Below, one piece after another: positions 1-64,000 of a stretch of 64,000 nucleotides of DNA (position 1 is its first letter; every line of letters begins with the position of its first letter). Below the pieces are notes generated by a model that ran no database searches, had not been told where the DNA came from, and saw nothing but the letters and a program-made list of their open reading frames with translations. The DNA is taken from the NCBI RefSeq assembly GCF_001955695.1, contig NZ_CP019236.1, positions 4,278,001-4,342,000 on the forward strand, read 5' to 3'. Both the position numbers and the translations under genes were made by a program. The stretch comes from Rhodoferax koreense. GTDB taxonomy: Bacteria; Pseudomonadota; Gammaproteobacteria; Burkholderiales; Burkholderiaceae_C.

Positions 1-830
1 CACAGGTAGCGGCCGATGCCGGGCGCGGGTTGGTAGTCGGGCGTGAACGCAAACGGATTCGCATGGCCCCACCAGCCCGACAGCGGCTGCCAGAAACGGT
101 CGGCGTGCCGCGGGTTGACCCACACGAAGGCCGGCGCGCCGGGCCCGCCGTTGAGGTACTTGTAGCCGCAGCCGATGGAGAAGTCGGCCCGGGCGCCGTT
201 CAGGTCGACCGGCACCGCGCCCGCGCTGTGCGCCAGGTCCCAGACGGTGAGGATGCCGGCCGCGTGCGCGGCGCGCGTCACCGCGGCCATGTCGTGCATG
301 GCGCCGGTGCGGTAGTTCACGTGCGTGAGCATCAGCACCGCGACGTCGGCGGTCAGCGCCGCGGCGATGTCTTCGGGCTCCACCAGTTGCAGCGTGTAGC
401 CGCGCTCGCGGCACAGGCCTTCGGCGATGTACAGGTCGGTCGGGAAATTGCTGCGCTCGCTGACGATGCGCTTGCGCGCGGGCGCATCCTCGGCGGCGAT
501 GTTCAGCGCGGCGCTGAGCACCTTGTACAGGTTGATCGAGGTGCTGTCGGTGGCGACCACTTCGCCCGGCCGGGCGCCGATGAGCCGCGCGATCTTGTCA
601 CCCAGGCGCCGGGGTAGTTCGAACCAGCCGGCGCTGTTCCACGAGCGGATCAGACCCTGGCCCCATTCCTGGCTCACGACTTCAGCAACACGGGCGCTCG
701 CCGCAGTCGGCAACACGCCGAGGGAATTGCCATCGAGGTAGATGACGCCTTCGGGAAGGGAAAACTGCTGGCGCAGCGGGGCCAGTGTGTCGGCGGCATC
801 GAGTTCTTGGCAGGTCTGGAGCGTGTGCAT
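1..830 (-). CDS. kynU: Kynureninase (3' part cut off by window edge)
   Basis: PLP enzyme that cleaves L-kynurenine to anthranilate and L-alanine in tryptophan catabolism. The reading frame starts at the ATG at 830-828 and runs off the left edge, so about 276 residues are visible and the C-terminus is missing. Family features seen: an early segment YLDGNSLG, the motif [21 protein letters not shown] in the middle of the PLP domain, and the lysine region [18 protein letters not shown], where the lysine of GYKY is the expected Schiff-base residue. It lies 25 nt behind a GntR regulator on the same strand and is probably cotranscribed with it. No good Shine-Dalgarno is visible. Identification is confident. 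Confidence 0.93.
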
Positions 831-855
831 GGTGGGGTGATGGCGAAGTGAAAAT

Positions 856-1665
856 TCAGGAAGCGACTGGTTTGGACGGCCGGCCCCGGCGGCGCGGCGG
901 CGCGGACGCTGGTTTGGAAACGGTCTCGGCCGGCTGCGAGGACGCGAACACCTGGCTTTTGTAGTTCACGTGTTCGGCCATCAGGGCGCTGGCGCGCGGC
1001 AGGTCGCGTGCGAGTGCGGCCTGCATCAGCGCCGTGTGGTGGTCGGTGGTGATGGCATCGCGCAGTGCGGCCATCGCAGGGCTGGTTTCGCCGGGAGCGC
1101 TGGCTTCTTCACGCAGCAGCGGCACGATCATCAGCACGCGGTGGTGCCGGCGTTCCTGCTCCATGGTCTGGCGGTAGAAATGCATGAGCCAGATGCTGCG
1201 GCCGCCGCCGAGCAGTGCCATATGAAACGCCTGGTGGAGGTCGAGCCATTGGTTGATCGCCTCGTCGCTCCAGCCGGTGGCCGGCAGTGTGCCGCTGTGC
1301 AGGCGGTAATGGGCCAGGATCAGGCCGTCCTCCCAGGCCTTGTCGCCATGGGTGATGGACTCGGCCAGCAGCGGCGCCTCCAGCGCGCGGCGCGCACGTG
1401 TCAGGTCCTCGAGTTCGGCGAGCGACACCGGCGCCACGGCAAAACCACGGTTGTATTCGGTGGTGACGAGCCGCTCGGCCTCGAGCCTCGACAAGGCTTC
1501 GCGCAGCGGCGTCCAGCCCATGCCGTAGGCCGCCTGCAGCGCGGCGGGGCGCAGTGCGGCCCCGGGCGGCAACTGCGCGCCGAGGATGGCCTGGCGCAGC
1601 CGCCGGTAGGCCGCTTCGGTCTTGTTGCCCTCGGATGGATCGGCGCCGATGCTCAAATTTGCCAT
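856..1665 (-). CDS. GntR family transcriptional regulator, FCD type
   Basis: 269-residue DNA-binding regulator. An N-terminal winged helix (about residues 15-85) contains [20 protein letters not shown] and [17 protein letters not shown], typical of GntR proteins. A C-terminal all-helical FCD-like ligand domain follows, and the tail is basic (RRRGRPSKP), AT-hook-like. It starts at ATG 1665. The upstream DNA (1666-1730) is strikingly AT-rich compared with its surroundings and probably holds its promoter and operator. The kynureninase gene follows on the same strand after 25 nt, so control of tryptophan/kynurenine breakdown is a reasonable guess, but no ligand can be read from the sequence. Confidence 0.88.
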
Positions 1666-1730
1666 GGCTAAACTATATATTAAATTTTGATTTTTGCTGA
1701 ATCATATATTTTTAGCCGGGATCAAACCAT
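1666..1730 (-). promoter_or_regulatory. AT-rich promoter/operator region of the GntR-kynU unit
   Basis: A short AT-rich stretch in otherwise GC-rich DNA, directly before the regulator start. It carries an imperfect inverted repeat, CTAAACTATATA near 1669 against TATATTTTTAG near 1705. It is a likely site of autoregulation; no exact boxes are assigned. Confidence 0.4.
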
Positions 1731-1731
1731 G

Positions 1732-1763
1732 AAAAAAGGCTGGCGAACCGAAGTTCACCAGCC
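1732..1763 (-). terminator. Rho-independent terminator of the SDR gene
   Basis: Read on the minus strand, GGCTGGTGAAC, loop TTCG, GTTCGCCAGCC, then a run of T. The stem is 11 bp with one G-T pair. It lies just past the stop of the SDR gene and separates it from the GntR promoter. Confidence 0.8.
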
Positions 1764-1798
1764 TTTGATGCAGCACCTGACGGTGCGAAAACGAGAGA

Positions 1799-2554
1799 TC
1801 AGCCGCGGCCGACAAACGGCATCTTCGTGGCCATCACGGTGTGGAACAGCACGTTGGCCTCGAGCGGCAGATTCGCCATGTACAACACCGACTGGCCGAC
1901 GATGTTCACGTCCATCAGCGGCTCGATGGCGATTTCGCCATTGGCCTGCGGCACACCTTTGGCCATGCGCATGGCCATCTCCGTCGCGGCGTTGCCGATG
2001 TCGATCTGACCCACGGCGATGTCGTACTTGCGGCCGTCGAGCGCGGCGGTCTTCGTCAGGCCCTGCACAGCGTGTTTCGTGGCCGTGTACGCGATCGAAT
2101 TGGGCCGCGGCGCATGGGCCGAGATCGAGCCGTTGTTGATGATGCGCCCACCGCGCGGGCTCTGCGCCTTCATCGTGCGGAAGGCCTGCTGGATGCAATA
2201 GAACATGCCATTGAGGTTGATGTCGACCACGTTCTTCCACTGCTCGACCGTCAGGTCTTCGAGCAGGATGCCAGGCGCGTTGACACCGGCGTTGTTGAAC
2301 AGCACGTCGACCCGGCCGAAGGCCTTGACCGCCCCTTCGAACAGCGCCTGCACCGATGCCGGATCGGCCACGTCGGTGGAAATCGCCTTGCCGCGCGCGC
2401 CAGCGCCGGACTCGGCGACGACCTGCTCGAGCGGCTCGAGCCTGCGCCCGGCCAGCACCACGCTGTAGCCGTCCTTCAGCAGGGCCAGTGCCGCCGCTCG
2501 GCCTACGCCGGAGCCCGCACCGGTGACGATCGCGACTTTGTTGCTTGAACTCAT
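1799..2554 (-). CDS. SDR family NAD(P)-dependent oxidoreductase
   Basis: 251-residue short-chain dehydrogenase/reductase of the classical type. The Rossmann motif [10 protein letters not shown] is near residues 11-20, NNAG near residue 90, the active-site serine lies in NNGSISAH, and the catalytic pair is YTATK. The frame stays open upstream, but the start chosen ([10 protein letters not shown] 2554) has a strong AGGAGA ribosome site 10 nt before it. The gene is a single transcription unit ending in a terminator just ahead of the GntR promoter. The substrate cannot be told from sequence. Confidence 0.9.
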
Positions 2555-2641
2555 TTCTTCGGTATCTCCTCTTGGGTGGACGAACGGCTGGCCGCGCACC
2601 GGTGCGCGGAACCCGCCTGCATGTTGGTAACCGCTGCCATC

Positions 2642-5074
2642 CTACCGCCGGTTGCGGCTCTTCTTCTGCGCCGTGGCTTTGCGACCAGCCGATTTGGCGG
2701 GCTGGGCCGCCGGGCTGCGCTCCTGCGCCACCACCGACGAAGAAGAGGCATTGCGCCCGCCGCCGCGCTTGCCAGCCGACTTGGAGGCGAAACCGTCGGC
2801 GTGGCCGCGCGAGGAGCCGTCGCGGCTTTCACGCCCCTCGCGCCCTTCCCGGGGCAGGCCCTTGTCCTTCATGGCCCGTGCCATCAGTTCCTCGCCTTCG
2901 CGGATGAGCCGGAAGTCGATCTTGCGGCCGTCGAGGTCGACGCGGCTGACCTGCACCTGCACGCGCGTGCCGATGGCGTAGCGGATGCCGGTGCGCTCGC
3001 CGCGCAGTTCCTGGCGCGCCTCGTCGAACTTGAAGTATTCGCCGCCGAGTTCGGTGATGTGCACCAGGCCTTCGACGTACATGGCATCGAGCGTGACGAA
3101 GATGCCGAAGCTGGTGGCCGAGGTGACCACGCCGCCGTATTCCTCGCCCAGGTGCTCGCGCATGTACTTGCACTTGAGCCAGGCCTCGACATCGCGGCTG
3201 GCCTCGTCGGCACGGCGTTCGTTGGCGCTGCAATGCAGGCCGGCGGCCTGCCAGGCCAGCGTCTCGGGGCTGAGCTTCTTGATCTTCTGGTCCGGATCGG
3301 CCACCTTGCCGTTCAGCCGCGAACTGCTGTTCTTCTGCAGTCGCTTGGCCAGCTTGGCATGCGCCTCGCCCGGGATCGGCAGCACCGGCAACTGGTACTT
3401 GCGGTGCGCCAGGATGGCCTTGATCACGCGGTGCACCAGCAGGTCGGGATAACGCCGGATCGGGCTGGTGAAGTGCGTGTAGGCCTCGAACGCCAGGCCG
3501 AAATGGCCGCTGTTGCTCGGCGTGTAGATCGCCTGCTGCATGGAACGCAACAGCATCGAGTGGATCTGCTGGGCGTCGGGCCGATCCTTGGTGGCGTTGG
3601 CGATGGCCTGGAACTCGCCGGGCTTGGGATCGTCGCTGATCGTCATGCCCACACCGGTGGCCTTCAGGTAGTTGCGCAGCACCTCGATCTTCTCGGGCGT
3701 GGGGCCTTCGTGCACACGGAACAGGCCGGGTTGCTTGCTCTGGGCGATGTAGTCGGCGCTGCACACGTTGGCGGCCAGCATGGCCTCCTCGATGAGCTTG
3801 TGCGCCTCGTTGCGCGTGCGCGGGATGATCTTCTCGATGCGGCCCGACTCGTCGCAGACGATCTGCGTCTCGGTGGTCTCGAAATCCACCGCGCCGCGAG
3901 CCTGGCGGGACAGCAGCAGCGCGCGGTACACGTCGGAGAGGTTCAGCAGATCCTGTACCCGCTCCTTGCGGCGCACGGCTTCGGGGCCACGTGTGTTGCC
4001 GAGGATGGCCGCCACTTCGTTGTAGGTGAAGCGTGCGTGGCTGAACATCACCGCCGGATAGAACTGGTAGGCATGCACCTCGCCCTTGGCATTGACCAGC
4101 ATGTCGCAGACCATGCACAGGCGCTCCACGTCGGGGTTCAGCGAACACAGGCCATTGGAGAGCTTCTCCGGCAGCATCGGGATCACGCGGCGCGGGAAGT
4201 ACACGCTGGTGGCGCGGTCGTAGGCGTCGATGTCGATGGCCGAACCGTTCTCCACGTAGTGGCTCACGTCGGCGATGGCCACCAGCAGGCGCCAGCCCTT
4301 GCCGCGGCCGACCTTGGCCGGCTCGCAGTACACGGCATCGTCGAAGTCGCGCGCGTCTTCGCCGTCGATGGTGACCAGCGGCACGTCGGTGAGGTCGACA
4401 CGGTTCTTCTTGTCCTGCGGCCGCACCTTGTCGGGCAGCGTGCGCGAGAGCGCGATGCAGGCGTCGGAGAAGATGTGCGGCACGTCGTATTTGCGCACCG
4501 CGATCTCGATTTCCATGCCGGGGTCGTCGACCTCGCCGAGCACCTCCTTGACGCGACCCACGGGCTGGCCGAACAACGCCGGCGGCTCGGTGAGCTCGAC
4601 CACGACCACCTGGCCGGGCTTGGCCGTGCCGGTCGCGCCCTTGGGGATCAACACGTCCTGGCCGTAGCGCTTGTCCTCGGGGGCGACGAGCCATATCCCG
4701 CTTTCCTGCAGCAGGCGGCCGATGATGGGCTGGGGCGGTCGCTCGACGATCTCGACGACGCGGCCTTCGGGCCGGCCCTTGCGGTCGCTGCGCACGATGC
4801 GGACCTTGACGCGGTCCTTGTGCAGCACCGCACGCATTTCGTTCGAGGGGAGATAGATGTCGGATTCGCCGTCGTCGCGGAGTACGAATCCGTGCCCGTC
4901 ACGGTGACCCTGGATGGTTCCTTCGATTTCGTCCAGCAGACCACTGGTTTGGCTGATCGTTTTGATAGATGTTCTTTCTTCTGCGTGCGCCCCTCCGGGC
5001 CACGGGGTTGGATGAAATGGGTGGGATGAAACGAAAACGCGATTGGACCACCAACTTTTTGCTGCCGAGTCCAA
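2642..5074 (-). CDS. rnr: Ribonuclease R
   Basis: Processive 3'-5' exoribonuclease of the RNase II/R family, acting on structured RNA, tRNA and rRNA quality control. The order is N-terminal OB/cold-shock segment (IQGHRDGHGFVLRDDGESDI), central RNB domain with the acidic active-site segment TIDGEDARDFDDAVY, then an S1 domain near the end and a Lys/Arg-rich tail (KKSRNRR). The start is odd: no ATG or GTG lies between the upstream stop and the conserved N-terminus. The 5' limit given is a TTG at 5074, which would add about 45 poorly conserved residues and sits next to the tRNA-Leu promoter. A rare initiation codon closer to SGLLDEIEGTIQGH (near 4945-4985) is possible. Function is certain; the start is not. 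Confidence 0.93.
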   Translation of the reverse strand: MDSAAKSWWSNRVFVSSHPFHPTPWPGGAHAEERTSIKTISQTSGLLDEIEGTIQGHRDGHGFVLRDDGESDIYLPSNEMRAVLHKDRVKVRIVRSDRKGRPEGRVVEIVERPPQPIIGRLLQESGIWLVAPEDKRYGQDVLIPKGATGTAKPGQVVVVELTEPPALFGQPVGRVKEVLGEVDDPGMEIEIAVRKYDVPHIFSDACIALSRTLPDKVRPQDKKNRVDLTDVPLVTIDGEDARDFDDAVYCEPAKVGRGKGWRLLVAIADVSHYVENGSAIDIDAYDRATSVYFPRRVIPMLPEKLSNGLCSLNPDVERLCMVCDMLVNAKGEVHAYQFYPAVMFSHARFTYNEVAAILGNTRGPEAVRRKERVQDLLNLSDVYRALLLSRQARGAVDFETTETQIVCDESGRIEKIIPRTRNEAHKLIEEAMLAANVCSADYIAQSKQPGLFRVHEGPTPEKIEVLRNYLKATGVGMTISDDPKPGEFQAIANATKDRPDAQQIHSMLLRSMQQAIYTPSNSGHFGLAFEAYTHFTSPIRRYPDLLVHRVIKAILAHRKYQLPVLPIPGEAHAKLAKRLQKNSSSRLNGKVADPDQKIKKLSPETLAWQAAGLHCSANERRADEASRDVEAWLKCKYMREHLGEEYGGVVTSATSFGIFVTLDAMYVEGLVHITELGGEYFKFDEARQELRGERTGIRYAIGTRVQVQVSRVDLDGRKIDFRLIREGEELMARAMKDKGLPREGREGRESRDGSSRGHADGFASKSAGKRGGGRNASSSSVVAQERSPAAQPAKSAGRKATAQKKSRNRR

Positions 5075-5090
5075 GAGGCCGGTTTTGATA

Positions 5091-5099
5091 TGTTATACT
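5091..5099 (+). promoter_or_regulatory. Extended -10 promoter of tRNA-Leu
   Basis: TGTTATACT: an extended -10 (TGn plus TATACT) 12 nt before the mature tRNA 5' end. No clear -35 is seen, which fits an extended -10 promoter. Confidence 0.6.
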
Positions 5100-5110
5100 C
5101 TAACTCGTGG

Positions 5111-5195
5111 GCCCAGATGGCGAAATTGGTAGACGCACTGTGTTCAGGTCGCAGCGCCGCAAGGCGTGCTGGTTCGAGTCCAGTTCTGGGCACCA
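5111..5195 (+). tRNA. tRNA-Leu (anticodon CAG)
   Basis: Type II tRNA of 85 nt including an encoded CCA end. The acceptor stem GCCCAGA pairs fully with TCTGGGC (5185-5191). The anticodon stem is CTGTG/CGCAG around loop TTCAGGT, giving CAG. A long variable arm is present (CGCC GCAA GGCG), and the T arm is CTGG-TTCGAGT-CCAG. It faces away from the RNase R gene. Confidence 0.97.
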
Positions 5196-5213
5196 CACCT
5201 TATCTCGAAAAGA

Positions 5214-5246
5214 AAAAGCCGCTGATGATTCAGCGGCTTTTTTTTG
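5214..5246 (+). terminator. Rho-independent terminator after tRNA-Leu
   Basis: AAGCCGCTGA, short loop, TCAGCGGCTT followed by a run of T, directly downstream of the tRNA. Confidence 0.9.
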
Positions 5247-5278
5247 CCCGTTTTCAGGGACAGACAAAATCCAGCGTT

Positions 5279-5312
5279 GCCGTGGGCGCGAAGAAAACTT
5301 CATGCCCACGGT
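5279..5312 (-). terminator. Hairpin just past rimO, possible weak terminator
   Basis: An 8-bp stem CCGTGGGC/GCCCACGG with a 16-nt loop lies 6 nt past the rimO stop. No U-tract follows, so termination is uncertain. Confidence 0.35.
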
Positions 5313-5317
5313 CTTGG

Positions 5318-6730
5318 TCAGATCGGCAGCGCCACCAGATCATGCCCCTGCGTGCCGACGATGCGTGCCTTCGTGAATTCCCCCGCCTTCATCGTCTTGC
5401 TGATCTTCTCCGGCGGCAACAGCTTGACTACGCCGTCGATCTCGGGCGCATCCGCGTAACTGCGCCCCACCCCACCCTTGCGGCCCAGGCCCGGTGCCGA
5501 ATCCACCAGCACCTGCATGGTGGCGCCCACGCGCCTTTGCAGCTTGGCGGCCGAGACTTCCTCGGCCACGGCCATGAAACGCGCGCGGCGTTCTTCGCGC
5601 AGTTCGAATGGCAGCATGCCGGGAATCTCGTTGGCCGCGGCGCCCGCCACCGGGCTGTAGGCGAAGCAGCCGGCACGGTCGATCTGCGCCTCGCGCATGA
5701 AGTCGAGCAGGTGGGTGAATTCGTCCTCCGTCTCGCCGGGGAAACCGGCGATGAAGGTGCTGCGGATCACCAGTTCGGGGCAGGCCTCGCGCCAGCGCTG
5801 GATGCGCTCAAGGTTCTTCTCGCCGCTGGCCGGGCGCTTCATGCGCCGGAGCACGTCCGGGTGGCTGTGCTGCAGCGGCACGTCCAGGTAAGGCAACACG
5901 CTGCCGGTAGCCATCAGCGGGATGATCTCGTCCACGCTCGGATACGGATAGACGTAGTGCAGCCGCACCCAGGCGCCGTACGGCCTGGCGATTTCGCCGA
6001 GCGTCTGCACCAGCTCGAGCATGCGGGTCTTCACCGGCTTGCCGTCCCAGAAACCGGTGCGGTACTTGACGTCGACACCGTAGGCCGAGGTGTCCTGGCT
6101 GATCACCAGCAACTCCTTCACGCCGCCTTCGAACAGCGCGCGCGCGTCGTTCAGCACGTCGCCGATCGGCCGCGACACCAGGTCGCCACGCATCGACGGG
6201 ATGATGCAGAACGTGCAGCGGTGGTTGCAGCCTTCGCTGATCTTCAGGTAGGCATAGTGCTTCGGCGTGAGCTTGACGCCGGCGCTGCCGAAGGCGTTGG
6301 GCACCAGGTCGAGGAACGGATCGTGCGGCTTGGGCAGGTTCTGATGCACCGCGTCCATGACTTCCTGCGTGGCATGCGGGCCGGTGACGGCCAGCACGCT
6401 CGGATGCATCTCGCGCACCAGGTTGCCACCGCCGCCGCCGGACTTGGCGCCGAGACAGCCGGTGACGATGACCCGGCCGTTGGCGGCCAGCGCTTCACCA
6501 ATGGTGTCCAGGCTCTCCTTGACCGCATCGTCGATGAAGCCGCAGGTGTTGACGATCACCAGATCGGCGCCTTCGAAGGTCTTCGACGTCTGGTAGCCTT
6601 CGGCGCTGAGTTGCGTGAGGATCAGTTCGGAATCCGTCAAGGCCTTGGGACAACCGAGGCTGACGAAGCCGACTTTGGGGATTTTGGCGGGTTCCGGAGT
6701 CGCGACTGCGCCGTAAGTATCTGATTTCAT
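5318..6730 (-). CDS. rimO: Ribosomal protein S12 methylthiotransferase RimO
   Basis: 470-residue radical-SAM enzyme that methylthiolates the conserved aspartate of ribosomal protein S12 using two iron-sulfur clusters. The N-terminal MTTase domain begins [17 protein letters not shown] with its cluster cysteines (also NTCGF and TGCLG). The radical-SAM motif CNHRCTFC is in the middle, followed by [15 protein letters not shown]-type RNA-binding domain forms the C-terminus ([14 protein letters not shown]). The frame is open upstream, but ATG 6730 gives the usual family length. It is divergent from a LysR gene across 144 nt. Confidence 0.96.
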
Positions 6731-6874
6731 TTGGGTTTCGCAGGGCGACCTGGCGGATGGGCTGGGGCCGGTATTGTAGGCGAGGCGGAAAATCCAGCGC
6801 TGGTGCAGCGCAACGAGACCCTCGCGTCCGATGGAATACGAACCACCCCGCCGGGGATCAACGGGAGAAATGGC

Positions 6875-7774
6875 ATGGACCGGCTGCAGGCGATGAACGC
6901 TTTCGTGACCGTGGTGGATTGCGGCGGGTTCGCCAGCGCCGCACGCAGACTCGGGATGTCGCCCCCGGTGGTCACCCGCGCCGTCGCCGAACTGGAAGAG
7001 CGCCTGGGGTTGCGACTGCTCACGCGCACCACCCGCTTCGTGCGGGTGACCGAGGCGGGGGCCCGCTTTGCCGAGGATTGCCGGCGCATCCTGGGCGAGA
7101 TCGACGAAGCCGAGGTGGCCGCCAGCGGCACCCATGCGGCCGCGCGCGGTACCCTGGTGTTGACGGCGCCGGTGTTGTTCGGCCAGCTGTATGTGATGCC
7201 GTTGCTGGTCGACTACCTCCAGCGCTGCCCGGAGGTGGACGCCCAGTGCCTGTTCGTCGACCGCATCGTCAATCTCGACGAAGAGGGTGTGGACGTGGCC
7301 ATCCGCATCGCCGAACTACCGAACTCTTCGATGCAGGCGACCAGGGTCGGGCGCGTGCGCGGGGTGCTCGTGGCCTCCCCTGCTTATCTGCGCACCCGCG
7401 GCACGCCCGCGCATCCCAGGGATTTGGAGCAGCACACCCTGGTCGCCCGGGGCGGCAACTCGCCGACGATCGACTGGCAGTTCGTCGAGGACGGCAAGAT
7501 CACCACTCGGCACCTCCGGGCACGCATGCGCACGAACAGCAACGATTCGGCGATCGCCGCAGCCGTGGCCGGTTTCGGCATCGCGCAGCTGCTCAGCTAC
7601 CAGGTGGACGAACACCTGCGCCAGGGCCGCCTTCAGGCCGTGTTGGCGCCCTTCGAGATGGCCGCCTTGCCCATCCACGTGGTGCACCGCGAGGGGCGGC
7701 GCGCGACGCAGAAGGTGCGCGGCTTCATCGACCTGGCCGTGGAGACCTTGCGCGCCCATCCGGCGCTGCGCTGA
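6875..7774 (+). CDS. LysR family transcriptional regulator
   Basis: 299 residues. The N-terminal winged helix-turn-helix ([30 protein letters not shown] is its first 30 positions) is followed by a linker helix and a type-2 periplasmic-binding effector domain. ATG 6875 was chosen because GGGAG lies 8 nt upstream and the LysR HTH begins right there. It is divergent from rimO and convergent with the following gene. LysR proteins that start this way usually regulate a neighbouring oxidoreductase or efflux gene, but no obvious target lies next to it. Confidence 0.92.
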
Positions 7775-7778
7775 GCCA

Positions 7779-8396
7779 TCAGCCGGCGCGCGCCGATTGC
7801 AATTGCGCTTCCAGCTCGGCGATGCGGGCATCGCGTTCGGCCAGCGCCTGCTGCACGGCCTCGGCCTCGAAGCGCTGCGGGATGTGCTGCGGGCAGTTCC
7901 AGTCGAAGGCTTCGACCGTGATCACGAAGGCGCGCTGTGCACGGGCGCGGTAGCCGGGTGTCAGCAGCCTTTCGGACAGCGGGTCTTCCGGGCTCAACGC
8001 GTGTTGCCTCAGCCGACCCAGCAGCTTCAGCCGCGTGCGCTGGGTGTAGTCGACCAGGATGAGCGCGACACGGTCGTTGACGGCCAGGTTCCCGACGCTG
8101 ATCATCTGCCGATTGCCTGCATAGTCGGCGAACGCCAGGGTTTTCGGGTCCAGCACCTTCAGGAAACCGACCGGGCCGCCACGATGCTGCACATAGGGCC
8201 AGCCGGTTTCGGACACGCTTGCGATATAGAAGCTGCGTTGCGCCTCGATGAAGTCCGCCTCGTCCTCGCCGAGCCGGTCATTGGAGACCTCTGCGCTTCC
8301 CTCGAAGTTGCGCGCATAACCCGCACGGCTGCCGTCCCGCTGTTGTGCGGCCTTGACGGATGGGGTGAAGGCGATATCGGCGAAAGCGTGTGACAT
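7779..8396 (-). CDS. Pyridoxamine 5'-phosphate oxidase-like flavin-binding protein
   Basis: 205 residues with a split-barrel FMN-binding fold. Recognisable segments are FYIASVSETGWPYVQHRGGPVGFLK, described here by position near residues 55-80, FADYAGNRQMISVGNL, and a polar C-terminal coiled helix (ERDARIAELEAQLQSA). ATG 8396 is preceded by AAGGAG. Proteins of this type are often annotated as PNPOx-family and are not the PdxH enzyme of B6 synthesis; the substrate is unknown. It is convergent with the LysR gene, with a 4-nt gap. Confidence 0.82.
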   Translation of the reverse strand: MSHAFADIAFTPSVKAAQQRDGSRAGYARNFEGSAEVSNDRLGEDEADFIEAQRSFYIASVSETGWPYVQHRGGPVGFLKVLDPKTLAFADYAGNRQMISVGNLAVNDRVALILVDYTQRTRLKLLGRLRQHALSPEDPLSERLLTPGYRARAQRAFVITVEAFDWNCPQHIPQRFEAEAVQQALAERDARIAELEAQLQSARAG

Positions 8397-8555
8397 GAAG
8401 GCTCCTTCGTGGCTCAACCCGGTGTGGGCTGCGGAGAAGCAACTGTGGCACGGCGGGCTCGGCAAGAGAATCCTCACGGCGGCGAAGTCACCGTTTCACA
8501 TTCGGAAACACCCGCCTGGCGGAGGCGGCTGAGGCGTGCCCGGCGCCCCGCGAGC

Positions 8556-9092
8556 CTAAGGTTTCAGGCCGAACGTGCCGAGCATCTGCTCGGTCTGCTT
8601 CTGCATCTGTTCCTGCATCTGCACGAAGATGTTCTTCGATTGCTCGACATAGCTGCCCATCATGCCCTGCATCACCGGCGACTGTAGCTTGAGCAAGTTG
8701 GCCCAGGCTTCGGGAGACAGGCCCTTGGCCTGCTCACCCATCTTGCTTTGCAGGTCCATGAAGGTCTGCACGTTCTTCTCGAGATAGGGCCCGAGGAAAC
8801 TCTGCATGGTATTGCCGTAGAAGCGGATGATGTTGGCCAGCGCCTGCTCGGTGAACATCGGCGCGCCGCCGGCCTCTTCTTCCAGGATGATCTGCAGCAG
8901 GATCGCGCGCGTCAGGTCCTCGCCCGTCTTGGCGTCGCGCACCTGCACGGGCGCGCGCTCCATCACCAACTTCTTGACCTCGGCCAGGGTGATGTAGGTG
9001 GAGGTATCGGTGTCGTAGAGGCGCCGGTTGGGGTACTTCTTGATGACACGGTGCGCCGGCTTCTTTTCGCTGGCGGGGGCTTGACTTGGCAC
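8556..9092 (-). CDS. phaR: Polyhydroxyalkanoate synthesis repressor PhaR
   Basis: 178-residue cytoplasmic regulator that binds both DNA and PHA granules and represses phasin and PHA genes. The N-terminal PHB/PHA accumulation domain shows VIKKYPNRRLYDTDTSTYIT (about residues 16-35). Two PHB-binding repeats follow, and the tail is Gln/Met-rich. Translation starts at a GTG (9092) with AAGGA five bases upstream. Its presence implies PHA storage in the host. No phasin or PHA synthase gene lies in the window. Confidence 0.94.
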   Translation of the reverse strand: MPSQAPASEKKPAHRVIKKYPNRRLYDTDTSTYITLAEVKKLVMERAPVQVRDAKTGEDLTRAILLQIILEEEAGGAPMFTEQALANIIRFYGNTMQSFLGPYLEKNVQTFMDLQSKMGEQAKGLSPEAWANLLKLQSPVMQGMMGSYVEQSKNIFVQMQEQMQKQTEQMLGTFGLKP

Positions 9093-9208
9093 TGCGTTCC
9101 TTCTGGATGGTGTGTCAGCACTTTACTGCACTGCAGCATTCTAGAAAAACCCCGGCCAAGGCGCGTAGAGAAATACCCTGGAGATGAGATGGCAGTCGGC
9201 TGTGCGGC

Positions 9209-9541
9209 TCAGGACGGCACGTCGTTGCGCGACGGCACGGCAAGCCCTCGACCGTACCGCTCGACCCAACGCTGGGCATTGGCCTGCGTATCCCTGTCGA
9301 AGCCTGCATGGCCCGCGAGCCAGGACGCATCGCCCAGGTGCGCCAGAGCCTGCCAGAGATCGGCGGCCAGCGCACCCGCCGGCGCCGGCAGGCGCTGGAA
9401 AACACCGAGCGCCGCCAGATGCGCCAATACTTCGTGCAGCGTCGCCTCGGGCACCGCCTGCGGCCCCATGACCTTCACGGTCTTGGTGGAAGCAGGCACG
9501 AGTTTTTCGACGGCTTTGCCATTCTGGAAATGCAGCGGCAT
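9209..9541 (-). CDS. Conserved-looking small hypothetical protein
   Basis: 110 residues, soluble, no signal or membrane segment, mostly alpha-helical in character (ATLHEVLAHLAALGVF, ADLWQALAHLGDASWLAGH). ATG 9541 has a clear GGAGG site seven bases upstream, which supports it over the overlapping alternative frames. It sits between tRNA-Val and phaR on the same strand. No family is recognised. Confidence 0.6.
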   Translation of the reverse strand: MPLHFQNGKAVEKLVPASTKTVKVMGPQAVPEATLHEVLAHLAALGVFQRLPAPAGALAADLWQALAHLGDASWLAGHAGFDRDTQANAQRWVERYGRGLAVPSRNDVPS

Positions 9542-9552
9542 GGAACCTCCAC

Positions 9553-9590
9553 AAAGAAAAAGCCCCTTTCCATGACAGAAAGGGGCTTTG
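9553..9590 (-). terminator. Terminator after tRNA-Val
   Basis: AAAGCCCCTTTC, short loop, GAAAGGGGCTTT and a T-rich tail on the minus strand. The stem is near perfect and would also work on the plus strand. Confidence 0.88.
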
Positions 9591-9605
9591 TTCAGTTCGA
9601 CAATT

Positions 9606-9681
9606 TGGTAGGCGCGGAGGAGATCGAATCCCCGACCCTCTCCACGTCAAAGAGATGCTCTACCACTGAGCTACGCGCCTA
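9606..9681 (-). tRNA. tRNA-Val (anticodon GAC)
   Basis: 76 nt with encoded CCA. The acceptor stem TAGGCGC/GCGCCTA is fully paired, the D arm reads GCTC-AGTGGTA-GAGC, the anticodon stem is TCTCT/AGAGG-like around TTGACGT, giving GAC, and the T arm is GGGGA-TTCGATC-CCCTC-like. Confidence 0.95.
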
Positions 9682-9761
9682 AAGAAGAGTTGCCTGGGTA
9701 GGCAACTGATCAGCCTCGAATTCTAGCAGAGTTTTTTCGCTTCTCGAAGGATTGTGAATTT

Positions 9762-12047
9762 TCAGCGTCGCCGCGCCGAGCGCACGCCCTGCACTTCGGC
9801 CACCACGCCGAGCACCTTGGTCAGGCGCGCCGCGTCGGCCACCTCGACGGTAAAGGTCATCCAGGCCGTGGACTTGACGCTCTGTGTCTGCACGCCGATG
9901 ACATTCATCTTTTCCTTCGCGAAGACTTCGGAGATGTCGCGCAGCAGGCCCTGGCGGTCCGCCGCCTCCACTGACACGTCCACCGGATACACCGCACCGG
10001 CGGCCTGCTTGCCCGCGCCCCACTCGACATCGATGATGCGTTCGCCGTTGCGCGCCGACATCTCGCGGAAGTTGCTGCAATCGGTACGGTGGATGCTCAC
10101 GCCCTTGCCACGCGTCACGAAGCCGATGATCGGGTCCGGCGGCGCCGGCTTGCAGCATTTGGCAAGCTGCGTCATCAGCGATTCGACGCCGACCACCAGC
10201 ACGCCGCCCTTCGGCGTTTTCTCGGTGTTGCGCGATTTCCTGATCAACAGTTGCTCGTCCGGCGGCAACACCGGCTCGGGCGGACGCAGCACGGTCTCGA
10301 TGGCGCGCAACGAGAACTCGTCCTTGCCGACCACTTCGAACAGATCGTCGGCCGTCTTGAAACCGAGCTGCGCGGCCAGGTCGTCGAGTTTCATGGCCGT
10401 CTTGCCCTCGCGCTGGAGCAGTTTTTCCACCGCTTCACGACCGCGCGCCACGGTGGTATGCAAAGCCATGGCGTTGAACCAGGCACGGGCCTTGGCCCGC
10501 GCGCGGTGGCTCACCAGATAACCGAGTTCGGTGTTGAGCCAGTCGCGCGACGGCCCGCCCTCCTTGGCGGCGGTGATCTCCACGGTCTGGCCGTTCTGCA
10601 GGGGCGTGTTCAGCGGCACCATGGCGCCATCGACCTTGGCACCGCGGCACCGATGACCCAGGCTGGTGTGCACGCTGTAGGCAAAGTCGACCGGCGTGGC
10701 ACCTGCGGGCAACTCGACCACGGCCGCATCCGGCGTGAGCACATAGATGCGGTCGCTCAGCATGTCGTGGCCCTTGTCGGGCCCCGCGTCATGCAGTTCG
10801 CCGCGCGGCTGCAGGCTGCCCGACAGGTCACGCTCCCAGGCCAGCAGCTGGCGCAGCACGGCGATCTTGGTGTCGTATTCGCCACTGGCCGACACCCCCG
10901 CATAACCCTTGGCACCGGCCTCCTTGTACGCCCAGTGCGCCGCCACGCCGTGTTCGGCATGGTCGTGCATGGCCTGGGTCCGGATCTGGATCTCGATCGG
11001 CAGGCCCTCGCCCAGGTTCGAGCCGGCCACGCGCGGCCGCACCACGGTGTGCAGCGACTGGTAGCCGTTGGCCTTGGGCTTGGCGATGTAGTCGTCGAAT
11101 TCGTTGTCCACCGGCGCGAACTGCGTATGCACCCAACCCAGCACGGCATAGCAGTCCGGTACCGTGGGCACCACCACGCGCAGCGCGCGGATGTCGAACA
11201 CCTGGTCGAAATCGAGTGACTTGCCACGCATCTTCTTGACGATGCTGTAGATGTGTTTTGGCCGGCCCTGCACCGTGGCGCGGATGCCCTGCGCGTTCAG
11301 TTCGGCCTCGAGCGTGCTGCGCAACTGTGCGATGCCGGCCTCGCGCTCCACGCGTTTCGAGTCCAGCAGCCTGGCCACCTGCTTGTAGGTGTCGGGCTCG
11401 AGGAAGCGGAAGGACAGGTCTTCCATCTCCCATTTGATCTGCCAGATGCCGAGCCGGTTGGCCAGCGGCGCGAACACCTGCAGCGACTCGCGCGCCAAGT
11501 GCGGCGCCACCGGCGTCTTGCTGGCCGCATGGAAACGCAGCGTCTGCAGCCGCGACGCCAGCCGCAGCATGACGACGCGCAGGTCGCGCGAAAACGCCAG
11601 CAGCATCTTGCGCACGGTCTCGGTCTGCACCGCCGGGTCGTCCACCAGGTGCGCCGAATGCGCCGCGCCGCGCGACAGGCGCTGCACCCGCATGAGTTGC
11701 GTGGTCTCCACGGCCAGCGCGGCGAAGTTTTCCCCGAAGGCCTTGGCGATGACTTCGCGCGGCTTGTTCAGGTGCACGCAGGCATGCACCAGGTAACTCG
11801 CGGCCTGCATGGCCTCGGAACCGCCGACGTCGCGCAGGATCGCGGCCACCGCGTCGGCATGAGCGAGCGTGTTCTCGCCGGAGTCGAGGGTCTCGTTGGC
11901 GATGAGCGGTTCGGCGAAGCCGCGCGCCCGCGCCAGCGCGAGCTCGGGCCCCTGCTGGCCGGCGGCGGCGACGATCAGCCCGGCCGCGGGTTCGACGGAA
12001 AGTGCGGTCTGCTGCGTGTCCGGGTTGGGCGTGAGCGAATGCTTCAT
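9762..12047 (-). CDS. relA: RelA-type (p)ppGpp synthetase
   Basis: 761-residue long RelA/SpoT homologue making the stringent-response alarmone. The N-terminal hydrolase-like domain is degenerate: the HD pair is missing (YLVHACVHLNKP where hydrolases have an HD motif), so it should not degrade ppGpp. The synthetase domain carries FDIRALRVVV, then NEFDDYIAKPKANGYQSLHT, with the acidic EFDD pattern of monofunctional RelA enzymes. A TGS domain (ATPVDFAYSVHTSLGHRCRG), a zinc-finger/helical part with CCKPAPPDPI, and a C-terminal ACT domain follow. ATG 12047 was chosen because the longer frame upstream encodes an unlikely Arg/Trp-rich stretch overlapping the next gene. Confidence 0.93.
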   Translation of the reverse strand: MKHSLTPNPDTQQTALSVEPAAGLIVAAAGQQGPELALARARGFAEPLIANETLDSGENTLAHADAVAAILRDVGGSEAMQAASYLVHACVHLNKPREVIAKAFGENFAALAVETTQLMRVQRLSRGAAHSAHLVDDPAVQTETVRKMLLAFSRDLRVVMLRLASRLQTLRFHAASKTPVAPHLARESLQVFAPLANRLGIWQIKWEMEDLSFRFLEPDTYKQVARLLDSKRVEREAGIAQLRSTLEAELNAQGIRATVQGRPKHIYSIVKKMRGKSLDFDQVFDIRALRVVVPTVPDCYAVLGWVHTQFAPVDNEFDDYIAKPKANGYQSLHTVVRPRVAGSNLGEGLPIEIQIRTQAMHDHAEHGVAAHWAYKEAGAKGYAGVSASGEYDTKIAVLRQLLAWERDLSGSLQPRGELHDAGPDKGHDMLSDRIYVLTPDAAVVELPAGATPVDFAYSVHTSLGHRCRGAKVDGAMVPLNTPLQNGQTVEITAAKEGGPSRDWLNTELGYLVSHRARAKARAWFNAMALHTTVARGREAVEKLLQREGKTAMKLDDLAAQLGFKTADDLFEVVGKDEFSLRAIETVLRPPEPVLPPDEQLLIRKSRNTEKTPKGGVLVVGVESLMTQLAKCCKPAPPDPIIGFVTRGKGVSIHRTDCSNFREMSARNGERIIDVEWGAGKQAAGAVYPVDVSVEAADRQGLLRDISEVFAKEKMNVIGVQTQSVKSTAWMTFTVEVADAARLTKVLGVVAEVQGVRSARRR

Positions 12048-12054
12048 GCCGCGT

Positions 12055-13041
12055 TCAGGAAAGATCGGCGGGCGGTCCGTCCACCAGGAAGGCGGTGACT
12101 GCGGCCACCTGTTCGTCGGCCACCAGCGTGGGCGCATGGCCCACACCGTCGAACTCAACGAGCCGGGCTCTCGGCCCGCGCTGCGCCATGGCGTACGCCG
12201 TGCTCGCCGACAGCAGGTCGGACTGGGCACCGCGCAGCAACAACGTCTGCGCGCCGACATGGTCGTAGAGTTGCCAAAGCGCCTTCTCGCCCTGCGCGGT
12301 GGCCTCCTCGGTCACATCGCGGAAGGTGTCGCCGATGGCCGGGTCGTAGTGCAATGTCAACGGGCCGTCGACCTCGGCCAGTGGATCGAAGGGCGTGCCG
12401 CCGGGCTGGTGCAGCGGGCGCACCATGTGGCGCGAAAGCGCAATCCACTGCGCCGGCGTGTGCGGACCGAAGCCCTTCGAGATCGCCCACATCGCGTCGG
12501 CGGCCTGCTGCAGATTGTCGAATCGGCCGGTCTGGCCGACATAGCCGCCGATGCGCTGCAGCGCGGCGAGTTCGAGCGCGGGCCCGACGTCGTTGAGCAC
12601 CAGACGGCGCACCGGCGCAGGCAGAGGCAGACCGGGCGTTCCGGCCACCGCCAGTCCGATCAACCCCCCCATGCTCGTGCCGACCCAGTCGAGCGTGCGA
12701 ATCGGCGACTGCCGGTGCAACTCGGCCAGCAGGGCGAGCATGTCGCCGGCGTAGACGGGGATCTGGTAGCCACCGCCGTCCTGCAGCCAGTCGCTGTGGC
12801 CGCGTCCCACCACGTCCGGGCAGATCACGCGGGCATGCCGGCTCAGGGCGCCGGCCAGTACGTCGAAATCGCGGCCCTGGCGCGTCAGGCCGTGCACGCA
12901 GACGATCACATGCGGGTTGTGCGCGTCGCCCCACTGCCAGTACGCCATCCGATGCCCGAGCGGGCCGCCCTCGCGGCCGGCGGCCCCGTTCTTGGCGCTG
13001 GCGCCTGGGCAAAAGACATGGTGCAACTGCGGTTCGGACAT
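12055..13041 (-). CDS. Alpha/beta hydrolase
   Basis: 328 residues, alpha/beta-hydrolase fold. Oxyanion segment VCVHGLTRQGRDFD, nucleophile elbow GTSMGG (catalytic serine), and a late histidine in FDGVGHAP. The start MSEPQLHH (ATG 13041) matches the usual beginning of such proteins better than the longer frame. It ends 7 nt before relA starts, on the same strand, so the two may be cotranscribed. The substrate is unknown. Confidence 0.9.
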   Translation of the reverse strand: MSEPQLHHVFCPGASAKNGAAGREGGPLGHRMAYWQWGDAHNPHVIVCVHGLTRQGRDFDVLAGALSRHARVICPDVVGRGHSDWLQDGGGYQIPVYAGDMLALLAELHRQSPIRTLDWVGTSMGGLIGLAVAGTPGLPLPAPVRRLVLNDVGPALELAALQRIGGYVGQTGRFDNLQQAADAMWAISKGFGPHTPAQWIALSRHMVRPLHQPGGTPFDPLAEVDGPLTLHYDPAIGDTFRDVTEEATAQGEKALWQLYDHVGAQTLLLRGAQSDLLSASTAYAMAQRGPRARLVEFDGVGHAPTLVADEQVAAVTAFLVDGPPADLS

Positions 13042-13164
13042 GGCGGACTCAAAACAAAAAGGCATTCGGGACGGCATGCCGACGGGCCGGTAGCCGCGAA
13101 GGAAGACAGCGCGGCACCGAGCCCATCCTAAATCATCCAGAGAAACCCTGAGCCGGACAGCCGC

Positions 13165-14406
13165 TCACAGCGCGCATGAACGGAAGCCGACGAAACGCAC
13201 GTCGTCGCCGGGCAGCGCGAAGCCGCGGAATTTGGGATGCTTCATGCGCGCCCGCGTGGCAAAGGAGGCACCCCGCAGCACCCGTGCCCGGCCGAACCAC
13301 GGCACGGAGTAGCCGATCCACGGATCGGCGCTGAAGCCATCCCAGGGCTGGAAGCGGCTGGCCGTCCATTCATGGACCTCGCCCCAGCGGAAACCCCGGC
13401 GCACGGCGGTGCTTGCCGCCATCTCCCATTCGGCTTCGCTGGGCAGACGGCGCCCGGCCCAGCGGCACCAGGCGTCGGCCTCCCACCAGCTCATGTGCAT
13501 CGCCGGCTGGTTGCCGGCCAGCCGGACGGAGCCGCCAAAGCGCGTCTGCATCACCGCGCCGCTGGCCACGCCGATGTGCTCCACATAGCGGGGGCCGCGC
13601 CGCCCTTCGCGCTCGTCCTGCGCCTGCAGCCAGGCCCAGCCCTCGGGATGCCACAGGGCCTGACGGTCATAGCCGCCATCGTCGACAAACTCCACATACT
13701 GCGCCCAGGTCACCGGCTGGGCGTCGATCTCGCATTCGGCCAAGGATTCGGCGTGTGCCCACTTCTCGTTGTCGAAAACAAAGCCGCCGGGCTCCGACCC
13801 CAGGCGCCACCGGGTGGCCGGCAGCAGCAGGGGCTCGCGCAGATGCGCGCCGGTGGGCAGTGCGATCGACAGCGGCACGCCGCGCGCCTGGGCCAGGGTG
13901 ATGAGCTGTTCGCCGCGCAGGTCTTCGTGGAACAGCGCGAGGCGGTAGAAGTAAAGGGCCTGGTCCTGGTCCGGCGTTCGCTCGAGCAACTCCAGCGTGC
14001 TCTCGAGCGTCTCCAGCAGAAAGCTCTTGGTGGTGGCCAGGCTGGGAGCGCCGGAGTCGTCGCCTGATGGCGGCATCTGGTCCGGGTTCCACCAGCGGTC
14101 GGCATGCGGCTCGATCGAGCCCAGCCGCGTGGGCTGCGCCGGGCAGTCCGTACCCAGCGCGCGCTGCGTGTTGCGGCCCAGCCAGGCCTCGGCCATCCAG
14201 CCGACATGTCCGGCCAGCCAGCGTGGCTCGGGGCCCGCGGCGGGCACGTCGTCGGCCGCCTTCGGTCCCTTCGACTCGAACTGGTCAAGCAGGTGCAGGG
14301 TGTGGTTGCGCGCGTCCATCAGCGCCAGCGACAACAGATCGCGGCCGGCCCGACGCATGTCGGGCGAATCGATGGCAGCCGGTGCGGCGGAAAAGAGCGA
14401 GGACAT
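13165..14406 (-). CDS. SenA/EgtB-like non-heme iron enzyme (selenoneine synthase family), atypical metal site
   Basis: 413 residues with two domains: an N-terminal DinB-like helical domain (about 20-190) and a C-terminal FGE-sulfatase domain (about 215-413, ending KFRGFALPGDDVRFVGFRSC). This is the EgtB architecture. The C-terminal signature and the segments WLAGHVGW and YFYRLALFHEDLRGE resemble SenA, which joins selenosugar to hercynine. In EgtB-type enzymes three histidines hold the iron; two are present (about H67 and H160), but the expected third, in the HxxxHxE motif, is arginine (R164, codon 13915-13917). No senB or senC partner is in the window. It may be an inactive or retargeted paralogue. 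The start could also be ATG 14415. Confidence 0.68.
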   Translation of the reverse strand: MSSLFSAAPAAIDSPDMRRAGRDLLSLALMDARNHTLHLLDQFESKGPKAADDVPAAGPEPRWLAGHVGWMAEAWLGRNTQRALGTDCPAQPTRLGSIEPHADRWWNPDQMPPSGDDSGAPSLATTKSFLLETLESTLELLERTPDQDQALYFYRLALFHEDLRGEQLITLAQARGVPLSIALPTGAHLREPLLLPATRWRLGSEPGGFVFDNEKWAHAESLAECEIDAQPVTWAQYVEFVDDGGYDRQALWHPEGWAWLQAQDEREGRRGPRYVEHIGVASGAVMQTRFGGSVRLAGNQPAMHMSWWEADAWCRWAGRRLPSEAEWEMAASTAVRRGFRWGEVHEWTASRFQPWDGFSADPWIGYSVPWFGRARVLRGASFATRARMKHPKFRGFALPGDDVRFVGFRSCAL

Positions 14407-14640
14407 GCCCCGCATTATTCATCCATGTCCGCACCACCGGCACGCCGGCCAGGGAACCCGCCCTGCCACGGGTTTTCCCTTGTGGATGACGCGGGTCAGG
14501 CCCGAACCTGCGCCCTACAATTCCGGCTCGGCAGAACGACACGCAGCACGGCCTTCAGCGCATGTGCTGCGTGTTTTTGTATCTGGAGCCCGTCTTTGCT
14601 GACGTGGCGCTTACTTTTCGAACTACACGGGACCGACTCA

Positions 14641-15243
14641 ATGCGCGCATTACTGAAGTTCTCCAATGCCGTGGACTGGCTGAACGCCCAGATCGGCAAA
14701 TACGTGATCTGGTTGATCCTCGCATCCACCGTGATCAGCGGCGTCAACGCCGTGGTCCGCAAGGTCTTCAACATGAGCTCCAACGCCTACCTTGAAATCC
14801 AGTGGTACCTGTTCGCGGCGGCCTTCCTGCTGGCGGCCGGGTTCACGCTGCTCAAAGGCGAACATGTGCGGATCGACGTGGTGGCCAGCCGCTTCTCCAA
14901 GCGCGGGCAGATCTGGCTCGACGTCGTCGGCTTCACCTTGTTTCTCACCCCGCTGTGCCTGGTGATCCTGTACTACGGCATTCCGTTCTTCCTCAAGGGT
15001 TATGCCTCGGGCGAGATGTCGTCCAACGCCGGCGGGCTGGTGCGCTGGCCTGTCTACGCCATGATCCCGCTGGGCTTCGGACTGCTGCTGCTGCAGGGCC
15101 TGTCGGAACTGATCAAGCGGATTGCCTTCCTGATGGGCCTGATCGAGGACCCCACGCTCAAGAAGGTGGAGAAGACGGCAGAGGAAGAACTGGCCGAAGC
15201 GATCGCTCGGCTGGCCGAAGCCAAAGCCGCCAAAGCCGACTGA
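14641..15243 (+). CDS. TRAP transporter small permease (DctQ/TakQ type)
   Basis: 200-residue inner-membrane protein with four predicted membrane helices (about 20-40, 55-75, 95-115, 140-165). EIQWYLFAAAFLLAAGFTLLKGEHVRID is the classic DctQ stretch at about residues 45-72. A Glu/Lys/Ala-rich cytoplasmic tail forms a probable coiled coil. It lies 12 nt before the large permease. The facing binding-protein gene resembles TakP, suggesting 2-oxo-acid uptake. Confidence 0.93.
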   Translation: MRALLKFSNAVDWLNAQIGKYVIWLILASTVISGVNAVVRKVFNMSSNAYLEIQWYLFAAAFLLAAGFTLLKGEHVRIDVVASRFSKRGQIWLDVVGFTLFLTPLCLVILYYGIPFFLKGYASGEMSSNAGGLVRWPVYAMIPLGFGLLLLQGLSELIKRIAFLMGLIEDPTLKKVEKTAEEELAEAIARLAEAKAAKAD

Positions 15244-15255
15244 CAGGGAGCCGAC

Positions 15256-17040
15256 ATGGAATTTCTGACACACAACCTGGCCCCGATCATGTTCGCGGGC
15301 TTGATCGTTTTCCTGTTGATGGGCTTCCCGGTGGCGTTCAGCCTGGGTGCCTGCGGCCTGTTCTTCGGGTTCATCGGTGTCGAGCTCGGGCTGCTGCCCG
15401 AGGCCCTGCTGCAGGCGTTGCCGTTGCGCATCTTCGGCATCATGCAGAACGACACGCTGCTGGCGATCCCGTTCTTCACCTTGATGGGGCTGATCCTGGA
15501 GCGCAGCGGCATGGCCGAAGACCTGCTGGACACCATCGGCCAGTTGTTCGGCCCCATCCGCGGCGGCCTGGCGCTGGCGGTGATCCTGGTGGGCGCGCTG
15601 CTGGCCGCGACCACCGGGGTGGTGGCGGCATCGGTGATCTCGATGGGCCTGATCTCGCTGCCGATCATGCTGCGCTACGGCTACGACCGGCGCCTGGCCT
15701 CGGGGGTGATCGCCGCCTCGGGCACGCTGGCGCAGATCATCCCGCCATCGCTGGTGCTCATCATCCTGGCCGACCAGCTCGGCCGCAGCGTCGGCGAGAT
15801 GTACAAAGGCGCCTTCCTCCCCGGATTCATCCTCACGGGCTTCTACCTGGGCTACGTGGTGCTGCTGGCCATCTTCAAGCCCACCTGGGTGCCCGCGCTA
15901 CCGCCGGAGGCGCGCACGATCCGCGAAGACAACGGCAAGGGTGGCCTGCTCTCGCTGCTGCTGCTGACCATCGCCTCCACGGCCGTGGCCGTTTATTTCG
16001 GTGAACACTACGCCGACGTATTGAGCTGGTGGAAGGGCGAGACGGTCGCGACCGTCGCGACCGACGAGACCATCGTGGTTTCGATGTGCGCCGGCGTCAT
16101 GCTGGCCCTGGTGCTGGCGCTCATCAACAAAGTCACCCGCCTGGGCCTGCTGTCGCGCATGGCCGAACGCGTGACCTTCGTGCTGATCCCTCCGCTGCTG
16201 CTGATCTTCCTGGTGCTGGGCACGATCTTCCTGGGCATCGCCACGCCGACCGAAGGCGGTGCCATGGGTGCACTGGGCGCCTTCCTGATGGCCATGGCCC
16301 GCGGCCGTCTCAGCTTCTCGCTGCTCAAGCAGGCGCTCAATACCACCACCAAGCTGTCCTGCTTCGTGGTGTTCATCCTGATCGGCTCCACCGTCTTCAG
16401 TCTGGTGTTCCAGGGCGTGGACGGGCCGCGCTGGGTGGAACACCTGCTGGGCAGCCTGCCGGGCGGCCAGCTCGGTTTCCTGATCGTGGTCAACGTGCTG
16501 ATCTTCTTCCTTGCCTTCTTCCTCGATTTCTTCGAGCTGTCGTTCATCGTGGTGCCGCTGCTGGCACCCGTGGCCCAGAAGTTGGGCATCGACCTGATCT
16601 GGTTCGGGGTGCTGCTGGCCGTCAACATGCAAACCTCGTTCATGCATCCGCCTTTCGGCTTCGCGCTGTTCTACCTGCGCAGCGTGGCACCCGACAAGGC
16701 CTACACCGATCGGGTGACCAAGAAGCTGATCCAGCCCGTGACCACCATGCAGATCTACTGGGGCGCGGTGCCCTTCGTGCTGATCCAGATCGTGATGGTG
16801 GGCCTGATCATCGCCTTCCCCGGCATCGTCTCCAGCGGCCTCGACAAGAATGTCGTCTACGACCTCGACAAAGTGCAGCGCGAGATGGAGGCCGACATGC
16901 CGGCACCGAGCATCGACGCACCCGCGCCGACACCCGAAGGCGGCGCATCCGGCACGGAAGGTGCGGCCACACCGGAGAGCAAGTCCGAGGACGATCCGAT
17001 GAAGGCCCTGCAGGACTCGATGGCGACCGAGAAGAAATAG
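15256..17040 (+). CDS. TRAP transporter large permease (DctM/TakM type)
   Basis: 594-residue sodium-coupled membrane transporter subunit with about a dozen hydrophobic helices. DctM features include GFPVAFSLGACGLFFGFIG near the start, IPFFTLMGLILERSGMAEDLL, and LGTIFLGIATPTEGGAMGALG. It is longer than many DctM proteins because of a hydrophilic tail of about 60 residues rich in Pro, Ala, Glu and Asp. ATG 15256 has GGGAG upstream. It forms an operon with the small permease and ends in a strong terminator. Confidence 0.95.
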   Translation: MEFLTHNLAPIMFAGLIVFLLMGFPVAFSLGACGLFFGFIGVELGLLPEALLQALPLRIFGIMQNDTLLAIPFFTLMGLILERSGMAEDLLDTIGQLFGPIRGGLALAVILVGALLAATTGVVAASVISMGLISLPIMLRYGYDRRLASGVIAASGTLAQIIPPSLVLIILADQLGRSVGEMYKGAFLPGFILTGFYLGYVVLLAIFKPTWVPALPPEARTIREDNGKGGLLSLLLLTIASTAVAVYFGEHYADVLSWWKGETVATVATDETIVVSMCAGVMLALVLALINKVTRLGLLSRMAERVTFVLIPPLLLIFLVLGTIFLGIATPTEGGAMGALGAFLMAMARGRLSFSLLKQALNTTTKLSCFVVFILIGSTVFSLVFQGVDGPRWVEHLLGSLPGGQLGFLIVVNVLIFFLAFFLDFFELSFIVVPLLAPVAQKLGIDLIWFGVLLAVNMQTSFMHPPFGFALFYLRSVAPDKAYTDRVTKKLIQPVTTMQIYWGAVPFVLIQIVMVGLIIAFPGIVSSGLDKNVVYDLDKVQREMEADMPAPSIDAPAPTPEGGASGTEGAATPESKSEDDPMKALQDSMATEKK

Positions 17041-17079
17041 ACCCGACAACAGGCGCACGTCAAAGGCGCCGCAGCAACG

Positions 17080-17114
17080 AAGGCCCTGCCGCAGATGCCG
17101 CAGGGCCTTTTTTT
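17080..17114 (+). terminator. Terminator of the TRAP permease operon
   Basis: AAGGCCCTGC, loop, GCAGGGCCTT followed by seven T in total; perfect stem. Confidence 0.93.
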
Positions 17115-17136
17115 GCGCCAGCCAAAACACACACGC

Positions 17137-17160
17137 AAAAAAAATCCTCCCGAAGGAGGA
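17137..17160 (-). terminator. Terminator of the TRAP binding-protein gene
   Basis: On the minus strand TCCTCC, loop TTCG, GGAGGA then eight T. It is back-to-back with the permease terminator. Confidence 0.88.
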
Positions 17161-17209
17161 CTGGCCAAGAAAGCACCACGGCGGCCGCCAGAGCCGCCCT
17201 TTTCGCGGC

Positions 17210-18292
17210 TTACAGCTTCTGCGTTGCCATGAAAGCGTCGAAACGGCTTTCGGCAAAACGGAACCACAGCACCTGGTCTCGCTGGAAGGTCCGCAGGTCG
17301 GCGTAGATCTTTTTCCATTCCGGGCTCTTGGCGTCGTTTTCGGCGAACACCTCCATCGACGCCTTGAACGAGGCCTCGAGCACGGCTTGCGAGAACGGCA
17401 GGACCTTGGTCTTGGCCGCCACCAGCTGCTTCAGGGCCGTGGGGTTGAGTGCGTCGTACTTGGCCAGCATGTCGATGCTGGCCTGGGCCGACGCGGCCTC
17501 GACGATGGCCTTGTTTTCGGCCGACAGGCCGTCGAATGCCTTCTGGTTGATGTAGAAGTCGACCTCGGGGCCACCCTCCCACCAGCCAGGGTAGTAGTAG
17601 AAGGGCGCCACCTTGTTGAAGCCGAGCTTCTGGTCGTCGTAAGGGCCGACCCATTCCGCAGCATCGATCGTGCCTTTTTCCAGCGCCTGGTAGATTTCGC
17701 CGCCGGGAATGCTTTGCGGCACCGCGCCGAGCTTCTGCATGACCTCGCCCACCAGACCGCCACCCAGGCGCATCTTCAGGCCCTTGAAGTCGGCGATGGA
17801 CTTGATTTCCTTGCGGAACCAGCCGCCCATCTGCGTGCCCGTGTTGCCGCCGGCGAAACTGAGCATGTTGTAGCCCGCGTAGAACTCGTTCATGAGCTTG
17901 CGGCCGTTGCCGTGCGTCATCCAGGCCGTCATCTGGCGCGCGTTCAGGCCGAACGGCACGGCGGAACCCAGCGCGAACGCGGGGTTCTTGCCATAGAAGT
18001 AGTAGGGCACGGTGTGGCACATCTCGACCGTGCCGTTCTGCACGCCGTCGACGACACCGAACGGAGGCATCAATTCGCCGCCCGCGTGCACCGAGATTTC
18101 GAACTTGCCACCGGACATCGCCTTCACCGCCTTGGCAAACACTTCCGCGCCGCCGTAGATGGTGTCGAGCGACTTAGGAAAACTGGATGCCAGGCGCCAG
18201 CGAATGGCGGCCTGCGCGTGCACGGCCGGGGCGATGCCGGCAGCGATCACACCCGCGATGCCGGAGTGCTTGATGAGGGAACGACGATCCAT
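17210..18292 (-). CDS. TRAP transporter substrate-binding protein, TakP-like
   Basis: 360-residue periplasmic solute receptor. The export signal begins MDRRSLIKHSGIAG (RR pair, Tat-like) and ends VHAQA. The mature protein starts IRWRLASSFPKSLDTIYGGA. QMGGWFRKEI, EWVGPYDDQKLGF and YYYPGWWEGG are close to what is known of TakP, the alpha-keto-acid receptor of Rhodobacter, so 2-oxo acids such as pyruvate or branched-chain oxo acids are likely ligands. GGGAG precedes ATG 18292. It is transcribed toward the permease operon rather than with it. Confidence 0.92.
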   Translation of the reverse strand: MDRRSLIKHSGIAGVIAAGIAPAVHAQAAIRWRLASSFPKSLDTIYGGAEVFAKAVKAMSGGKFEISVHAGGELMPPFGVVDGVQNGTVEMCHTVPYYFYGKNPAFALGSAVPFGLNARQMTAWMTHGNGRKLMNEFYAGYNMLSFAGGNTGTQMGGWFRKEIKSIADFKGLKMRLGGGLVGEVMQKLGAVPQSIPGGEIYQALEKGTIDAAEWVGPYDDQKLGFNKVAPFYYYPGWWEGGPEVDFYINQKAFDGLSAENKAIVEAASAQASIDMLAKYDALNPTALKQLVAAKTKVLPFSQAVLEASFKASMEVFAENDAKSPEWKKIYADLRTFQRDQVLWFRFAESRFDAFMATQKL

Positions 18293-18316
18293 GGAGTTTC
18301 TCCCAAGAGCTGAATG

Positions 18317-18351
18317 AAAAAGGCCGTCCCTCTTTTGAAGAGACGACCGGC
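18317..18351 (-). terminator. Probable dxs terminator
   Basis: Imperfect hairpin with inner stem CTCTT/AAGAG and outer GCCG/CGGC, followed on the minus strand by TTTTT. It lies between dxs and the binding-protein gene. Confidence 0.5.
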
Positions 18352-18447
18352 TGGTTGTCCGACGAATTGTAAGAACCGTAGCGTGCTCGACCGCTGGGGT
18401 TTTCCCCCGCAAAAAGACCGCTCGCCACCCCAGAAATCGCCCCGTTT

Positions 18448-20394
18448 TTATGCTACCAATTTCAGAGCAGCCTGCGCTTTTTCGACCAGCGCCGGAAACC
18501 GTTCCTGGATGGACTTCTCGATGCCGGCGGCGTCGAGTCCCTGCATCGCCATGAGTTTCACGGGATCGCCGTGTTCGATGAACCGGTCGGGCAGGCCCAG
18601 CTGAAGCACGGGTTTCAGGATGGCCGCGGCCTGCAGCGCTTCGAGCACCGCACTGCCCGCGCCGCCCATGACCGCACCGTCCTCCAGCGTCACCAACGCC
18701 TCGTGATCGGCGGCCACCTGCAGCAGCAACTCGAGATCGAGCGGCTTGGCCCAGCGCATGTCGGCGACGGTGGCACCGAGCTTTTCGGCCACGGCCAGTG
18801 CCGGATGCAGCAAGGTGCCGAAGGCCAGCAGGGCGATGCCCTTGCCCGGCTCGCGCGGCTTGCCACCCAGGCCCGCCGCGCGGCGGATTTCGCCCTTGCC
18901 GAATGGCAAGGCTTCGAGACCGGGCTGCACGGCGACACCGGCCCCCGCCCCGCGCGGATAACGCACGGCCACCGGGTGGTTCTGCGCATACGCCGCACTC
19001 AGCAGGCCCCGGCATTGGTTCTCGTCGGATGGGCAGGCGATGCTCATGTTCGGGATGCAGCGCAGGAACGGGATGTCGTAGGCCCCGGCATGGGTCGCAC
19101 CATCGGCACCGACCAGGCCGGCCCGGTCGAGCGCGAACACCACCGGCAGGTTCTGCAGCGCCACGTCGTGGATCAACTGGTCATAGGCCCGCTGCAGGAA
19201 AGTGGAATAGATCGCCACCACCGGCTTCAGCCCTTCGCAGGCCAGGCCCGCGGCGAAAGTCACCGCATGCTGCTCGGCGATGCCCACGTCGTAGTAGCGC
19301 CTGGGGAACCGCTTCTCGAATTCGACCAGGCCAGAGCCTTCGCGCATGGCCGGCGTGATGCCCACCAGACGCGTGTCCTGCGCGGCCATGTCGCACAGCC
19401 ACTGGCCGAACACCTGGGTAAACGTCGGCGCCGAGGCGGCCGTGGCCTTCTGCAGGCCCACCGCGGGATCGAACTTGCCCGGGCCGTGGTAGGACACGGG
19501 ATCGGCCTCGGCACGCCCGTAGCCGCGGCCTTTTTTCGTGACCACGTGCAGGAACTGCGGGCCGGTGAGGTCCCTCAGGTTCTCCAGGGTAGGGATCAAG
19601 GAATCGAGATCGTGCCCGTCGATCGGGCCGATGTAGTTGAAGCCGAACTGTTCGAACAGCGTGGCCGGCACGACCATGCCCTTGGCATGCTGCTCGAAAC
19701 GCTTGGCCAGTTCGAACAGCGGCGGCGCGGCCTTGAGCACCTGCTTGCCGACATTCTTGGCGGCCGCGTAGAAATGCCCGCTCATGAGTTGCGCAAGGTA
19801 GCGGTTCAGCGCGCCCACCGGCGGACTGATGCTCATGTCGTTGTCGTTGAGGATCACCAGCAGGTTGCAGTCGGAAACGCCCGCGTTGTTCAGCGCCTCG
19901 AAGGCCATGCCCGCGCTCATTGCGCCGTCGCCGATGATGGCCACCGCGCGGCGGTCCTCACCCTTTTGCTTGGCCGCCAGGGCCATGCCCAGCGCGGCCG
20001 AGATCGAGGTGCTCGAATGGGCGGTACCGAAGGCGTCGAAGGGGCTTTCGGCGCGCATCGGGAAACCCGACAGCCCGCCGAGCTGGCGCAGCGTGGCCAT
20101 GCGCTCGCGCCGGCCGGTGAGGATCTTGTGCGGATAGGTCTGGTGGCCCACGTCCCACACCAGCCGGTCCTCGGGTGTGTTGAAGACGTAGTGCAGCGCC
20201 ACCGTGAGTTCGACGGTGCCCAGGTTGGAGCTCAGGTGGCCGCCGGTCCTGGACACGCTCTCCAGCACGAAGTTGCGCAGTTCGTCGGCCAGCGGCTTGA
20301 GCTCGCCACGGGGCAGACGGCGCAGATCGGCCGGCTCGCCGATGGACTGCAGCAGCGGATAGGACGATGGGTGGGCAGTAGGCATAGATTCCAT
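18448..20394 (-). CDS. dxs: 1-deoxy-D-xylulose-5-phosphate synthase
   Basis: 648-residue thiamine-diphosphate enzyme condensing pyruvate and glyceraldehyde 3-phosphate in the first step of the MEP isoprenoid pathway. Early motifs are [14 protein letters not shown] and [14 protein letters not shown]. The ThDP motif is [18 protein letters not shown], with [13 protein letters not shown] after it. The transketolase middle domain has the conserved [17 protein letters not shown] second ATG lies three codons in (20385) and could be the true start. Third gene of an xseB-ispA-dxs cluster. Confidence 0.97.
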
Positions 20395-20466
20395 TCTTCT
20401 GGAGCGCTGTGTTCTGAAGCGCTTATAACCGCGTGGGGCGGGCTGGCAATGGGCGGTGGCAGGGCA

Positions 20467-21486
20467 TCAACTGGCGCGGTTGACGACCATGTCGGCCAGC
20501 GCGCACAGGGCCCGGGTGTCGTCCAGGCCGCTTTCGTCCAGCGCGGTCAGCGCCTGGGACAGCAGCTCCTGCGCATAGCTCAGCGAGCGATCGAGGCCCA
20601 GCACCGACACGTAGGTCGGCTTGTCCTGCGCCGCGTCCTTGCCCGCGGTCTTGCCGAGCGTGGCCGAGTCGGCGGTGACGTCGAGGATGTCGTCCACCAC
20701 CTGGAAAGCCAGGCCCAGCGCCGCGCCATAGCTGGCCAGGGCGGGCAGGGCCGTGACCGGCAGGCTGCCGCGATCCTGGACACAGGCCGCACCCAGCATC
20801 ACGCTGCCCTGCAGCAGCGCGCCGGTCTTGAGGCGGTGCATGCCGCGCAACTGGTCTTCGCTGAGCTGCAGCCCGATGCTGGCCAGGTCGATGGCCTGGC
20901 CACCGGCCATGCCCTCGAAACCCGCTGCCTTGGCCAGCAGCCGGCACAGCCGCGCCTGTACCGCCGGCAGGGCGGCATCGTCGGTATCGGGCGTCAGCAA
21001 TTCGAAGGCGAGGGCCTGGAGGGCGTCGCCGGCCAGCAGCGCCTGGGCCTCGCCGAAGCGCACATGGACCGTGGGTTTGCCGCGGCGCAGGATGTCGTTG
21101 TCCATGCACGGCATGTCGTCGTGCACCAGGGAATAGGCGTGGATGAGTTCGGCCGCGCAGGCCGCGCGCAGGGCCGCATCGTCCAGGCCGGCGTGCGCCG
21201 CATCGGGCTCGTGGCCGCGCACGGCCTCGCGCGCGGCCAGCACCAGCAACGGGCGCAGGCGCTTGCCGCCGTCGAGCACCGCATAACGCATGGCTTCGCG
21301 CAGCGCCGCCGGGGCTTCGTGACCGAGCACGTGGGCGTCGTGGCCCAGCGCGTCCCGGGCGGGATGGTGGTGCCCGTCGGGCACGTCGGCCGCGACCCAG
21401 CGGGTCAACGCCTGTTCGACCCGGTCGAGCCGGCTGACGCTCCATCCCCGCAGGTCGAAGCCTTCGGACTTCAAGACAGCGCTCAT
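20467..21486 (-). CDS. ispA: Polyprenyl (farnesyl) diphosphate synthase
   Basis: 339-residue trans-prenyltransferase making farnesyl diphosphate from IPP and DMAPP or GPP. The first aspartate-rich motif is DDMPCMDND with LRRGKPT after it, and the second is DDILD in [18 protein letters not shown] near residue 95 binds IPP. Its ATG overlaps the xseB stop (ATGA at 21483-21486), so the two are translationally coupled. The N-terminus is about 40 residues longer than in E. coli. Confidence 0.95.
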
Positions 21487-21746
21487 TCCTGCCCCCAAGG
21501 CTTGAGGGCGCCCTGGTCGAGCACCTTGATCTGGTCTTCCACGGCTTCGAGTTTGCCGCGGCAGAACTTCAACAGTTCGGCGCCGCGCTGGTAGCCCGTG
21601 AGCAACTGCTCGAGCGGCATCTGGCCCGATTCGAGCCGGCTCACCAGTTGTTCGAGCTCTTCCTGCGCCGCCTCGAAACTGGCAGGTACGGGCGAAAGCG
21701 CCGGTACGGCGGCCGTTGGGACGGGAGAGGCAGGGGCCTTGGGCAT
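21483..21746 (-). CDS. xseB: Exodeoxyribonuclease VII small subunit
   Basis: 87 residues. The family signature [19 protein letters not shown] is followed by [19 protein letters not shown]. XseB binds XseA to form the single-strand exonuclease VII. The N-terminal 20 residues are Ala/Pro-rich. The gene leads the xseB-ispA-dxs order common in proteobacteria; xseA is not in the window. Confidence 0.95.
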
Positions 21747-21997
21747 GGAAATGGTGCAACCTGTGCAATCGATGGGAAGGGAGCGATTTTAGGGGTTTGC
21801 GGGTCGGACTTGTAACAACCGGCGGCATGGGCCTTTCTCGGTCGCGGGCACGCCGGGCGCCCCGCGGCTACAATCGCCCCTCCCCTACCAGCCCCGGCTG
21901 GCGTCTTCACCGGCTTTGCCGGCCCTTACCCTTCCCGCGCAATCGTGCGCCTAACACCTGCCCCTTCATAGGGGGAGTCTCTAGGTCAGGACATCCC

Positions 21998-23140
21998 ATG
22001 TCTGATTTAAGTCTTCAACTGCAGCAGGCCGCAAGCCAACTACCAGTTTCAAGCTACTTCGACGAGGCGCTGTTTCAGCGCGAGTTGACAACCCTCTTCC
22101 AGCGGGGGCCACGCTATGTCGGGCATGAACTTGCCGTCCCCAGCGTGGGCGACTACCACGCGCTGCCCCAGGAGGGCGGAGGCCGCGCGCTGGTACGCAC
22201 GCCCCAGGGCGTGGAACTGATCTCCAACGTCTGCCGGCACCGTCAGGCGGTGATGCTCAAGGGTCGCGGCTCGCTGCATGGTACGCAGCAGGGCAGCGCG
22301 GGCGGCAACATCGTCTGCCCGCTGCACCGCTGGACCTACAGCGGCAGCCACGGCAATGGCCCGGCGGGCACGCTGCTCGGCGCGCCGCATTTCGCGCAGG
22401 ATCCTTGCCTGAACCTGAACAACTACCCGCTGCAGTCGTGGAACGGCCTGCTGTTCGAAAGCAACGGGCGCGACGTGGCACGCGACCTGGCGAACATGGG
22501 CCCGCGCGCGGACCTCGATTTCTCGGGCCACGTGCTCGACCGCGTCGAATTGCACGAGTGCGACTACAACTGGAAGACCTTCATCGAGGTCTACCTCGAG
22601 GATTACCACGTCGGCCCGTTTCACCCGGGCCTGGGCGGCTTCGTGACCTGCGACGACCTGCGCTGGGAGCTCAAGGAACACTACTCGGTGCAGACCGTAG
22701 GTGTGGCCAACCGCCTGGGCAAGGCCGGCAGCCCGGCCTATGAGCGCTGGCAGAACGCCCTGCTGCAGTACCGCGACGGCCAGCCGCCCAAGCATGGTGC
22801 GATCTGGCTCACCTACTACCCGCACATCATGGTGGAGTGGTACCCGCACGTGCTCACGGTGTCGACGCTGCACCCGATCGGGCCGCAGAAGACGCTGAAC
22901 ATGGTGGAGTTCTACTACCCCGAGGAAATCGCCGCGTTCGAGCGCGAGTTCGTCGAATCGCAACAGGCGGCCTACATGGAGACCTGCGTCGAGGACGACG
23001 AGATCGCACTGCGCATGGACGCCGGCCGCAAGGCGCTGCTGCAGCGCGGCGACAACGAGGTCGGCCCGTACCAGAGCCCAATGGAAGACGGCATGCAGCA
23101 CTTCCACGAGTGGTACAGGCAGCAAATGGTAGGCAGGTAA
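21998..23140 (+). CDS. Rieske [2Fe-2S] ring-hydroxylating oxygenase, alpha subunit-like
   Basis: 380 residues. The Rieske cluster is held by CRH (in NVCRHRQAVM) and CPLH (in IVCPLHRWTYSG). The C-terminal catalytic domain has the mononuclear-iron segment EDYHVGPFHPGLGGF with its two histidines. This is the RHO alpha-subunit layout. No beta subunit, ferredoxin or reductase gene is adjacent, so electron donors must lie elsewhere. ATG 21998 was chosen as the first start next to the conserved domain. The substrate is unknown; choline/carnitine-type and aromatic substrates are both possible. Confidence 0.88.
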   Translation: MSDLSLQLQQAASQLPVSSYFDEALFQRELTTLFQRGPRYVGHELAVPSVGDYHALPQEGGGRALVRTPQGVELISNVCRHRQAVMLKGRGSLHGTQQGSAGGNIVCPLHRWTYSGSHGNGPAGTLLGAPHFAQDPCLNLNNYPLQSWNGLLFESNGRDVARDLANMGPRADLDFSGHVLDRVELHECDYNWKTFIEVYLEDYHVGPFHPGLGGFVTCDDLRWELKEHYSVQTVGVANRLGKAGSPAYERWQNALLQYRDGQPPKHGAIWLTYYPHIMVEWYPHVLTVSTLHPIGPQKTLNMVEFYYPEEIAAFEREFVESQQAAYMETCVEDDEIALRMDAGRKALLQRGDNEVGPYQSPMEDGMQHFHEWYRQQMVGR

Positions 23141-23184
23141 ACCCGTTCGAGCCGGAGTGAGCCCCGTTCTTCCGAGCTACCTCC

Positions 23185-23212
23185 CCGTTCGTGCTGAGCC
23201 TGTCGAAGCACC
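23185..23212. repeat. Single copy of a dispersed intergenic repeat
   Basis: The stretch around TTCGTGCTGAGCCTGTCGAA is an extragenic motif I recognise as recurring in many betaproteobacterial genomes. It is partly self-complementary (TTCG...CGAA). It lies between the Rieske gene and the DMT exporter, and would add a spurious VRAEPVEAP N-terminus if translated. Confidence 0.5.
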
Positions 23213-23237
23213 TGTTCCAAAGAAAGTAGTTCCCGGC

Positions 23238-24149
23238 ATGCAAGCGTTATGGATGGTGGTGGCCGCGTTCTTCTTCGCGACCATGGGGGTCTGTGTGAAG
23301 TTCGCATCGGCCAGCTTCAATTCGGCCGAACTGGTCTTCTACCGCGGCGTGATCGGCGTCGTGGTGATGGCCCTGCTGGCGCGATCGCAGGGCGTGAAGC
23401 TCGCCACGCGTTATCCCGGCATGCATGCCTGGCGTAGCACCATCGGCGTGTTCTCGCTCGGTGCCTGGTTCTACGCCATCGCCCACCTGCCCTTGGCCAC
23501 GGCCATGACGCTGAACTACATGAGCAGCGTGTGGATCGCCGCCTTCCTCGTCGGCGGGGCCTTGTTGAGCTGGCGGCCGGGACGGGACGACGCAGCTCCC
23601 ATGCTCAATGGGCCACTGGTGGCGACGGTGCTCGCTGGCTTCGCCGGCGTCGTGCTGATGTTGCGCCCCTCGCTCAACGAAGGCGAAGGCTTTGCCGGGC
23701 TGGTCGGCCTGCTGTCCGGCCTGAGCGCCGCCTTCGCCTACATGCAAGTGATGGCCCTGTCGCGGCTGGCCGAGCCCGAAACCCGCACGGTTTTCTACTT
23801 CGCGCTGGGCTCGGCGGTGGCCGGCGCCATCGGCATGTGCTTCACCGGCCTATCGCCCTGGCACTGGCATGCTGCTCTGTGGCTGCTGCCCATCGGGGTG
23901 CTGGCCGCCGCCGGCCAACTCTGCATGACACGCGCCTATTCGCGCGCGGGCAGTCAGGGCGCAATGCTGGTGGTGGCCAATCTGCAGTACTCTGGCATTG
24001 TTTTCGCGGCCTGCTACAGCATCGCGCTGTTCGGCGACAAGATCACCGGCATGGGCTGGACCGGCATGGCGCTGATCGTCGGTAGCGGCATCGCCGCCAC
24101 GGTACTGCGGGCGCGCGCCGCACCGGATGCCCCGGCCGAAGAACATTGA
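23238..24149 (+). CDS. DMT (EamA) family transporter
   Basis: 303-residue inner-membrane protein with about ten hydrophobic helices in two EamA repeats. The first begins MQALWMVVAAFFFATMGVCVKFAS and the second near residue 155. EamA proteins export metabolites or amino acids; this one cannot be assigned a substrate. The start at ATG 23238 excludes an upstream repeat-derived extension. It is followed at 25 nt by the rhodanese gene on the same strand. Confidence 0.9.
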   Translation: MQALWMVVAAFFFATMGVCVKFASASFNSAELVFYRGVIGVVVMALLARSQGVKLATRYPGMHAWRSTIGVFSLGAWFYAIAHLPLATAMTLNYMSSVWIAAFLVGGALLSWRPGRDDAAPMLNGPLVATVLAGFAGVVLMLRPSLNEGEGFAGLVGLLSGLSAAFAYMQVMALSRLAEPETRTVFYFALGSAVAGAIGMCFTGLSPWHWHAALWLLPIGVLAAAGQLCMTRAYSRAGSQGAMLVVANLQYSGIVFAACYSIALFGDKITGMGWTGMALIVGSGIAATVLRARAAPDAPAEEH

Positions 24150-24174
24150 CCCCATTCCCAAGGAGCCAACGCAC

Positions 24175-25071
24175 ATGTACACGACCCTGATCTCCGTCGA
24201 ACAACTCAAGGCGCTGCAGGCCGGCGGCCAGCCGCTGATGGTCTTCGACTGCAGCTTCGACCTGATGAAGCCCGACGCCGGCGAACAGGCCTACCTGGGT
24301 GGGCACATTCCCGGCGCCGTCTACGCCAACCTCGACACCGACCTCAGCGCCAAGCACGGCGCGCCAGGCCCCGCCGGCGTTCTGACGGCGCACGATGCCG
24401 ACGCGCCGGCCTCCGGCGGCCGCCATCCCCTGCCCAACCGCGAAAAATTCGCCACCTGGCTCAGCAGCGTCGGCTTCGCCAACGACATGCAGGCCGTCGT
24501 CTACGACCGCAATGGCGCCAACTATTGCGGCCGGCTGTGGTGGATGCTGAAATGGGCCGGCCATGATGCGGTGGCGGTACTCGACGGCGGCCTGCAGGCC
24601 TGGCAGGCCGAAGGCGGTGCCGTGGCCACGGGCAAGGAGCCAGCGCACTTCCAAAGCAATTTCACCCTCGGCACCGAACTGGCCAAGCTCGTGACCACCC
24701 AAACGGTCGAGGCAGGCCTGGGCCAGCCCGGCCAGACCGTGATCGACGCACGCGCCGCGCCCCGTTACCGTGGCGAAGTCGAGCCGCTCGACCCGGTGGC
24801 CGGCCACATCCCGGGCGCGCTGAACCGGCCGTTCGGCCAGAACCTGGGCGAAGACGGCAAGTTCAAGCCAGCCGCCCAGCTCAGGGCAGAATTCGAAGCC
24901 CTGCTCGCCGGCCGCGATCCCGCCACCGTGGTGCACCATTGCGGCAGCGGCGTGTCGGCGAACCCCAACGTGATCGCCATGCAAATCGCCGGCCTGGGCA
25001 CCACCGGCCTGTATGGGGGAAGCTGGAGCGAGTGGTGCAGCGACGCCGCCCGCCCGGTGGCGCGCGGCTGA
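24175..25071 (+). CDS. Sulfurtransferase with two rhodanese domains
   Basis: 298 residues in two rhodanese domains. The N-terminal one is inactive. The C-terminal one has the active-site loop HHCGSGVSAN, whose cysteine carries the persulfide; CGSGV is the 3-mercaptopyruvate/thiosulfate sulfurtransferase type. Entry motif YLGGHIPGAVYANLDTDLS. ATG 24175 has AAGGAG 10 nt upstream. It probably forms a short operon with the DMT transporter. Confidence 0.93.
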   Translation: MYTTLISVEQLKALQAGGQPLMVFDCSFDLMKPDAGEQAYLGGHIPGAVYANLDTDLSAKHGAPGPAGVLTAHDADAPASGGRHPLPNREKFATWLSSVGFANDMQAVVYDRNGANYCGRLWWMLKWAGHDAVAVLDGGLQAWQAEGGAVATGKEPAHFQSNFTLGTELAKLVTTQTVEAGLGQPGQTVIDARAAPRYRGEVEPLDPVAGHIPGALNRPFGQNLGEDGKFKPAAQLRAEFEALLAGRDPATVVHHCGSGVSANPNVIAMQIAGLGTTGLYGGSWSEWCSDAARPVARG

Positions 25072-25134
25072 GCCGCCAGGCCCACGCCGCAGGGCGTATG
25101 CTGGAGCCCTGACCAACCGAAGAAAGCCCAGCCG

Positions 25135-26166
25135 ATGACCACACCCATCCCCGCCACCCTGATCCCCGGAGACGGCATCGGCCCCGAAATCGTCGACGCC
25201 ACCCTGGCCGCATTCGACGCGCTGGGTGCGCCATTCGTGTGGGACCGGCAGATCGCCGGTCTGGGTGGCGTGCAGCTCGCCGGCGACCCGCTGCCCGCGG
25301 CCACGCTCGACAGCATCCGCCGCACCCGCCTGGCGCTCAAGGGCCCGCTGGAGACGCCGTCGGGCGGCGGCTACCGCTCGTCCAACGTGCGGCTGCGCGA
25401 GGAGTTCAAGCTGTACGCCAACCTGCGGCCAGCGAAAACCATCATTCCTGGAGGACGCTACGACCACATCGACCTGGTGGTGGTGCGCGAGAACCTCGAA
25501 GGCCTGTACATCGGCCACGAGCACTACGTGCAGATCGACGACGATCCGCACGCCGTGGCCATGGCCACCGGCATCAACACCCGCGCCGGCAGCCGTCGGC
25601 TGCTCGAGTACGCCTTCGACACCGCCGTGGCCACCGGCCGCAAGAAGGTCACCATCGTGCACAAGGCCAACATCATGAAGGCGCTGACCGGCATCTTCCT
25701 GGAGACCGGCCTGGAGCTCTACGAACGCAAGTACAAGGGCCAGTTCGAAATCGACACGGTGATCATCGACGCCTGCGCGATGAAGCTCGTGCTCAAGCCC
25801 GAGCAGTTCGACATGCTGGTCACGACCAACCTGTTCGGTGACATCCTGTCCGACCTGGTGGCCGGCCTGGTCGGCGGCCTGGGCATGGCGCCCGGCGCCA
25901 ACATCGGCCTCGACGCGGCCATTTTCGAAGCCGTTCACGGCTCGGCACCGGACATCGCCGGCAAAGGCATCGCCAACCCCACGGCGCTGCTGCTGGCTGC
26001 CGCCCTGATGCTCGACCACGTCAAGCTGCCCGACCTCGCCACGCGGCTGCGTACCGCGATCGACCAGACGCTGAATGTCGACAAGGTGCGCACCGGCGAC
26101 CTGGGCGGCACGGCCAACACGGCGGCATTCACCGCGGCACTGGTGAGCCGGATCAGGGGAATCTGA
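25135..26166 (+). CDS. NAD-type isocitrate/isopropylmalate dehydrogenase family protein
   Basis: 343 residues of the beta-decarboxylating dehydrogenase family. It begins TLIPGDGIGPEIVDATL. Substrate segment KGPLETPSGGGYRSSNVRLR, then VVRENLEGLYIGHEHYV; the metal aspartates lie in TNLFGDILSDLVAGLVGG. The RENLEGLYIG pattern is that of monomer-type NAD-dependent isocitrate dehydrogenases rather than LeuB. A single gene 63 nt after the sulfurtransferase. Confidence 0.88.
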   Translation: MTTPIPATLIPGDGIGPEIVDATLAAFDALGAPFVWDRQIAGLGGVQLAGDPLPAATLDSIRRTRLALKGPLETPSGGGYRSSNVRLREEFKLYANLRPAKTIIPGGRYDHIDLVVVRENLEGLYIGHEHYVQIDDDPHAVAMATGINTRAGSRRLLEYAFDTAVATGRKKVTIVHKANIMKALTGIFLETGLELYERKYKGQFEIDTVIIDACAMKLVLKPEQFDMLVTTNLFGDILSDLVAGLVGGLGMAPGANIGLDAAIFEAVHGSAPDIAGKGIANPTALLLAAALMLDHVKLPDLATRLRTAIDQTLNVDKVRTGDLGGTANTAAFTAALVSRIRGI

Positions 26167-26185
26167 TTGGACTTCGGTCCGTCGG

Positions 26186-26581
26186 TCAATCGGGAACGAC
26201 GGCCGTGACCTCGATCTCCACCTTGGCCTCGTCCTCGATCAGCGCCGACACCTCGACGGCCGTCATCACCGCGTTGAAGCTGCCGATCAGCTCACGGAAA
26301 GCGACGCCGATTTCGGGATAGGCCGCCACGTATTCGTGCTTGTTGGTGACATACCAGGTCATGCGCACGATGTGTTCGGGCTTGGCGTCGCCGGCCTTCA
26401 GCACAGCGACCACGTTTTCCAGCGCCTGGCGCACCTGGCCGGCCATGCCGCCGGGCGCGAACTTGCCCTCGGCGTCCCAGCCCACCATGCCGGCCACGAA
26501 GACCATGCGGCCTCTGGCCGTCACGCCGTTCGAGTAGCCGCGCGGGCGGGGCCAGCCTGGGGGTTGAAGGATTTGTGTCAT
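26186..26581 (-). CDS. RidA (YjgF/YER057c/UK114) family protein
   Basis: 131 residues. RidA proteins are small trimeric enamine/imine deaminases. Seen: YSNGVTARGRMVFVAGMVGWD near residue 15-35, QALENVVAVL, and VEVSALIEDEAKVEIE at the end. ATG 26581 has AGGAGA upstream; the longer frame is not credible. It is the last gene of the CoA-dependent catabolic operon, 43 nt after the ligase. The known 2-aminobenzoyl-CoA route makes a cyclic enamine, so an enamine-hydrolysing helper fits well; this is inference. Confidence 0.9.
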   Translation of the reverse strand: MTQILQPPGWPRPRGYSNGVTARGRMVFVAGMVGWDAEGKFAPGGMAGQVRQALENVVAVLKAGDAKPEHIVRMTWYVTNKHEYVAAYPEIGVAFRELIGSFNAVMTAVEVSALIEDEAKVEIEVTAVVPD

Positions 26582-26624
26582 CTGAATCTCCTGTTGTTGT
26601 GGGCGCTCAATTTCGGCGGATGCC

Positions 26625-28235
26625 TCACGGCTTGTCTCGCAGGCGGAACCGCTGCAGCTTGCCGGTCTCGGTGCGCGGCAACGTGCTGCGGAACTCGATC
26701 GCGCGAGGATACTTGTAGGGGGCGACATTGGCCTTCACGAATTCCTGCAGTTCGGTGACCATCGCCTCGGTGGGCTCCGCACCGGGGCGCAGCACCACGA
26801 AGGCCTTGACGATCTGCCCGCGCTCCGCGTCGGCCACGCCGATCACGCCGCATTCGGCCACTTGGGGATGCAGCAGCAAAGCGTCTTCCACCTCGGGTGA
26901 AGCGATGTTGTAGCCGGAGGAAATGATCATGTCGTCGGTGCGCGACTGGTAATGGAAATAGCCTTCGTCATCGACCAGGTAGGCGTCGCCGGTCAGGTTC
27001 CAGCCGTTCTTCACGTACTGTTTCTGGCGCACGTCCGCCAGGTAGCGGCACCCGGTCGGCCCCTTCACGGCCAATTTGCCCACGGTGTTGGCTGGCACGG
27101 GTTCGCCCGCCTCGTCGACCACCCGCGCCACGTAGCCGGGAATGGCCTTGCCGGTGGCGCCGGGACGCGCATGGGCCTCGTCGGCCGAGATGAAGATGTG
27201 CAGCATCTCGGTGGCGCCGATGCCGTCGATGAGTTCGATGCCGGTGGCTTGCTTCCACAAGGCGCGCGTTGCCGCGGGCAGGGCCTCGCCCGCCGAGACA
27301 CATTTGCGCAGGGTGCTGCCGCGCAGGGCGTCGGCCTGCTGGGCCAGCACGCGGTAGGAGGTCGGCGCGGTGAACAGCACCGTGGCGCCGTAGCGCTGCA
27401 CGGCGGCCAGCAGGTCCGGCGGAGATGCCTTCTCCAGCAGCACGGCCGATGCGCCGACCGACATCGGAAACAGCACCAGTCCGCCCAGGCCGAAGGTGAA
27501 AGCCAACGGCGGGCTACCGATGAAGATGTCGTCCGGCGTCGGGCGCAGGATGTGAGGCGGCCAGCAGGCGCAGATGGCCATCACGTCGCGGTGAAAATGC
27601 ATCGTGCCCTTGGGCTCGCCGGTGGTGCCCGAGGTGAAGGCCAGGATGCAGGTGTCGTCGCTGGCCGTGTCCACGTTGTCGAACGTGGCGGGGTGCGTGG
27701 CCATCGCGGCTTCCAGGCCATCCGCTGGCGTGCCATTGAAATACCGGATCTGCGTGAGCAGCGGACAGCTGGGCTGCGCCCGCTTCAACTCTTCGGCGAG
27801 CCGTGCGTCGCACAACGCGTGCGTGACCTCGCCCTTGACCGCCATCTGGGTCAACTCCTTGGCGCGCAGCAGGGGCATGGTCGCCACCGCGATGCCGCCC
27901 GCCTTCATCACCGCGAACCAGCAGGCCACCAGCATCGGGTTGTTGGCCGAACGCAGCAACACCCGGTTGCCGGGCACCAACCCCATGTCCTTGACCAGCA
28001 CGTTGGCGATCCGGTTGGCGTGGGCCTGCAGTTCGGCATAGGTCCAGCGCATGCCTTCGGCTTGCAGGCAAAGCCGATCGCCTCGGCCTTCGGCGACATG
28101 GCGGTCGAGCAGCTCGGTCGCGCAGTTGAGCTGCGCCGGGAACTGTAGCGACGGCAGCTCGAACAGGAACTCGGGCTGGTCCTCCAGCGGCGGCAGGCGG
28201 TCACGCGCAAAGGTGTCGATGTGGGCGCTGGTCAT
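26625..28235 (-). CDS. Benzoate/2-aminobenzoate-type CoA ligase
   Basis: 536-residue AMP-forming acyl-CoA synthetase (ANL superfamily) that would activate an aromatic acid. The P-loop-like motif is LAFTSGTTGEPKGTMHFHRD. GIGATEMLHIF is the adenine-binding motif, and the hinge is RTDDMIISSGYNIASPEVE. The catalytic lysine is near the C-terminus in PRTETGKLQRFRL. The overall pattern matches the benzoate-CoA ligase branch. Its operon partners point to anthranilate or salicylate. The start (ATG 28235) is 14 nt after the upstream acyl-CoA dehydrogenase. Confidence 0.92.
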   Translation of the reverse strand: MTSAHIDTFARDRLPPLEDQPEFLFELPSLQFPAQLNCATELLDRHVAEGRGDRLCLQAEGMRWTYAELQAHANRIANVLVKDMGLVPGNRVLLRSANNPMLVACWFAVMKAGGIAVATMPLLRAKELTQMAVKGEVTHALCDARLAEELKRAQPSCPLLTQIRYFNGTPADGLEAAMATHPATFDNVDTASDDTCILAFTSGTTGEPKGTMHFHRDVMAICACWPPHILRPTPDDIFIGSPPLAFTFGLGGLVLFPMSVGASAVLLEKASPPDLLAAVQRYGATVLFTAPTSYRVLAQQADALRGSTLRKCVSAGEALPAATRALWKQATGIELIDGIGATEMLHIFISADEAHARPGATGKAIPGYVARVVDEAGEPVPANTVGKLAVKGPTGCRYLADVRQKQYVKNGWNLTGDAYLVDDEGYFHYQSRTDDMIISSGYNIASPEVEDALLLHPQVAECGVIGVADAERGQIVKAFVVLRPGAEPTEAMVTELQEFVKANVAPYKYPRAIEFRSTLPRTETGKLQRFRLRDKP

Positions 28236-28249
28236 GGCGGGCTCCGGAA

Positions 28250-29437
<1,188 letters not shown>

Positions 29438-29439
29438 GG

Positions 29440-30291
29440 TCAGTTCCCCTCGAACACCGGTTTCTGTTTCGCGGCGAACGCGTGGTAGGCGCGGCCGAAG
29501 TCTTCCGTCAGCATGCACAGGGCCTGCACCTGCGCTTCCGACTCGATGGCCTCGTCGATGCCCATGTTCCACTCCTGGTGCAGCATGGTCTTGGTCAGGC
29601 CGTTGGCGAAGGTCGGGCCATGGGCCAGGTCGTTGGCCAGTTTGACGGCCTCGCTCAGCACCGATTCGGGTGCGCACACCCTATTGAAGAAGCCCCACGC
29701 CAGGGCCTCGTCACCGCCCAGCGACCGGCCGGTGTACAGCAGCTCCGAAGCGCGCCCCTGGCCGATGATGCGCGGTAGCATGTTGCAGGCCCCCATGTCG
29801 CAGCCGGCCAGGCCGACGCGGTTGAACAGGAAGGCCGTCTTGCTGCGCGAGGTGCCCAGGCGCAGGTCGGAAGCCATGGCGATGATCGCGCCCGCACCGG
29901 CGCAGACGCCGTCGATGCTGGCCACGATGGGCTGTGGACAGTGCCGCATGGCCTTCACCAGGTCCCCGGTCATGCGCGTGAACATCAGCAGTTCGGGCGC
30001 CTTCAGGCCGATCAGCGGGCCGATGATTTCGTGCACGTCACCGCCCGAGCAGAAGTTGTCGCCCGCGCCATGAACGACGATGGCCTTGACGTCGTCGGCG
30101 TAGCGCAGCCGCTGGAACAGGTCGCGCAGTTCGGCATAGGACGCGAAGGTCAGCGGGTTCTTGCGCTCGGGCCGGTTCAGCGTGACGATGCCCACGCGGT
30201 CGCGCACTTCCCACAGGAAGTTCTCGGCCTGGTAGCCGGCGCAAGGTTTGTGGTTGCCAGCCACCAGGCTGGCGTCGATGTTCTGGTTCAT
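29440..30291 (-). CDS. Enoyl-CoA hydratase/isomerase family protein
   Basis: 283-residue crotonase-fold protein. The oxyanion-hole strand [15 protein letters not shown] and [17 protein letters not shown] are clear. The start codon overlaps the MarR stop by four bases (ATGA). An unusually long N-terminal lead of about 25 residues precedes the fold. In the pathway it would hydrate or open the ring CoA intermediate. Confidence 0.92.
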
Positions 30292-30860
30292 GTTGCTTCC
30301 TTGTCGGCGGACACGTCCGCGTTGTAGCCCGCGCTCAACTGGCTGGAGATCGCCACGCGGAGTTGGCCCAGCAGCTCATGCAGCTGCAGTTTGTTGGCGT
30401 CGCCGATGCCGCTCATCAATTCGATGACCCAGCCCTCGTGTACCCGTGCGATCTTCTCGAAAGCCCGCCGGCCCTTGGGCGTCAGGCCGACGACGAAGGA
30501 GCGCCGATCCTCCTGCTGGCTGGTCCGCGCGACGAAGCCGGCTTTCTCCAGCTCGTCCGTGAGGCCGGTGACGTTGCCGCCAGTGACCATCAGGTTGCGC
30601 GACAACATGTTCATGCGCAAACCTTCGGGATGGCGGTAAAGCTGCGCCAGGTAGTCGAACCGCGCGAGCGTCATGCCGAACTGCAGGCGCAGGCGCTTCC
30701 TGATTTCGGTCTCGATGTCGGTGCTGCACGACAGCAGCCGCAGCCACAACCGGATCGACTGGTGGTCGTCCGATGAAGTGCCGGCCTCCAGGCCCATGTT
30801 GTCATCGTCGAGCAGCGGCTCGAGTTCGAGCTTCTTCGAGACCATCTTGGCTTTCGTCAC
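30288..30860 (-). CDS. MarR family transcriptional regulator
   Basis: 190 residues with a central winged helix: [20 protein letters not shown], then [21 protein letters not shown] and the beta-wing [16 protein letters not shown]. The likely start is GTG 30860, which overlaps the SDR stop (GTGA) and has GGGGAGG just upstream; ATG 30845 is an alternative. The regulator is embedded third in the operon, a design usually associated with repression released by the aryl-CoA or the aromatic acid. Confidence 0.92.
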
Positions 30861-31630
30861 ATGACCTCCCCACCGGAAACCGATATCGACTGCCCCGTGA
30901 CGGCACCCGCACCCGTACCACACAGCCACGACACGGCATCGGCCACTTCCAGCGGCTGCACGATGCGGCCCTGCGGGTTCGACTTGGCGAATTCGGCGCG
31001 CGCCTCCTCGATGCTGCGACCGGTCTTGGCCACGACGTTGGCGATGCTGGCCTGCAGGATTTCGGTTTCGGTGTAGCCGGGGCAGACCGCATTGACCGTC
31101 ACACCCTTCTTCGCCACTTCGAGCGCGAGCGCCCGCGTGAGGCCGATCACGCCGTGCTTGGCCGCCACGTAGGCCGCCACATAGGGATAACCACGCTGTC
31201 CCGCCGTGCTGGCGACGTTGACGATGCGGCCCCAGCCGCCGGCCAGCATGTCGGGCAGCGCGGCCTGGCTGCAGAGGAAGGTGCCGGTAAGGTTGACGTC
31301 GAGCATGCGCTGCCACAGCGCCATCGAGGTCTTGCCGAAGGGTGCGCTTTCGGCCTGTCCGGCGTTGTTGACCAGGATGGACACCGGGCCGAGCGCGGCG
31401 CGCGCGCGCTCGAAACCTTGCGCCACCGCCTCCTCGCTGCTCACGTCCATCGCCACCACGGCGTGTTTCGCGCCCGTCGGCAACCGCGCCGCCAGGTCCT
31501 CGAGCAGCGCCACGCGGCGGCCGACGAGCGTCAGGCTCGCGCCCTGCCCCGCCAATGCTGTCGCAATCGCCGCGCCGATGCCCTGCGCGGCGCCCGTGAC
31601 AATGACATGGCGTCCGGACAAACTCGTCAT
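30857..31630 (-). CDS. SDR family oxidoreductase (pathway dehydrogenase)
   Basis: 257 residues, classical [15 protein letters not shown] near residue 12, NNAGQ near 90, serine in NVASTAGQ, catalytic YVAAK and a PGYTETE loop. It resembles 3-hydroxyacyl-CoA or cyclic alcohol dehydrogenases. Its ATG overlaps the stop of the upstream monooxygenase gene (ATGA). Confidence 0.92.
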
Positions 31631-33969
31631 GCCGGCTCCTTCACCGCAGGCGCCGCCGCCATCGCCTTTTCGCGCGCAAAGATCGATTCCATCTGCGCCT
31701 TGCCCGACATGTACTGCTTCGGCCAGGCGATCGGCGTGTAGCCGATCTTGGCCGCTTCGGTCAAGGTCCAGGCCGGATTCGCCAGGTGCGGCCGGGCGAC
31801 GGCGCAGAGGTCGGCACGGCCGGCGGCGATGATGCTGTTGACATGGTCGGCCTCCGAGATGGCGCCGACGGCGATGGTGGCGATGCCGGCTTCGTTGCGC
31901 ACGCGGTCGGCGAACGGTGTCTGGAACATCCGGCCGTAGACCGGCTTTTCCTTCTTGCTGACCTGGCCGGAAGAGCAATCGACCATGTCGGCACCGGCCG
32001 CCTTGAAGTGGCGCGCGATGGCCACCGCGTCGTCGGGCGTGATGCCGCCCTCGACCCAGTCGTGCGCCGAGATGCGCACCGACATCGGCCGGTCGGCAGG
32101 CCAGACCGCGCGCACGGCCTTGAAAACCTCGAGCGGATAACGCAGGCGGTTCTCCAGGCTGCCGCCGTAGTCGTCGGTCCGCTGGTTTGTCAGTGGCGAG
32201 ATGAAGGACGACAAGAGATAGCCATGGGCGCAATGCAGTTCCAGCCAGTCGACGCCGATGTCGGCTGCGTCCTGCGCGCTGCGCACGAAGTCGGCCTTGA
32301 TCTGGGCCATGTCCGCCAGCGTGGCGGCTTTGGCCACTTGGCTGATGCCCGGCAGGTATTGCTGCTCGGATGCGGAGACGATCGGCCAGTTGCCTTCCTT
32401 CAGCGGCTGGTCGATGCCTTCCCAGGCCAGGCGGGTGGATGCCTTGGCGCCGGCATGGCCGAGCTGCATCGCGAACTTGGCGTCGGTGTTGTGGTGGATC
32501 CAGTCCACGATGCGTTTCCACGCCATCTTCTGCTCGGCGTTGTACATGCCCGGGCAACCGGGCGTGATGCGGCCCTCGGCGCTCACGCAGGTCATCTCGG
32601 CGAAGACCATGGCCGCGCCGCCCATGGCGCGCGCGCCGAGGTGCACCAGGTGGTAGTCGCCCGCCACGCCGTCGACCGCGGAATACTGCGCCATGGGCGA
32701 CACCAGCACGCGGTTCTTCAGCGTGAGGCCGCGCACCGTGTACGGCGTGAACATCGGCGGCGGCGCGGCCTTGTCGGCCGGCACGGCCACGCCGGCCCGC
32801 TCGGCGAACCAGCGCTCGAAACCGCCGAGCCACACCGCATCGCGCAGGCGCAGGTTCTCGTGCGAGATGCGCTGCGAACGGGTCAGCATCGAATACATGA
32901 ACTGCTCGGGCGGCAAGGTGTCGGCGTAGCGCTGGCCCACCACTTCGAACCACTCCATCGCGTTCCACGCGGCGTTCTGCAGGCGCAAGACGTCGATGTT
33001 GCGCAACTGCTGGTAGGTGGCGAGCACCTCGGGAATCTTCTCGGCCGTGGCGCCCTGCTGCTGGAACTGCCGCGTGAGTTCGATGGCGTCCTCGATCGCG
33101 AGCTTGGTGCCGGAGCCGATGGCGAAGTGCGCCGTGTGGACCGCGTCGCCCATCAGCACCACGTGGCTGTGGCCGTTGTGGAACGACCATTGCTCGCACT
33201 TGATGCGCTGGAAGTTGAGCCAGGCCGAACCGCGCAGATGGCGCGCATTGGTCATCAGCGGATGGCCACCCAGGTGGGCGGCGAACATCTTTTCGCAGAA
33301 GGCCACCGACTCGTCGACATTCATCTTGTCGAGACCGTGGGCCAGCCACACGTCTTCCGGCGTCTCCACGATGAAGGTGGTGGTGTTCTCGTCGAACTTG
33401 TAGACGTGGGCCTGGAACCAGCCGTGCTCGGTCTTCTCGAAGATGAAGTTGAAGGCGTCGAATTGCTGGTGCGTGCCGAGCCAGATGAAACGGTTCGGCC
33501 GCGTCACCGCGTCGGGCTTGAAGATGTCGGCATGCTGCTGGCGGATGCGCGAGTTGATGCCGTCGGAGGCGATGACCAGGTCGGCGTCGGGAAAATCGGC
33601 GTCGGACAGCGCTTCGGTCTCGAACACCAGCTTCACCCCAAGTTCCTCGCAGCGCGCCTGCAGGATGTTGAGCAGCTTCTTGCGGCCGATGCCGACGAAG
33701 CCGTGGCCGCCGCTGCGGATCCTTTCGCCCTTGAAGCGCAGTTCGATGTCGTCCCAGTGGTTGAACGCATGCTCGATGGTGGCCGCGGTGGCCGGGTCCC
33801 ACTGGCGCATGTTCTGCATGGTGGCATCGGAAAACACCACGCCCCAGCCGAAGGTATCGTAGGGCTTGTTGCGTTCGACCACGGTGATGTCGTGGCCCGG
33901 ATTCTGCTTTTTCATCAGCAGACCGAAATACAGGCCGGCCGGCCCGCCACCGATACAAACAATCTTCAT
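31627..33969 (-). CDS. Bifunctional aryl-CoA monooxygenase/reductase (2-aminobenzoyl-CoA or salicylyl-CoA type)
   Basis: 780 residues joining two flavoenzymes. Residues 1 to about 370 are a FAD aromatic hydroxylase ([16 protein letters not shown] at the start; [18 protein letters not shown] for the flavin). Residues 400-760 are an Old Yellow Enzyme-type FMN reductase ([20 protein letters not shown], then [20 protein letters not shown]). The fusion is known from 2-aminobenzoyl-CoA monooxygenase/reductase of Azoarcus and is also annotated as salicylyl-CoA 5-hydroxylase/oxidoreductase. It hydroxylates and then reduces the aromatic ring of the CoA ester without ring-cleaving dioxygenase. First gene of a seven-gene operon, with AGGAG upstream of ATG 33969. 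Confidence 0.92.
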
Positions 33970-34000
33970 TTGTGCTCCTGTTGGAAAAGCGTCTCCGTGG

Positions 34001-34033
34001 ATTCAGTTTATGAGTGAATAGTTTAGAAGTCAA
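34001..34033 (-). promoter_or_regulatory. Sigma70 promoter with overlapping operator-like repeats for the catabolic operon
   Basis: On the minus strand TTGACT (34033-34028), 17-bp spacer, TAAACT (34010-34005). A dyad ATTCA/TGAAT (34001-34019) and a direct repeat GTTTATGAGT/GTTTAGAAGT lie across it, a likely MarR site. Confidence 0.6.
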
Positions 34034-34138
34034 CAATTTTTCCGGCCGTTGCAAAAGCTTGTAAACGGGTCTTTACTTTGGCGCGGTGCACGTTGGAGCC
34101 TAAACTGGCTCCAATCGTCTTTCACGCACGGAGTCATC

Positions 34139-34627
34139 ATGAAAATTCGCCCCGTTTCGCGCGCCGCACTGGCTGCGCTTCTTTGCGGTTCACTGCTGGG
34201 CTTCTCGGCCATGGCACAGACCGCCGCCCCGGCCGCCGCTGCGGCCAGCGCGCCCGGCGCTTCGGACAAGGAAACCGCCGACAAGGAGGCCGCGGGCCAG
34301 CTCGCGGCCCAGGGCTGGCTGCTGCTGCTCGACCGGCAGAACTGGGGTGGCGCCTGGGACGCGGCCAGCCAGGTGTTTCGTGGCATGGTGCCGATCGACA
34401 CCTGGATGAACGCCATCCCCAAGGACCGGCTGCCACTCGGCACACTGGTCTCGCGCACCCCGACCACGGCGGTGTACAAGACGACGCTGCAGGGCCGGCC
34501 CGACGGGGAATACGTCACGGCCGTGTTCAGCACCGAATACACGAACAAGAAAGCGCTGGAGGAAGTCGTGACCACGGTGCGAGAGCCCGATGGACGCTGG
34601 CGCGTGACGGGTTATTTCACGCGCTGA
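34139..34627 (+). CDS. Exported DUF4019 protein
   Basis: 162 residues. An N-terminal signal peptide (KIRPVSRAALAALLCGSLLG...AMAQ) is followed by an Ala-rich stretch and a compact domain with WLLLLDRQNWGGAWDAASQVF and VVTTVREPDGRWRVTGYF, typical of DUF4019. Periplasmic; role unknown. ATG 34139 was chosen because the signal peptide starts there. Divergent from the catabolic operon. Confidence 0.82.
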   Translation: MKIRPVSRAALAALLCGSLLGFSAMAQTAAPAAAAASAPGASDKETADKEAAGQLAAQGWLLLLDRQNWGGAWDAASQVFRGMVPIDTWMNAIPKDRLPLGTLVSRTPTTAVYKTTLQGRPDGEYVTAVFSTEYTNKKALEEVVTTVREPDGRWRVTGYFTR

Positions 34628-34644
34628 ACACGGCAACACCTTCG

Positions 34645-35427
34645 ATGGGTGCCGAGGCATCGACATCGGCGGCCGGCACGGACGCTGCGGTTCCTGCGTT
34701 GACGCGGTTGCACACGCGCAGGCTGCGTGAAATCTACCGTTCGGCGGGATGGCCTTGCCAGGACATGCTGGAAGTGGAACTGCTTGCGGCAGGGCTGGTG
34801 AAGCGCTGTCTCACACCGAGCGGCCACACCGTCCTGCAGGTGACGGATGCCGGCATCGCCGTGCTTGCGCAAACCCTGGCCGGCAACCGCGCCGTGCGCT
34901 CGGACCACGAGGCGCTGGTGGAGCGGGTGGCGCGCGAGATGCAGCGCGCGGGCCGCATCGCCTGGCGCGGCCTGAGCCTGCGTGCCCAGCTGCCCGGGCC
35001 GGACCCCGCAACGCCCGGACGCTGGTGCATTGCCCAGCCGGACGTGTTCTCGATCCGCAACACCACGGTCGAGGCCTACACCGAACCGGTGGTGCACGAG
35101 ATCAAGGTACGCCGCGCCGATCTGCTGGGCGATCTGCGCCAGCCGATGAAACGCGCGGCCTACCTCGATCTCGGCGGCGAATGCTGGTATGTGCTGGGCA
35201 GCGACAAGAAGGGCCGCTGCATCGGTGCGCCGGACGAAGTACCGGTCGAATGCGGCGTGCTGTTGCTGGAGCAGAACCGGCTCCACGTGGCCCGCAAGGC
35301 ACCGCGCAGGGCGATCACACGGCTGCCCTTCGGCCTGTGGATGGCCCTAGCCAAGGCCACGCCGATGGCGGGGCTGGATGAAGACAATCAGGCGCTGCTG
35401 GGTGAACCAACAGCGCCTGAAAACTAG
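34645..35427 (+). CDS. Hypothetical protein with a PD-(D/E)XK nuclease-like core
   Basis: 260 residues, no signal or membrane segment. The N-terminal part looks like a winged-helix/helical region (RRLREIYRSAGWPCQDMLEVE, GHTVLQVTDAGIAVLAQ). The central part has an aspartate in QPDVFSIR, about 20 residues later HEIKVRRADLLGDL (E-x-K), and a strand AAYLDLGGECWYVLG. This layout resembles MmcB-like restriction-endonuclease folds. I see it only as a pattern; no enzyme is assigned. It starts 17 nt after the DUF4019 gene and may be cotranscribed. Confidence 0.7.
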   Translation: MGAEASTSAAGTDAAVPALTRLHTRRLREIYRSAGWPCQDMLEVELLAAGLVKRCLTPSGHTVLQVTDAGIAVLAQTLAGNRAVRSDHEALVERVAREMQRAGRIAWRGLSLRAQLPGPDPATPGRWCIAQPDVFSIRNTTVEAYTEPVVHEIKVRRADLLGDLRQPMKRAAYLDLGGECWYVLGSDKKGRCIGAPDEVPVECGVLLLEQNRLHVARKAPRRAITRLPFGLWMALAKATPMAGLDEDNQALLGEPTAPEN

Positions 35428-35467
35428 CCTGCCATATTCCAGAAGTGCGCAGCCTGGGTGGCTGTCT

Positions 35468-36454
35468 TTACGCCCTTGCCTTTTCCTGATCCCGCAGCAG
35501 CTTGATCTGGTCGTGGTTGCGCTGGACGCCCTGCAATTGCCGCTCGATGAGCGCGCGCACGTCCGACGGCAGGCCCTCTTCCTTCAGCGCCTTGCGATAA
35601 CGGGCCAGTGCGGCGTCTTCGCCGCGCTCGCATTCGTTGAGCATGGCCAGGTCGCTCAGGCCGCCCAGCGCCCCGCGCACCGACACCCAGCCGCGGTGCA
35701 ACGCACCGCTGGTCGTCCCGCCCTCGGCGACTTCGCCACCGTAGCGCACGACCAGCGACTGCAGTTCTGAACCGGCCTTCAGACACTCGTTGGAACGCTG
35801 CAGGAAGGTGGTCTTCAAGGTAGCGGTCTTGGTGTGCTCGGCCACTTCGCGGAAGCCGTATTCGCCATCGCGGCAGGTCTCCAGCAGGTCGTTCAGCACG
35901 TCGACCACGTCGTCGTTGTCCATCGCGCCGTCAACCCCAACGCCGACATCGGCCGTGTCACCGACATAGCCGCCCGCATACTGCCGATCGACGCGGTCCC
36001 AGGCCGCACGGGTGGCCGGGCGTGCCTGGTCCCACGTCAGGCTAGAGGTGCCGCGGCGCTCCGCCCAGGCCGTGGCCAGCGTCGGCTCGGCGGATTCGAA
36101 TTCGCCGGGATAGGCGCCACGGCTGCTCCAGCCGTATTCATAGGCCGGGCCATAGTCGTCATAGGTGTAACCGGTCTGCACATAGTCTTCGTTGCCGTAG
36201 CGCTCGCGCCAGTAGGCATGCTCCACCGTCGGGTTGATGCCCTCGGCGGTCGCCTTGCCGGCCAAGCCGCCCACGACCGCGCCAGCGACCAGTCCCACGG
36301 CCGCGCCGACGGGCCCGCCGAAGGCACCGGCCGCTGCGCCGGCCATGCCTCCGCTGGCCGCGCCGATGCCGGTGCCGACCGGGTGTGCGCCGGCTTCGTC
36401 GGTGATCGGGTCGAGATTCAGGTTGCGTTCGTTGCGTTCGTCTGCCATAGCCAT
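35468..36454 (-). CDS. Glycine-zipper plus DUF2383 (PA2169-type four-helix) protein
   Basis: 328 residues in three parts: a glycine-zipper of about 45 residues (residues ~25-70: G-x3-G repeats with GAASGGMAGAAAGAFGG), a Tyr/Gly/Glu-rich linker with DYGPAYEYGW, and a C-terminal helical bundle from DDVVDVLNDLLETCRDGEYGF onward, typical of PA2169/DUF2383 proteins. The zipper suggests membrane association or assembly. ATG 36454 has AAGGAG. Function unknown; such proteins are often stress related. Confidence 0.75.
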   Translation of the reverse strand: MAMADERNERNLNLDPITDEAGAHPVGTGIGAASGGMAGAAAGAFGGPVGAAVGLVAGAVVGGLAGKATAEGINPTVEHAYWRERYGNEDYVQTGYTYDDYGPAYEYGWSSRGAYPGEFESAEPTLATAWAERRGTSSLTWDQARPATRAAWDRVDRQYAGGYVGDTADVGVGVDGAMDNDDVVDVLNDLLETCRDGEYGFREVAEHTKTATLKTTFLQRSNECLKAGSELQSLVVRYGGEVAEGGTTSGALHRGWVSVRGALGGLSDLAMLNECERGEDAALARYRKALKEEGLPSDVRALIERQLQGVQRNHDQIKLLRDQEKARA

Positions 36455-36756
36455 TTGGATGCTCCTTCGATGAAAGGTGAAACCGGCTCCGGCGCCTTTT
36501 GTCTCGAAGGCCATGCCGAAGATGAAGCTTCATGTTGATGAATCGGCCGGCGCGCCCATGTCATCGGTGCGCGACGGCAGTTGTAGGAAAACAAGCCGCG
36601 AGACAACGGAGATGAGCCACACGGCCCGAAGGTTTCCCGAACGCATCAAGGGCTTTACATCTCTTCGCATTCAGCGCATGGTGGCTTTACCTCTGACGCC
36701 GAAGCTGGCTGAAAGCGCCGGCCTTCGGCGCATGGGTTGAACCGAAGGAGAACCTC
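36455..36756. other. Intergenic region between divergent genes
   Basis: 302 bases without a supported gene, between the glycine-zipper gene (minus) and the WXXGXW-repeat gene (plus). It must hold both promoters; no confident boxes were found. A GCCGAAG/CTTCGGC inverted pair lies near 36699-36732. Confidence 0.5.
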
Positions 36757-37131
36757 ATGATGAGCAAGAGTTTTGCCGCCACCTGCGTTGCCCTGGCCTG
36801 CCTGGGTGCCGCCAGCACGACGCCGGCCCTGGCCGAGTCGAACATCGGCCTGCGTGGCGCCCCGCCACCGCCGCGTTATGAAGTCGTGCCTGCCCCGCGT
36901 GCGGGCCAGATCTGGGTGCCCGGCCACTGGGAGGCGCGTGGCCCGAATCCGGTCTGGGTCAGCGGGGTCTGGCTGCGCGAGCGGCCGGGCTTCCACTACG
37001 CCACGCCGACCTGGGTCCAGCGCGACGGCCGATGGGAAATGCGCCAGGGTGGCTGGGCGCGCGGCGACCGCGATGGCGACGGCGTGCCCAACGCCATCGA
37101 CCGGCGGCCCAATGACCCCTACCGCCGTTGA
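36757..37131 (+). CDS. Exported WXXGXW-repeat protein
   Basis: 124 residues. Signal peptide MMSKSFAATCVALACLGAAS...ALAE, then repeats of the type WVPGHWEARG, WVSGVWLRERPG and MRQGGWARGDRD, matching the YXWGXW/WXXGXW family. A calcium-like DRDGDGVPNAID segment near the C-terminus resembles a dockerin/thrombospondin type-3 loop. Secreted or outer-membrane; function unknown. AAGGAG precedes ATG 36757. Confidence 0.82.
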   Translation: MMSKSFAATCVALACLGAASTTPALAESNIGLRGAPPPPRYEVVPAPRAGQIWVPGHWEARGPNPVWVSGVWLRERPGFHYATPTWVQRDGRWEMRQGGWARGDRDGDGVPNAIDRRPNDPYRR

Positions 37132-37146
37132 AAGCGCGCGGCGCGC

Positions 37147-37980
37147 TCAGTGTCCACCGTGCGCCAGGCCGCTGACCACGCTCACCAGCGCGATGCCGGC
37201 CAGCAGCCAGGCCACCTGGGCGGCCGTCTCGCGTGCCGACAGGCGCTTTTGCAATTGGGGGATCAGGTCGGCCAGCGCCACGTAGATGAAGCTGCTCGAC
37301 GCCATGACCAGGAAATACGGCAGCCATTGGTGCAGCATGTCCACCAGGCCGAAGCCGACGACGCCGCCGATCGCCGTCACCGAGCCCGCCAGCGACACCT
37401 TGACCAGCGCCGCCTTGCGGTTGTCCGACGTGGCGCGCAGCACCACCAGGTCGCCCATGTGGTGCGGCACCTCGTGCACCAGCACCGCCAGCGCGGCCAC
37501 GCAGCCCAGGCGCAGGTCGGCGATGAACGCCGAGGCGATCAGGATGCCGTCGCCGAACGCATGCACACTGTCGCCGACCAACACGGCCCAGCCGCCGGTG
37601 CGCGGAGACTGCACGGTATGGGTGCCATGGTCGTGATGGTCATGGGTGTGGTGATCCTCCGCGTGGCCGTGGCCCTGGACTTGGCCCTGGGCGCTGTGGT
37701 GGTGGTGTTCGTGCCCGTGGTGCCAGAGTTCGGCCTTGTCGAGCAGGAAGAAGAACACCAGACCCGCCAGCAGCGTGGCAAACAACTCCTGCGCGCCGGC
37801 TTGGCTTTCGAAGGCCTCGGGCAGCAGATGCATGAAGCCCGTGGCGAGCAGCGCGCCCGCGGCCAGGCTCAGCATGTGCTGGGTGTAACGCGACAATACG
37901 CCGAAAGTCAGCATCGCGGCGAGCCAGACGCTGCCAATACCGGCACACAGGGTGCCGATCAGGATTGCTACCAGAATCAT
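37147..37980 (-). CDS. ZIP family divalent metal transporter
   Basis: 277-residue inner-membrane protein with eight predicted helices. Helix IV has HAFGDGILIASAF and helix V HEVPHHMGDLVVL, the ZIP metal path. The cytoplasmic loop of about 40 residues is very rich in histidine (HHGHEHHHHSAQG and HAEDHHTHDHHDHGTH), so zinc or a related metal is the likely cargo. The GufA/ZupT-type direction is uptake. Divergent from the diguanylate cyclase gene. Confidence 0.93.
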   Translation of the reverse strand: MILVAILIGTLCAGIGSVWLAAMLTFGVLSRYTQHMLSLAAGALLATGFMHLLPEAFESQAGAQELFATLLAGLVFFFLLDKAELWHHGHEHHHHSAQGQVQGHGHAEDHHTHDHHDHGTHTVQSPRTGGWAVLVGDSVHAFGDGILIASAFIADLRLGCVAALAVLVHEVPHHMGDLVVLRATSDNRKAALVKVSLAGSVTAIGGVVGFGLVDMLHQWLPYFLVMASSSFIYVALADLIPQLQKRLSARETAAQVAWLLAGIALVSVVSGLAHGGH

Positions 37981-38234
37981 AGCTACTTACGCACGCCCCG
38001 ACTGCATTGGCGGCAACTTTGATATTAAAACTTCGGTGGGCATGGAGGAACGCGGCCGCGACACCCGCGGCCACCGGCCGGGCCGCTGGCAGCCCGACAA
38101 GCGGTGGTCGATCTTAACAAGTGCCCCGTGCCGGCATCCCAACCCCCTAAAGAACCTAAGTACACCTTGTTACTCTTTTTCGACGCCACTGCTAGACTGT
38201 GCAGCCACTCAGCCAGAGGCGGTGGACCGTCTTG

Positions 38235-39863
38235 ATGAAACACACCTCCGACAAGCCCGCCAAATTCAGCCTCGGTCTGCCCCTCTTGGGGACGGGATCG
38301 CTGGTGCTCGGGCTGGCCGCGATCTGGCAGCTCGGCCAGGGCGGTTTCTCGGCAGCCTTGCTCAGCATGCTGGTGGCCCTGCTGGTGGCGCTCGGCACGG
38401 CCGCCTCGGCGCTGGTCGGCCAGCGCCGCGCGCTGGACCAGGCCCGGCGGGCCCGCGAGGCCGCGGCCAGTGCAGAGGTCCAGTTGCGCGCGCTGTTCGA
38501 CATCCTGCCCGCGGACAGCATCTGTTCGGTGTTCGACGCACAGGACCGGCTGGTGCGCGCCAATGCGGGGTTCATGGCGATGTTTCCGAAGACGGCGGCA
38601 CACATCGTCCCCGGAGCGCGCTACGAGGACATCCTGCGCCGCGCAGTGGCGCTGGGCGAAGTGGTCGAAGCCCGGGGCCGCGAGGAAACCTGGGTCCAGC
38701 AGCGCCTGGCCCAGCACCGTGCGCCCGCCACGCAGATGACGCAGGCCCTGGCCGACGACCGCTGGGTGCGCATCAACGAACGCCGCAGCGGCGATGGCTG
38801 GATGGTCGGCCTGCACACCGACGTGACCGACGCCGTGCGCAAGGAGCGCGATCTGGAGCGCGCGCGCCGCCTGGCCCAGAAGCAGCGCGGCGCACTCGAG
38901 CTCGCGCGGCTGGCCTCCCAGGAGGCGCGGGCCCTGCTCGAGTCGGCGATCGAGGGCATGCCGGTGGGCATCGAAATCTACGACGCGCAGGACAAGCTGG
39001 TGATCTGCAACGAACATGCGGTGCAACTTCATCCGCACATGAACCTGCGCACCATGGTCGGCCTGAGCTTCGACCACATCATGCAGCACTCCCTGCAGCA
39101 CCAGTGGATCACCGCCGCCATCGGCCGGGAGCAGGAATGGCTGGCCGAGCGCCTGGCCCGTCGCGGCACCCACGTGGCGCCGATGCTGCAGGAAGTTCGC
39201 GACGGCCGCTGGATGCACATCTACGAAATCCGCACGCCGCAAGGCTATGTGGTGGCCGCGGGCATGGAGGTGACCGAGATGGTGCACCAGCGCCAGGCGC
39301 TCGAAGCCGCCAACGAGCGGCTGGCCATGCTGTCGGTGACCGACGGGCTCACGGGCATCGCCAACCGCCGGCACTTCGACGAGACGCTGGCCGCCGAATG
39401 GCTGCGCGAGGCGCGCCATCAGGAGCCGCTGGCCCTGCTGATCATCGACATCGACCATTTCAAGGGCTACAACGACCACTACGGCCACCTGGCCGGCGAC
39501 GAATGCCTGCGCCGCGTGGCCCAGGTGCTGCAGAGCTGCCTGCGCCGCTCGGGTGAAGTCGTGGCACGTTACGGCGGCGAGGAATTCGCCCTGCTGATGC
39601 CGGCCACCAGCAACGACGAGGCGCGCTTCATGGCCCAGCGTTGCATGGAGCAGTTGGCCCTGGCCGACATCCCGCATGCGGCCTCGGCCACCGCGCCGCA
39701 GCTCACGCTGAGCATCGGCGTGGCCAGCGCCGTGCCCGACCCGGCCTTCAAGCCGGAAGCCCTGGTGGACGCGGCCGATGCGGCGCTCTACCGCGCCAAG
39801 AATTCGGGCCGCAACCGCTACGAGATCACCGACCTATTTTCAGTCGGACGCAGCGCGGATTGA
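38235..39863 (+). CDS. Membrane diguanylate cyclase with two PAS domains
   Basis: 542 residues. Two N-terminal membrane helices (about 15-35 and 38-58) precede two PAS domains (about 85-195, with ILPADSICSVFDAQDRLVR, and 235-350, with GMPVGIEIYDAQDKLVICNE) and a GGDEF domain with active site ARYGGEEFALLMPA and SVTDGLTGIANRRHFDE upstream. It should make c-di-GMP. The RxxD feedback site is not intact: RSGE is found where RxxD would be. Start ATG 38235; a longer GTG start (38199) is possible. Confidence 0.92.
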   Translation: MKHTSDKPAKFSLGLPLLGTGSLVLGLAAIWQLGQGGFSAALLSMLVALLVALGTAASALVGQRRALDQARRAREAAASAEVQLRALFDILPADSICSVFDAQDRLVRANAGFMAMFPKTAAHIVPGARYEDILRRAVALGEVVEARGREETWVQQRLAQHRAPATQMTQALADDRWVRINERRSGDGWMVGLHTDVTDAVRKERDLERARRLAQKQRGALELARLASQEARALLESAIEGMPVGIEIYDAQDKLVICNEHAVQLHPHMNLRTMVGLSFDHIMQHSLQHQWITAAIGREQEWLAERLARRGTHVAPMLQEVRDGRWMHIYEIRTPQGYVVAAGMEVTEMVHQRQALEAANERLAMLSVTDGLTGIANRRHFDETLAAEWLREARHQEPLALLIIDIDHFKGYNDHYGHLAGDECLRRVAQVLQSCLRRSGEVVARYGGEEFALLMPATSNDEARFMAQRCMEQLALADIPHAASATAPQLTLSIGVASAVPDPAFKPEALVDAADAALYRAKNSGRNRYEITDLFSVGRSAD

Positions 39864-39866
39864 AGC

Positions 39867-42683
39867 TCAGTGCGCCTGATCCCAGTTCGCGCCGAAACCG
39901 ACTTCCGCGAGCAGCGGCACCTGCAGGTCGGCCACGCCGGCCATGATGCGCGGGATCTCCATGCGCACCCATTCGATCTCGGCCTCGGGCACCTCGAACA
40001 CCAGTTCGTCGTGCACCTGCATGATCATCAGCGTGCCGCGCCGCTCGGCGTCCAGCACCCGCTGCACCTCGACCATGCTGAGCTTGATGAGATCGGCCGC
40101 CGTGCCCTGCATCGGCGCGTTGATGGCCGCGCGCTCGGCGCCGCCGCGGCGCGGACCGTTGGGTGAATTGATCTCGGGCAGATACAGCCGCCGGCCGAAC
40201 ACCGTTTCCACATAACCCTTGCTCTTGGCACTGAGTCGGGTCTCGTCCATGTAGTGCTTCACGCCCGGGTAGCGCTCGAAGTAACGCGCGATGTAGTTCT
40301 TGGCCGCGGTGTTGTCGATGCCGAGGTTGCGCGCCAGGCCGAAGGCGCTCATGCCGTAGATCAGGCCGAAATTGATGACCTTGGCATAGCGCCGCTGCTC
40401 GCTCGACACCTGGTCCACCGCCACGCCGAAGACCTCGGCCGCGGTGGCGCGGTGCACGTCGAGGCCCTCCTTGAAGGCGTGGAGCAGCGCAGGATCGCCG
40501 CTGATGTGGGCCATGATGCGCAGCTCGATCTGGGAATAGTCGGCGCTGGCGATCACGCGGCCGGCGGGCGCCACGAAGGCTTCGCGCACGCGCCGGCCCT
40601 CGGCGGTGCGGATCGGGATGTTCTGCAGGTTCGGGTCGTTGCTGGAGAGCCGCCCGGTCACGGCCACGGCCTGTGCGTAGTGCGTGTGCACGCGGCCGGT
40701 GCGCGGGTTGGCGAGTTGAGCGAGCTTGTCGGTGTAGGTGCCCTTGAGCTTCGACAGCCCGCGGTGCTCCAGGATCTTGGCCGGCAGCGGGTAGTCCTCG
40801 GCGAGTTTCTCGAGCACTTCTTCATCGGTGCTGGGCGCGCCGGTGGCGGTCTTCTTCACCACCGGCAGGCCGAGCTTGGTGAAGAAGATCTCGCCGATCT
40901 GCTTCGGGCTGCCGAGGTTGAACGGCTGGCCCGCGAGTTCGTGCGCCTCGGCCTCGAGCTGCAGGATACGCGCGCCAAGCTCGCCGCTCTGCTTGGCCAG
41001 GATCGGTGCGTCGATCAGCACGCCGTTGCGTTCGATGCGGTACAACGCCTCGCTCGATGCGATTTCCAGTTCGTAGATGAAACGCAGCTTGGCATCGGCC
41101 TGCAACTGCGGCCACAGCGTGTTGTGCACGTCCAGCGTCTGGTCGGAGTCTTCGCACGCGTAATGCGAGGCCTTGCCGATGTCGACCTGGCTGAACGGGA
41201 TCTGGCTCGCGCCCTTGCCGCACAGGTCCTCGTAGTTCACGCCGCTGCGCCCCAGGTGGCGCTCGGCCAGGCTGGCCAGGCCGTGCGGCTTGTGCACTTC
41301 GAGCACGTAGCTCTGCAGCATGGTGTCGTGCGCGTAGCCCTGCACCTCGATGCCGTGGTTGGCGAACACGTGGCGGTCGTACTTGATGTGTTGGCCGAGT
41401 TTTTTCCGGCTCGGATTTTCGAGCCAGGGCTTGAGCCGCGCCAGCACTTCGTCGCGCGGCAATTGCGCTGGCGCATCCGGGTAATCGTGCGCCAGCGGAA
41501 CGTAGGCGGCCTCGCCCGGCTCGACGCTGAAGCTCACGCCGACGATCTCGGCCACCACCTCGTTGAGCGAGGTCGTCTCGGTGTCCACCGCGACCAGCTC
41601 GGCGGCATCGAGGCGCGCCAGCCAGGGCGCGAGCTGTTCCCAGGTCAGGATGGTGTCGTAGCGCAGGGACGTGGCCTGCGCCACGCGCGCTTCCTCGTCG
41701 GCGATGATGTCCTCGGGGTCGTCGAACAGGCCGGGTTCGTTGCCCGGCCTGGCGCGCGGCTTCGGCGTCGGCGACGCCAGCACGGCGGCATCGACCACCG
41801 CGGCGGCCTCCAGCGTGCGCACCAGTCCCTTGAAGCCATATTTCTCGTAGAAGGCGCGCAGCGCGTCGGCCTGCTGTTCGGTGAAGGCCATGGCGTCCAG
41901 CGCCGGCAGGCCGGCGATGTGCGCGGCCAGGTCGCAATCGGTGCGGATCGTCACCAGCCTGCGGCCCTGCGGCAGCCAGTCCAGCGCATTGCGCAGGTTC
42001 TCGCCGGCCACGCCCTTGATCTCATGGGCGCGCTCGAGCAGCCTATCGAGGGAGCCGTACTCCATGAGCCACTTGGCCGCCGTCTTCGGCCCGACCTTGG
42101 CCACGCCGGGCACGTTGTCCACGGTGTCGCCCACCAGGGTCTGGTAGTCCACCATCAGCGACGGCGGCACGCCGAACTCGGCGGTGACGCCGGCCACGTC
42201 GCGGCGCTTGCCGTTCATGGTGTCGATGATGGTGATGTGTTCGTCCACCAGCTGGCTCAGGTCCTTGTCGCCGCTGGAGACGATGACCTCGATGCCCTGC
42301 GCCGCGGCCACCACGGCCAGCGTGCCGATCACGTCATCGGCCTCCACCCCCGGCACCACCAGCACCGGCCAGCCGAGCGCGCGCACCACCTCATGGATCG
42401 GCTCGATCTGGCTGCGCAGATCGTCGGGCATGGGCGAGCGGTGCGCCTTGTAGTCGGGATACCAGTCGTCGCGGAAGGTCTTGCCCGGCGCGTCGAAGAT
42501 GCAGGCCGCGAAATCGGCGGGCTGCTCGCGGCGCAGGCTGGTCATCATGTTGATCATGCCGCGGATCGCTCCGGTGGCCGGGCTGGTCGGGTCGCCGGGC
42601 ACGGCGCGCAGGTCGGGCATGGCGTGGAAGGCACGGTACAGGTAGCTGGAACCATCGACCAGCAGCAGGGTTTTCTTTGTCAT
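39867..42683 (-). CDS. polA: DNA polymerase I
   Basis: 938-residue replication and repair polymerase. N-terminal 5'-3' exonuclease (VDGSSYLYRAFHA, then IFDAPGKTFRDDWYPDYKAHR region), 3'-5' proofreading domain with intact motifs (VAVDTETTSL and YACEDSDQT), and polymerase domain with ADYSQIELRIMAH, INFGLIYGMSAFGLAR and the catalytic MQVHDELVFE. ATG 42683. It converges with the diguanylate cyclase gene with only 3 nt between. Confidence 0.97.
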   Translation of the reverse strand: MTKKTLLLVDGSSYLYRAFHAMPDLRAVPGDPTSPATGAIRGMINMMTSLRREQPADFAACIFDAPGKTFRDDWYPDYKAHRSPMPDDLRSQIEPIHEVVRALGWPVLVVPGVEADDVIGTLAVVAAAQGIEVIVSSGDKDLSQLVDEHITIIDTMNGKRRDVAGVTAEFGVPPSLMVDYQTLVGDTVDNVPGVAKVGPKTAAKWLMEYGSLDRLLERAHEIKGVAGENLRNALDWLPQGRRLVTIRTDCDLAAHIAGLPALDAMAFTEQQADALRAFYEKYGFKGLVRTLEAAAVVDAAVLASPTPKPRARPGNEPGLFDDPEDIIADEEARVAQATSLRYDTILTWEQLAPWLARLDAAELVAVDTETTSLNEVVAEIVGVSFSVEPGEAAYVPLAHDYPDAPAQLPRDEVLARLKPWLENPSRKKLGQHIKYDRHVFANHGIEVQGYAHDTMLQSYVLEVHKPHGLASLAERHLGRSGVNYEDLCGKGASQIPFSQVDIGKASHYACEDSDQTLDVHNTLWPQLQADAKLRFIYELEIASSEALYRIERNGVLIDAPILAKQSGELGARILQLEAEAHELAGQPFNLGSPKQIGEIFFTKLGLPVVKKTATGAPSTDEEVLEKLAEDYPLPAKILEHRGLSKLKGTYTDKLAQLANPRTGRVHTHYAQAVAVTGRLSSNDPNLQNIPIRTAEGRRVREAFVAPAGRVIASADYSQIELRIMAHISGDPALLHAFKEGLDVHRATAAEVFGVAVDQVSSEQRRYAKVINFGLIYGMSAFGLARNLGIDNTAAKNYIARYFERYPGVKHYMDETRLSAKSKGYVETVFGRRLYLPEINSPNGPRRGGAERAAINAPMQGTAADLIKLSMVEVQRVLDAERRGTLMIMQVHDELVFEVPEAEIEWVRMEIPRIMAGVADLQVPLLAEVGFGANWDQAH

Positions 42684-42739
42684 GGCGGCATTTTGCCTGC
42701 GCCCCCGCGACCCGGCGTGAGGTGAACGCTGCCGACGTT

Positions 42740-43069
42740 TCAGGCGTAGGTATCGAGGTTTTCGCCCAGCCCGGGTGATCGGGATACGCGCGGCGCGGCC
42801 TGGGCATCCTGGTCGGCCTGGGCCACCCGCTGCTGGTCCCATTGCGCCTGTTGCTGCTGGCGCTGGATCGCGGCGATCTGGGCCTGCACCAGTTGAATCT
42901 GCGCCTGCAGCAGCTTGACCTGCAAGTCCTTGGCCTTCGCATCCATGTCCTGCGCGGCCACGTCTTTCAACTGTTGCATGAGTTGCAACATCTGCTTGAC
43001 CAGCGCCGCGATTTGGCTGGCAGCCTGAGCGTCTTGCGATGAGACGGAAGCGGAAGATGTGATTCTCAT
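42740..43069 (-). CDS. FlxA-like coiled-coil protein
   Basis: 109 residues, strongly helical and Gln/Ala-rich. SASVSSQDAQAASQIAALVK and LQVKLLQAQIQLVQAQIAAIQ form a continuous coiled coil, as in FlxA-type proteins. No signal peptide or membrane segment. Its ATG overlaps the stop of a short upstream frame. FlxA proteins are linked to flagellar genes elsewhere, but none lie here. No strong ribosome site is seen. Confidence 0.7.
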   Translation of the reverse strand: MRITSSASVSSQDAQAASQIAALVKQMLQLMQQLKDVAAQDMDAKAKDLQVKLLQAQIQLVQAQIAAIQRQQQQAQWDQQRVAQADQDAQAAPRVSRSPGLGENLDTYA

Positions 43070-43158
43070 GGGATATTGATCGACGGATGAGCCGCTTTCT
43101 TGAGGACGGTCGTGGCGGTCGTCAGATCGACGTCGAGGCTGACAGATTCGAACTCCAT
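43066..43158 (-). CDS. Possible 30-residue small protein upstream of the FlxA-like gene
   Basis: A short frame MEFESVSLDVDLTTATTVLK (20 residues), then ten more, ends with the TGA overlapping the FlxA-like ATG. VLKKA resembles the core of YjfB-type putative motility peptides, but it is shorter than the usual 60 residues. It has no clear ribosome site. Reported as a candidate only. Confidence 0.35.
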   Translation of the reverse strand: MEFESVSLDVDLTTATTVLKKAAHPSINIP

Positions 43159-43319
43159 GGCTCGAACGCCATGGCGGCGGCTCGGCTGGATGCAAGAAAG
43201 ACGTCCTCCAGGCCTTCCACGTCGCCCTCGCCTGGGAGGCGCGGCCATTCCGGCCGTGTGCCCTGGCGTTTTGTGGGGTGGGCGCCACGCGGGTCAGGCA
43301 TCGGTCCTACAATCCAGGC

Positions 43320-43673
43320 ATGCGCGCCTTCCACCTCATTCCGCTCCTTTCGGCCCTCCTGCTCGGGCAGGCCGCCGCCTGGGCCCAATCTCCGGCGGCC
43401 CCGGCCGCGCCCGCTGAAGCGGCCTCCGCACCCGCCCGGCCCGGCTCCCGGGTGGACCAGCGCATCGAACACATCCAGGTCGAAGATAAGGACGTGCACA
43501 TCGAAGAGCGCCGCTACGGCGGCGAAACCCAGAGCATCACCGTGCAGCCGACCAACGGCATGCCCGCCTATGAGGTGGTGCCGGCCAATGGCGCGCGCAA
43601 CCGGCCGCTGGGCGAGCGCGATGCCGCGTCCGGCAATTCCGGCCAGCGGGTCTGGAAACTGTTCAATTTCTGA
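43320..43673 (+). CDS. Exported DUF2782-type protein
   Basis: 117 residues. Signal peptide MRAFHLIPLLSALLLGQAAAWAQ, a Pro/Ala linker, then a small basic domain with RIEHIQVEDKDVHIEERRYG and GMPAYEVVPANGARN, recognised as DUF2782. It lies 15 nt before thrB on the same strand. Confidence 0.8.
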   Translation: MRAFHLIPLLSALLLGQAAAWAQSPAAPAAPAEAASAPARPGSRVDQRIEHIQVEDKDVHIEERRYGGETQSITVQPTNGMPAYEVVPANGARNRPLGERDAASGNSGQRVWKLFNF

Positions 43674-43688
43674 TTCGATTTCCCCGTC

Positions 43689-44684
43689 ATGGCTGTCTAC
43701 ACGAAAGTCTCTTTGGAAGAGGCGCAGGCGCTGTCGCGCGAGCTCGGTCTGGGTGAGGCCAGCGCGCTGCGCGGCATCGAAGGCGGCATCGAGAACACCA
43801 ACTATTTCATGAGCACGGTCGAAGGCGAATACGTGCTCACGCTGTTCGAACGGCTGAGTTTCGAGCAACTGCCCTACTACCTGTACCTGATGAAGCACCT
43901 GGCGCAGCGCGGCATCCCCGTGCCGGACCCGGTGGCCAACCGCGACGGCGACGTCCTGCACACCGTGCAGGGCAAGCCGGCCTCGGTGGTGACCAGGCTC
44001 GCTGGCAGGAGCGAACTCGCGCCCGGCGTCGCGCACGGCCGCGCGGTGGGCGCGATGCTGGCGCGCATGCACCTGGCGGGCCGAGACTTCAACCGCAGCC
44101 AGCCCAACCTGCGTGGCCTGGCCTGGTGGAATGAAACCGTGCCGGTGGTCAAGCCCTATCTCGATCCACCACAGGCCGCGCTGCTGCAGAGCGAACTCGC
44201 TTTCCAGAACCACGTCGCGGCCTCGTCCGCCTACGCGGCGCTGCCGCGCGGACCGGTGCATGCCGACCTGTTCCGCGACAACGTGATGTTCGACAGCGGC
44301 GCCGACGGCCAGGCAGGCCCGGTACTGAGCGGCTTCTTCGACTTCTATTTCGCGGGCGACGACACCTGGCTGTTCGACCTGGCGGTGTGCCTCAACGACT
44401 GGTGCATCGACCTGGCCACCGGCGCGACCGATGCGGCACGCACGGCGGCATTCCTGCAGGCCTACGAATCCGTGCGGCCGCTGACCGGCCCCGAGCGCCA
44501 GTTGCTACCGGCCATGCTGCGCGCCGGTGCACTGCGCTTCTGGATCTCGCGGCTCTGGGATTTCCATCTGCCGCGCGCGGCGGACATGCTCAAGGCGCAC
44601 GATCCCTCGCATTTCGAGCGGGTGTTGCGGGAGCGCGTGGCTCATCCGCTGGCCGATATCGGCCAACTGGCGGTCTGCGCATGA
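43689..44684 (+). CDS. thrB: Homoserine kinase (APH-fold type)
   Basis: 331 residues. This is the ThrB of the aminoglycoside-phosphotransferase fold, not the GHMP type. GIEGGIENTNYFM and YVLTLFERLS are near the start. The catalytic loop is PVHADLFRDNVMFD, with FFDFYFAGDDTWLFDLAV supplying the metal aspartate. It phosphorylates L-homoserine in threonine synthesis. Its stop overlaps the ATG of the following membrane protein (ATGA). Confidence 0.95.
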   Translation: MAVYTKVSLEEAQALSRELGLGEASALRGIEGGIENTNYFMSTVEGEYVLTLFERLSFEQLPYYLYLMKHLAQRGIPVPDPVANRDGDVLHTVQGKPASVVTRLAGRSELAPGVAHGRAVGAMLARMHLAGRDFNRSQPNLRGLAWWNETVPVVKPYLDPPQAALLQSELAFQNHVAASSAYAALPRGPVHADLFRDNVMFDSGADGQAGPVLSGFFDFYFAGDDTWLFDLAVCLNDWCIDLATGATDAARTAAFLQAYESVRPLTGPERQLLPAMLRAGALRFWISRLWDFHLPRAADMLKAHDPSHFERVLRERVAHPLADIGQLAVCA

Positions 44685-45484
44685 AGCTCAACATCGTGCC
44701 GGCACGCACCGGCGCCGCCTGGGTCAAGTCGGGCATCCTGACCTTCTTCAAACAGCCATTGGCCCTGGCTGGCCTGTTCTTCATGTTCATGGCCGTGATG
44801 ACCATCGCCACCATGCTGCCATTGCTCGGCAGTGCGCTCGCGCTCGGCCTGCTGCCGGCAGCCACGCTCGGGCTGATGGCCGCCACGCAGGAGGCGACCA
44901 AGGGCAAGTTCCCCACGCCGCTGATCCTGGTCAGCGCCTTTCGCGCCGGCCGCCAGCGCGTGCGTGCCATGCTCACCCTCGGCGCGCTGTATGCGTTCGG
45001 CTTCCTGCTGATCATGGGCATCTCGGCCCTGTTCGACGGCGGCAGCTTCGCCCGGATGTATTTGCTGGGCGCGCAGATTTCGCGTGAAACCCTGGCCGAG
45101 CCAAGCTTCCAGACGGCGATGTGGGTCGGGATGGCACTGTACCTGCCGCTGTCGCTGCTGTTCTGGCATGCGCCGGCGCTGGTGCACTGGTACGGCGTGC
45201 CGCCGGTCAAGAGCCTGTTCTTCAGCTTTGTCGCCTGCATGCGCAACTTCGGCGCCTACACCGTGTTCGGCCTGGCCTGGGTCGGCGTGTTCATCGTGGC
45301 CGGCATCATCATGACCACCGTCGCCGCGCTGCTCGACTCGCCCCAACTCGCCGCCGCGGCCATGGTGCCGGTGGCGCTGATCATGGCCACGATGTTCTTC
45401 ACCTCGATCTTCTTCACCTTCCGCGACAGCTTCGTCGCGGATGCGCCGGAAGCCGGCGACGGGGCGCAGGTGAGCCTGCCCTAA
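44681..45484 (+). CDS. BPSS1780-type membrane protein
   Basis: 267 residues with about six membrane helices. Its N-terminal MKLNIVPARTGAAWVKSGIL and FFKQPLALAGLFFMFM are typical of the BPSS1780 family common in Burkholderiales. Overlaps thrB by four bases and is probably cotranslated. Function unknown. Confidence 0.85.
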   Translation: MKLNIVPARTGAAWVKSGILTFFKQPLALAGLFFMFMAVMTIATMLPLLGSALALGLLPAATLGLMAATQEATKGKFPTPLILVSAFRAGRQRVRAMLTLGALYAFGFLLIMGISALFDGGSFARMYLLGAQISRETLAEPSFQTAMWVGMALYLPLSLLFWHAPALVHWYGVPPVKSLFFSFVACMRNFGAYTVFGLAWVGVFIVAGIIMTTVAALLDSPQLAAAAMVPVALIMATMFFTSIFFTFRDSFVADAPEAGDGAQVSLP

Positions 45485-45500
45485 CCGGCATCGTCCAAGC

Positions 45501-46361
45501 TCAGAACCGGTAGCGCAATCCGGCATCCAGCCCGACACTGGTCTGCCGGAACTTGGGCTGCACCGCGCCGCCGGCCAGCACGCCGTGCCGGTACAAGGGC
45601 TGTGGCTGACCGGCGCGGGTGTTTTCCTGGCGCAGGTCGAGCCGAAGTTGCCAGCCCCACCCGGCGACTTGCGGTGCGGCCTCGGTCGACGACAGCGACA
45701 GACCCAACCGGGCCCACTGGCTGCGGCCCAGCCGCAGGCGGGCCTCGTCGAAACCCGGCAACTGCACCGTGACGTGACCCGCCGGACCAGCGCCCAGCCA
45801 GGCTTCGACGCCGAACCTCATGCCGGCGATGTCGGACACGGCATAACGCGCGCCGACCGCGGCCTGCAGGTACCGGAACTGCTCCGGATAACCCTTCACC
45901 CATCCCACCCCGGCGATATCGCGGTCCAGCATGGTCCAGTTCAACTGTGCGCCGAACGCCAGCGCCTCGCTCCCGGGTCGCCAGGCCTGCAGGTCCAACC
46001 GTTGGCGGCGTATGTCGCTCGAGGTCTGCAGCGGCGCGCCGTTGTTGCTGCGGCCATCGTAGTCGCGGTTGCCCTGCGCGTGCTGGACGTGCCCCTGCCA
46101 AGTCCAGCCGGCGCATTCCAGGCCGGCACCCACAGTGACGGTTTTCAGCCAGCCGCCTTCCTTGACCAGGCGCCCCCCGGCGCCATCGAACTCGGACCAG
46201 CGGCTGCGCTCGGTGCCGACGTTGGCGTCCAGCACCGGCGAGCCACAAGACCCCGCCAACGCAGGCGGGGCCAATGCGCAGGCCAGCAGCAGCATGCACA
46301 CCCGCCATGGCCCCCCGGAATCCCGGCGCGGCACGGCCAGGCTTGTGGCGACGCTCACCAC
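45501..46361 (-). CDS. Putative outer-membrane beta-barrel protein
   Basis: 286 residues. After an N-terminal signal (WRVCMLLLACALAPPALAGS) come alternating hydrophobic/polar strands and a terminal phenylalanine in GLDAGLRYRF, typical of Bam-assembled barrels. No family is recognised. It starts at GTG 46361 or GTG 46358, the latter overlapping the upstream lipoprotein stop (GTGA), so the two are coupled. No ribosome site is obvious. Confidence 0.75.
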   Translation of the reverse strand: MVSVATSLAVPRRDSGGPWRVCMLLLACALAPPALAGSCGSPVLDANVGTERSRWSEFDGAGGRLVKEGGWLKTVTVGAGLECAGWTWQGHVQHAQGNRDYDGRSNNGAPLQTSSDIRRQRLDLQAWRPGSEALAFGAQLNWTMLDRDIAGVGWVKGYPEQFRYLQAAVGARYAVSDIAGMRFGVEAWLGAGPAGHVTVQLPGFDEARLRLGRSQWARLGLSLSSTEAAPQVAGWGWQLRLDLRQENTRAGQPQPLYRHGVLAGGAVQPKFRQTSVGLDAGLRYRF

Positions 46362-47395
46362 GGCTGGGTGGTCTTCGTGTCGTAGTTGCCGTCGCCGTTC
46401 TCGTCGAACTCAACCAGCGCGGCCAGGGCGCCGTCCGCGCTCACGCGCACCTGGCCTCCGGCGGCGCCGGTCAGCAGCAACTGACCTGATTGCAGCCCGC
46501 CCGGAACGCTGACCAACGGCGTCGGGGTGCTGATCCGTACCGACTGGTTGTTGAAGTGGCTGCTGAGCAAGCTGCCATTGATCACCAAGGTATCGCGATA
46601 GTCGGGTGCCGTGCCCGTATGGGCATAACTGCTGGCGTAATTGGTGAAGACCCGGCTGTAGGCCATGCCGGCCAGATCACCGGTGATGTTGTAGTTGTCG
46701 GTGGAGAAGCTGTTTTTGTAGCCATCAGCCCCGAACGATTCATTGATGAGGCGCACCGTGCCCGCCATCGTGGCAGCGCCGGTGACGCTGGTGAACTTCA
46801 GATTGCCGAACGCAACACTGAGATCGACGGCGTACTTGTCGGAGTCGATGTCGCCCGAAATGGCGTTGACGGTGATGGTGAAAGTACCGGTCATCGGGTC
46901 CGCATTCGGCTCCCGGCAGTCGTTGGCCACCACGGTCACGGCGTCGCCACCGTCGAGACGTCGGTTGTTGTTGGCATCGGTGGCGGTGACGAGCAGGCTG
47001 CCCGACACGCTGCACGGATAGGACTCTGACGCGGTGGCACCCACCGCATAGGATTTCGCGGCGCGCACCCAGTCGGCGAGCCTGGGCAATTGCTGCTGCA
47101 CGAAGCGGCTGGTGCCCGTGGCTTGCGCAGCGTCGACGCCGGTGACGAGGGACGAAACGTTGGTGTTGCCCTGCAACTGGGCATCGGCCGCCAACACCTC
47201 ACGGGCGCTGTTCACGTAATTGGAAGCGCTCAGTTTGAGCAAGTTCGCATCGGGCTGCGCCACAGTCCCCCCGCCGCCGGCGCTATCGCCCCCGCCGCCC
47301 CCTCCACCACCGCATGCGGCCAGGGAACACACCACCACGGCACCAGCCACCGTCCTCAGGCCGCGCGAAGAAAAAGACCCAGTTCCATCAATCAT
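46355..47395 (-). CDS. Putative lipoprotein with a polyglycine linker
   Basis: 346 residues. The signal peptide ends in a lipobox (VCSLAAC) and the cysteine is followed by eight glycines, then GDSAGGGG. The body is rich in Ser/Thr/Asp/Asn, suggesting a beta-rich exported domain (TATDANNNRRLDGGD, NITGDLAGMAYSRVFTNY). The last part has DENGDGNYDTKTTQPW, a calcium-like acidic loop. Its start may be ATG 47395 or 47428; neither has a ribosome site. It precedes the barrel gene with a stop/start overlap. Role unknown. Confidence 0.72.
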   Translation of the reverse strand: MIDGTGSFSSRGLRTVAGAVVVCSLAACGGGGGGGGDSAGGGGTVAQPDANLLKLSASNYVNSAREVLAADAQLQGNTNVSSLVTGVDAAQATGTSRFVQQQLPRLADWVRAAKSYAVGATASESYPCSVSGSLLVTATDANNNRRLDGGDAVTVVANDCREPNADPMTGTFTITVNAISGDIDSDKYAVDLSVAFGNLKFTSVTGAATMAGTVRLINESFGADGYKNSFSTDNYNITGDLAGMAYSRVFTNYASSYAHTGTAPDYRDTLVINGSLLSSHFNNQSVRISTPTPLVSVPGGLQSGQLLLTGAAGGQVRVSADGALAALVEFDENGDGNYDTKTTQPW

Positions 47396-47561
47396 TTTGT
47401 TAGCAAAGTTTGTTAAACAACAAATCATAAATGATTAACTGCATGCAAATTTACGTTGATTAATGTGAAGAATACCTTTCCTGGGAAAGCGATAGGGTGG
47501 GTCCGCGTCTTGGCCGCCGACAGCGCACGGCTGCTATGCCGCATCCGCACAATTCAAGAAA

Positions 47562-47579
47562 CTGTCATACAAGCTTCCT
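47562..47579 (+). promoter_or_regulatory. Possible Pho box before phoX
   Basis: CTGTCATA matches the first half of the PhoB site, followed after 4 nt by a degenerate half. It lies about 120 nt before the phoX start, in the shared region between divergent genes. Confidence 0.4.
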
Positions 47580-47682
47580 ACCATCGTCGAGCAAGGCGAT
47601 GAAACAGGTGGCAAGAACCACGGTCCATCGCCGGCTCCCAGGCCGCGATGACCGGCCGTTCCACCCCTTCTTCAAAACCACG

Positions 47683-49644
47683 ATGACCGACCTCACCCCA
47701 TCCTCCGGCCCCGCTGTCGCTTCCCGCCGCCAGATCCTGAAGTTCCTCGGCGCGGCTCCCGTGTTGCCCCTGGGCACGCTGACCTCGGCCCTCTCGCTGT
47801 CGGCCTGCGGCGGCGGAAACGACGGCGCCAAGTTCACCTCGGCCACGTTCAACGGCATGGCCGCACCCACGCTGGCGAACCCGGCGGACATGGCCAAGAC
47901 CTATGTGGCCTCGTCGCTGGACGTGGCCTTCGACAACAACACCGTGCGCAGCTACAAGCTGGCCTACCAGCCCTTCTTCATGACCGGCGACATGGTGCCC
48001 AACGGCAATGGCGGCACCATCCTCGCCGGCGGTTATGTGGACATCAACAACCAGCCCATCATCGACAAGTCGGTGGCCGGCAAGGAACGCCAGTTCTTCT
48101 CGGATTCGCCCGACGGCACCTCGCTGCTGACGGTGGCCAACCCCACGGTGGCCGGCGTGAAGGGCAACACGGTGTTCGCCGTGGTGCAGTTCGAATACAC
48201 CACCCGCGACCAGGCCGGCAACAGCACCTACGGCGTGTTGCCTTCGCCGATTGCCGTGCTCACGCTCGACCAGGACAAGAACACCGGCAAGCTCTCCCTG
48301 GTGAAGTACCACAACGTGGACATGTCCAGCGCCCACGGCCTTTGGATCACCTGCGGTGCCAGCCTGTCGCCCTGGGGCACCCATTTGTCCAGCGAAGAAT
48401 ACGAACCTGACGCGCCTTTCGCCAGCACCAACGCCCAGTTCAAGGCCTACAGCAAGAACGTGTTCGGCAGCGAAACCGCAGCCAACCCCTACCACTACGG
48501 CCACCTGCCGGAGATCACCGTCAAGGCCGACGGCACCGGCTCGGTGAAGAAGCACTACTGCCTGGGCCGCATCTCGCACGAACTGGTGCAGGTCATGCCC
48601 GACAACCGCACCGTGCTGATGGGGGACGACTACACCAACGGCGGCTTGTTCGTCTTCGTCGCCGACAAGGAAAAGGATCTGTCCGCCGGCACGCTCTATG
48701 TGGCCAAGCTCGGCGCAGGCTTCTCCGTGGACCCGGCCGCCGCCGGCGCACCGATCACCTGGATCAACCTCGGCCACGCCACCAGCGCGGAGGTCGAGAA
48801 CCTGGCCAACACCCTGAAGCCGGCCGACATCATGACGGTGTCCAAGACCGACCCGCTGGATGCCACCTACACCAAGATGTATGTGGACGGCGCGGCCAAC
48901 TGGGTCAAGCTCAAGCCCGGCATGGAAAAGGCCGCGGCCTTCCTGGAAACGCACCGCTACGCCAACCTGCTGGGCGCCAGCATGGGCTTCACCAAGCTCG
49001 AAGGCACGACGGTCAACATCAAGGACAAGATCGCCTATTCGGCGCTGCAGAACATCCAGAGTTCGATGGTGCGCGGCAACGCCGCCTGGAACGCCAACAA
49101 CAACATCACGGTGGAGAAGACCATCAACGCCGGCGGCGTGTTCGCCCACAACCTGGCCGGCGGCCAGAAGGACACGGCCGGCGCTGCCATCGCCAGCGAA
49201 TGGATGCCGGTGCAGACCCGTGCCTTCATCATCGGCGAGGACATCGCCGCAGACGCCCTGGGCAACCTGGCCAACCCGGACAAGGTGGCCAATCCCGACA
49301 ACCTGAAGTTCAGCGAGAAGCTGCGCACGCTGTTCATCGGCGAGGACAGCGGCTACCACGTCAACAACTTCCTGTGGGCCTACAACGTCGACACCAAGAA
49401 GCTGTCGCGCATCATGTCGATCCCGGCGGGCGGCGAATCCACCGGCCTGCATGCCGTGGACGAGATCAATGGCTGGACCTACATCATGAGCAACTTCCAG
49501 CACGCCGGCGACTGGAGCAGCTCGCTGCACAGCAAGGTGCAGCCGACGCTCGACCCGCTGATCCGCGCCAACTACAAGGACCGCTTCGGCGCCTCGGTGG
49601 GTTACCTCACCGGCGACCTGACGGCAATGTCGGTCAACGCCTGA
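47683..49644 (+). CDS. phoX: PhoX-type alkaline phosphatase (Tat lipoprotein)
   Basis: 653 residues, DUF839/PhoX family calcium- and iron-dependent phosphatase releasing phosphate from esters. A twin-arginine signal SRRQILKFLGAAPVLPLG is followed by a lipobox (LSLSAC) and GGGNDG, so it is probably a Tat-exported lipoprotein. Family features: GTHLSSEEYEPDAPF and YHYGHLPEITVK near residues 230-280, IGEDSGYHVNNFLWAYNVDT near 560. ATG 47683 gives the twin-arginine signal near the start. Ends in a strong terminator. Confidence 0.9.
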   Translation: MTDLTPSSGPAVASRRQILKFLGAAPVLPLGTLTSALSLSACGGGNDGAKFTSATFNGMAAPTLANPADMAKTYVASSLDVAFDNNTVRSYKLAYQPFFMTGDMVPNGNGGTILAGGYVDINNQPIIDKSVAGKERQFFSDSPDGTSLLTVANPTVAGVKGNTVFAVVQFEYTTRDQAGNSTYGVLPSPIAVLTLDQDKNTGKLSLVKYHNVDMSSAHGLWITCGASLSPWGTHLSSEEYEPDAPFASTNAQFKAYSKNVFGSETAANPYHYGHLPEITVKADGTGSVKKHYCLGRISHELVQVMPDNRTVLMGDDYTNGGLFVFVADKEKDLSAGTLYVAKLGAGFSVDPAAAGAPITWINLGHATSAEVENLANTLKPADIMTVSKTDPLDATYTKMYVDGAANWVKLKPGMEKAAAFLETHRYANLLGASMGFTKLEGTTVNIKDKIAYSALQNIQSSMVRGNAAWNANNNITVEKTINAGGVFAHNLAGGQKDTAGAAIASEWMPVQTRAFIIGEDIAADALGNLANPDKVANPDNLKFSEKLRTLFIGEDSGYHVNNFLWAYNVDTKKLSRIMSIPAGGESTGLHAVDEINGWTYIMSNFQHAGDWSSSLHSKVQPTLDPLIRANYKDRFGASVGYLTGDLTAMSVNA

Positions 49645-49663
49645 ACACCACGGTGTTGTTGTG

Positions 49664-49690
49664 AAGGCGGCCTGCGGGCCGCCTTTTTTT
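49664..49690 (+). terminator. phoX terminator
   Basis: Perfect stem AAGGCGGCC/GGCCGCCTT, loop TGCG, then T-run. 20 nt past the phoX stop. Confidence 0.93.
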
Positions 49691-49728
49691 CGTCAACCGA
49701 GCCTGTGATTCGGATGCACAGGCTCGCG

Positions 49729-50448
49729 TCAAATGCTGCGCAGCTGGACACGCTGCGACAGGGCCTCCGCGCTCTCGCGCCGCTCGCTGTAGCGGTCGAC
49801 CAGGTACTCCGCGCAATCGCGCGTGAGCAGCGTGAACTTCACCAATTCTTCCATCACATCGACCACGCGTTCGTAATACGGCGAGGGCTTCATGCGTCCG
49901 TTTTCCTCGAACTCGAGGAAGGCCTTGGCCACCGACGACTGGTTGGGGATGGTGATCATGCGCATCCAGCGGCCGAGCACGCGCAGTTGGTTCACGGCGT
50001 TGAACGACTGCGAACCACCGGACACCTCCATCACCGCCAGCGTCTTGCCCTGTGTGGGCCGCACCGAGCCCACGGACAGCGGAATCCAGTCGATCTGCGC
50101 CTTCATGATGCCGGTCATGGCGCCATGGCGTTCGGGCGAGCACCAGACCATGCCTTCGGACCACTGCGCCAGATCGCGCAGTTCCTGGACCTTGGGGTGG
50201 TCTTCCGGCGCGCCATCGGGCAGTGGCAGTCCACGCGGATCGTAGATGCGCGTATCGGCGCCCATGGCCTGCAGCAGGCGTGCGGCCTCCTCGGTCAGCA
50301 GCCGGCTGTAAGAGCGCTCGCGCACCGAACCATAGAGCAGCAGGATGCGCGGCGCATGGGCGGCATGCGCCGCGGGCAGCAGCTGCCGCAGATCGGGCTT
50401 GCGGAAGTACTGCGCATCGAGGTTCGGAAGATCAGGGTTTGCCGACAC
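49729..50448 (-). CDS. arsH: Arsenical resistance protein ArsH
   Basis: 239-residue NADPH-dependent FMN reductase that oxidises organoarsenicals. Flavin-binding [12 protein letters not shown] is near residue 40, [14 protein letters not shown] near 105, and [16 protein letters not shown] near 145, matching ArsH. GTG 50448 was chosen because AAGGG lies 6 nt upstream and homologues begin near DLPNLD; an ATG at 50481 with a poor site is the alternative. Last gene of the ars operon. Confidence 0.94.
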
Positions 50449-50863
50449 GCTGGCCCTTCGCGTCGACCACGGCTTCGCCATCTTCCTTGGTGAACGCCGC
50501 TTGTTGAGGACGCGGCAGGATGTCGAGCACGGTTTCCGAGGGCCGGCACAGGCGCGTGCCGAGCGGCGTCACGACAATAGGCCGGTTGATGAGGATGGGA
50601 TGTTGCAGCATGAAGCCGATGAGCTGCTCGTCGGTCCACTTCGCATCGTCCAGGCCGAGTTCGTCATAGGGTGTGCCCTTGCGGCGCAGCAGATCGCGCA
50701 CGGGCATGCCCATCGCGGCAACGAGTTGCTCCAGCGTCTCGCGGTCCGGCGGGTGCCGCAGGTATTCGATGACCGTCGGCTCCTCGCCGGTGTTGCGGAT
50801 CAGCGCGAGCACATTGCGAGACGTGCCGCAGCCGGGGTTGTGGTAGATCGTGATGTCGTTCAT
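50432..50863 (-). CDS. arsC: Arsenate reductase (glutaredoxin-type) ArsC
   Basis: 143 residues. [20 protein letters not shown] holds the catalytic cysteine, and [18 protein letters not shown] the arginines that bind arsenate. It reduces arsenate to arsenite for the ArsB pump. ATG 50863 gives the usual family start. Overlaps arsH by 17 bases. Confidence 0.95.
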
Positions 50864-50904
50864 GGAAGTCGGGTATCGAGGTGTCATTGGCGGAAAAACA
50901 ATCG

Positions 50905-52185
50905 TCAACCCAGCCGCAGGGCGAGCGCGGCGAGTGTCACGAACAGCACCGGCACGGTCAGCACGATGCCGACCCTGAAATAGTAGCCCCAGCCGATCGT
51001 CGTGCCTTTCTGAGCCAGCACATGCAGCCACAACAAGGTCGCCAGGCTGCCGATCGGCGTGATCTTCGGCCCCAGGTCGCAGCCGATCACGTTGGCGTAG
51101 ACCATGGCCTCCTTGACCACACCGGTGGCGCCGGTCGCATCGATGGACAGCGCGCCGATCAGCACCGTCGGCATGTTGTTCATCACCGAGGACAACAGGG
51201 CCGTCAGGAAGCCGGTGCCCAACGCGGCACCCCACACACCGCCTTGGGCGAACAGGTTCAGCAGCCCGGCGATGTGATCGGTGAGCCCGGCATTGCGCAG
51301 CCCGTACACCACGAGGTACATGCCGAGCGAGAACACCACGATCTGCCAGGGGGCGCCGTGCAGGACCTTCTTCGTGCTGATCACCGCGCCGCGGCCCGCC
51401 ACCGCCAGCAGCACGGCCGCACCGGCCGCGGCCACGGCGCTCACCGGCACGCCGATCGGCTCCAGACCGAAGAAGCCCAGCAGCAGCAGCGCCAGCACGA
51501 TCCAGCCCGCGCGAAAGGTCCGGTGGTCGCGGATCACCTCATGCGGTGCCTTCAACGACCGCACGTCGTAACGCGCCGGGATGCTGTGCCGGAAGTGGAA
51601 CATCAGCACCAGCAGGCTGGCCAGCACGGCCGCGAGGTTCACCGGCACCATGACCGCTGCGTAGGCGTTGAAGCCGATCTTGAAGAAATCGGCGGAGACG
51701 ATGTTCACCAGGTTGGACACGATCAGCGGCAGGCTGGCGGTGTCGGCGATGAAACCCGCCGCCATCACGAAGGCCAGCGTGGCCGCCGGCGTGAAGCCGA
51801 GCGCGACGAGCATCGCCATCACGATGGGCGTGAGGATCAACGCGGCGCCGTCGTTGGCGAAAAGCGCCGAAACCGCGGCGCCCAGCAGCACGATGAAGGC
51901 GAACAGCCGCCGCCCGCTTCCCCGGCCCCAGCGCGCCACGTGCAAGGCGGCCCATTCGAAAAAGCCGGCCTCGTCGAGCAGCAGGCTGATGACGATGACG
52001 GCAATGAAAGTGGCGGTCGCGTTCCAGACGATGCCCCACACCACCGCAACGTCGCCCAGGTGGACCACGCCCAAAAGCAATGCCATCACGGCGCCGAGCG
52101 AAGCGCTCCAGCCGATACCCAGGCCGCGCGGTTGCCAGATGACCAATACGAGCGTGAAGATGAAGATCAGGATGGCCGCTGGCAT
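50905..52185 (-). CDS. arsB: Arsenite efflux pump ArsB
   Basis: 426-residue inner-membrane protein of the ArsB/NhaD family, about 12 helices. Seen: [43 protein letters not shown] and [19 protein letters not shown] with [19 protein letters not shown], the ArsB signatures given here by segment. The start (ATG 52185) overlaps arsR by 19 nt. Exports arsenite made by ArsC. Confidence 0.95.
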
Positions 52186-52517
52186 GAAGGCGTTCGATGA
52201 GATTGAAGAGCGTCGCCGGCCAGCTCGCATGCCTGCCCTTGGCAGCAGTTTTCGGTGAGAAAGGCCAGGAGTTGGTTCATCTCCTCGAAAGACGCCCGGT
52301 AGATGAGATTGCGGCCCTGGCGCTCCTGTGAAACCAGGCCGGCATTGGCCAGTTCCTTGAGGTGAAAGGACAGGCCGGTGGCCGGAACTTCGAGCGCCTC
52401 CGCGAGCGCGCCCGGCGTCATGCCGTCGGGCCCTGCGACGACCAGGGCGCGGAACACCCGCAGGCGAACCACCTGGGCCAGCGCCAACAGAGAACGAACC
52501 ACGGCATTTTCTTCCAT
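52167..52517 (-). CDS. arsR: ArsR family arsenic-responsive repressor
   Basis: 116-residue winged-helix repressor. DNA-recognition helix [19 protein letters not shown], wing [14 protein letters not shown]. The C-terminal ENCCQGQAC supplies a cysteine pair plus one more cysteine, a type of As(III) site seen in ArsR variants with C-terminal cysteines. First gene of arsRBCH. Its operator lies immediately upstream. Confidence 0.94.
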
Positions 52518-52519
52518 GG

Positions 52520-52547
52520 TTCAATTATTATTGAATTATTTAATTCA
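52520..52547. promoter_or_regulatory. Double palindromic operator of the ars operon
   Basis: TTCAAT-tatt-ATTGAA (52520-52535) overlaps TGAATTA-tt-TAATTCA (52532-52547); both are perfect inverted repeats, three bases before arsR. Likely ArsR binding sites covering the promoter. Confidence 0.7.
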
Positions 52548-52588
52548 TGCAAATCCGCAGGCACGTTGACAGGCTTCGTCAGCAAGGC

Positions 52589-52807
52589 TCAGGCCGCCTT
52601 GGCCCGCTGTTCAAGCGTCAAGGCCTCTCGCCCCCGTTTGGTCAGGGAGAAAACCGTACCGAACGGTTGGCCCGCATCCGGCGGCGATGTCACGGCGGCG
52701 ATGAAGTTCGCCGCCCGAAGCCAGCGGAGCTGCTCGACGACATAGGGGTCTCGTACTGTGAGGGGCAAGGACTGGGAAGCCAGTTCGCGCAAGAGCGCCA
52801 TCGCCAT
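52589..52807 (-). CDS. Small winged-helix-like hypothetical protein
   Basis: 72 residues. The pattern VVEQLRWLRAANFIAAVTSP, then FSLTKRGREALTLEQRAK resembles the C-terminal half of a winged helix with beta-wing. ATG 52807 has a strong AAGGAGA site, so it is probably translated. Lies between hsp20 and ars genes. Function unknown. Confidence 0.68.
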   Translation of the reverse strand: MAMALLRELASQSLPLTVRDPYVVEQLRWLRAANFIAAVTSPPDAGQPFGTVFSLTKRGREALTLEQRAKAA

Positions 52808-52911
52808 GGTGGGTCTCCTTTCAAGATTGGCGGTGTGGAGAATTTGCTTCGTGAACTGCGGCGCGGCCGTCGCGCCTGACGCCCCGGCAGGCGGCGCGTC
52901 AGGCGCCAGGC

Positions 52912-53313
52912 TCAGGCCACCTGGACTTCGATGCGCCGCGGCTGCGCGTGCGCAGCCTTCGGGATGCGCAGCGTCAACACGCCCTGGGCGAGCTCGGCCG
53001 AAACCTTCTCGGTGTCGAGCTCTTTGCTGAGCGTGAAGACCCGGCGAAAACGCGCCAGGCCGACCTCGGTGTGGCTGGAGGTCAGTCCTTCGGGCACGGC
53101 CAAGTCGGCCTCCGCTTCGATGGTCAGCGTGCCGGCCTCCACCTGCAGCTGCAGTTTTTCCCGGCTCACCCCGGGCAGGTCGGCGTAGAGCGTGATCCCG
53201 CCGTTGTCCTCGATCACATCCACCGGCGGCGTCAGGGCCGCATCGCTGTAGCGGGTGGATGCGGCTTGCGCGTTGCCTTGCGTGGCACCGGCGGTCTGAA
53301 GCTTGTCGTTCAT
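52912..53313 (-). CDS. Small heat-shock protein Hsp20 (second copy)
   Basis: 133-residue alpha-crystallin chaperone: GGITLYADLPGVSREKLQLQ starts the alpha-crystallin domain, FRRVFTLSKELDTEKVSAEL precedes the conserved GVLTLRIPK. ATG 53313 has AGAGGAG. Probably an operon with the preceding hsp20. Confidence 0.92.
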   Translation of the reverse strand: MNDKLQTAGATQGNAQAASTRYSDAALTPPVDVIEDNGGITLYADLPGVSREKLQLQVEAGTLTIEAEADLAVPEGLTSSHTEVGLARFRRVFTLSKELDTEKVSAELAQGVLTLRIPKAAHAQPRRIEVQVA

Positions 53314-53342
53314 GGTTGGCTCCTCTGTTTCTGAATGGGAAC

Positions 53343-53780
53343 TCACTGGATGGTGATGCGCCGCGGCTGGGACGAGGCCCGGCGCTGCACCGACACGTGC
53401 AGCACGCCGTCGCGCAGCCGGGCCTCGATCGCTTCCGGATCGGCGTCTTCGGGCAGCGTCAGCACGCGGTGGAACTTGCCGTCGAAGCGTTCGTTGATGT
53501 GGATGGTGGACTTGGCATCGGCCGACGACAGCGGCGTCTTGCGCTCGCCCGCAATGGTGAGCACGCCGCGCTCGAGATGGACCTCGAGCGTGGCCGGGTC
53601 GACGCCTGGTGCAAAGGCATAGATTTCGATGGCCTTGGGGGTGCTACCGACGTTCAGCGCCGGAAAGCCGTTGCGGGCGAAGCCGCGAATGGTGGGAGAC
53701 AGATCGTAAGCCTGCTGCATCTCGCGCTGCAGGCGATCCATCTCGGCGAAGACGTCGCGCGGGAAAAAGGATCGGTACAT
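53343..53780 (-). CDS. Small heat-shock protein Hsp20 (first copy)
   Basis: 145-residue ATP-independent chaperone that holds unfolding proteins. N-terminus MYRSFFPRDVFAEMDRLQRE is typical of the class; alpha-crystallin core IYAFAPGVDPATLEVHLERG, and GVLHVSVQRR near the end. GGAG precedes ATG 53780. The stop lies 30 nt before the second hsp20 start. Confidence 0.92.
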   Translation of the reverse strand: MYRSFFPRDVFAEMDRLQREMQQAYDLSPTIRGFARNGFPALNVGSTPKAIEIYAFAPGVDPATLEVHLERGVLTIAGERKTPLSSADAKSTIHINERFDGKFHRVLTLPEDADPEAIEARLRDGVLHVSVQRRASSQPRRITIQ

Positions 53781-53931
53781 GGCGGTGACTCCATTCAAAG
53801 TGGTTGAACGGAACGCCGGAGAACGCGCCTCCAGCGTTTCCGTTTTCCCATCTGGGAGCGGGCGTCCGTGTTTCAAGGGCCTGGAAACGCGTCGTAAGGG
53901 AGCGGCCTTCTGGCAAGGACTTCGTCTTCCC

Positions 53932-54054
53932 CATATTTATCAAATATGCCAATAACCACCGGAATTTTGATTTCTGCCAAGTCACCTCAATTTCCCAAGA
54001 AATACGTGTTCAATTTGGTATCAATTTAATCAAATAACTCATATATTTGATACC
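53932..54054. promoter_or_regulatory. AT-rich palindrome cluster upstream of cheW
   Basis: Perfect dyads CATATTT-atc-AAATATG (53932-53948), ATCAAATA/TATTTGAT (54029-54051) and GGTATCAA/TTGATACC (54017-54054) share the core ATCAAATA. A probable regulator-binding region for the chemotaxis pair; regulator unknown. Confidence 0.5.
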
Positions 54055-54069
54055 TCTTCAACCCATCCC

Positions 54070-54576
54070 GTGACCATGCTTGACCTTCCACTCATCACCC
54101 GCGCCGGAACGCAGGAAGCCTCGTCCGTTCGCGAATACCTGTCCTTCACCCTGGGCTCCGTGGACTACGGCATCGACATCCTGACTGTTCAGGAAATCCG
54201 TTCCTTCACTTCGCCCACCCGCATCGCCCATTCACCCGTCGAGGTGCTGGGCGTGATGAACCTGCGCGGCGTGGTGGTGCCCATCGTCGACCTGCGCCTC
54301 AAGCTCGACTGCGCCAACGCGGAATACAACCTGTCCACCGTGGTCATCGTGCTGAACCTGGGGACGAAGGTCGTCGGCGTGGTCGCCGACTCCGTTTCCG
54401 ACGTGGTCCGCCTCGAGCCAGGGGAAGTCCTGCCCGCACCCGACGTCCACACCGGGCACGGCGAAGGCTTCATCACCGGCATGGCCACCGTCGGTGAGCG
54501 CATGCTGATCCTCGTCGACGCCGAATCCCTTCTTTGCGGTGCGGAAAGCGCGTCGCCCACACAGGCCTTGGTCTGA
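54070..54576 (+). CDS. cheW: CheW-type chemotaxis coupling protein
   Basis: 168 residues. EYLSFTLGSVDYGIDILTVQ, GVMNLRGVVVPIVDLRLKL and the C-terminal LILVDAESLL are standard CheW. It links receptors to CheA. Start GTG 54070, or ATG 54076. Located 21 nt before an MCP gene with no other che genes here. Confidence 0.92.
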   Translation: MTMLDLPLITRAGTQEASSVREYLSFTLGSVDYGIDILTVQEIRSFTSPTRIAHSPVEVLGVMNLRGVVVPIVDLRLKLDCANAEYNLSTVVIVLNLGTKVVGVVADSVSDVVRLEPGEVLPAPDVHTGHGEGFITGMATVGERMLILVDAESLLCGAESASPTQALV

Positions 54577-54597
54577 GCCCTTTCGGAGAAACTCGCA

Positions 54598-56358
54598 ATG
54601 AACTTCAAGAACCTCACGGTCAAAAGCCAGTTGGGCTTTGCCTTCGGCCTTCTGGCCATTCTGGTGCTGGCCGTTTCCCTGGTGGCGATCAGCGCACTCG
54701 GCAATAGCAACCGGGACTTCCAGCATTACAGCCATCTCAACGTGGCACGCACGCAACTCGTCACCGACATCGAGAGCGCCGTGAACCGGCGCGCGGTGGC
54801 CGCGCGCAATCTGGTGCTGGTCAACACGCCGCAGGACGTTGCCGCGGAACAGCAAGCCGTGACCGTGGCGCATCAAGACACCCAGAAGCACCTGGCGGCC
54901 CTGAATGCGGCACTCAACAAGTCCCCCGAAACGACCGCGGAGGAACGGCGGCTGGTGGAAGACATCAACCGCATCGAGGCGTCCTACGGGCCCGTGGCGC
55001 TGGGCATCGTCAAGCTGGCGCTGGACGGCAAGAAGGACGAAGCCATCGCCAAGATGAACAAGGAATGCCGCCCTCTGCTGGCCGCGCTGTTGAAAGCCAG
55101 CGCCGACTACCAGACCTTCAGCGACAAGAACGGCGACGCGAGCCTGGCCCAGGCCGAGGCCAACTACAACCAGGCCCGCTGGCTGCTGATCGCGGCCAGC
55201 CTGGCAGCCGTCGCCTCGGCCGTCCTGCTCGGCTACCTCATTACCAGCCGCCTGGTGCGCGCCCTCGGCGGCGAGCCCGGCACGGCAGCGGCTGTGGCCC
55301 GCTCGGTCGCCGAGGGTGACCTGACCACGGACATCCCGACCAAGGCGGGCGACGACAGCAGCCTGATGGCGCAACTCAAGGTCATGCAGACCAGCCTGGT
55401 CGGCGTGGTTGCCAACGTGCGCCAAAGCGCCGAGGGCGTGACGACGGCCAGCGCCGAGATCGCACAGGGCAACCAGGACCTCAGCGGGCGTACCGAGCAG
55501 CAGGCCAGCGCGCTGGAGGAAACAGCCGCCTCGATGGAGGAGCTTTCGAGCACCGTGCGGCAGAACGCGGACAGCGCCCGCCAAGCCAGCCAACTGGCGG
55601 TGAACGCCTCCACCGTGGCCGTGCAGGGCGGCGAGGTCGTCAGCCGCGTGGTGGAAACCATGAAGGGCATCAACGACAGCTCGAAGAAGATCGCCGACAT
55701 CATCAGCGTGATCGACGGCATCGCCTTCCAGACCAACATCCTGGCGCTCAATGCCGCGGTGGAGGCGGCCCGCGCGGGCGAACAGGGCCGCGGCTTCGCC
55801 GTGGTGGCCAGCGAAGTGCGCAGCCTGGCCCAGCGCAGCGCCACGGCGGCCAAGGAGATCAAGGTCCTGATCGACACCAGCGTGACCCAGGTCGAGCAGG
55901 GCACGACCCTGGTCGCCAGCGCCGGCGCGACGATGACCGAGGTGGTGTCTTCGATTCGCCGCGTCACCGACATCATCGCGGAGGTCAGCGCCGCGAGTTC
56001 GGAGCAGAGCCAGGGCGTGAGCCAGGTCGGCGAAGCCGTCACGCAGATGGACCAGGTGACCCAGCAAAATGCGGCCCTGGTCGAGGAAAGCGCCGCCGCG
56101 GCCAACAGCCTCAGCACCCAGGCGCAGCAGTTGCTCAAGGCCGTGGCCGTGTTCAAGCTCGGCGCACACGAGCATCAGCATGCGGCCAACGCGGCGACGC
56201 TGGCCAGTGCGCCGCTCACCGAACGCCGCGGTCCGCACCGGGCCGCCAATGTGGTCCGTCCCGCCTTTGCAGGCCATGCCAAGGCCGCACCGAAGAAGGC
56301 CGAGCCGGTCTCCCTGCCGTTGCAGAAGGCGGGCAATGACGACTGGACCAGTTTCTAG
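54598..56358 (+). CDS. Methyl-accepting chemotaxis protein
   Basis: 586 residues. Membrane helices at about 10-32 and 193-215 flank a four-helix periplasmic ligand domain; HAMP after residue 215, then the signalling domain with hairpin [20 protein letters not shown] and methylation helices with repeated Glu/Gln ([20 protein letters not shown]). The last residues DDWTSF form a CheR/CheB docking pentapeptide. Ligand unknown. Confidence 0.95.
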
Positions 56359-56389
56359 GCTGCCGGCGGAGGGCGCATGCCCGCTGCGT

Positions 56390-58858
56390 TCAATCCACCA
56401 CCGTCAACTTCGCCACGCTCAGCGCCAGCCACTTCACCCCGTGGCGCGGGAAGTTGATCTGCGCGCGCGCATCGTCGCCCGCGCCTTCGAGCGTCTGCAC
56501 CTTGCCCTCGCCGAACTTGTTGTGAAACACCTTCATGCCGACCTTCAGGCCGTGTGAAGGCGCGGCCTTCTGCGGCGGCACGGGCGGGCTGGCGAAGGTG
56601 GCGGTCTGTGCATTGAAAGCGCCTCTGGCGCTGGCGTAGCCTTCGCTGCCCGCTCCTGAATTGCGAGCAAAGCCGCCACTGCAGCCCCCACCCATGCCCG
56701 AGGCGAAACCGGGCTGTTTCGGCGTGATCCACTTCAGCGCGCCTTCCGGCAGTTCCTCGAAGAAGCGGCTCTTGATGTGGTAACGCGTCTGCCCGTGCAG
56801 CATGCGCGTCTGCGAGAAGCTCAGGTACAGGCGCTTCCTCGCGCGCGTGATGGCCACATACATCAGCCGGCGCTCTTCCTCGAGCGCGGTGCGGTCGCTC
56901 ATGGAATTTTCGTGCGGGAACAGCCCCTCCTCCATGCCGGTGACGAACACGGCGTCGAACTCCAGGCCCTTGGCGGCATGCACGGTCATGAGTTGCACGG
57001 CATCCTGCCCAGCCTGGGCCTGGTTGTCACCGGATTCGAGCGCGGCATGGGTCAGGAAGGCGGCCAGCGGCGACAGGGTCTCGCCGCTGTCCTGGTCGAT
57101 GTAGCTCGGCGGAAGATCGTCCGTAGCCAGGTTCGGGTCGATGCCCTGGCTGGCGGGCGACTGCGACAGGGCGCCACCGCCGAGTTCATCCACCGGCAGC
57201 GCCACGGCGTCGCGGCCGAAGCCTTCCTGCGAGACGAAACTTTCGGCCGCGTTCACGAGTTCGGCCAAATTCTCCAGCCGGTCGGCGCCTTCGCGGTCGG
57301 CCTTGTAGTGTTCGACCAGGCCGCTGTGGTCGAGCACGAGTTCGATGATCTCGCGCAGCGTCTGGCCTGCGGTCTGCTCGCGCATCACGTCCAGCTTGGC
57401 CACGAAGCCGCCGATGTTGGTGCCGGCCTTGCCGCCGAGGCTGCTCACGGCGTCGTGCAGCGAACAGCCTGCGGCCTTGGCCGCGTCCTGCAGCTGCTCA
57501 ATGCTGCGCGCGCCGATGCCGCGCGGCGGAAAATTCACCACGCGCAGGAAACTGGTGTCGTCGTTGGCGTTCTCCAGCAGGCGCAGATAGGCCAACGCGT
57601 GTTTGATTTCGGCGCGTTCGAAGAAGCGCAGGCCGCCATACACGCGGTACGGCACGGCGGCGTTGAACAGCGCGGTCTCGATCACCCGGCTCTGCGCGTT
57701 GCTGCGGTAGAGCACGGCGATCTCCTTGCGCTCGTGGTCGTCGCGCACCAGCTGCTTGACCTCGTCGACCAGCCATTGCGCCTCGTCGTAGTCGCGCGGG
57801 CTCTCGACCACGCGCACCGGCTCGCCCGGGCCCTGCTCGGTGCGCAGGTTCTTGCCCAGGCGCTTGCTGTTGTGGCTGATGAGCGCGTTGGCCGAATCCA
57901 GGATGTTGCTGCCGCTGCGGTAGTTCTGCTCGAGCTTGATCTGCCGCGTCACGTTGAACTCGCGCACGAAGTCGGCCATGTTGCCCACGCGCGCGCCGCG
58001 GAAGGCGTAGATGCTCTGGTCGTCGTCGCCCACGGCCAGCACGCTGCCCGGAGCATGGCGCAAGGCCGCGCCGGATTCGATGTCGGCCGGCCCGTGGCCC
58101 GACAGCATCTTGATCCACGCGTACTGCAGGGTGTTGGTGTCCTGGAATTCGTCGATCAGGATGTGGCGGAAGCGCCGCTGGTAGTGCTCTCGGATCGGGT
58201 CGTTGTCGCGCAGCAGTTCGTAGCTGCGCAGCATGAGCTCGCCGAAGTCGACCACGCCTTCGCGCTGGCACTGCTCTTCGTAGAGCTGGTAGATCTCGAT
58301 CTTCTTCAGCGTCTCCGCATCGCGCGCCTCCACCATGTTCGGGCGCAGGCCGTCTTCCTTGCAGCCGGCGATGAAGTACTGCGTCTGCTTGGCCGGAAAA
58401 CGTTCGTCGTCGACGTTGAACTGCTTCATCAGCCGCTTGATCGCGCTGAGCTGGTCCTGCGTGTCCAGGATCTGGAAGCTCTGCGGCAGGTTCGCCAGCT
58501 TGTAGTGCGCACGCAGGAAGCGGTTGCACAGGCCGTGGAAGGTACCGATCCACATGCCGCGCACGTTCACCGGCAGCATGGCGGCCAGCCGCGTCATCAT
58601 TTCCTTGGCGGCCTTGTTGGTGAAGGTCACGGCCAGGATGCCGCCGGGCGTGACCTGGCCGGTCTGCAGCAACCAGGCGATGCGGGTGGTCAGCACCCGT
58701 GTCTTGCCCGAGCCGGCGCCGGCCAGGATCAGCGCGTGTTCAGCCGGCAGCGTGACGGCGGCCAGCTGCTCGGGATTGAGGTTGTGCAGCAGCGGCGAGT
58801 TCGAACCAAGGGGCGCTGCGACATGACCCGAGACGGGATTTGGATTTGCTGAGAACAT
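56390..58858 (-). CDS. uvrD: UvrD/PcrA family DNA helicase
   Basis: 822-residue superfamily 1A 3'-5' helicase for nucleotide excision and mismatch repair. Walker A AGAGSGKTRVLTTRIA, ILIDEFQDTNTLQYAW, DDDQSIYAFRGA, TVHAAKGLEFDAVFVTGMEEG and YVAITRARKRLYLS are all present. The C-terminus ends in a small Tudor-like domain (GMKVFHNKFGEGKVQTLEG) that binds RNA polymerase in PcrA. ATG 58858. Confidence 0.95.
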   Translation of the reverse strand: MFSANPNPVSGHVAAPLGSNSPLLHNLNPEQLAAVTLPAEHALILAGAGSGKTRVLTTRIAWLLQTGQVTPGGILAVTFTNKAAKEMMTRLAAMLPVNVRGMWIGTFHGLCNRFLRAHYKLANLPQSFQILDTQDQLSAIKRLMKQFNVDDERFPAKQTQYFIAGCKEDGLRPNMVEARDAETLKKIEIYQLYEEQCQREGVVDFGELMLRSYELLRDNDPIREHYQRRFRHILIDEFQDTNTLQYAWIKMLSGHGPADIESGAALRHAPGSVLAVGDDDQSIYAFRGARVGNMADFVREFNVTRQIKLEQNYRSGSNILDSANALISHNSKRLGKNLRTEQGPGEPVRVVESPRDYDEAQWLVDEVKQLVRDDHERKEIAVLYRSNAQSRVIETALFNAAVPYRVYGGLRFFERAEIKHALAYLRLLENANDDTSFLRVVNFPPRGIGARSIEQLQDAAKAAGCSLHDAVSSLGGKAGTNIGGFVAKLDVMREQTAGQTLREIIELVLDHSGLVEHYKADREGADRLENLAELVNAAESFVSQEGFGRDAVALPVDELGGGALSQSPASQGIDPNLATDDLPPSYIDQDSGETLSPLAAFLTHAALESGDNQAQAGQDAVQLMTVHAAKGLEFDAVFVTGMEEGLFPHENSMSDRTALEEERRLMYVAITRARKRLYLSFSQTRMLHGQTRYHIKSRFFEELPEGALKWITPKQPGFASGMGGGCSGGFARNSGAGSEGYASARGAFNAQTATFASPPVPPQKAAPSHGLKVGMKVFHNKFGEGKVQTLEGAGDDARAQINFPRHGVKWLALSVAKLTVVD

Positions 58859-58891
58859 AGGGCCATTGTAGAAACCGCACCTCCCCACCTC

Positions 58892-59656
58892 ATGCCCCTG
58901 ACCACATCACCCCTGGTTTCACTTCTGCACCGGCGCCGATGGGCCTGTGCGCTGATGTTGGCCTCGCCGTTCGCCGCGGCCGCCCAGTCGTTCTGCGCCA
59001 GCGACGGCCAGCCCGCGCCGAGTGCCATCGTCGAGCGCTTCATCAGCGCCGACTGCGAAAGCTGCTGGGCCACGGCCGGCGCCAAACCCGCCGCGAATGC
59101 GATGGTGCTCGACTGGATCGTGCCCGGCAGCCGCGGCGACGACGCACCGCTTTCCGCCGCCGCTACGCGCGACAGCCTGGCCCGGCTTGCCGCGCTGCAC
59201 CAGCCCCCGCCTGGCACCGCGGCCAACACACTCACCAATACGCCCGTGCGGCGCATTGGTGGCGCGAGCCGGCTGCGCGTGGCCCATGGCCTGCCGCTGG
59301 CTGGCTACGTCGGGGCCTCGATCGAGCTCAAGCCAGTCCCGGCGCGCGCCGAAGCGGCGCCGTGGACGGCCTGGCTGGTGCTGGTGGAAACCATCGCGGC
59401 CGGCAGCGAAGGCACGCCGGTCACGCGCAACCTGGTGCGCAATGTGCTGGTACAGGACTGGAACCCGGCCCAGGCCGCGCCAGCCGCCGAGACCCCGGCC
59501 GGCACCAGATCCGTGCCGCGGCTTTTCGAATCGCGGCCGATGGGTGTTGCCGAAGGCGCGCGGCCCGAACGCCTGCGCGTGCTGGGCTGGGTGCAGGATG
59601 CGCAGGGCCGGGTGTTCGGTGCGGCGCAGTCGAAGTGCATCGCGCCGAAGGAATGA
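58892..59656 (+). CDS. Exported hypothetical protein with a CxxC segment
   Basis: 254 residues. Signal peptide RRRWACALMLASPFAAAAQS. After it, IVERFISADCESCWATAG then LDWIVPG; the C-E-S-C pair and the surrounding pattern recall DUF1223 (thioredoxin-like). The rest is unassigned. Start ATG 58892 only 33 nt from uvrD's start, divergent. Function unknown. Confidence 0.65.
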   Translation: MPLTTSPLVSLLHRRRWACALMLASPFAAAAQSFCASDGQPAPSAIVERFISADCESCWATAGAKPAANAMVLDWIVPGSRGDDAPLSAAATRDSLARLAALHQPPPGTAANTLTNTPVRRIGGASRLRVAHGLPLAGYVGASIELKPVPARAEAAPWTAWLVLVETIAAGSEGTPVTRNLVRNVLVQDWNPAQAAPAAETPAGTRSVPRLFESRPMGVAEGARPERLRVLGWVQDAQGRVFGAAQSKCIAPKE

Positions 59657-59728
59657 CCTGCGGTTTTTGCTGCAACGGCGGGCTTGTGTTAGTTTGAACC
59701 CATCGATCAACCCCCAAGGGAGTGCCGA

Positions 59729-60469
59729 ATGTTCTCGGTCTACGGCGTGACGGGCAAGGTGTTCACCGGCACCGTCGAGCAGCTGCGCCACATCGACAAG
59801 GTGAACGCACTCGCGCGCCTGCGCCGCATCGAGCCGGGCGACGTGGACATGCCGCCCGACCAGACGGTGCAAGGCTTGCCCGGTGGCTTCGCAGGCGCCG
59901 CGCCCTCGCCGCAGTCGCCCGTGCGCTCCGCGATTGCCGCCTACGTCACGGCCACGGTGCCCGACACGCCGCGCCAGCCGCTGGACCGGGTCGATCTGCT
60001 GATGAGCCAGCCCGCGATCACCGTGCGCGCCGAAGCCACGCTCGGCGAGGCCTCCGCACTGCTCAGCCAGCACCGGATCGGCCAGATGCCGGTGGTCGAC
60101 GGGCTCGGCCGCCTGGTTGGCCTGCTGTTGCGCGCCGACCTGTTCCGCCCGCAGCGCGCCGCATCCGCCGTGGCACCGCCAGCCTCTGCCTCGACGGCTG
60201 TCGGCCCGCCCGCCACCGAGCCCGCACCCGAGCCGGCCGCGCCCGACTGGGACACGCTGATGGCCCAGCCCGTGGCCGACCTCATGTGGACGCCGGTGCC
60301 CAGCGTCTCGGCCGACACCGACATCCGCCGCGTCGCCCGCGTGCTGCTCGACACCGCGCTGCCCGGCCTGCCGGTGGTGGACGATGCGGGCGGCGTGACC
60401 GGTTTCGTGTCGCGTACCGACATCCTGCGCGCGGTCGCTTCCGATCCACCCTTGGACGTCTGGGGATGA
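59729..60469 (+). CDS. CBS-domain pair protein
   Basis: 246 residues. Two CBS domains (about 90-145, VDLLMSQPAITVRAEATLGE, and 185-245, VADLMWTPVPSVSADTDIR) separated by an Ala/Pro linker. N-terminal 60 residues form a separate small domain seen in such betaproteobacterial proteins. Probably senses adenine nucleotides. AAGGGAG precedes ATG 59729. Overlaps the VOC gene by four bases. Confidence 0.88.
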   Translation: MFSVYGVTGKVFTGTVEQLRHIDKVNALARLRRIEPGDVDMPPDQTVQGLPGGFAGAAPSPQSPVRSAIAAYVTATVPDTPRQPLDRVDLLMSQPAITVRAEATLGEASALLSQHRIGQMPVVDGLGRLVGLLLRADLFRPQRAASAVAPPASASTAVGPPATEPAPEPAAPDWDTLMAQPVADLMWTPVPSVSADTDIRRVARVLLDTALPGLPVVDDAGGVTGFVSRTDILRAVASDPPLDVWG

Positions 60470-60882
60470 ACACGCCCTCGCCAGTGGCGCTGCTCATCAA
60501 CATCGACGTGCCCGACCTGGCCGCCGCCGTGCGCTTCTACGAAGCCGCGACCGGACTTCGCCTGAACCGCCGGCTCTTCGGCGGCAGCGTGGCCGAAATG
60601 CGCGGCGCCGCGGTACCGGTGTACCTGCTCGAGAAACCCGAGGGCTCGGGCGCCGGCCCGCATGTGCCGCAAAACCGCGGGTACGCCAGGCACTGGACCC
60701 CGCTGCATCTGGACTTCGTGGTCGAGGACCTGGACGCGGCCGTGGCCAACGCGATAGCGGCCGGCGCCACCCTCGAAACCGGGCCGACCCTGCACGCCTG
60801 GGGCTACATCGCCACGCTGGGCGACCCTTTCGGCCACGGCCTGTGCTTCCTGCAATGGACGGGCCAAGGCTACGAGCCCTGA
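60466..60882 (+). CDS. VOC (glyoxalase/dioxygenase) family protein
   Basis: 138 residues, one betaalphabetabetabeta repeat pair: LINIDVPDLAAAVRFYEAAT at the start, WTPLHLDFVVEDLDAAVANA in the second half and GDPFGHGLCFLQW at the end with its metal-ligand-type histidine. Substrate unknown; VOC members act on thiol adducts, dioxygenase substrates or antibiotics. Confidence 0.88.
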   Translation: MNTPSPVALLINIDVPDLAAAVRFYEAATGLRLNRRLFGGSVAEMRGAAVPVYLLEKPEGSGAGPHVPQNRGYARHWTPLHLDFVVEDLDAAVANAIAAGATLETGPTLHAWGYIATLGDPFGHGLCFLQWTGQGYEP

Positions 60883-60906
60883 TTTCCCGTGTAGGGACAA
60901 GAAATG

Positions 60907-60918
60907 GGTAGCGCTATC
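60907..60918. promoter_or_regulatory. LacI-type operator before the regulator
   Basis: GGTAGCGCTATC, one mismatch from the perfect palindrome found before glucarate dehydratase; 20 nt before the regulator start. Confidence 0.6.
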
Positions 60919-60938
60919 TTTCGGCTAGGATGCCGGCC

Positions 60939-61970
60939 ATGTCCAAAGCGCCCCCGCCCCCCAAACGCAGCCGCCGCCGCAGCGGCGCTGTGACGTTGCA
61001 CGACGTGGCACGCCTCGCCGCCGTGGCGCCGATCACGGCATCGCGTGCGCTGAACACGCCCGAGCGCGTTTCGGCCGAGGTGCGACAGAAGGTGGCCGAA
61101 GCCGTCAAACGCACCGGCTACGTGCCGAACCTGCTGGCCGGCGGCCTGGCCTCCACGCGCAGCCGGCTGATCGCCGCGGTGGTGCCGACCATTGCTGGCC
61201 CAGTGTTCCTGCAGACCATCCAGGCGTTGACCGCGGCGCTGGCCGAACACGGCTACCAGCTGATGCTGGGCCAGAGCGGCTATGTGGATTCGCGCGAGGA
61301 TGCGCTGCTCGAAGCCATCATCGGCCGCCGACCCGACGGCATCGTGCTCACCGGCATCATGCATTCCGCCGAGGGCCGACGGCGCCTGCTGGCCTGCGGC
61401 ATTCCGGTGGTCGAGACCTGGGACCTGACGCCCACGCCGATCGACATGCTGGTCGGCTTTTCGCACGCCGAGGTCGGCCGCGCCGTCGCGGAATTCCTGT
61501 TCGCCCGGGGCCGGCGCCGGCTGGCCGTGGTGGCCGGCGACGACGAGCGCTCCACGCGCCGGCACGAGGCCTTCAAGGCCGCCGCCACGGCACTCGGCCT
61601 GCCCCCGGTGGCGATGGTCGTGGTGCCGGCGCCCACCACGCTCAAGAGCGGCCGACGAGCCCTGGCCGAGCTGCTGCAGGCCGACACCCGCATCGACGCC
61701 GTGTTCTGCAGCTCGGACTTGCTCGCGCTCGGCGTGCTCACCGAGGCGCAGGCGCGCGGCCTGACCGTGCCCGCGCAACTCGCCGTGGTGGGTTTCGGCG
61801 ACCTCGAATTCGCAGCCGACTTGCACCCGGCGCTGACCACGGTGCACATCGACAGCACCGCCATCGGGCAGCAGGCGGCACGCTTCATCGTGGCGCGTGC
61901 CGAGGGCCGGGAGGTGGATCAGCGCGTGGTCGACATCGGCTTTTCGATCGTCGACCGGCAAAGCGCCTGA
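60939..61970 (+). CDS. LacI family transcriptional regulator
   Basis: 343 residues. HTH at the N-terminus (TLHDVARLAAVAPITASRAL, then LNTPERVSAEVRQKV), hinge helix with NLLAGGLAS, and a sugar-binding periplasmic-type domain. Preceded by its own palindromic operator and followed by D-glucarate genes with the same operator, so it is likely the glucarate-responsive repressor. ATG 60939 preferred, with TAGGA upstream; ATG 60930 possible. Confidence 0.92.
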   Translation: MSKAPPPPKRSRRRSGAVTLHDVARLAAVAPITASRALNTPERVSAEVRQKVAEAVKRTGYVPNLLAGGLASTRSRLIAAVVPTIAGPVFLQTIQALTAALAEHGYQLMLGQSGYVDSREDALLEAIIGRRPDGIVLTGIMHSAEGRRRLLACGIPVVETWDLTPTPIDMLVGFSHAEVGRAVAEFLFARGRRRLAVVAGDDERSTRRHEAFKAAATALGLPPVAMVVVPAPTTLKSGRRALAELLQADTRIDAVFCSSDLLALGVLTEAQARGLTVPAQLAVVGFGDLEFAADLHPALTTVHIDSTAIGQQAARFIVARAEGREVDQRVVDIGFSIVDRQSA

Positions 61971-62031
61971 GAAAACCGGCCTCGGCACCCGGGGTTCGCC
62001 CCTTGCCCAGCGGGTTTTCGATGGTTAGAAT

Positions 62032-62043
62032 GGTAGCGCTACC
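62032..62043. promoter_or_regulatory. LacI-type operator before glucarate dehydratase
   Basis: Perfect 12-bp palindrome GGTAGCGCTACC, with central CG as in LacI/GalR sites, 148 nt before the dehydratase start. Confidence 0.72.
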
Positions 62044-62190
62044 GCTGCACGGGCAACACAGGGTTTTGGAGGGCCGACAGCCCGCGGCTGACCCCTATGC
62101 TCCAACCTGTTCATCGTGCTCCACGGTTATCCCCAACGATTCCGCAATTTATCCACACGTTCTCACCAGCTTTTCAGTTCAACGAATCCC

Positions 62191-63525
62191 ATGCCGAACA
62201 CTTCCACCCCTCTCGTCACCGACCTGCGCGTCATTCCCGTTGCCGGCCGGGACGGCATGCTGCTCAACCTCAGCGGCGCGCATGGCCCGTTTTTCACACG
62301 CAACCTGCTGATCCTGACCGACAACGCCGGCCGCACCGGCGTGGGCGAGGTGCCCGGCGGCGAGAAAATCCGCCAGACGCTGGAAGACGCCCGCCCCCTG
62401 GTCGTCGGCCAGCCGATCGGCTCGCACCAACGCGTGCTGCAGGAAGTGCACCAGAAGTTCGCCGACCGCGACGCGGGCGGCCGCGGCCTGCAGACCTTCG
62501 ACCTGCGCACCACGATCCACGCCGTCACCGCCATCGAATCGGCGCTGCTCGACCTGCTGGGCCAGCACCTCGACGTGCCGATCGCCGCGCTGCTCGGCGA
62601 AGGCCAACAGCGCGATGCGGTGGAGATGCTGGGCTACCTGTTCTACGTGGGCGACAAGTCCAAGACCGACCTGCCCTACAACAGCGAACCTGATGCGGAC
62701 AACGCCTGGTCGCGCATCCGCCACGAGGCCGCGCTCACGCCCGAGGCCATCGTGCGCCTGGCCGAGGCGGCCTATGAGCGCTACGGCTTCAACGACTTCA
62801 AGCTCAAGGGCGGCGCACTGCGCGCTGAGGAGGAAATCGAAGCCATCGTGGCGCTGCACGAGCGTTTTCCCAAGGCGCGCGTCACGCTCGATCCGAATGG
62901 CGGCTGGCTGCTCAAGGACGCGATCCGCCTGATGCGCGACATGCGTGGCGTGGTGGCCTATGCCGAAGACCCGTGCGGCGCCGAAGACGGTTTCTCGGGC
63001 CGCGAGATCATGGCCGAGTTCCGCCGCGCCACCGGCCTGCCCACCGCCACCAACATGATCGCCACCGACTGGCGCCAACTGACCCACGCGCTGTCGCTGC
63101 AATCGGTGGACATTCCGCTGGCCGATCCGCATTTCTGGACCATGGCCGGCTCGGTGCGCGTGGCGCAGACCTGCCGCGACTGGGGCCTGACCTGGGGCTC
63201 GCATTCGAACAACCATTTCGACGTGTCGCTGGCCATGTTCACCCACGTGGCCGCGGCCGCGCCGGGCCGGGTGACGGCCATCGATACCCATTGGATTTGG
63301 CAGGACGGCCAGCGCCTGACGAAGGATCCGCTGCAGATCAGGGGCGGCCTGGTGCAGGTGCCCAAGAAGCCTGGCCTGGGCGTCGAACTCGACATGGCCG
63401 AAGTGGAAAAGGCACACCAGCTCTACAAACAGCACGGCCTGGGCTCGCGCGACGACGCCATGGCGATGCAGTACCTGATCCCGGGCTGGAAGTTCGACCC
63501 GAAGAAGCCGGCGCTGGACCGCTGA
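62191..63525 (+). CDS. gudD: Glucarate dehydratase
   Basis: 444-residue enolase-superfamily enzyme converting D-glucarate to 5-keto-4-deoxy-D-glucarate. [19 protein letters not shown] holds the K-x-K pair, VTLDPNGGW begins the metal-ligand aspartates, [28 protein letters not shown], and [15 protein letters not shown] with the catalytic histidine region follow. ATG 62191 chosen from conserved N-terminus. The next gene provides the aldolase step. Confidence 0.95.
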
Positions 63526-63568
63526 GCCGCAGCGCCCCATCACCGACAGACCACCAAGGAGCGCCACG

Positions 63569-64000
63569 ATGCGACCGAATCGACTGCGTGAGATCTGGCA
63601 ATCGGGCGGCGCTGCCGTCAATGGCTGGCTGGCGATTCCGAACGGCTTCTCAGCCGAGACCATGGCCCACCAGGGCTGGGATTCGCTGACCATCGACCTG
63701 CAGCACGGCGTGGTCGATTACCAGGCCATGGTTGGCATGCTGCAGGCCATCTCCACCACCGCCACGGTGCCGGTGGTGCGGGTGCCCTGGCTCGAGCCGG
63801 GCATCCTGATGAAGACGCTCGACGCGGGCGCCTACGGGGTGATCTGCCCGATGGTCAACACCCGCGAGGACGCGCAGAAACTCGTGGCCTGGACGCACTA
63901 CGCGCCGCGCGGCACCCGCAGCTTCGGCCCGATCCGCGCCACGCTGTATGGTGGTGCGGACTACCCGTCGGCCGCCAACGACACCATCGTCACCTTCGCC
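63569..64000 (+). CDS. HpcH/HpaI aldolase family protein, partial
   Basis: 144 residues visible, continuing past the window. NGWLAIPNGFSAETMAHQGW, DSLTIDLQHGVVDYQ and VPVVRVPWLEPGILMKTLDA are the class II pyruvate-aldolase pattern, with the metal-binding Glu/Asp expected later. AAGGAG is 8 nt before ATG 63569. Placed after glucarate dehydratase, it probably cleaves 5-keto-4-deoxy-D-glucarate to pyruvate and tartronate semialdehyde (GarL-type). Confidence 0.9.
   Translation, partial: MRPNRLREIWQSGGAAVNGWLAIPNGFSAETMAHQGWDSLTIDLQHGVVDYQAMVGMLQAISTTATVPVVRVPWLEPGILMKTLDAGAYGVICPMVNTREDAQKLVAWTHYAPRGTRSFGPIRATLYGGADYPSAANDTIVTFA

What the first reader, a model, noticed from the sequence alone, without database searches (positions are those of the whole stretch)
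13165..14406. Orphan SenA/EgtB-like enzyme with an arginine in the iron-binding histidine motif
The C-terminal signature, WLAGHVGW and the YFYRLALFHEDLRGE segment fit the selenoneine synthase (SenA) branch of EgtB proteins. Seen: H67 and H160 are kept, but the HxxxHxE motif reads HEDLRGE, so the expected third iron ligand is R164 (codon 13915-13917, CGC; one base from CAC). Known: EgtB-type enzymes use a three-histidine site. senB and senC, which normally accompany senA, are absent from the window. Either a decayed gene, an enzyme with an altered metal site, or a paralogue beside a complete sen locus elsewhere.
Basis: partly seen in the sequence, partly recalled or inferred. Interest (0 to 1): 0.72.

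Follow-up and report, generated by a model that had tools for sequence, protein, structure and literature searches.

The report
Retired selenoneine synthase with altered pocket
This bacterial gene descends from the enzyme that makes the selenium antioxidant selenoneine, but it and its close relatives have lost key iron-holding and substrate-holding residues and the partner genes while still being kept intact by selection, so it is very probably no longer a selenoneine synthase and has taken on another, still unknown job.

Summary
In detail: a minus-strand gene (14406..13165), 413 aa, SenA-like, with Arg164 (CGC) where SenA/EgtB have the third iron histidine. It is neither a lone oddity nor ordinary decay. 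It belongs to a SenA paralogue clade ("SenA-II", my label; 84 proteins). Where the genome has SenB and no other SenA was found beside it, 34 of 34 SenA-II proteins keep all 49 positions that are invariant in 43 other SenA proteins. Where SenB was not found, or another SenA sits beside it, 49 of 50 have lost 5-24 of them. The window protein has lost 13, including the third His, the equivalent of EgtB's catalytic Tyr377 (now Trp363) and of hercynine-binding Asn414 (now Gly395). Its genome has no SenB or SelD. The locus matches Polaromonas sen loci stripped of senC and senB. Yet 8 of 8 genomes of the genus keep the gene with 15 of 15 examined residues identical, 6 of 8 lack EgtD and EgtB, and pairs of such proteins show dN/dS 0.08-0.27. 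Best reading: a repurposed pseudoenzyme of unknown ligand; some relatives are annotated as SenA.

The parts
13165..14406 (-). senA-II: SenA-derived protein, 413 aa, weak DinB_2 match (below Pfam cut-off) + FGE-sulfatase domain
   Evidence: AlphaFold model pLDDT 92.5, best PDB match VpSenA, TM 0.86/0.88
13915..13917 (-). codon of Arg164 (CGC) at the third iron-His position (VpSenA H182 in chain 8k5i numbering)
13918..13920 (-). codon of Leu163 (Met in the SenA reference set; Gln137 in MthEgtB)
   Evidence: EgtB match read from the alignment
13927..13929 (-). codon of His160 (second metal His, kept)
14206..14208 (-). codon of His67 (first metal His, kept)
13372..13374 (-). codon of His345 (Trp in the SenA reference set)
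13318..13320 (-). codon of Trp363 at the catalytic-Tyr position (MthEgtB Tyr377; VpSenA Tyr374 in chain numbering)
13222..13224 (-). codon of Gly395 at the hercynine-binding Asn position (MthEgtB Asn414; VpSenA Asn406 in chain numbering)
14407..14640 (.). 234-bp gap between senA-II and dctQ; senC and senB lie at this place in Polaromonas; no remnant detected here
14641..15243 (+). TRAP transporter small permease (DctQ position), syntenic with Polaromonas sen loci
   Evidence: synteny; no NCBIfam match, name from position and appearance
15256..17040 (+). TRAP transporter large permease DctM
17210..19015 (-). ORF whose C-terminal part is the TRAP substrate-binding protein (DctP, by appearance and synteny); the true start lies inside
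12055..13077 (-). alpha/beta hydrolase-like protein (no NCBIfam cut-off reached); neighbour in 3 of 4 further genus loci of 9 kb or more
9762..11990 (-). RelA/SpoT family protein; neighbour in the same 3 of 4 genus loci

Best explanation
The gene is a member of a second SenA lineage (SenA-II) that, by its intact signature and SenB, still looks like the selenoneine synthase of relatives such as Polaromonas. In the window's lineage senB and senC were lost, the iron/hercynine/selenosugar site was released from constraint, and the protein was kept as a pseudoenzyme: same fold, with third His ligand, catalytic Tyr and hercynine Asn replaced and a new set of residues conserved instead (for example L64, A65, W363, A374, G395, A397). 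Shown: sequence changes, co-loss with SenB, purifying selection, conserved new residues, persistence without the enzymes that make the known substrates. Inferred: that it cannot make selenoneine, and that it now works non-catalytically by binding some other ligand or a partner protein through the altered pocket. The ligand is unknown; only positions 163, 164, 363 and 395 are placed in the active site, by alignment.
For: (1) 49 positions invariant in 43 SenA of clade I and basal groups: 0 deviations in 34 of 34 SenA-II in SenB genomes with no other SenA found beside SenB; 5-19 in 32 of 33 in genomes where SenB was not found; 5-24 in 17 of 17 in genomes with another SenA beside SenB. Independent pairs 7 to 0, p 0.0156. 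(2) The window protein has lost 13 of the 49, including H164, Y363, N395, M163, R116. MthEgtB Tyr377 is critical and Gln137/Asn414/Trp415 bind hercynine (passages of PMC10903977 and PMC9103826; positions matched). (3) Own genome lacks SenB and SelD over cut-off and any MnmH match. (4) Synteny: Dxs-DctP-DctM-DctQ-senC-senB-senA in Polaromonas loci such as L014, L029 and L060, the same without senC-senB here. (5) dN/dS (NG86) 0.08-0.27 in 15 non-intact pairs against 0.07-0.22 in 15 intact pairs. (6) 8 of 8 genus genomes keep the gene; 6 of 8 lack EgtD and an EgtB over cut-off. (7) W363 98%, A374 95%, L64 93% of 118 non-His proteins (window's included), 0% in 77 reference SenA. (8) Confident SenA-like fold.
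Against: H67 and H160 are still mostly kept (112 and 117 of 120), as a working two-His metal site would also show. One SenA-II with the full signature, L032, has no SenB found (2.0-Mb MAG; its 97%-identical sister L026 has SenB). On the first, quicker tree the pair test gave 3 to 0, p 0.25; with the triad alone the careful tree gave p 0.0156-0.0625. No biochemical data, ligand or partner; the neighbours (hydrolase, RelA, TRAP) give no pathway.
Confidence: 0.72

Rival explanations
1. A new enzyme: a two-His metal site (H67, H160, completed by water, Glu166 or His345) in an altered pocket catalyses a different oxidation on a non-hercynine substrate.
For: H67 kept in 112 and H160 in 117 of 120 homologues, Glu166 in 120 of 120; many changes are conserved, not random; His345, 60 of 120, is new in this clade.
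Against: H67 and H160 rank only 155th and 116th of 413 positions in conservation, and one or other is lost in some lineages (RHC, HFR, HER, HRI, QHQ, QHL, RRA). Position 345 is Arg in 42 of 120. The catalytic Tyr is gone. Glu166 is invariant in working SenA too, so it says nothing.
Confidence: 0.17
2. A decaying gene, without function since senB was lost and simply not yet erased.
For: Third ligand and active-site residues lost together with SenB; at least 11 changes of the triad state on the tree (the count does not tell loss from gain).
Against: dN/dS 0.08-0.27, open frame in 8 of 8 genus genomes, 139 of 413 positions at least 95% conserved in 118 non-His proteins, new residues conserved.
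Confidence: 0.06
3. A still active selenoneine or ergothioneine synthase that tolerates the changes.
For: SenA fold and the two other His kept; the own genome still has EgtD and EgtB.
Against: No SenB or SelD over cut-off in the genome; third His, Tyr and Asn lost; 6 of 8 genomes of the genus lack EgtD, so hercynine by the known route is absent there.
Confidence: 0.03

Closest known systems
SenA, selenoneine synthase (Variovorax paradoxus; PDB 8k5i, 8k5j, 8ryz; NCBIfam NF041186)
   Same: Fold (TM 0.86/0.88), 39-40% identity, scaffold residues, first two His
   Different: Third His, catalytic Tyr, hercynine Asn, Met163, Arg116 and others lost; no SenB/SelD partner; 376 bits, below the 420-bit cut-off
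SenA-II with intact signature (Polaromonas and others, e.g. L012)
   Same: Same clade; many lie at the same place beside DctQ/DctM/DctP (20 of 28 loci of 9 kb or more with intact triad have DctM); 58-62% identity for the Polaromonas-titled ones
   Different: Those keep all 49 invariant positions and live with SenB; this one does not
EgtB (ergothioneine sulfoxide synthase; e.g. 4x8b, 6qki)
   Same: Same superfamily and fold
   Different: 182 of 360 bits on TIGR03440; the genome has a separate EgtB over cut-off beside EgtD at C1:2623659
OvsA (ovoselenol selenoxide synthase; 8u41, 8ux5)
   Same: Same fold; the title of 8ux5 names three residue changes that give a hercynine-binding variant, two of which I infer to lie at the Tyr and Asn positions lost here
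   Different: By recall, OvsA keeps its iron site and is an active enzyme on histidine

Membership tests
SenA (functional selenoneine synthase) | Three-His iron site | tested here: not met
   Arg164 at the third position
SenA (functional selenoneine synthase) | Catalytic Tyr (EgtB Tyr377) and hercynine-binding Asn (EgtB Asn414) | tested here: not met
   Trp363, Gly395
SenA (functional selenoneine synthase) | SenB and selenophosphate synthetase in the genome | tested here: not met
SenA (functional selenoneine synthase) | NCBIfam NF041186 over cut-off | tested here: not met
   376.3 of 420 bits; note that other non-His SenA-II do pass it (e.g. L015, L043), so the cut-off alone does not tell them apart
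SenA (functional selenoneine synthase) | Makes hercynine-selenosugar selenoxide | not testable with these tools
   needs an enzyme assay
SenA family by descent | Falls among SenA in a tree and has the SenA fold | tested here: met
   SenA-II clade, SH-aLRT 99; Foldseek
EgtB | TIGR03440 over cut-off, three-His site | tested here: not met
   181.8 of 360 bits; Arg164
Pseudoenzyme | Catalytic residues lost, fold and purifying selection kept | tested here: met
Pseudoenzyme | No catalysis; a non-catalytic role shown | not testable with these tools
   needs assay and phenotype

The most novel reading that the evidence does not exclude
A recurrently evolved class of proteins in which the selenoneine synthase, once freed of SenB (by loss of SenB or by a second SenA), is reused on the same scaffold with newly conserved residues in its pocket for a ligand or reaction unrelated to hercynine and selenium, also in genomes that lack the makers of both.
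Probability: 0.45. Interest if true: 0.78.

Novelty: new variant of a known kind. Interest (0 to 1): 0.64.

Why it matters
Some of these proteins carry the database name 'selenoneine synthase SenA' (P0023 and P0025, both HHR with Trp363/Gly395), and several non-His ones pass NCBI's SenA cut-off, so selenoneine capacity can be over-predicted from SenA alone. The co-loss pattern gives a simple sequence-and-genome test of real SenA function, names positions that matter (49 of them), and points to a family whose present role is an open, testable question. Relatives with selD kept near senA, senB gone and the triad already broken look like stages of a pathway being taken apart.

Tried and rejected
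Sequencing or local error: rejected, Arg164 in 8 of 8 genus genomes and in 82 of 120 aligned homologues. Second intact SenA in this genome: rejected; the other hits are an EgtB (C1:2623659, over the EgtB cut-off, beside EgtD) and an FGE-like protein. Apparent exceptions (G076, G120, G066: SenB present, only a broken SenA listed): each stretch around SenB holds an intact-motif SenA. Intact-triad SenA-II with no claim on SenB (L058, L059, L147, L149, L156): all five lack 5 or more of the 49 positions. Remnant of senB/senC in the 234-bp gap: only a chance-level tblastn hit of 24 residues, E 0.57. Clue from neighbours: a ModE-like regulator and tungstate-transporter-like genes lie downstream in several SenA-II loci, named by eye only, with intact and broken forms alike (L012 is intact) and not here. 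Distances in the model could not be measured: no coordinates are given. Literature: nine searches, judged by listings and abstract starts, showed no paper on broken or repurposed SenA; of three papers I saw passages. The library is open-licence only, and the original SenA discovery paper (recalled) was not seen.

Rows left out: the query duplicate L001, partial L002, L046, L120_3000 and L130 were not put in the tree, nor the cut-off SenA of L182; L120_2770 and the two SenA/EgtB of L121 and L131 were left out of the site counts (on). YN00 failed for 7 of 30 pairs, so NG86 is quoted. SenB presence lists were entered by hand.

Full report
Observation. The ORF named in the finding lies on the minus strand, 14406..13165, 413 aa. 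It is SenA-like: 376 bits on NCBI's SenA model (cut-off 420), 182 on EgtB (cut-off 360), and its best solved relatives are VpSenA 8ryz and 8k5i at E about 1.5e-75. Its motif HEDLRGE aligns with VpSenA HEAMHAE, so Arg164 (CGC, 13915-13917) is at the third iron-ligand position; H67 and H160 are kept. The three-His iron site of MthEgtB is stated in a passage I saw of PMC10903977.

Recurrence. One search found 7871 homologues and listed the best 120. In the alignment of 120 (window protein included) the residue at 164 is R 82, L 14, C 8, A 6, V 5, H 2, Q 2, I 1. The 8 genomes held for the genus all have the gene, with Arg164 in each.

Two SenA lineages. A tree of 131 proteins, made without the three ligand columns, separates a clade I (23 proteins, 23 of 23 HHH, 21 of 23 seen beside SenB) from a clade II of 84 that holds the window protein (SH-aLRT 99 for each; quick tree). 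In clade II, 40 of 84 have the intact triad.

The partner rule. I combined in-locus SenB, genome-wide SenB, genome-wide SenA and follow-up stretches. For clade II: SenB in the genome and no other SenA found beside it, 34 of 34 triad intact; SenB not found, 3 of 33 intact; SenB with another SenA beside it, 3 of 17 intact. For one of the 17, L063, that other SenA (L119) falls outside clade I in the tree. A fairer measure uses 49 positions invariant in 43 proteins outside clade II: deviations are 0 in 34 of 34, 5-19 in 32 of 33 (the other, L032, has 0 and comes from a 2.0-Mb genome record; its 97%-identical sister L026 has SenB), and 5-24 in 17 of 17. Allowing for kinship, independent pairs go 7 to 0 with one undecided (p 0.0156) on a careful tree built without these 49 columns; with the triad alone p is 0.0156-0.0625. 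On the first quick tree the triad pairs went 3 to 0 (p 0.25). Outside clade II one more broken SenA (HYR, L121) is a second copy in its genome.

What was lost here. The window protein deviates at 13 of 49: N59P E64L F71M S108P R116D M163L H164R A167Q W345H Y363W N395G R401D D403V. By alignment Y363 is MthEgtB Tyr377 and N395 is Asn414 (chain numbers one higher than the papers'); M163 is Gln137 (read from the alignment). Passages seen: Tyr377 is critical for sulfoxide synthase activity (PMC10903977); Gln137, Asn414 and Trp415 bind hercynine (PMC9103826). The title of PDB 8ux5 says that three residue changes give an OvsA variant that binds hercynine and makes selenoneine; that two of them lie at these same sites is my inference.

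The locus. In Polaromonas loci such as L014, L029 and L060 the order is Dxs-DctP-DctM-DctQ-senC-senB-senA; in the window it is the same without senC and senB, with 234 bp between senA and dctQ and no detectable remnant. Eight relatives (L007, L010, L015, L027, L028, L042, L062, L155) still have selD near a non-intact senA while SenB was not found in the genome. The own genome also lacks SelD over cut-off and any MnmH match, while 6 of 8 genus genomes have SelD.

Not decay. dN/dS by NG86 is 0.08-0.27 in 15 chosen pairs without and 0.07-0.22 in 15 chosen pairs with intact triad. Of 8 genus genomes, 6 lack EgtD and EgtB over cut-off (5 of these 6 are 95-100% complete, one 71%) and 8 lack SenB; three of those six (L006, L137, L138) give dN/dS 0.08-0.11. 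In 118 non-His proteins (window's included) W363 stands at 98%, A374 95%, L64 93%, A65 90%, A397 85%, G395 82%, each 0% in 77 reference SenA. The 8 genus proteins are identical at 15 of 15 positions examined (LAHMHLRHWWAGADV; positions chosen after seeing the data). The AlphaFold model is confident (pLDDT 92.5) and matches VpSenA (TM 0.86/0.88).

Mechanism. Shown: co-loss, residue changes, selection, fold (predicted). Inferred: without third ligand, Tyr and Asn it does not make selenoneine, and the altered pocket serves another ligand or partner, most likely without redox catalysis. A two-His metal enzyme is the main rival (0.17): H67 and H160 are kept in 112 and 117 of 120, but rank only 155th and 116th of 413 positions and are lost in several lineages.

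Limits. Many relatives are MAGs, where not finding SenB is weak evidence, and a genome search can overlook a copy. The SenB lists were entered by hand. The genomes of 30 of 80 loci were not searched genome-wide; all 30 show SenB in the locus. The active-site place of most new residues is not measured: no coordinates. No ligand, no assay.

Noticed in passing
G000 (own genome), whole: The own genome (100% complete) has no SelD over cut-off and no MnmH (tRNA 2-selenouridine synthase) match, although 6 of the 7 other genus genomes have SelD and 6 of 7 have MnmH over cut-off: selenium use seems lost in this species.
   Followed up: partly
L012, L043, L052, L057, L031, L011, L008, L062, L015 downstream of senA-II: A ModE-like regulator and tungstate-type ABC transporter genes lie downstream of senA-II in several genera, with intact or broken SenA alike; named by eye, not by a model.
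   Followed up: no
L121 2137 onward (G043:C17:1632140-1633306): A second, independent broken SenA (HYR) outside clade II, in a genome with an intact SenA and a SenB elsewhere, and near an EgtB-like gene.
   Followed up: partly
L120 (G037:C1:2048500-2054500): SenA and SelD of one assembly come in two pieces and SenB has a stop: sequencing indels or a sen locus in decay. Left as is.
   Followed up: no
L166 1824 onward: All three ligand positions changed (RRA) and the longest end branch of the tree, yet an open frame.
   Followed up: no
window 14641-17040 and 17210-19015: TRAP transporter genes stay beside senA-II in many genomes (DctM in 32 of 52 clade II loci with 9 kb or more); its substrate is unknown.
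   Followed up: partly
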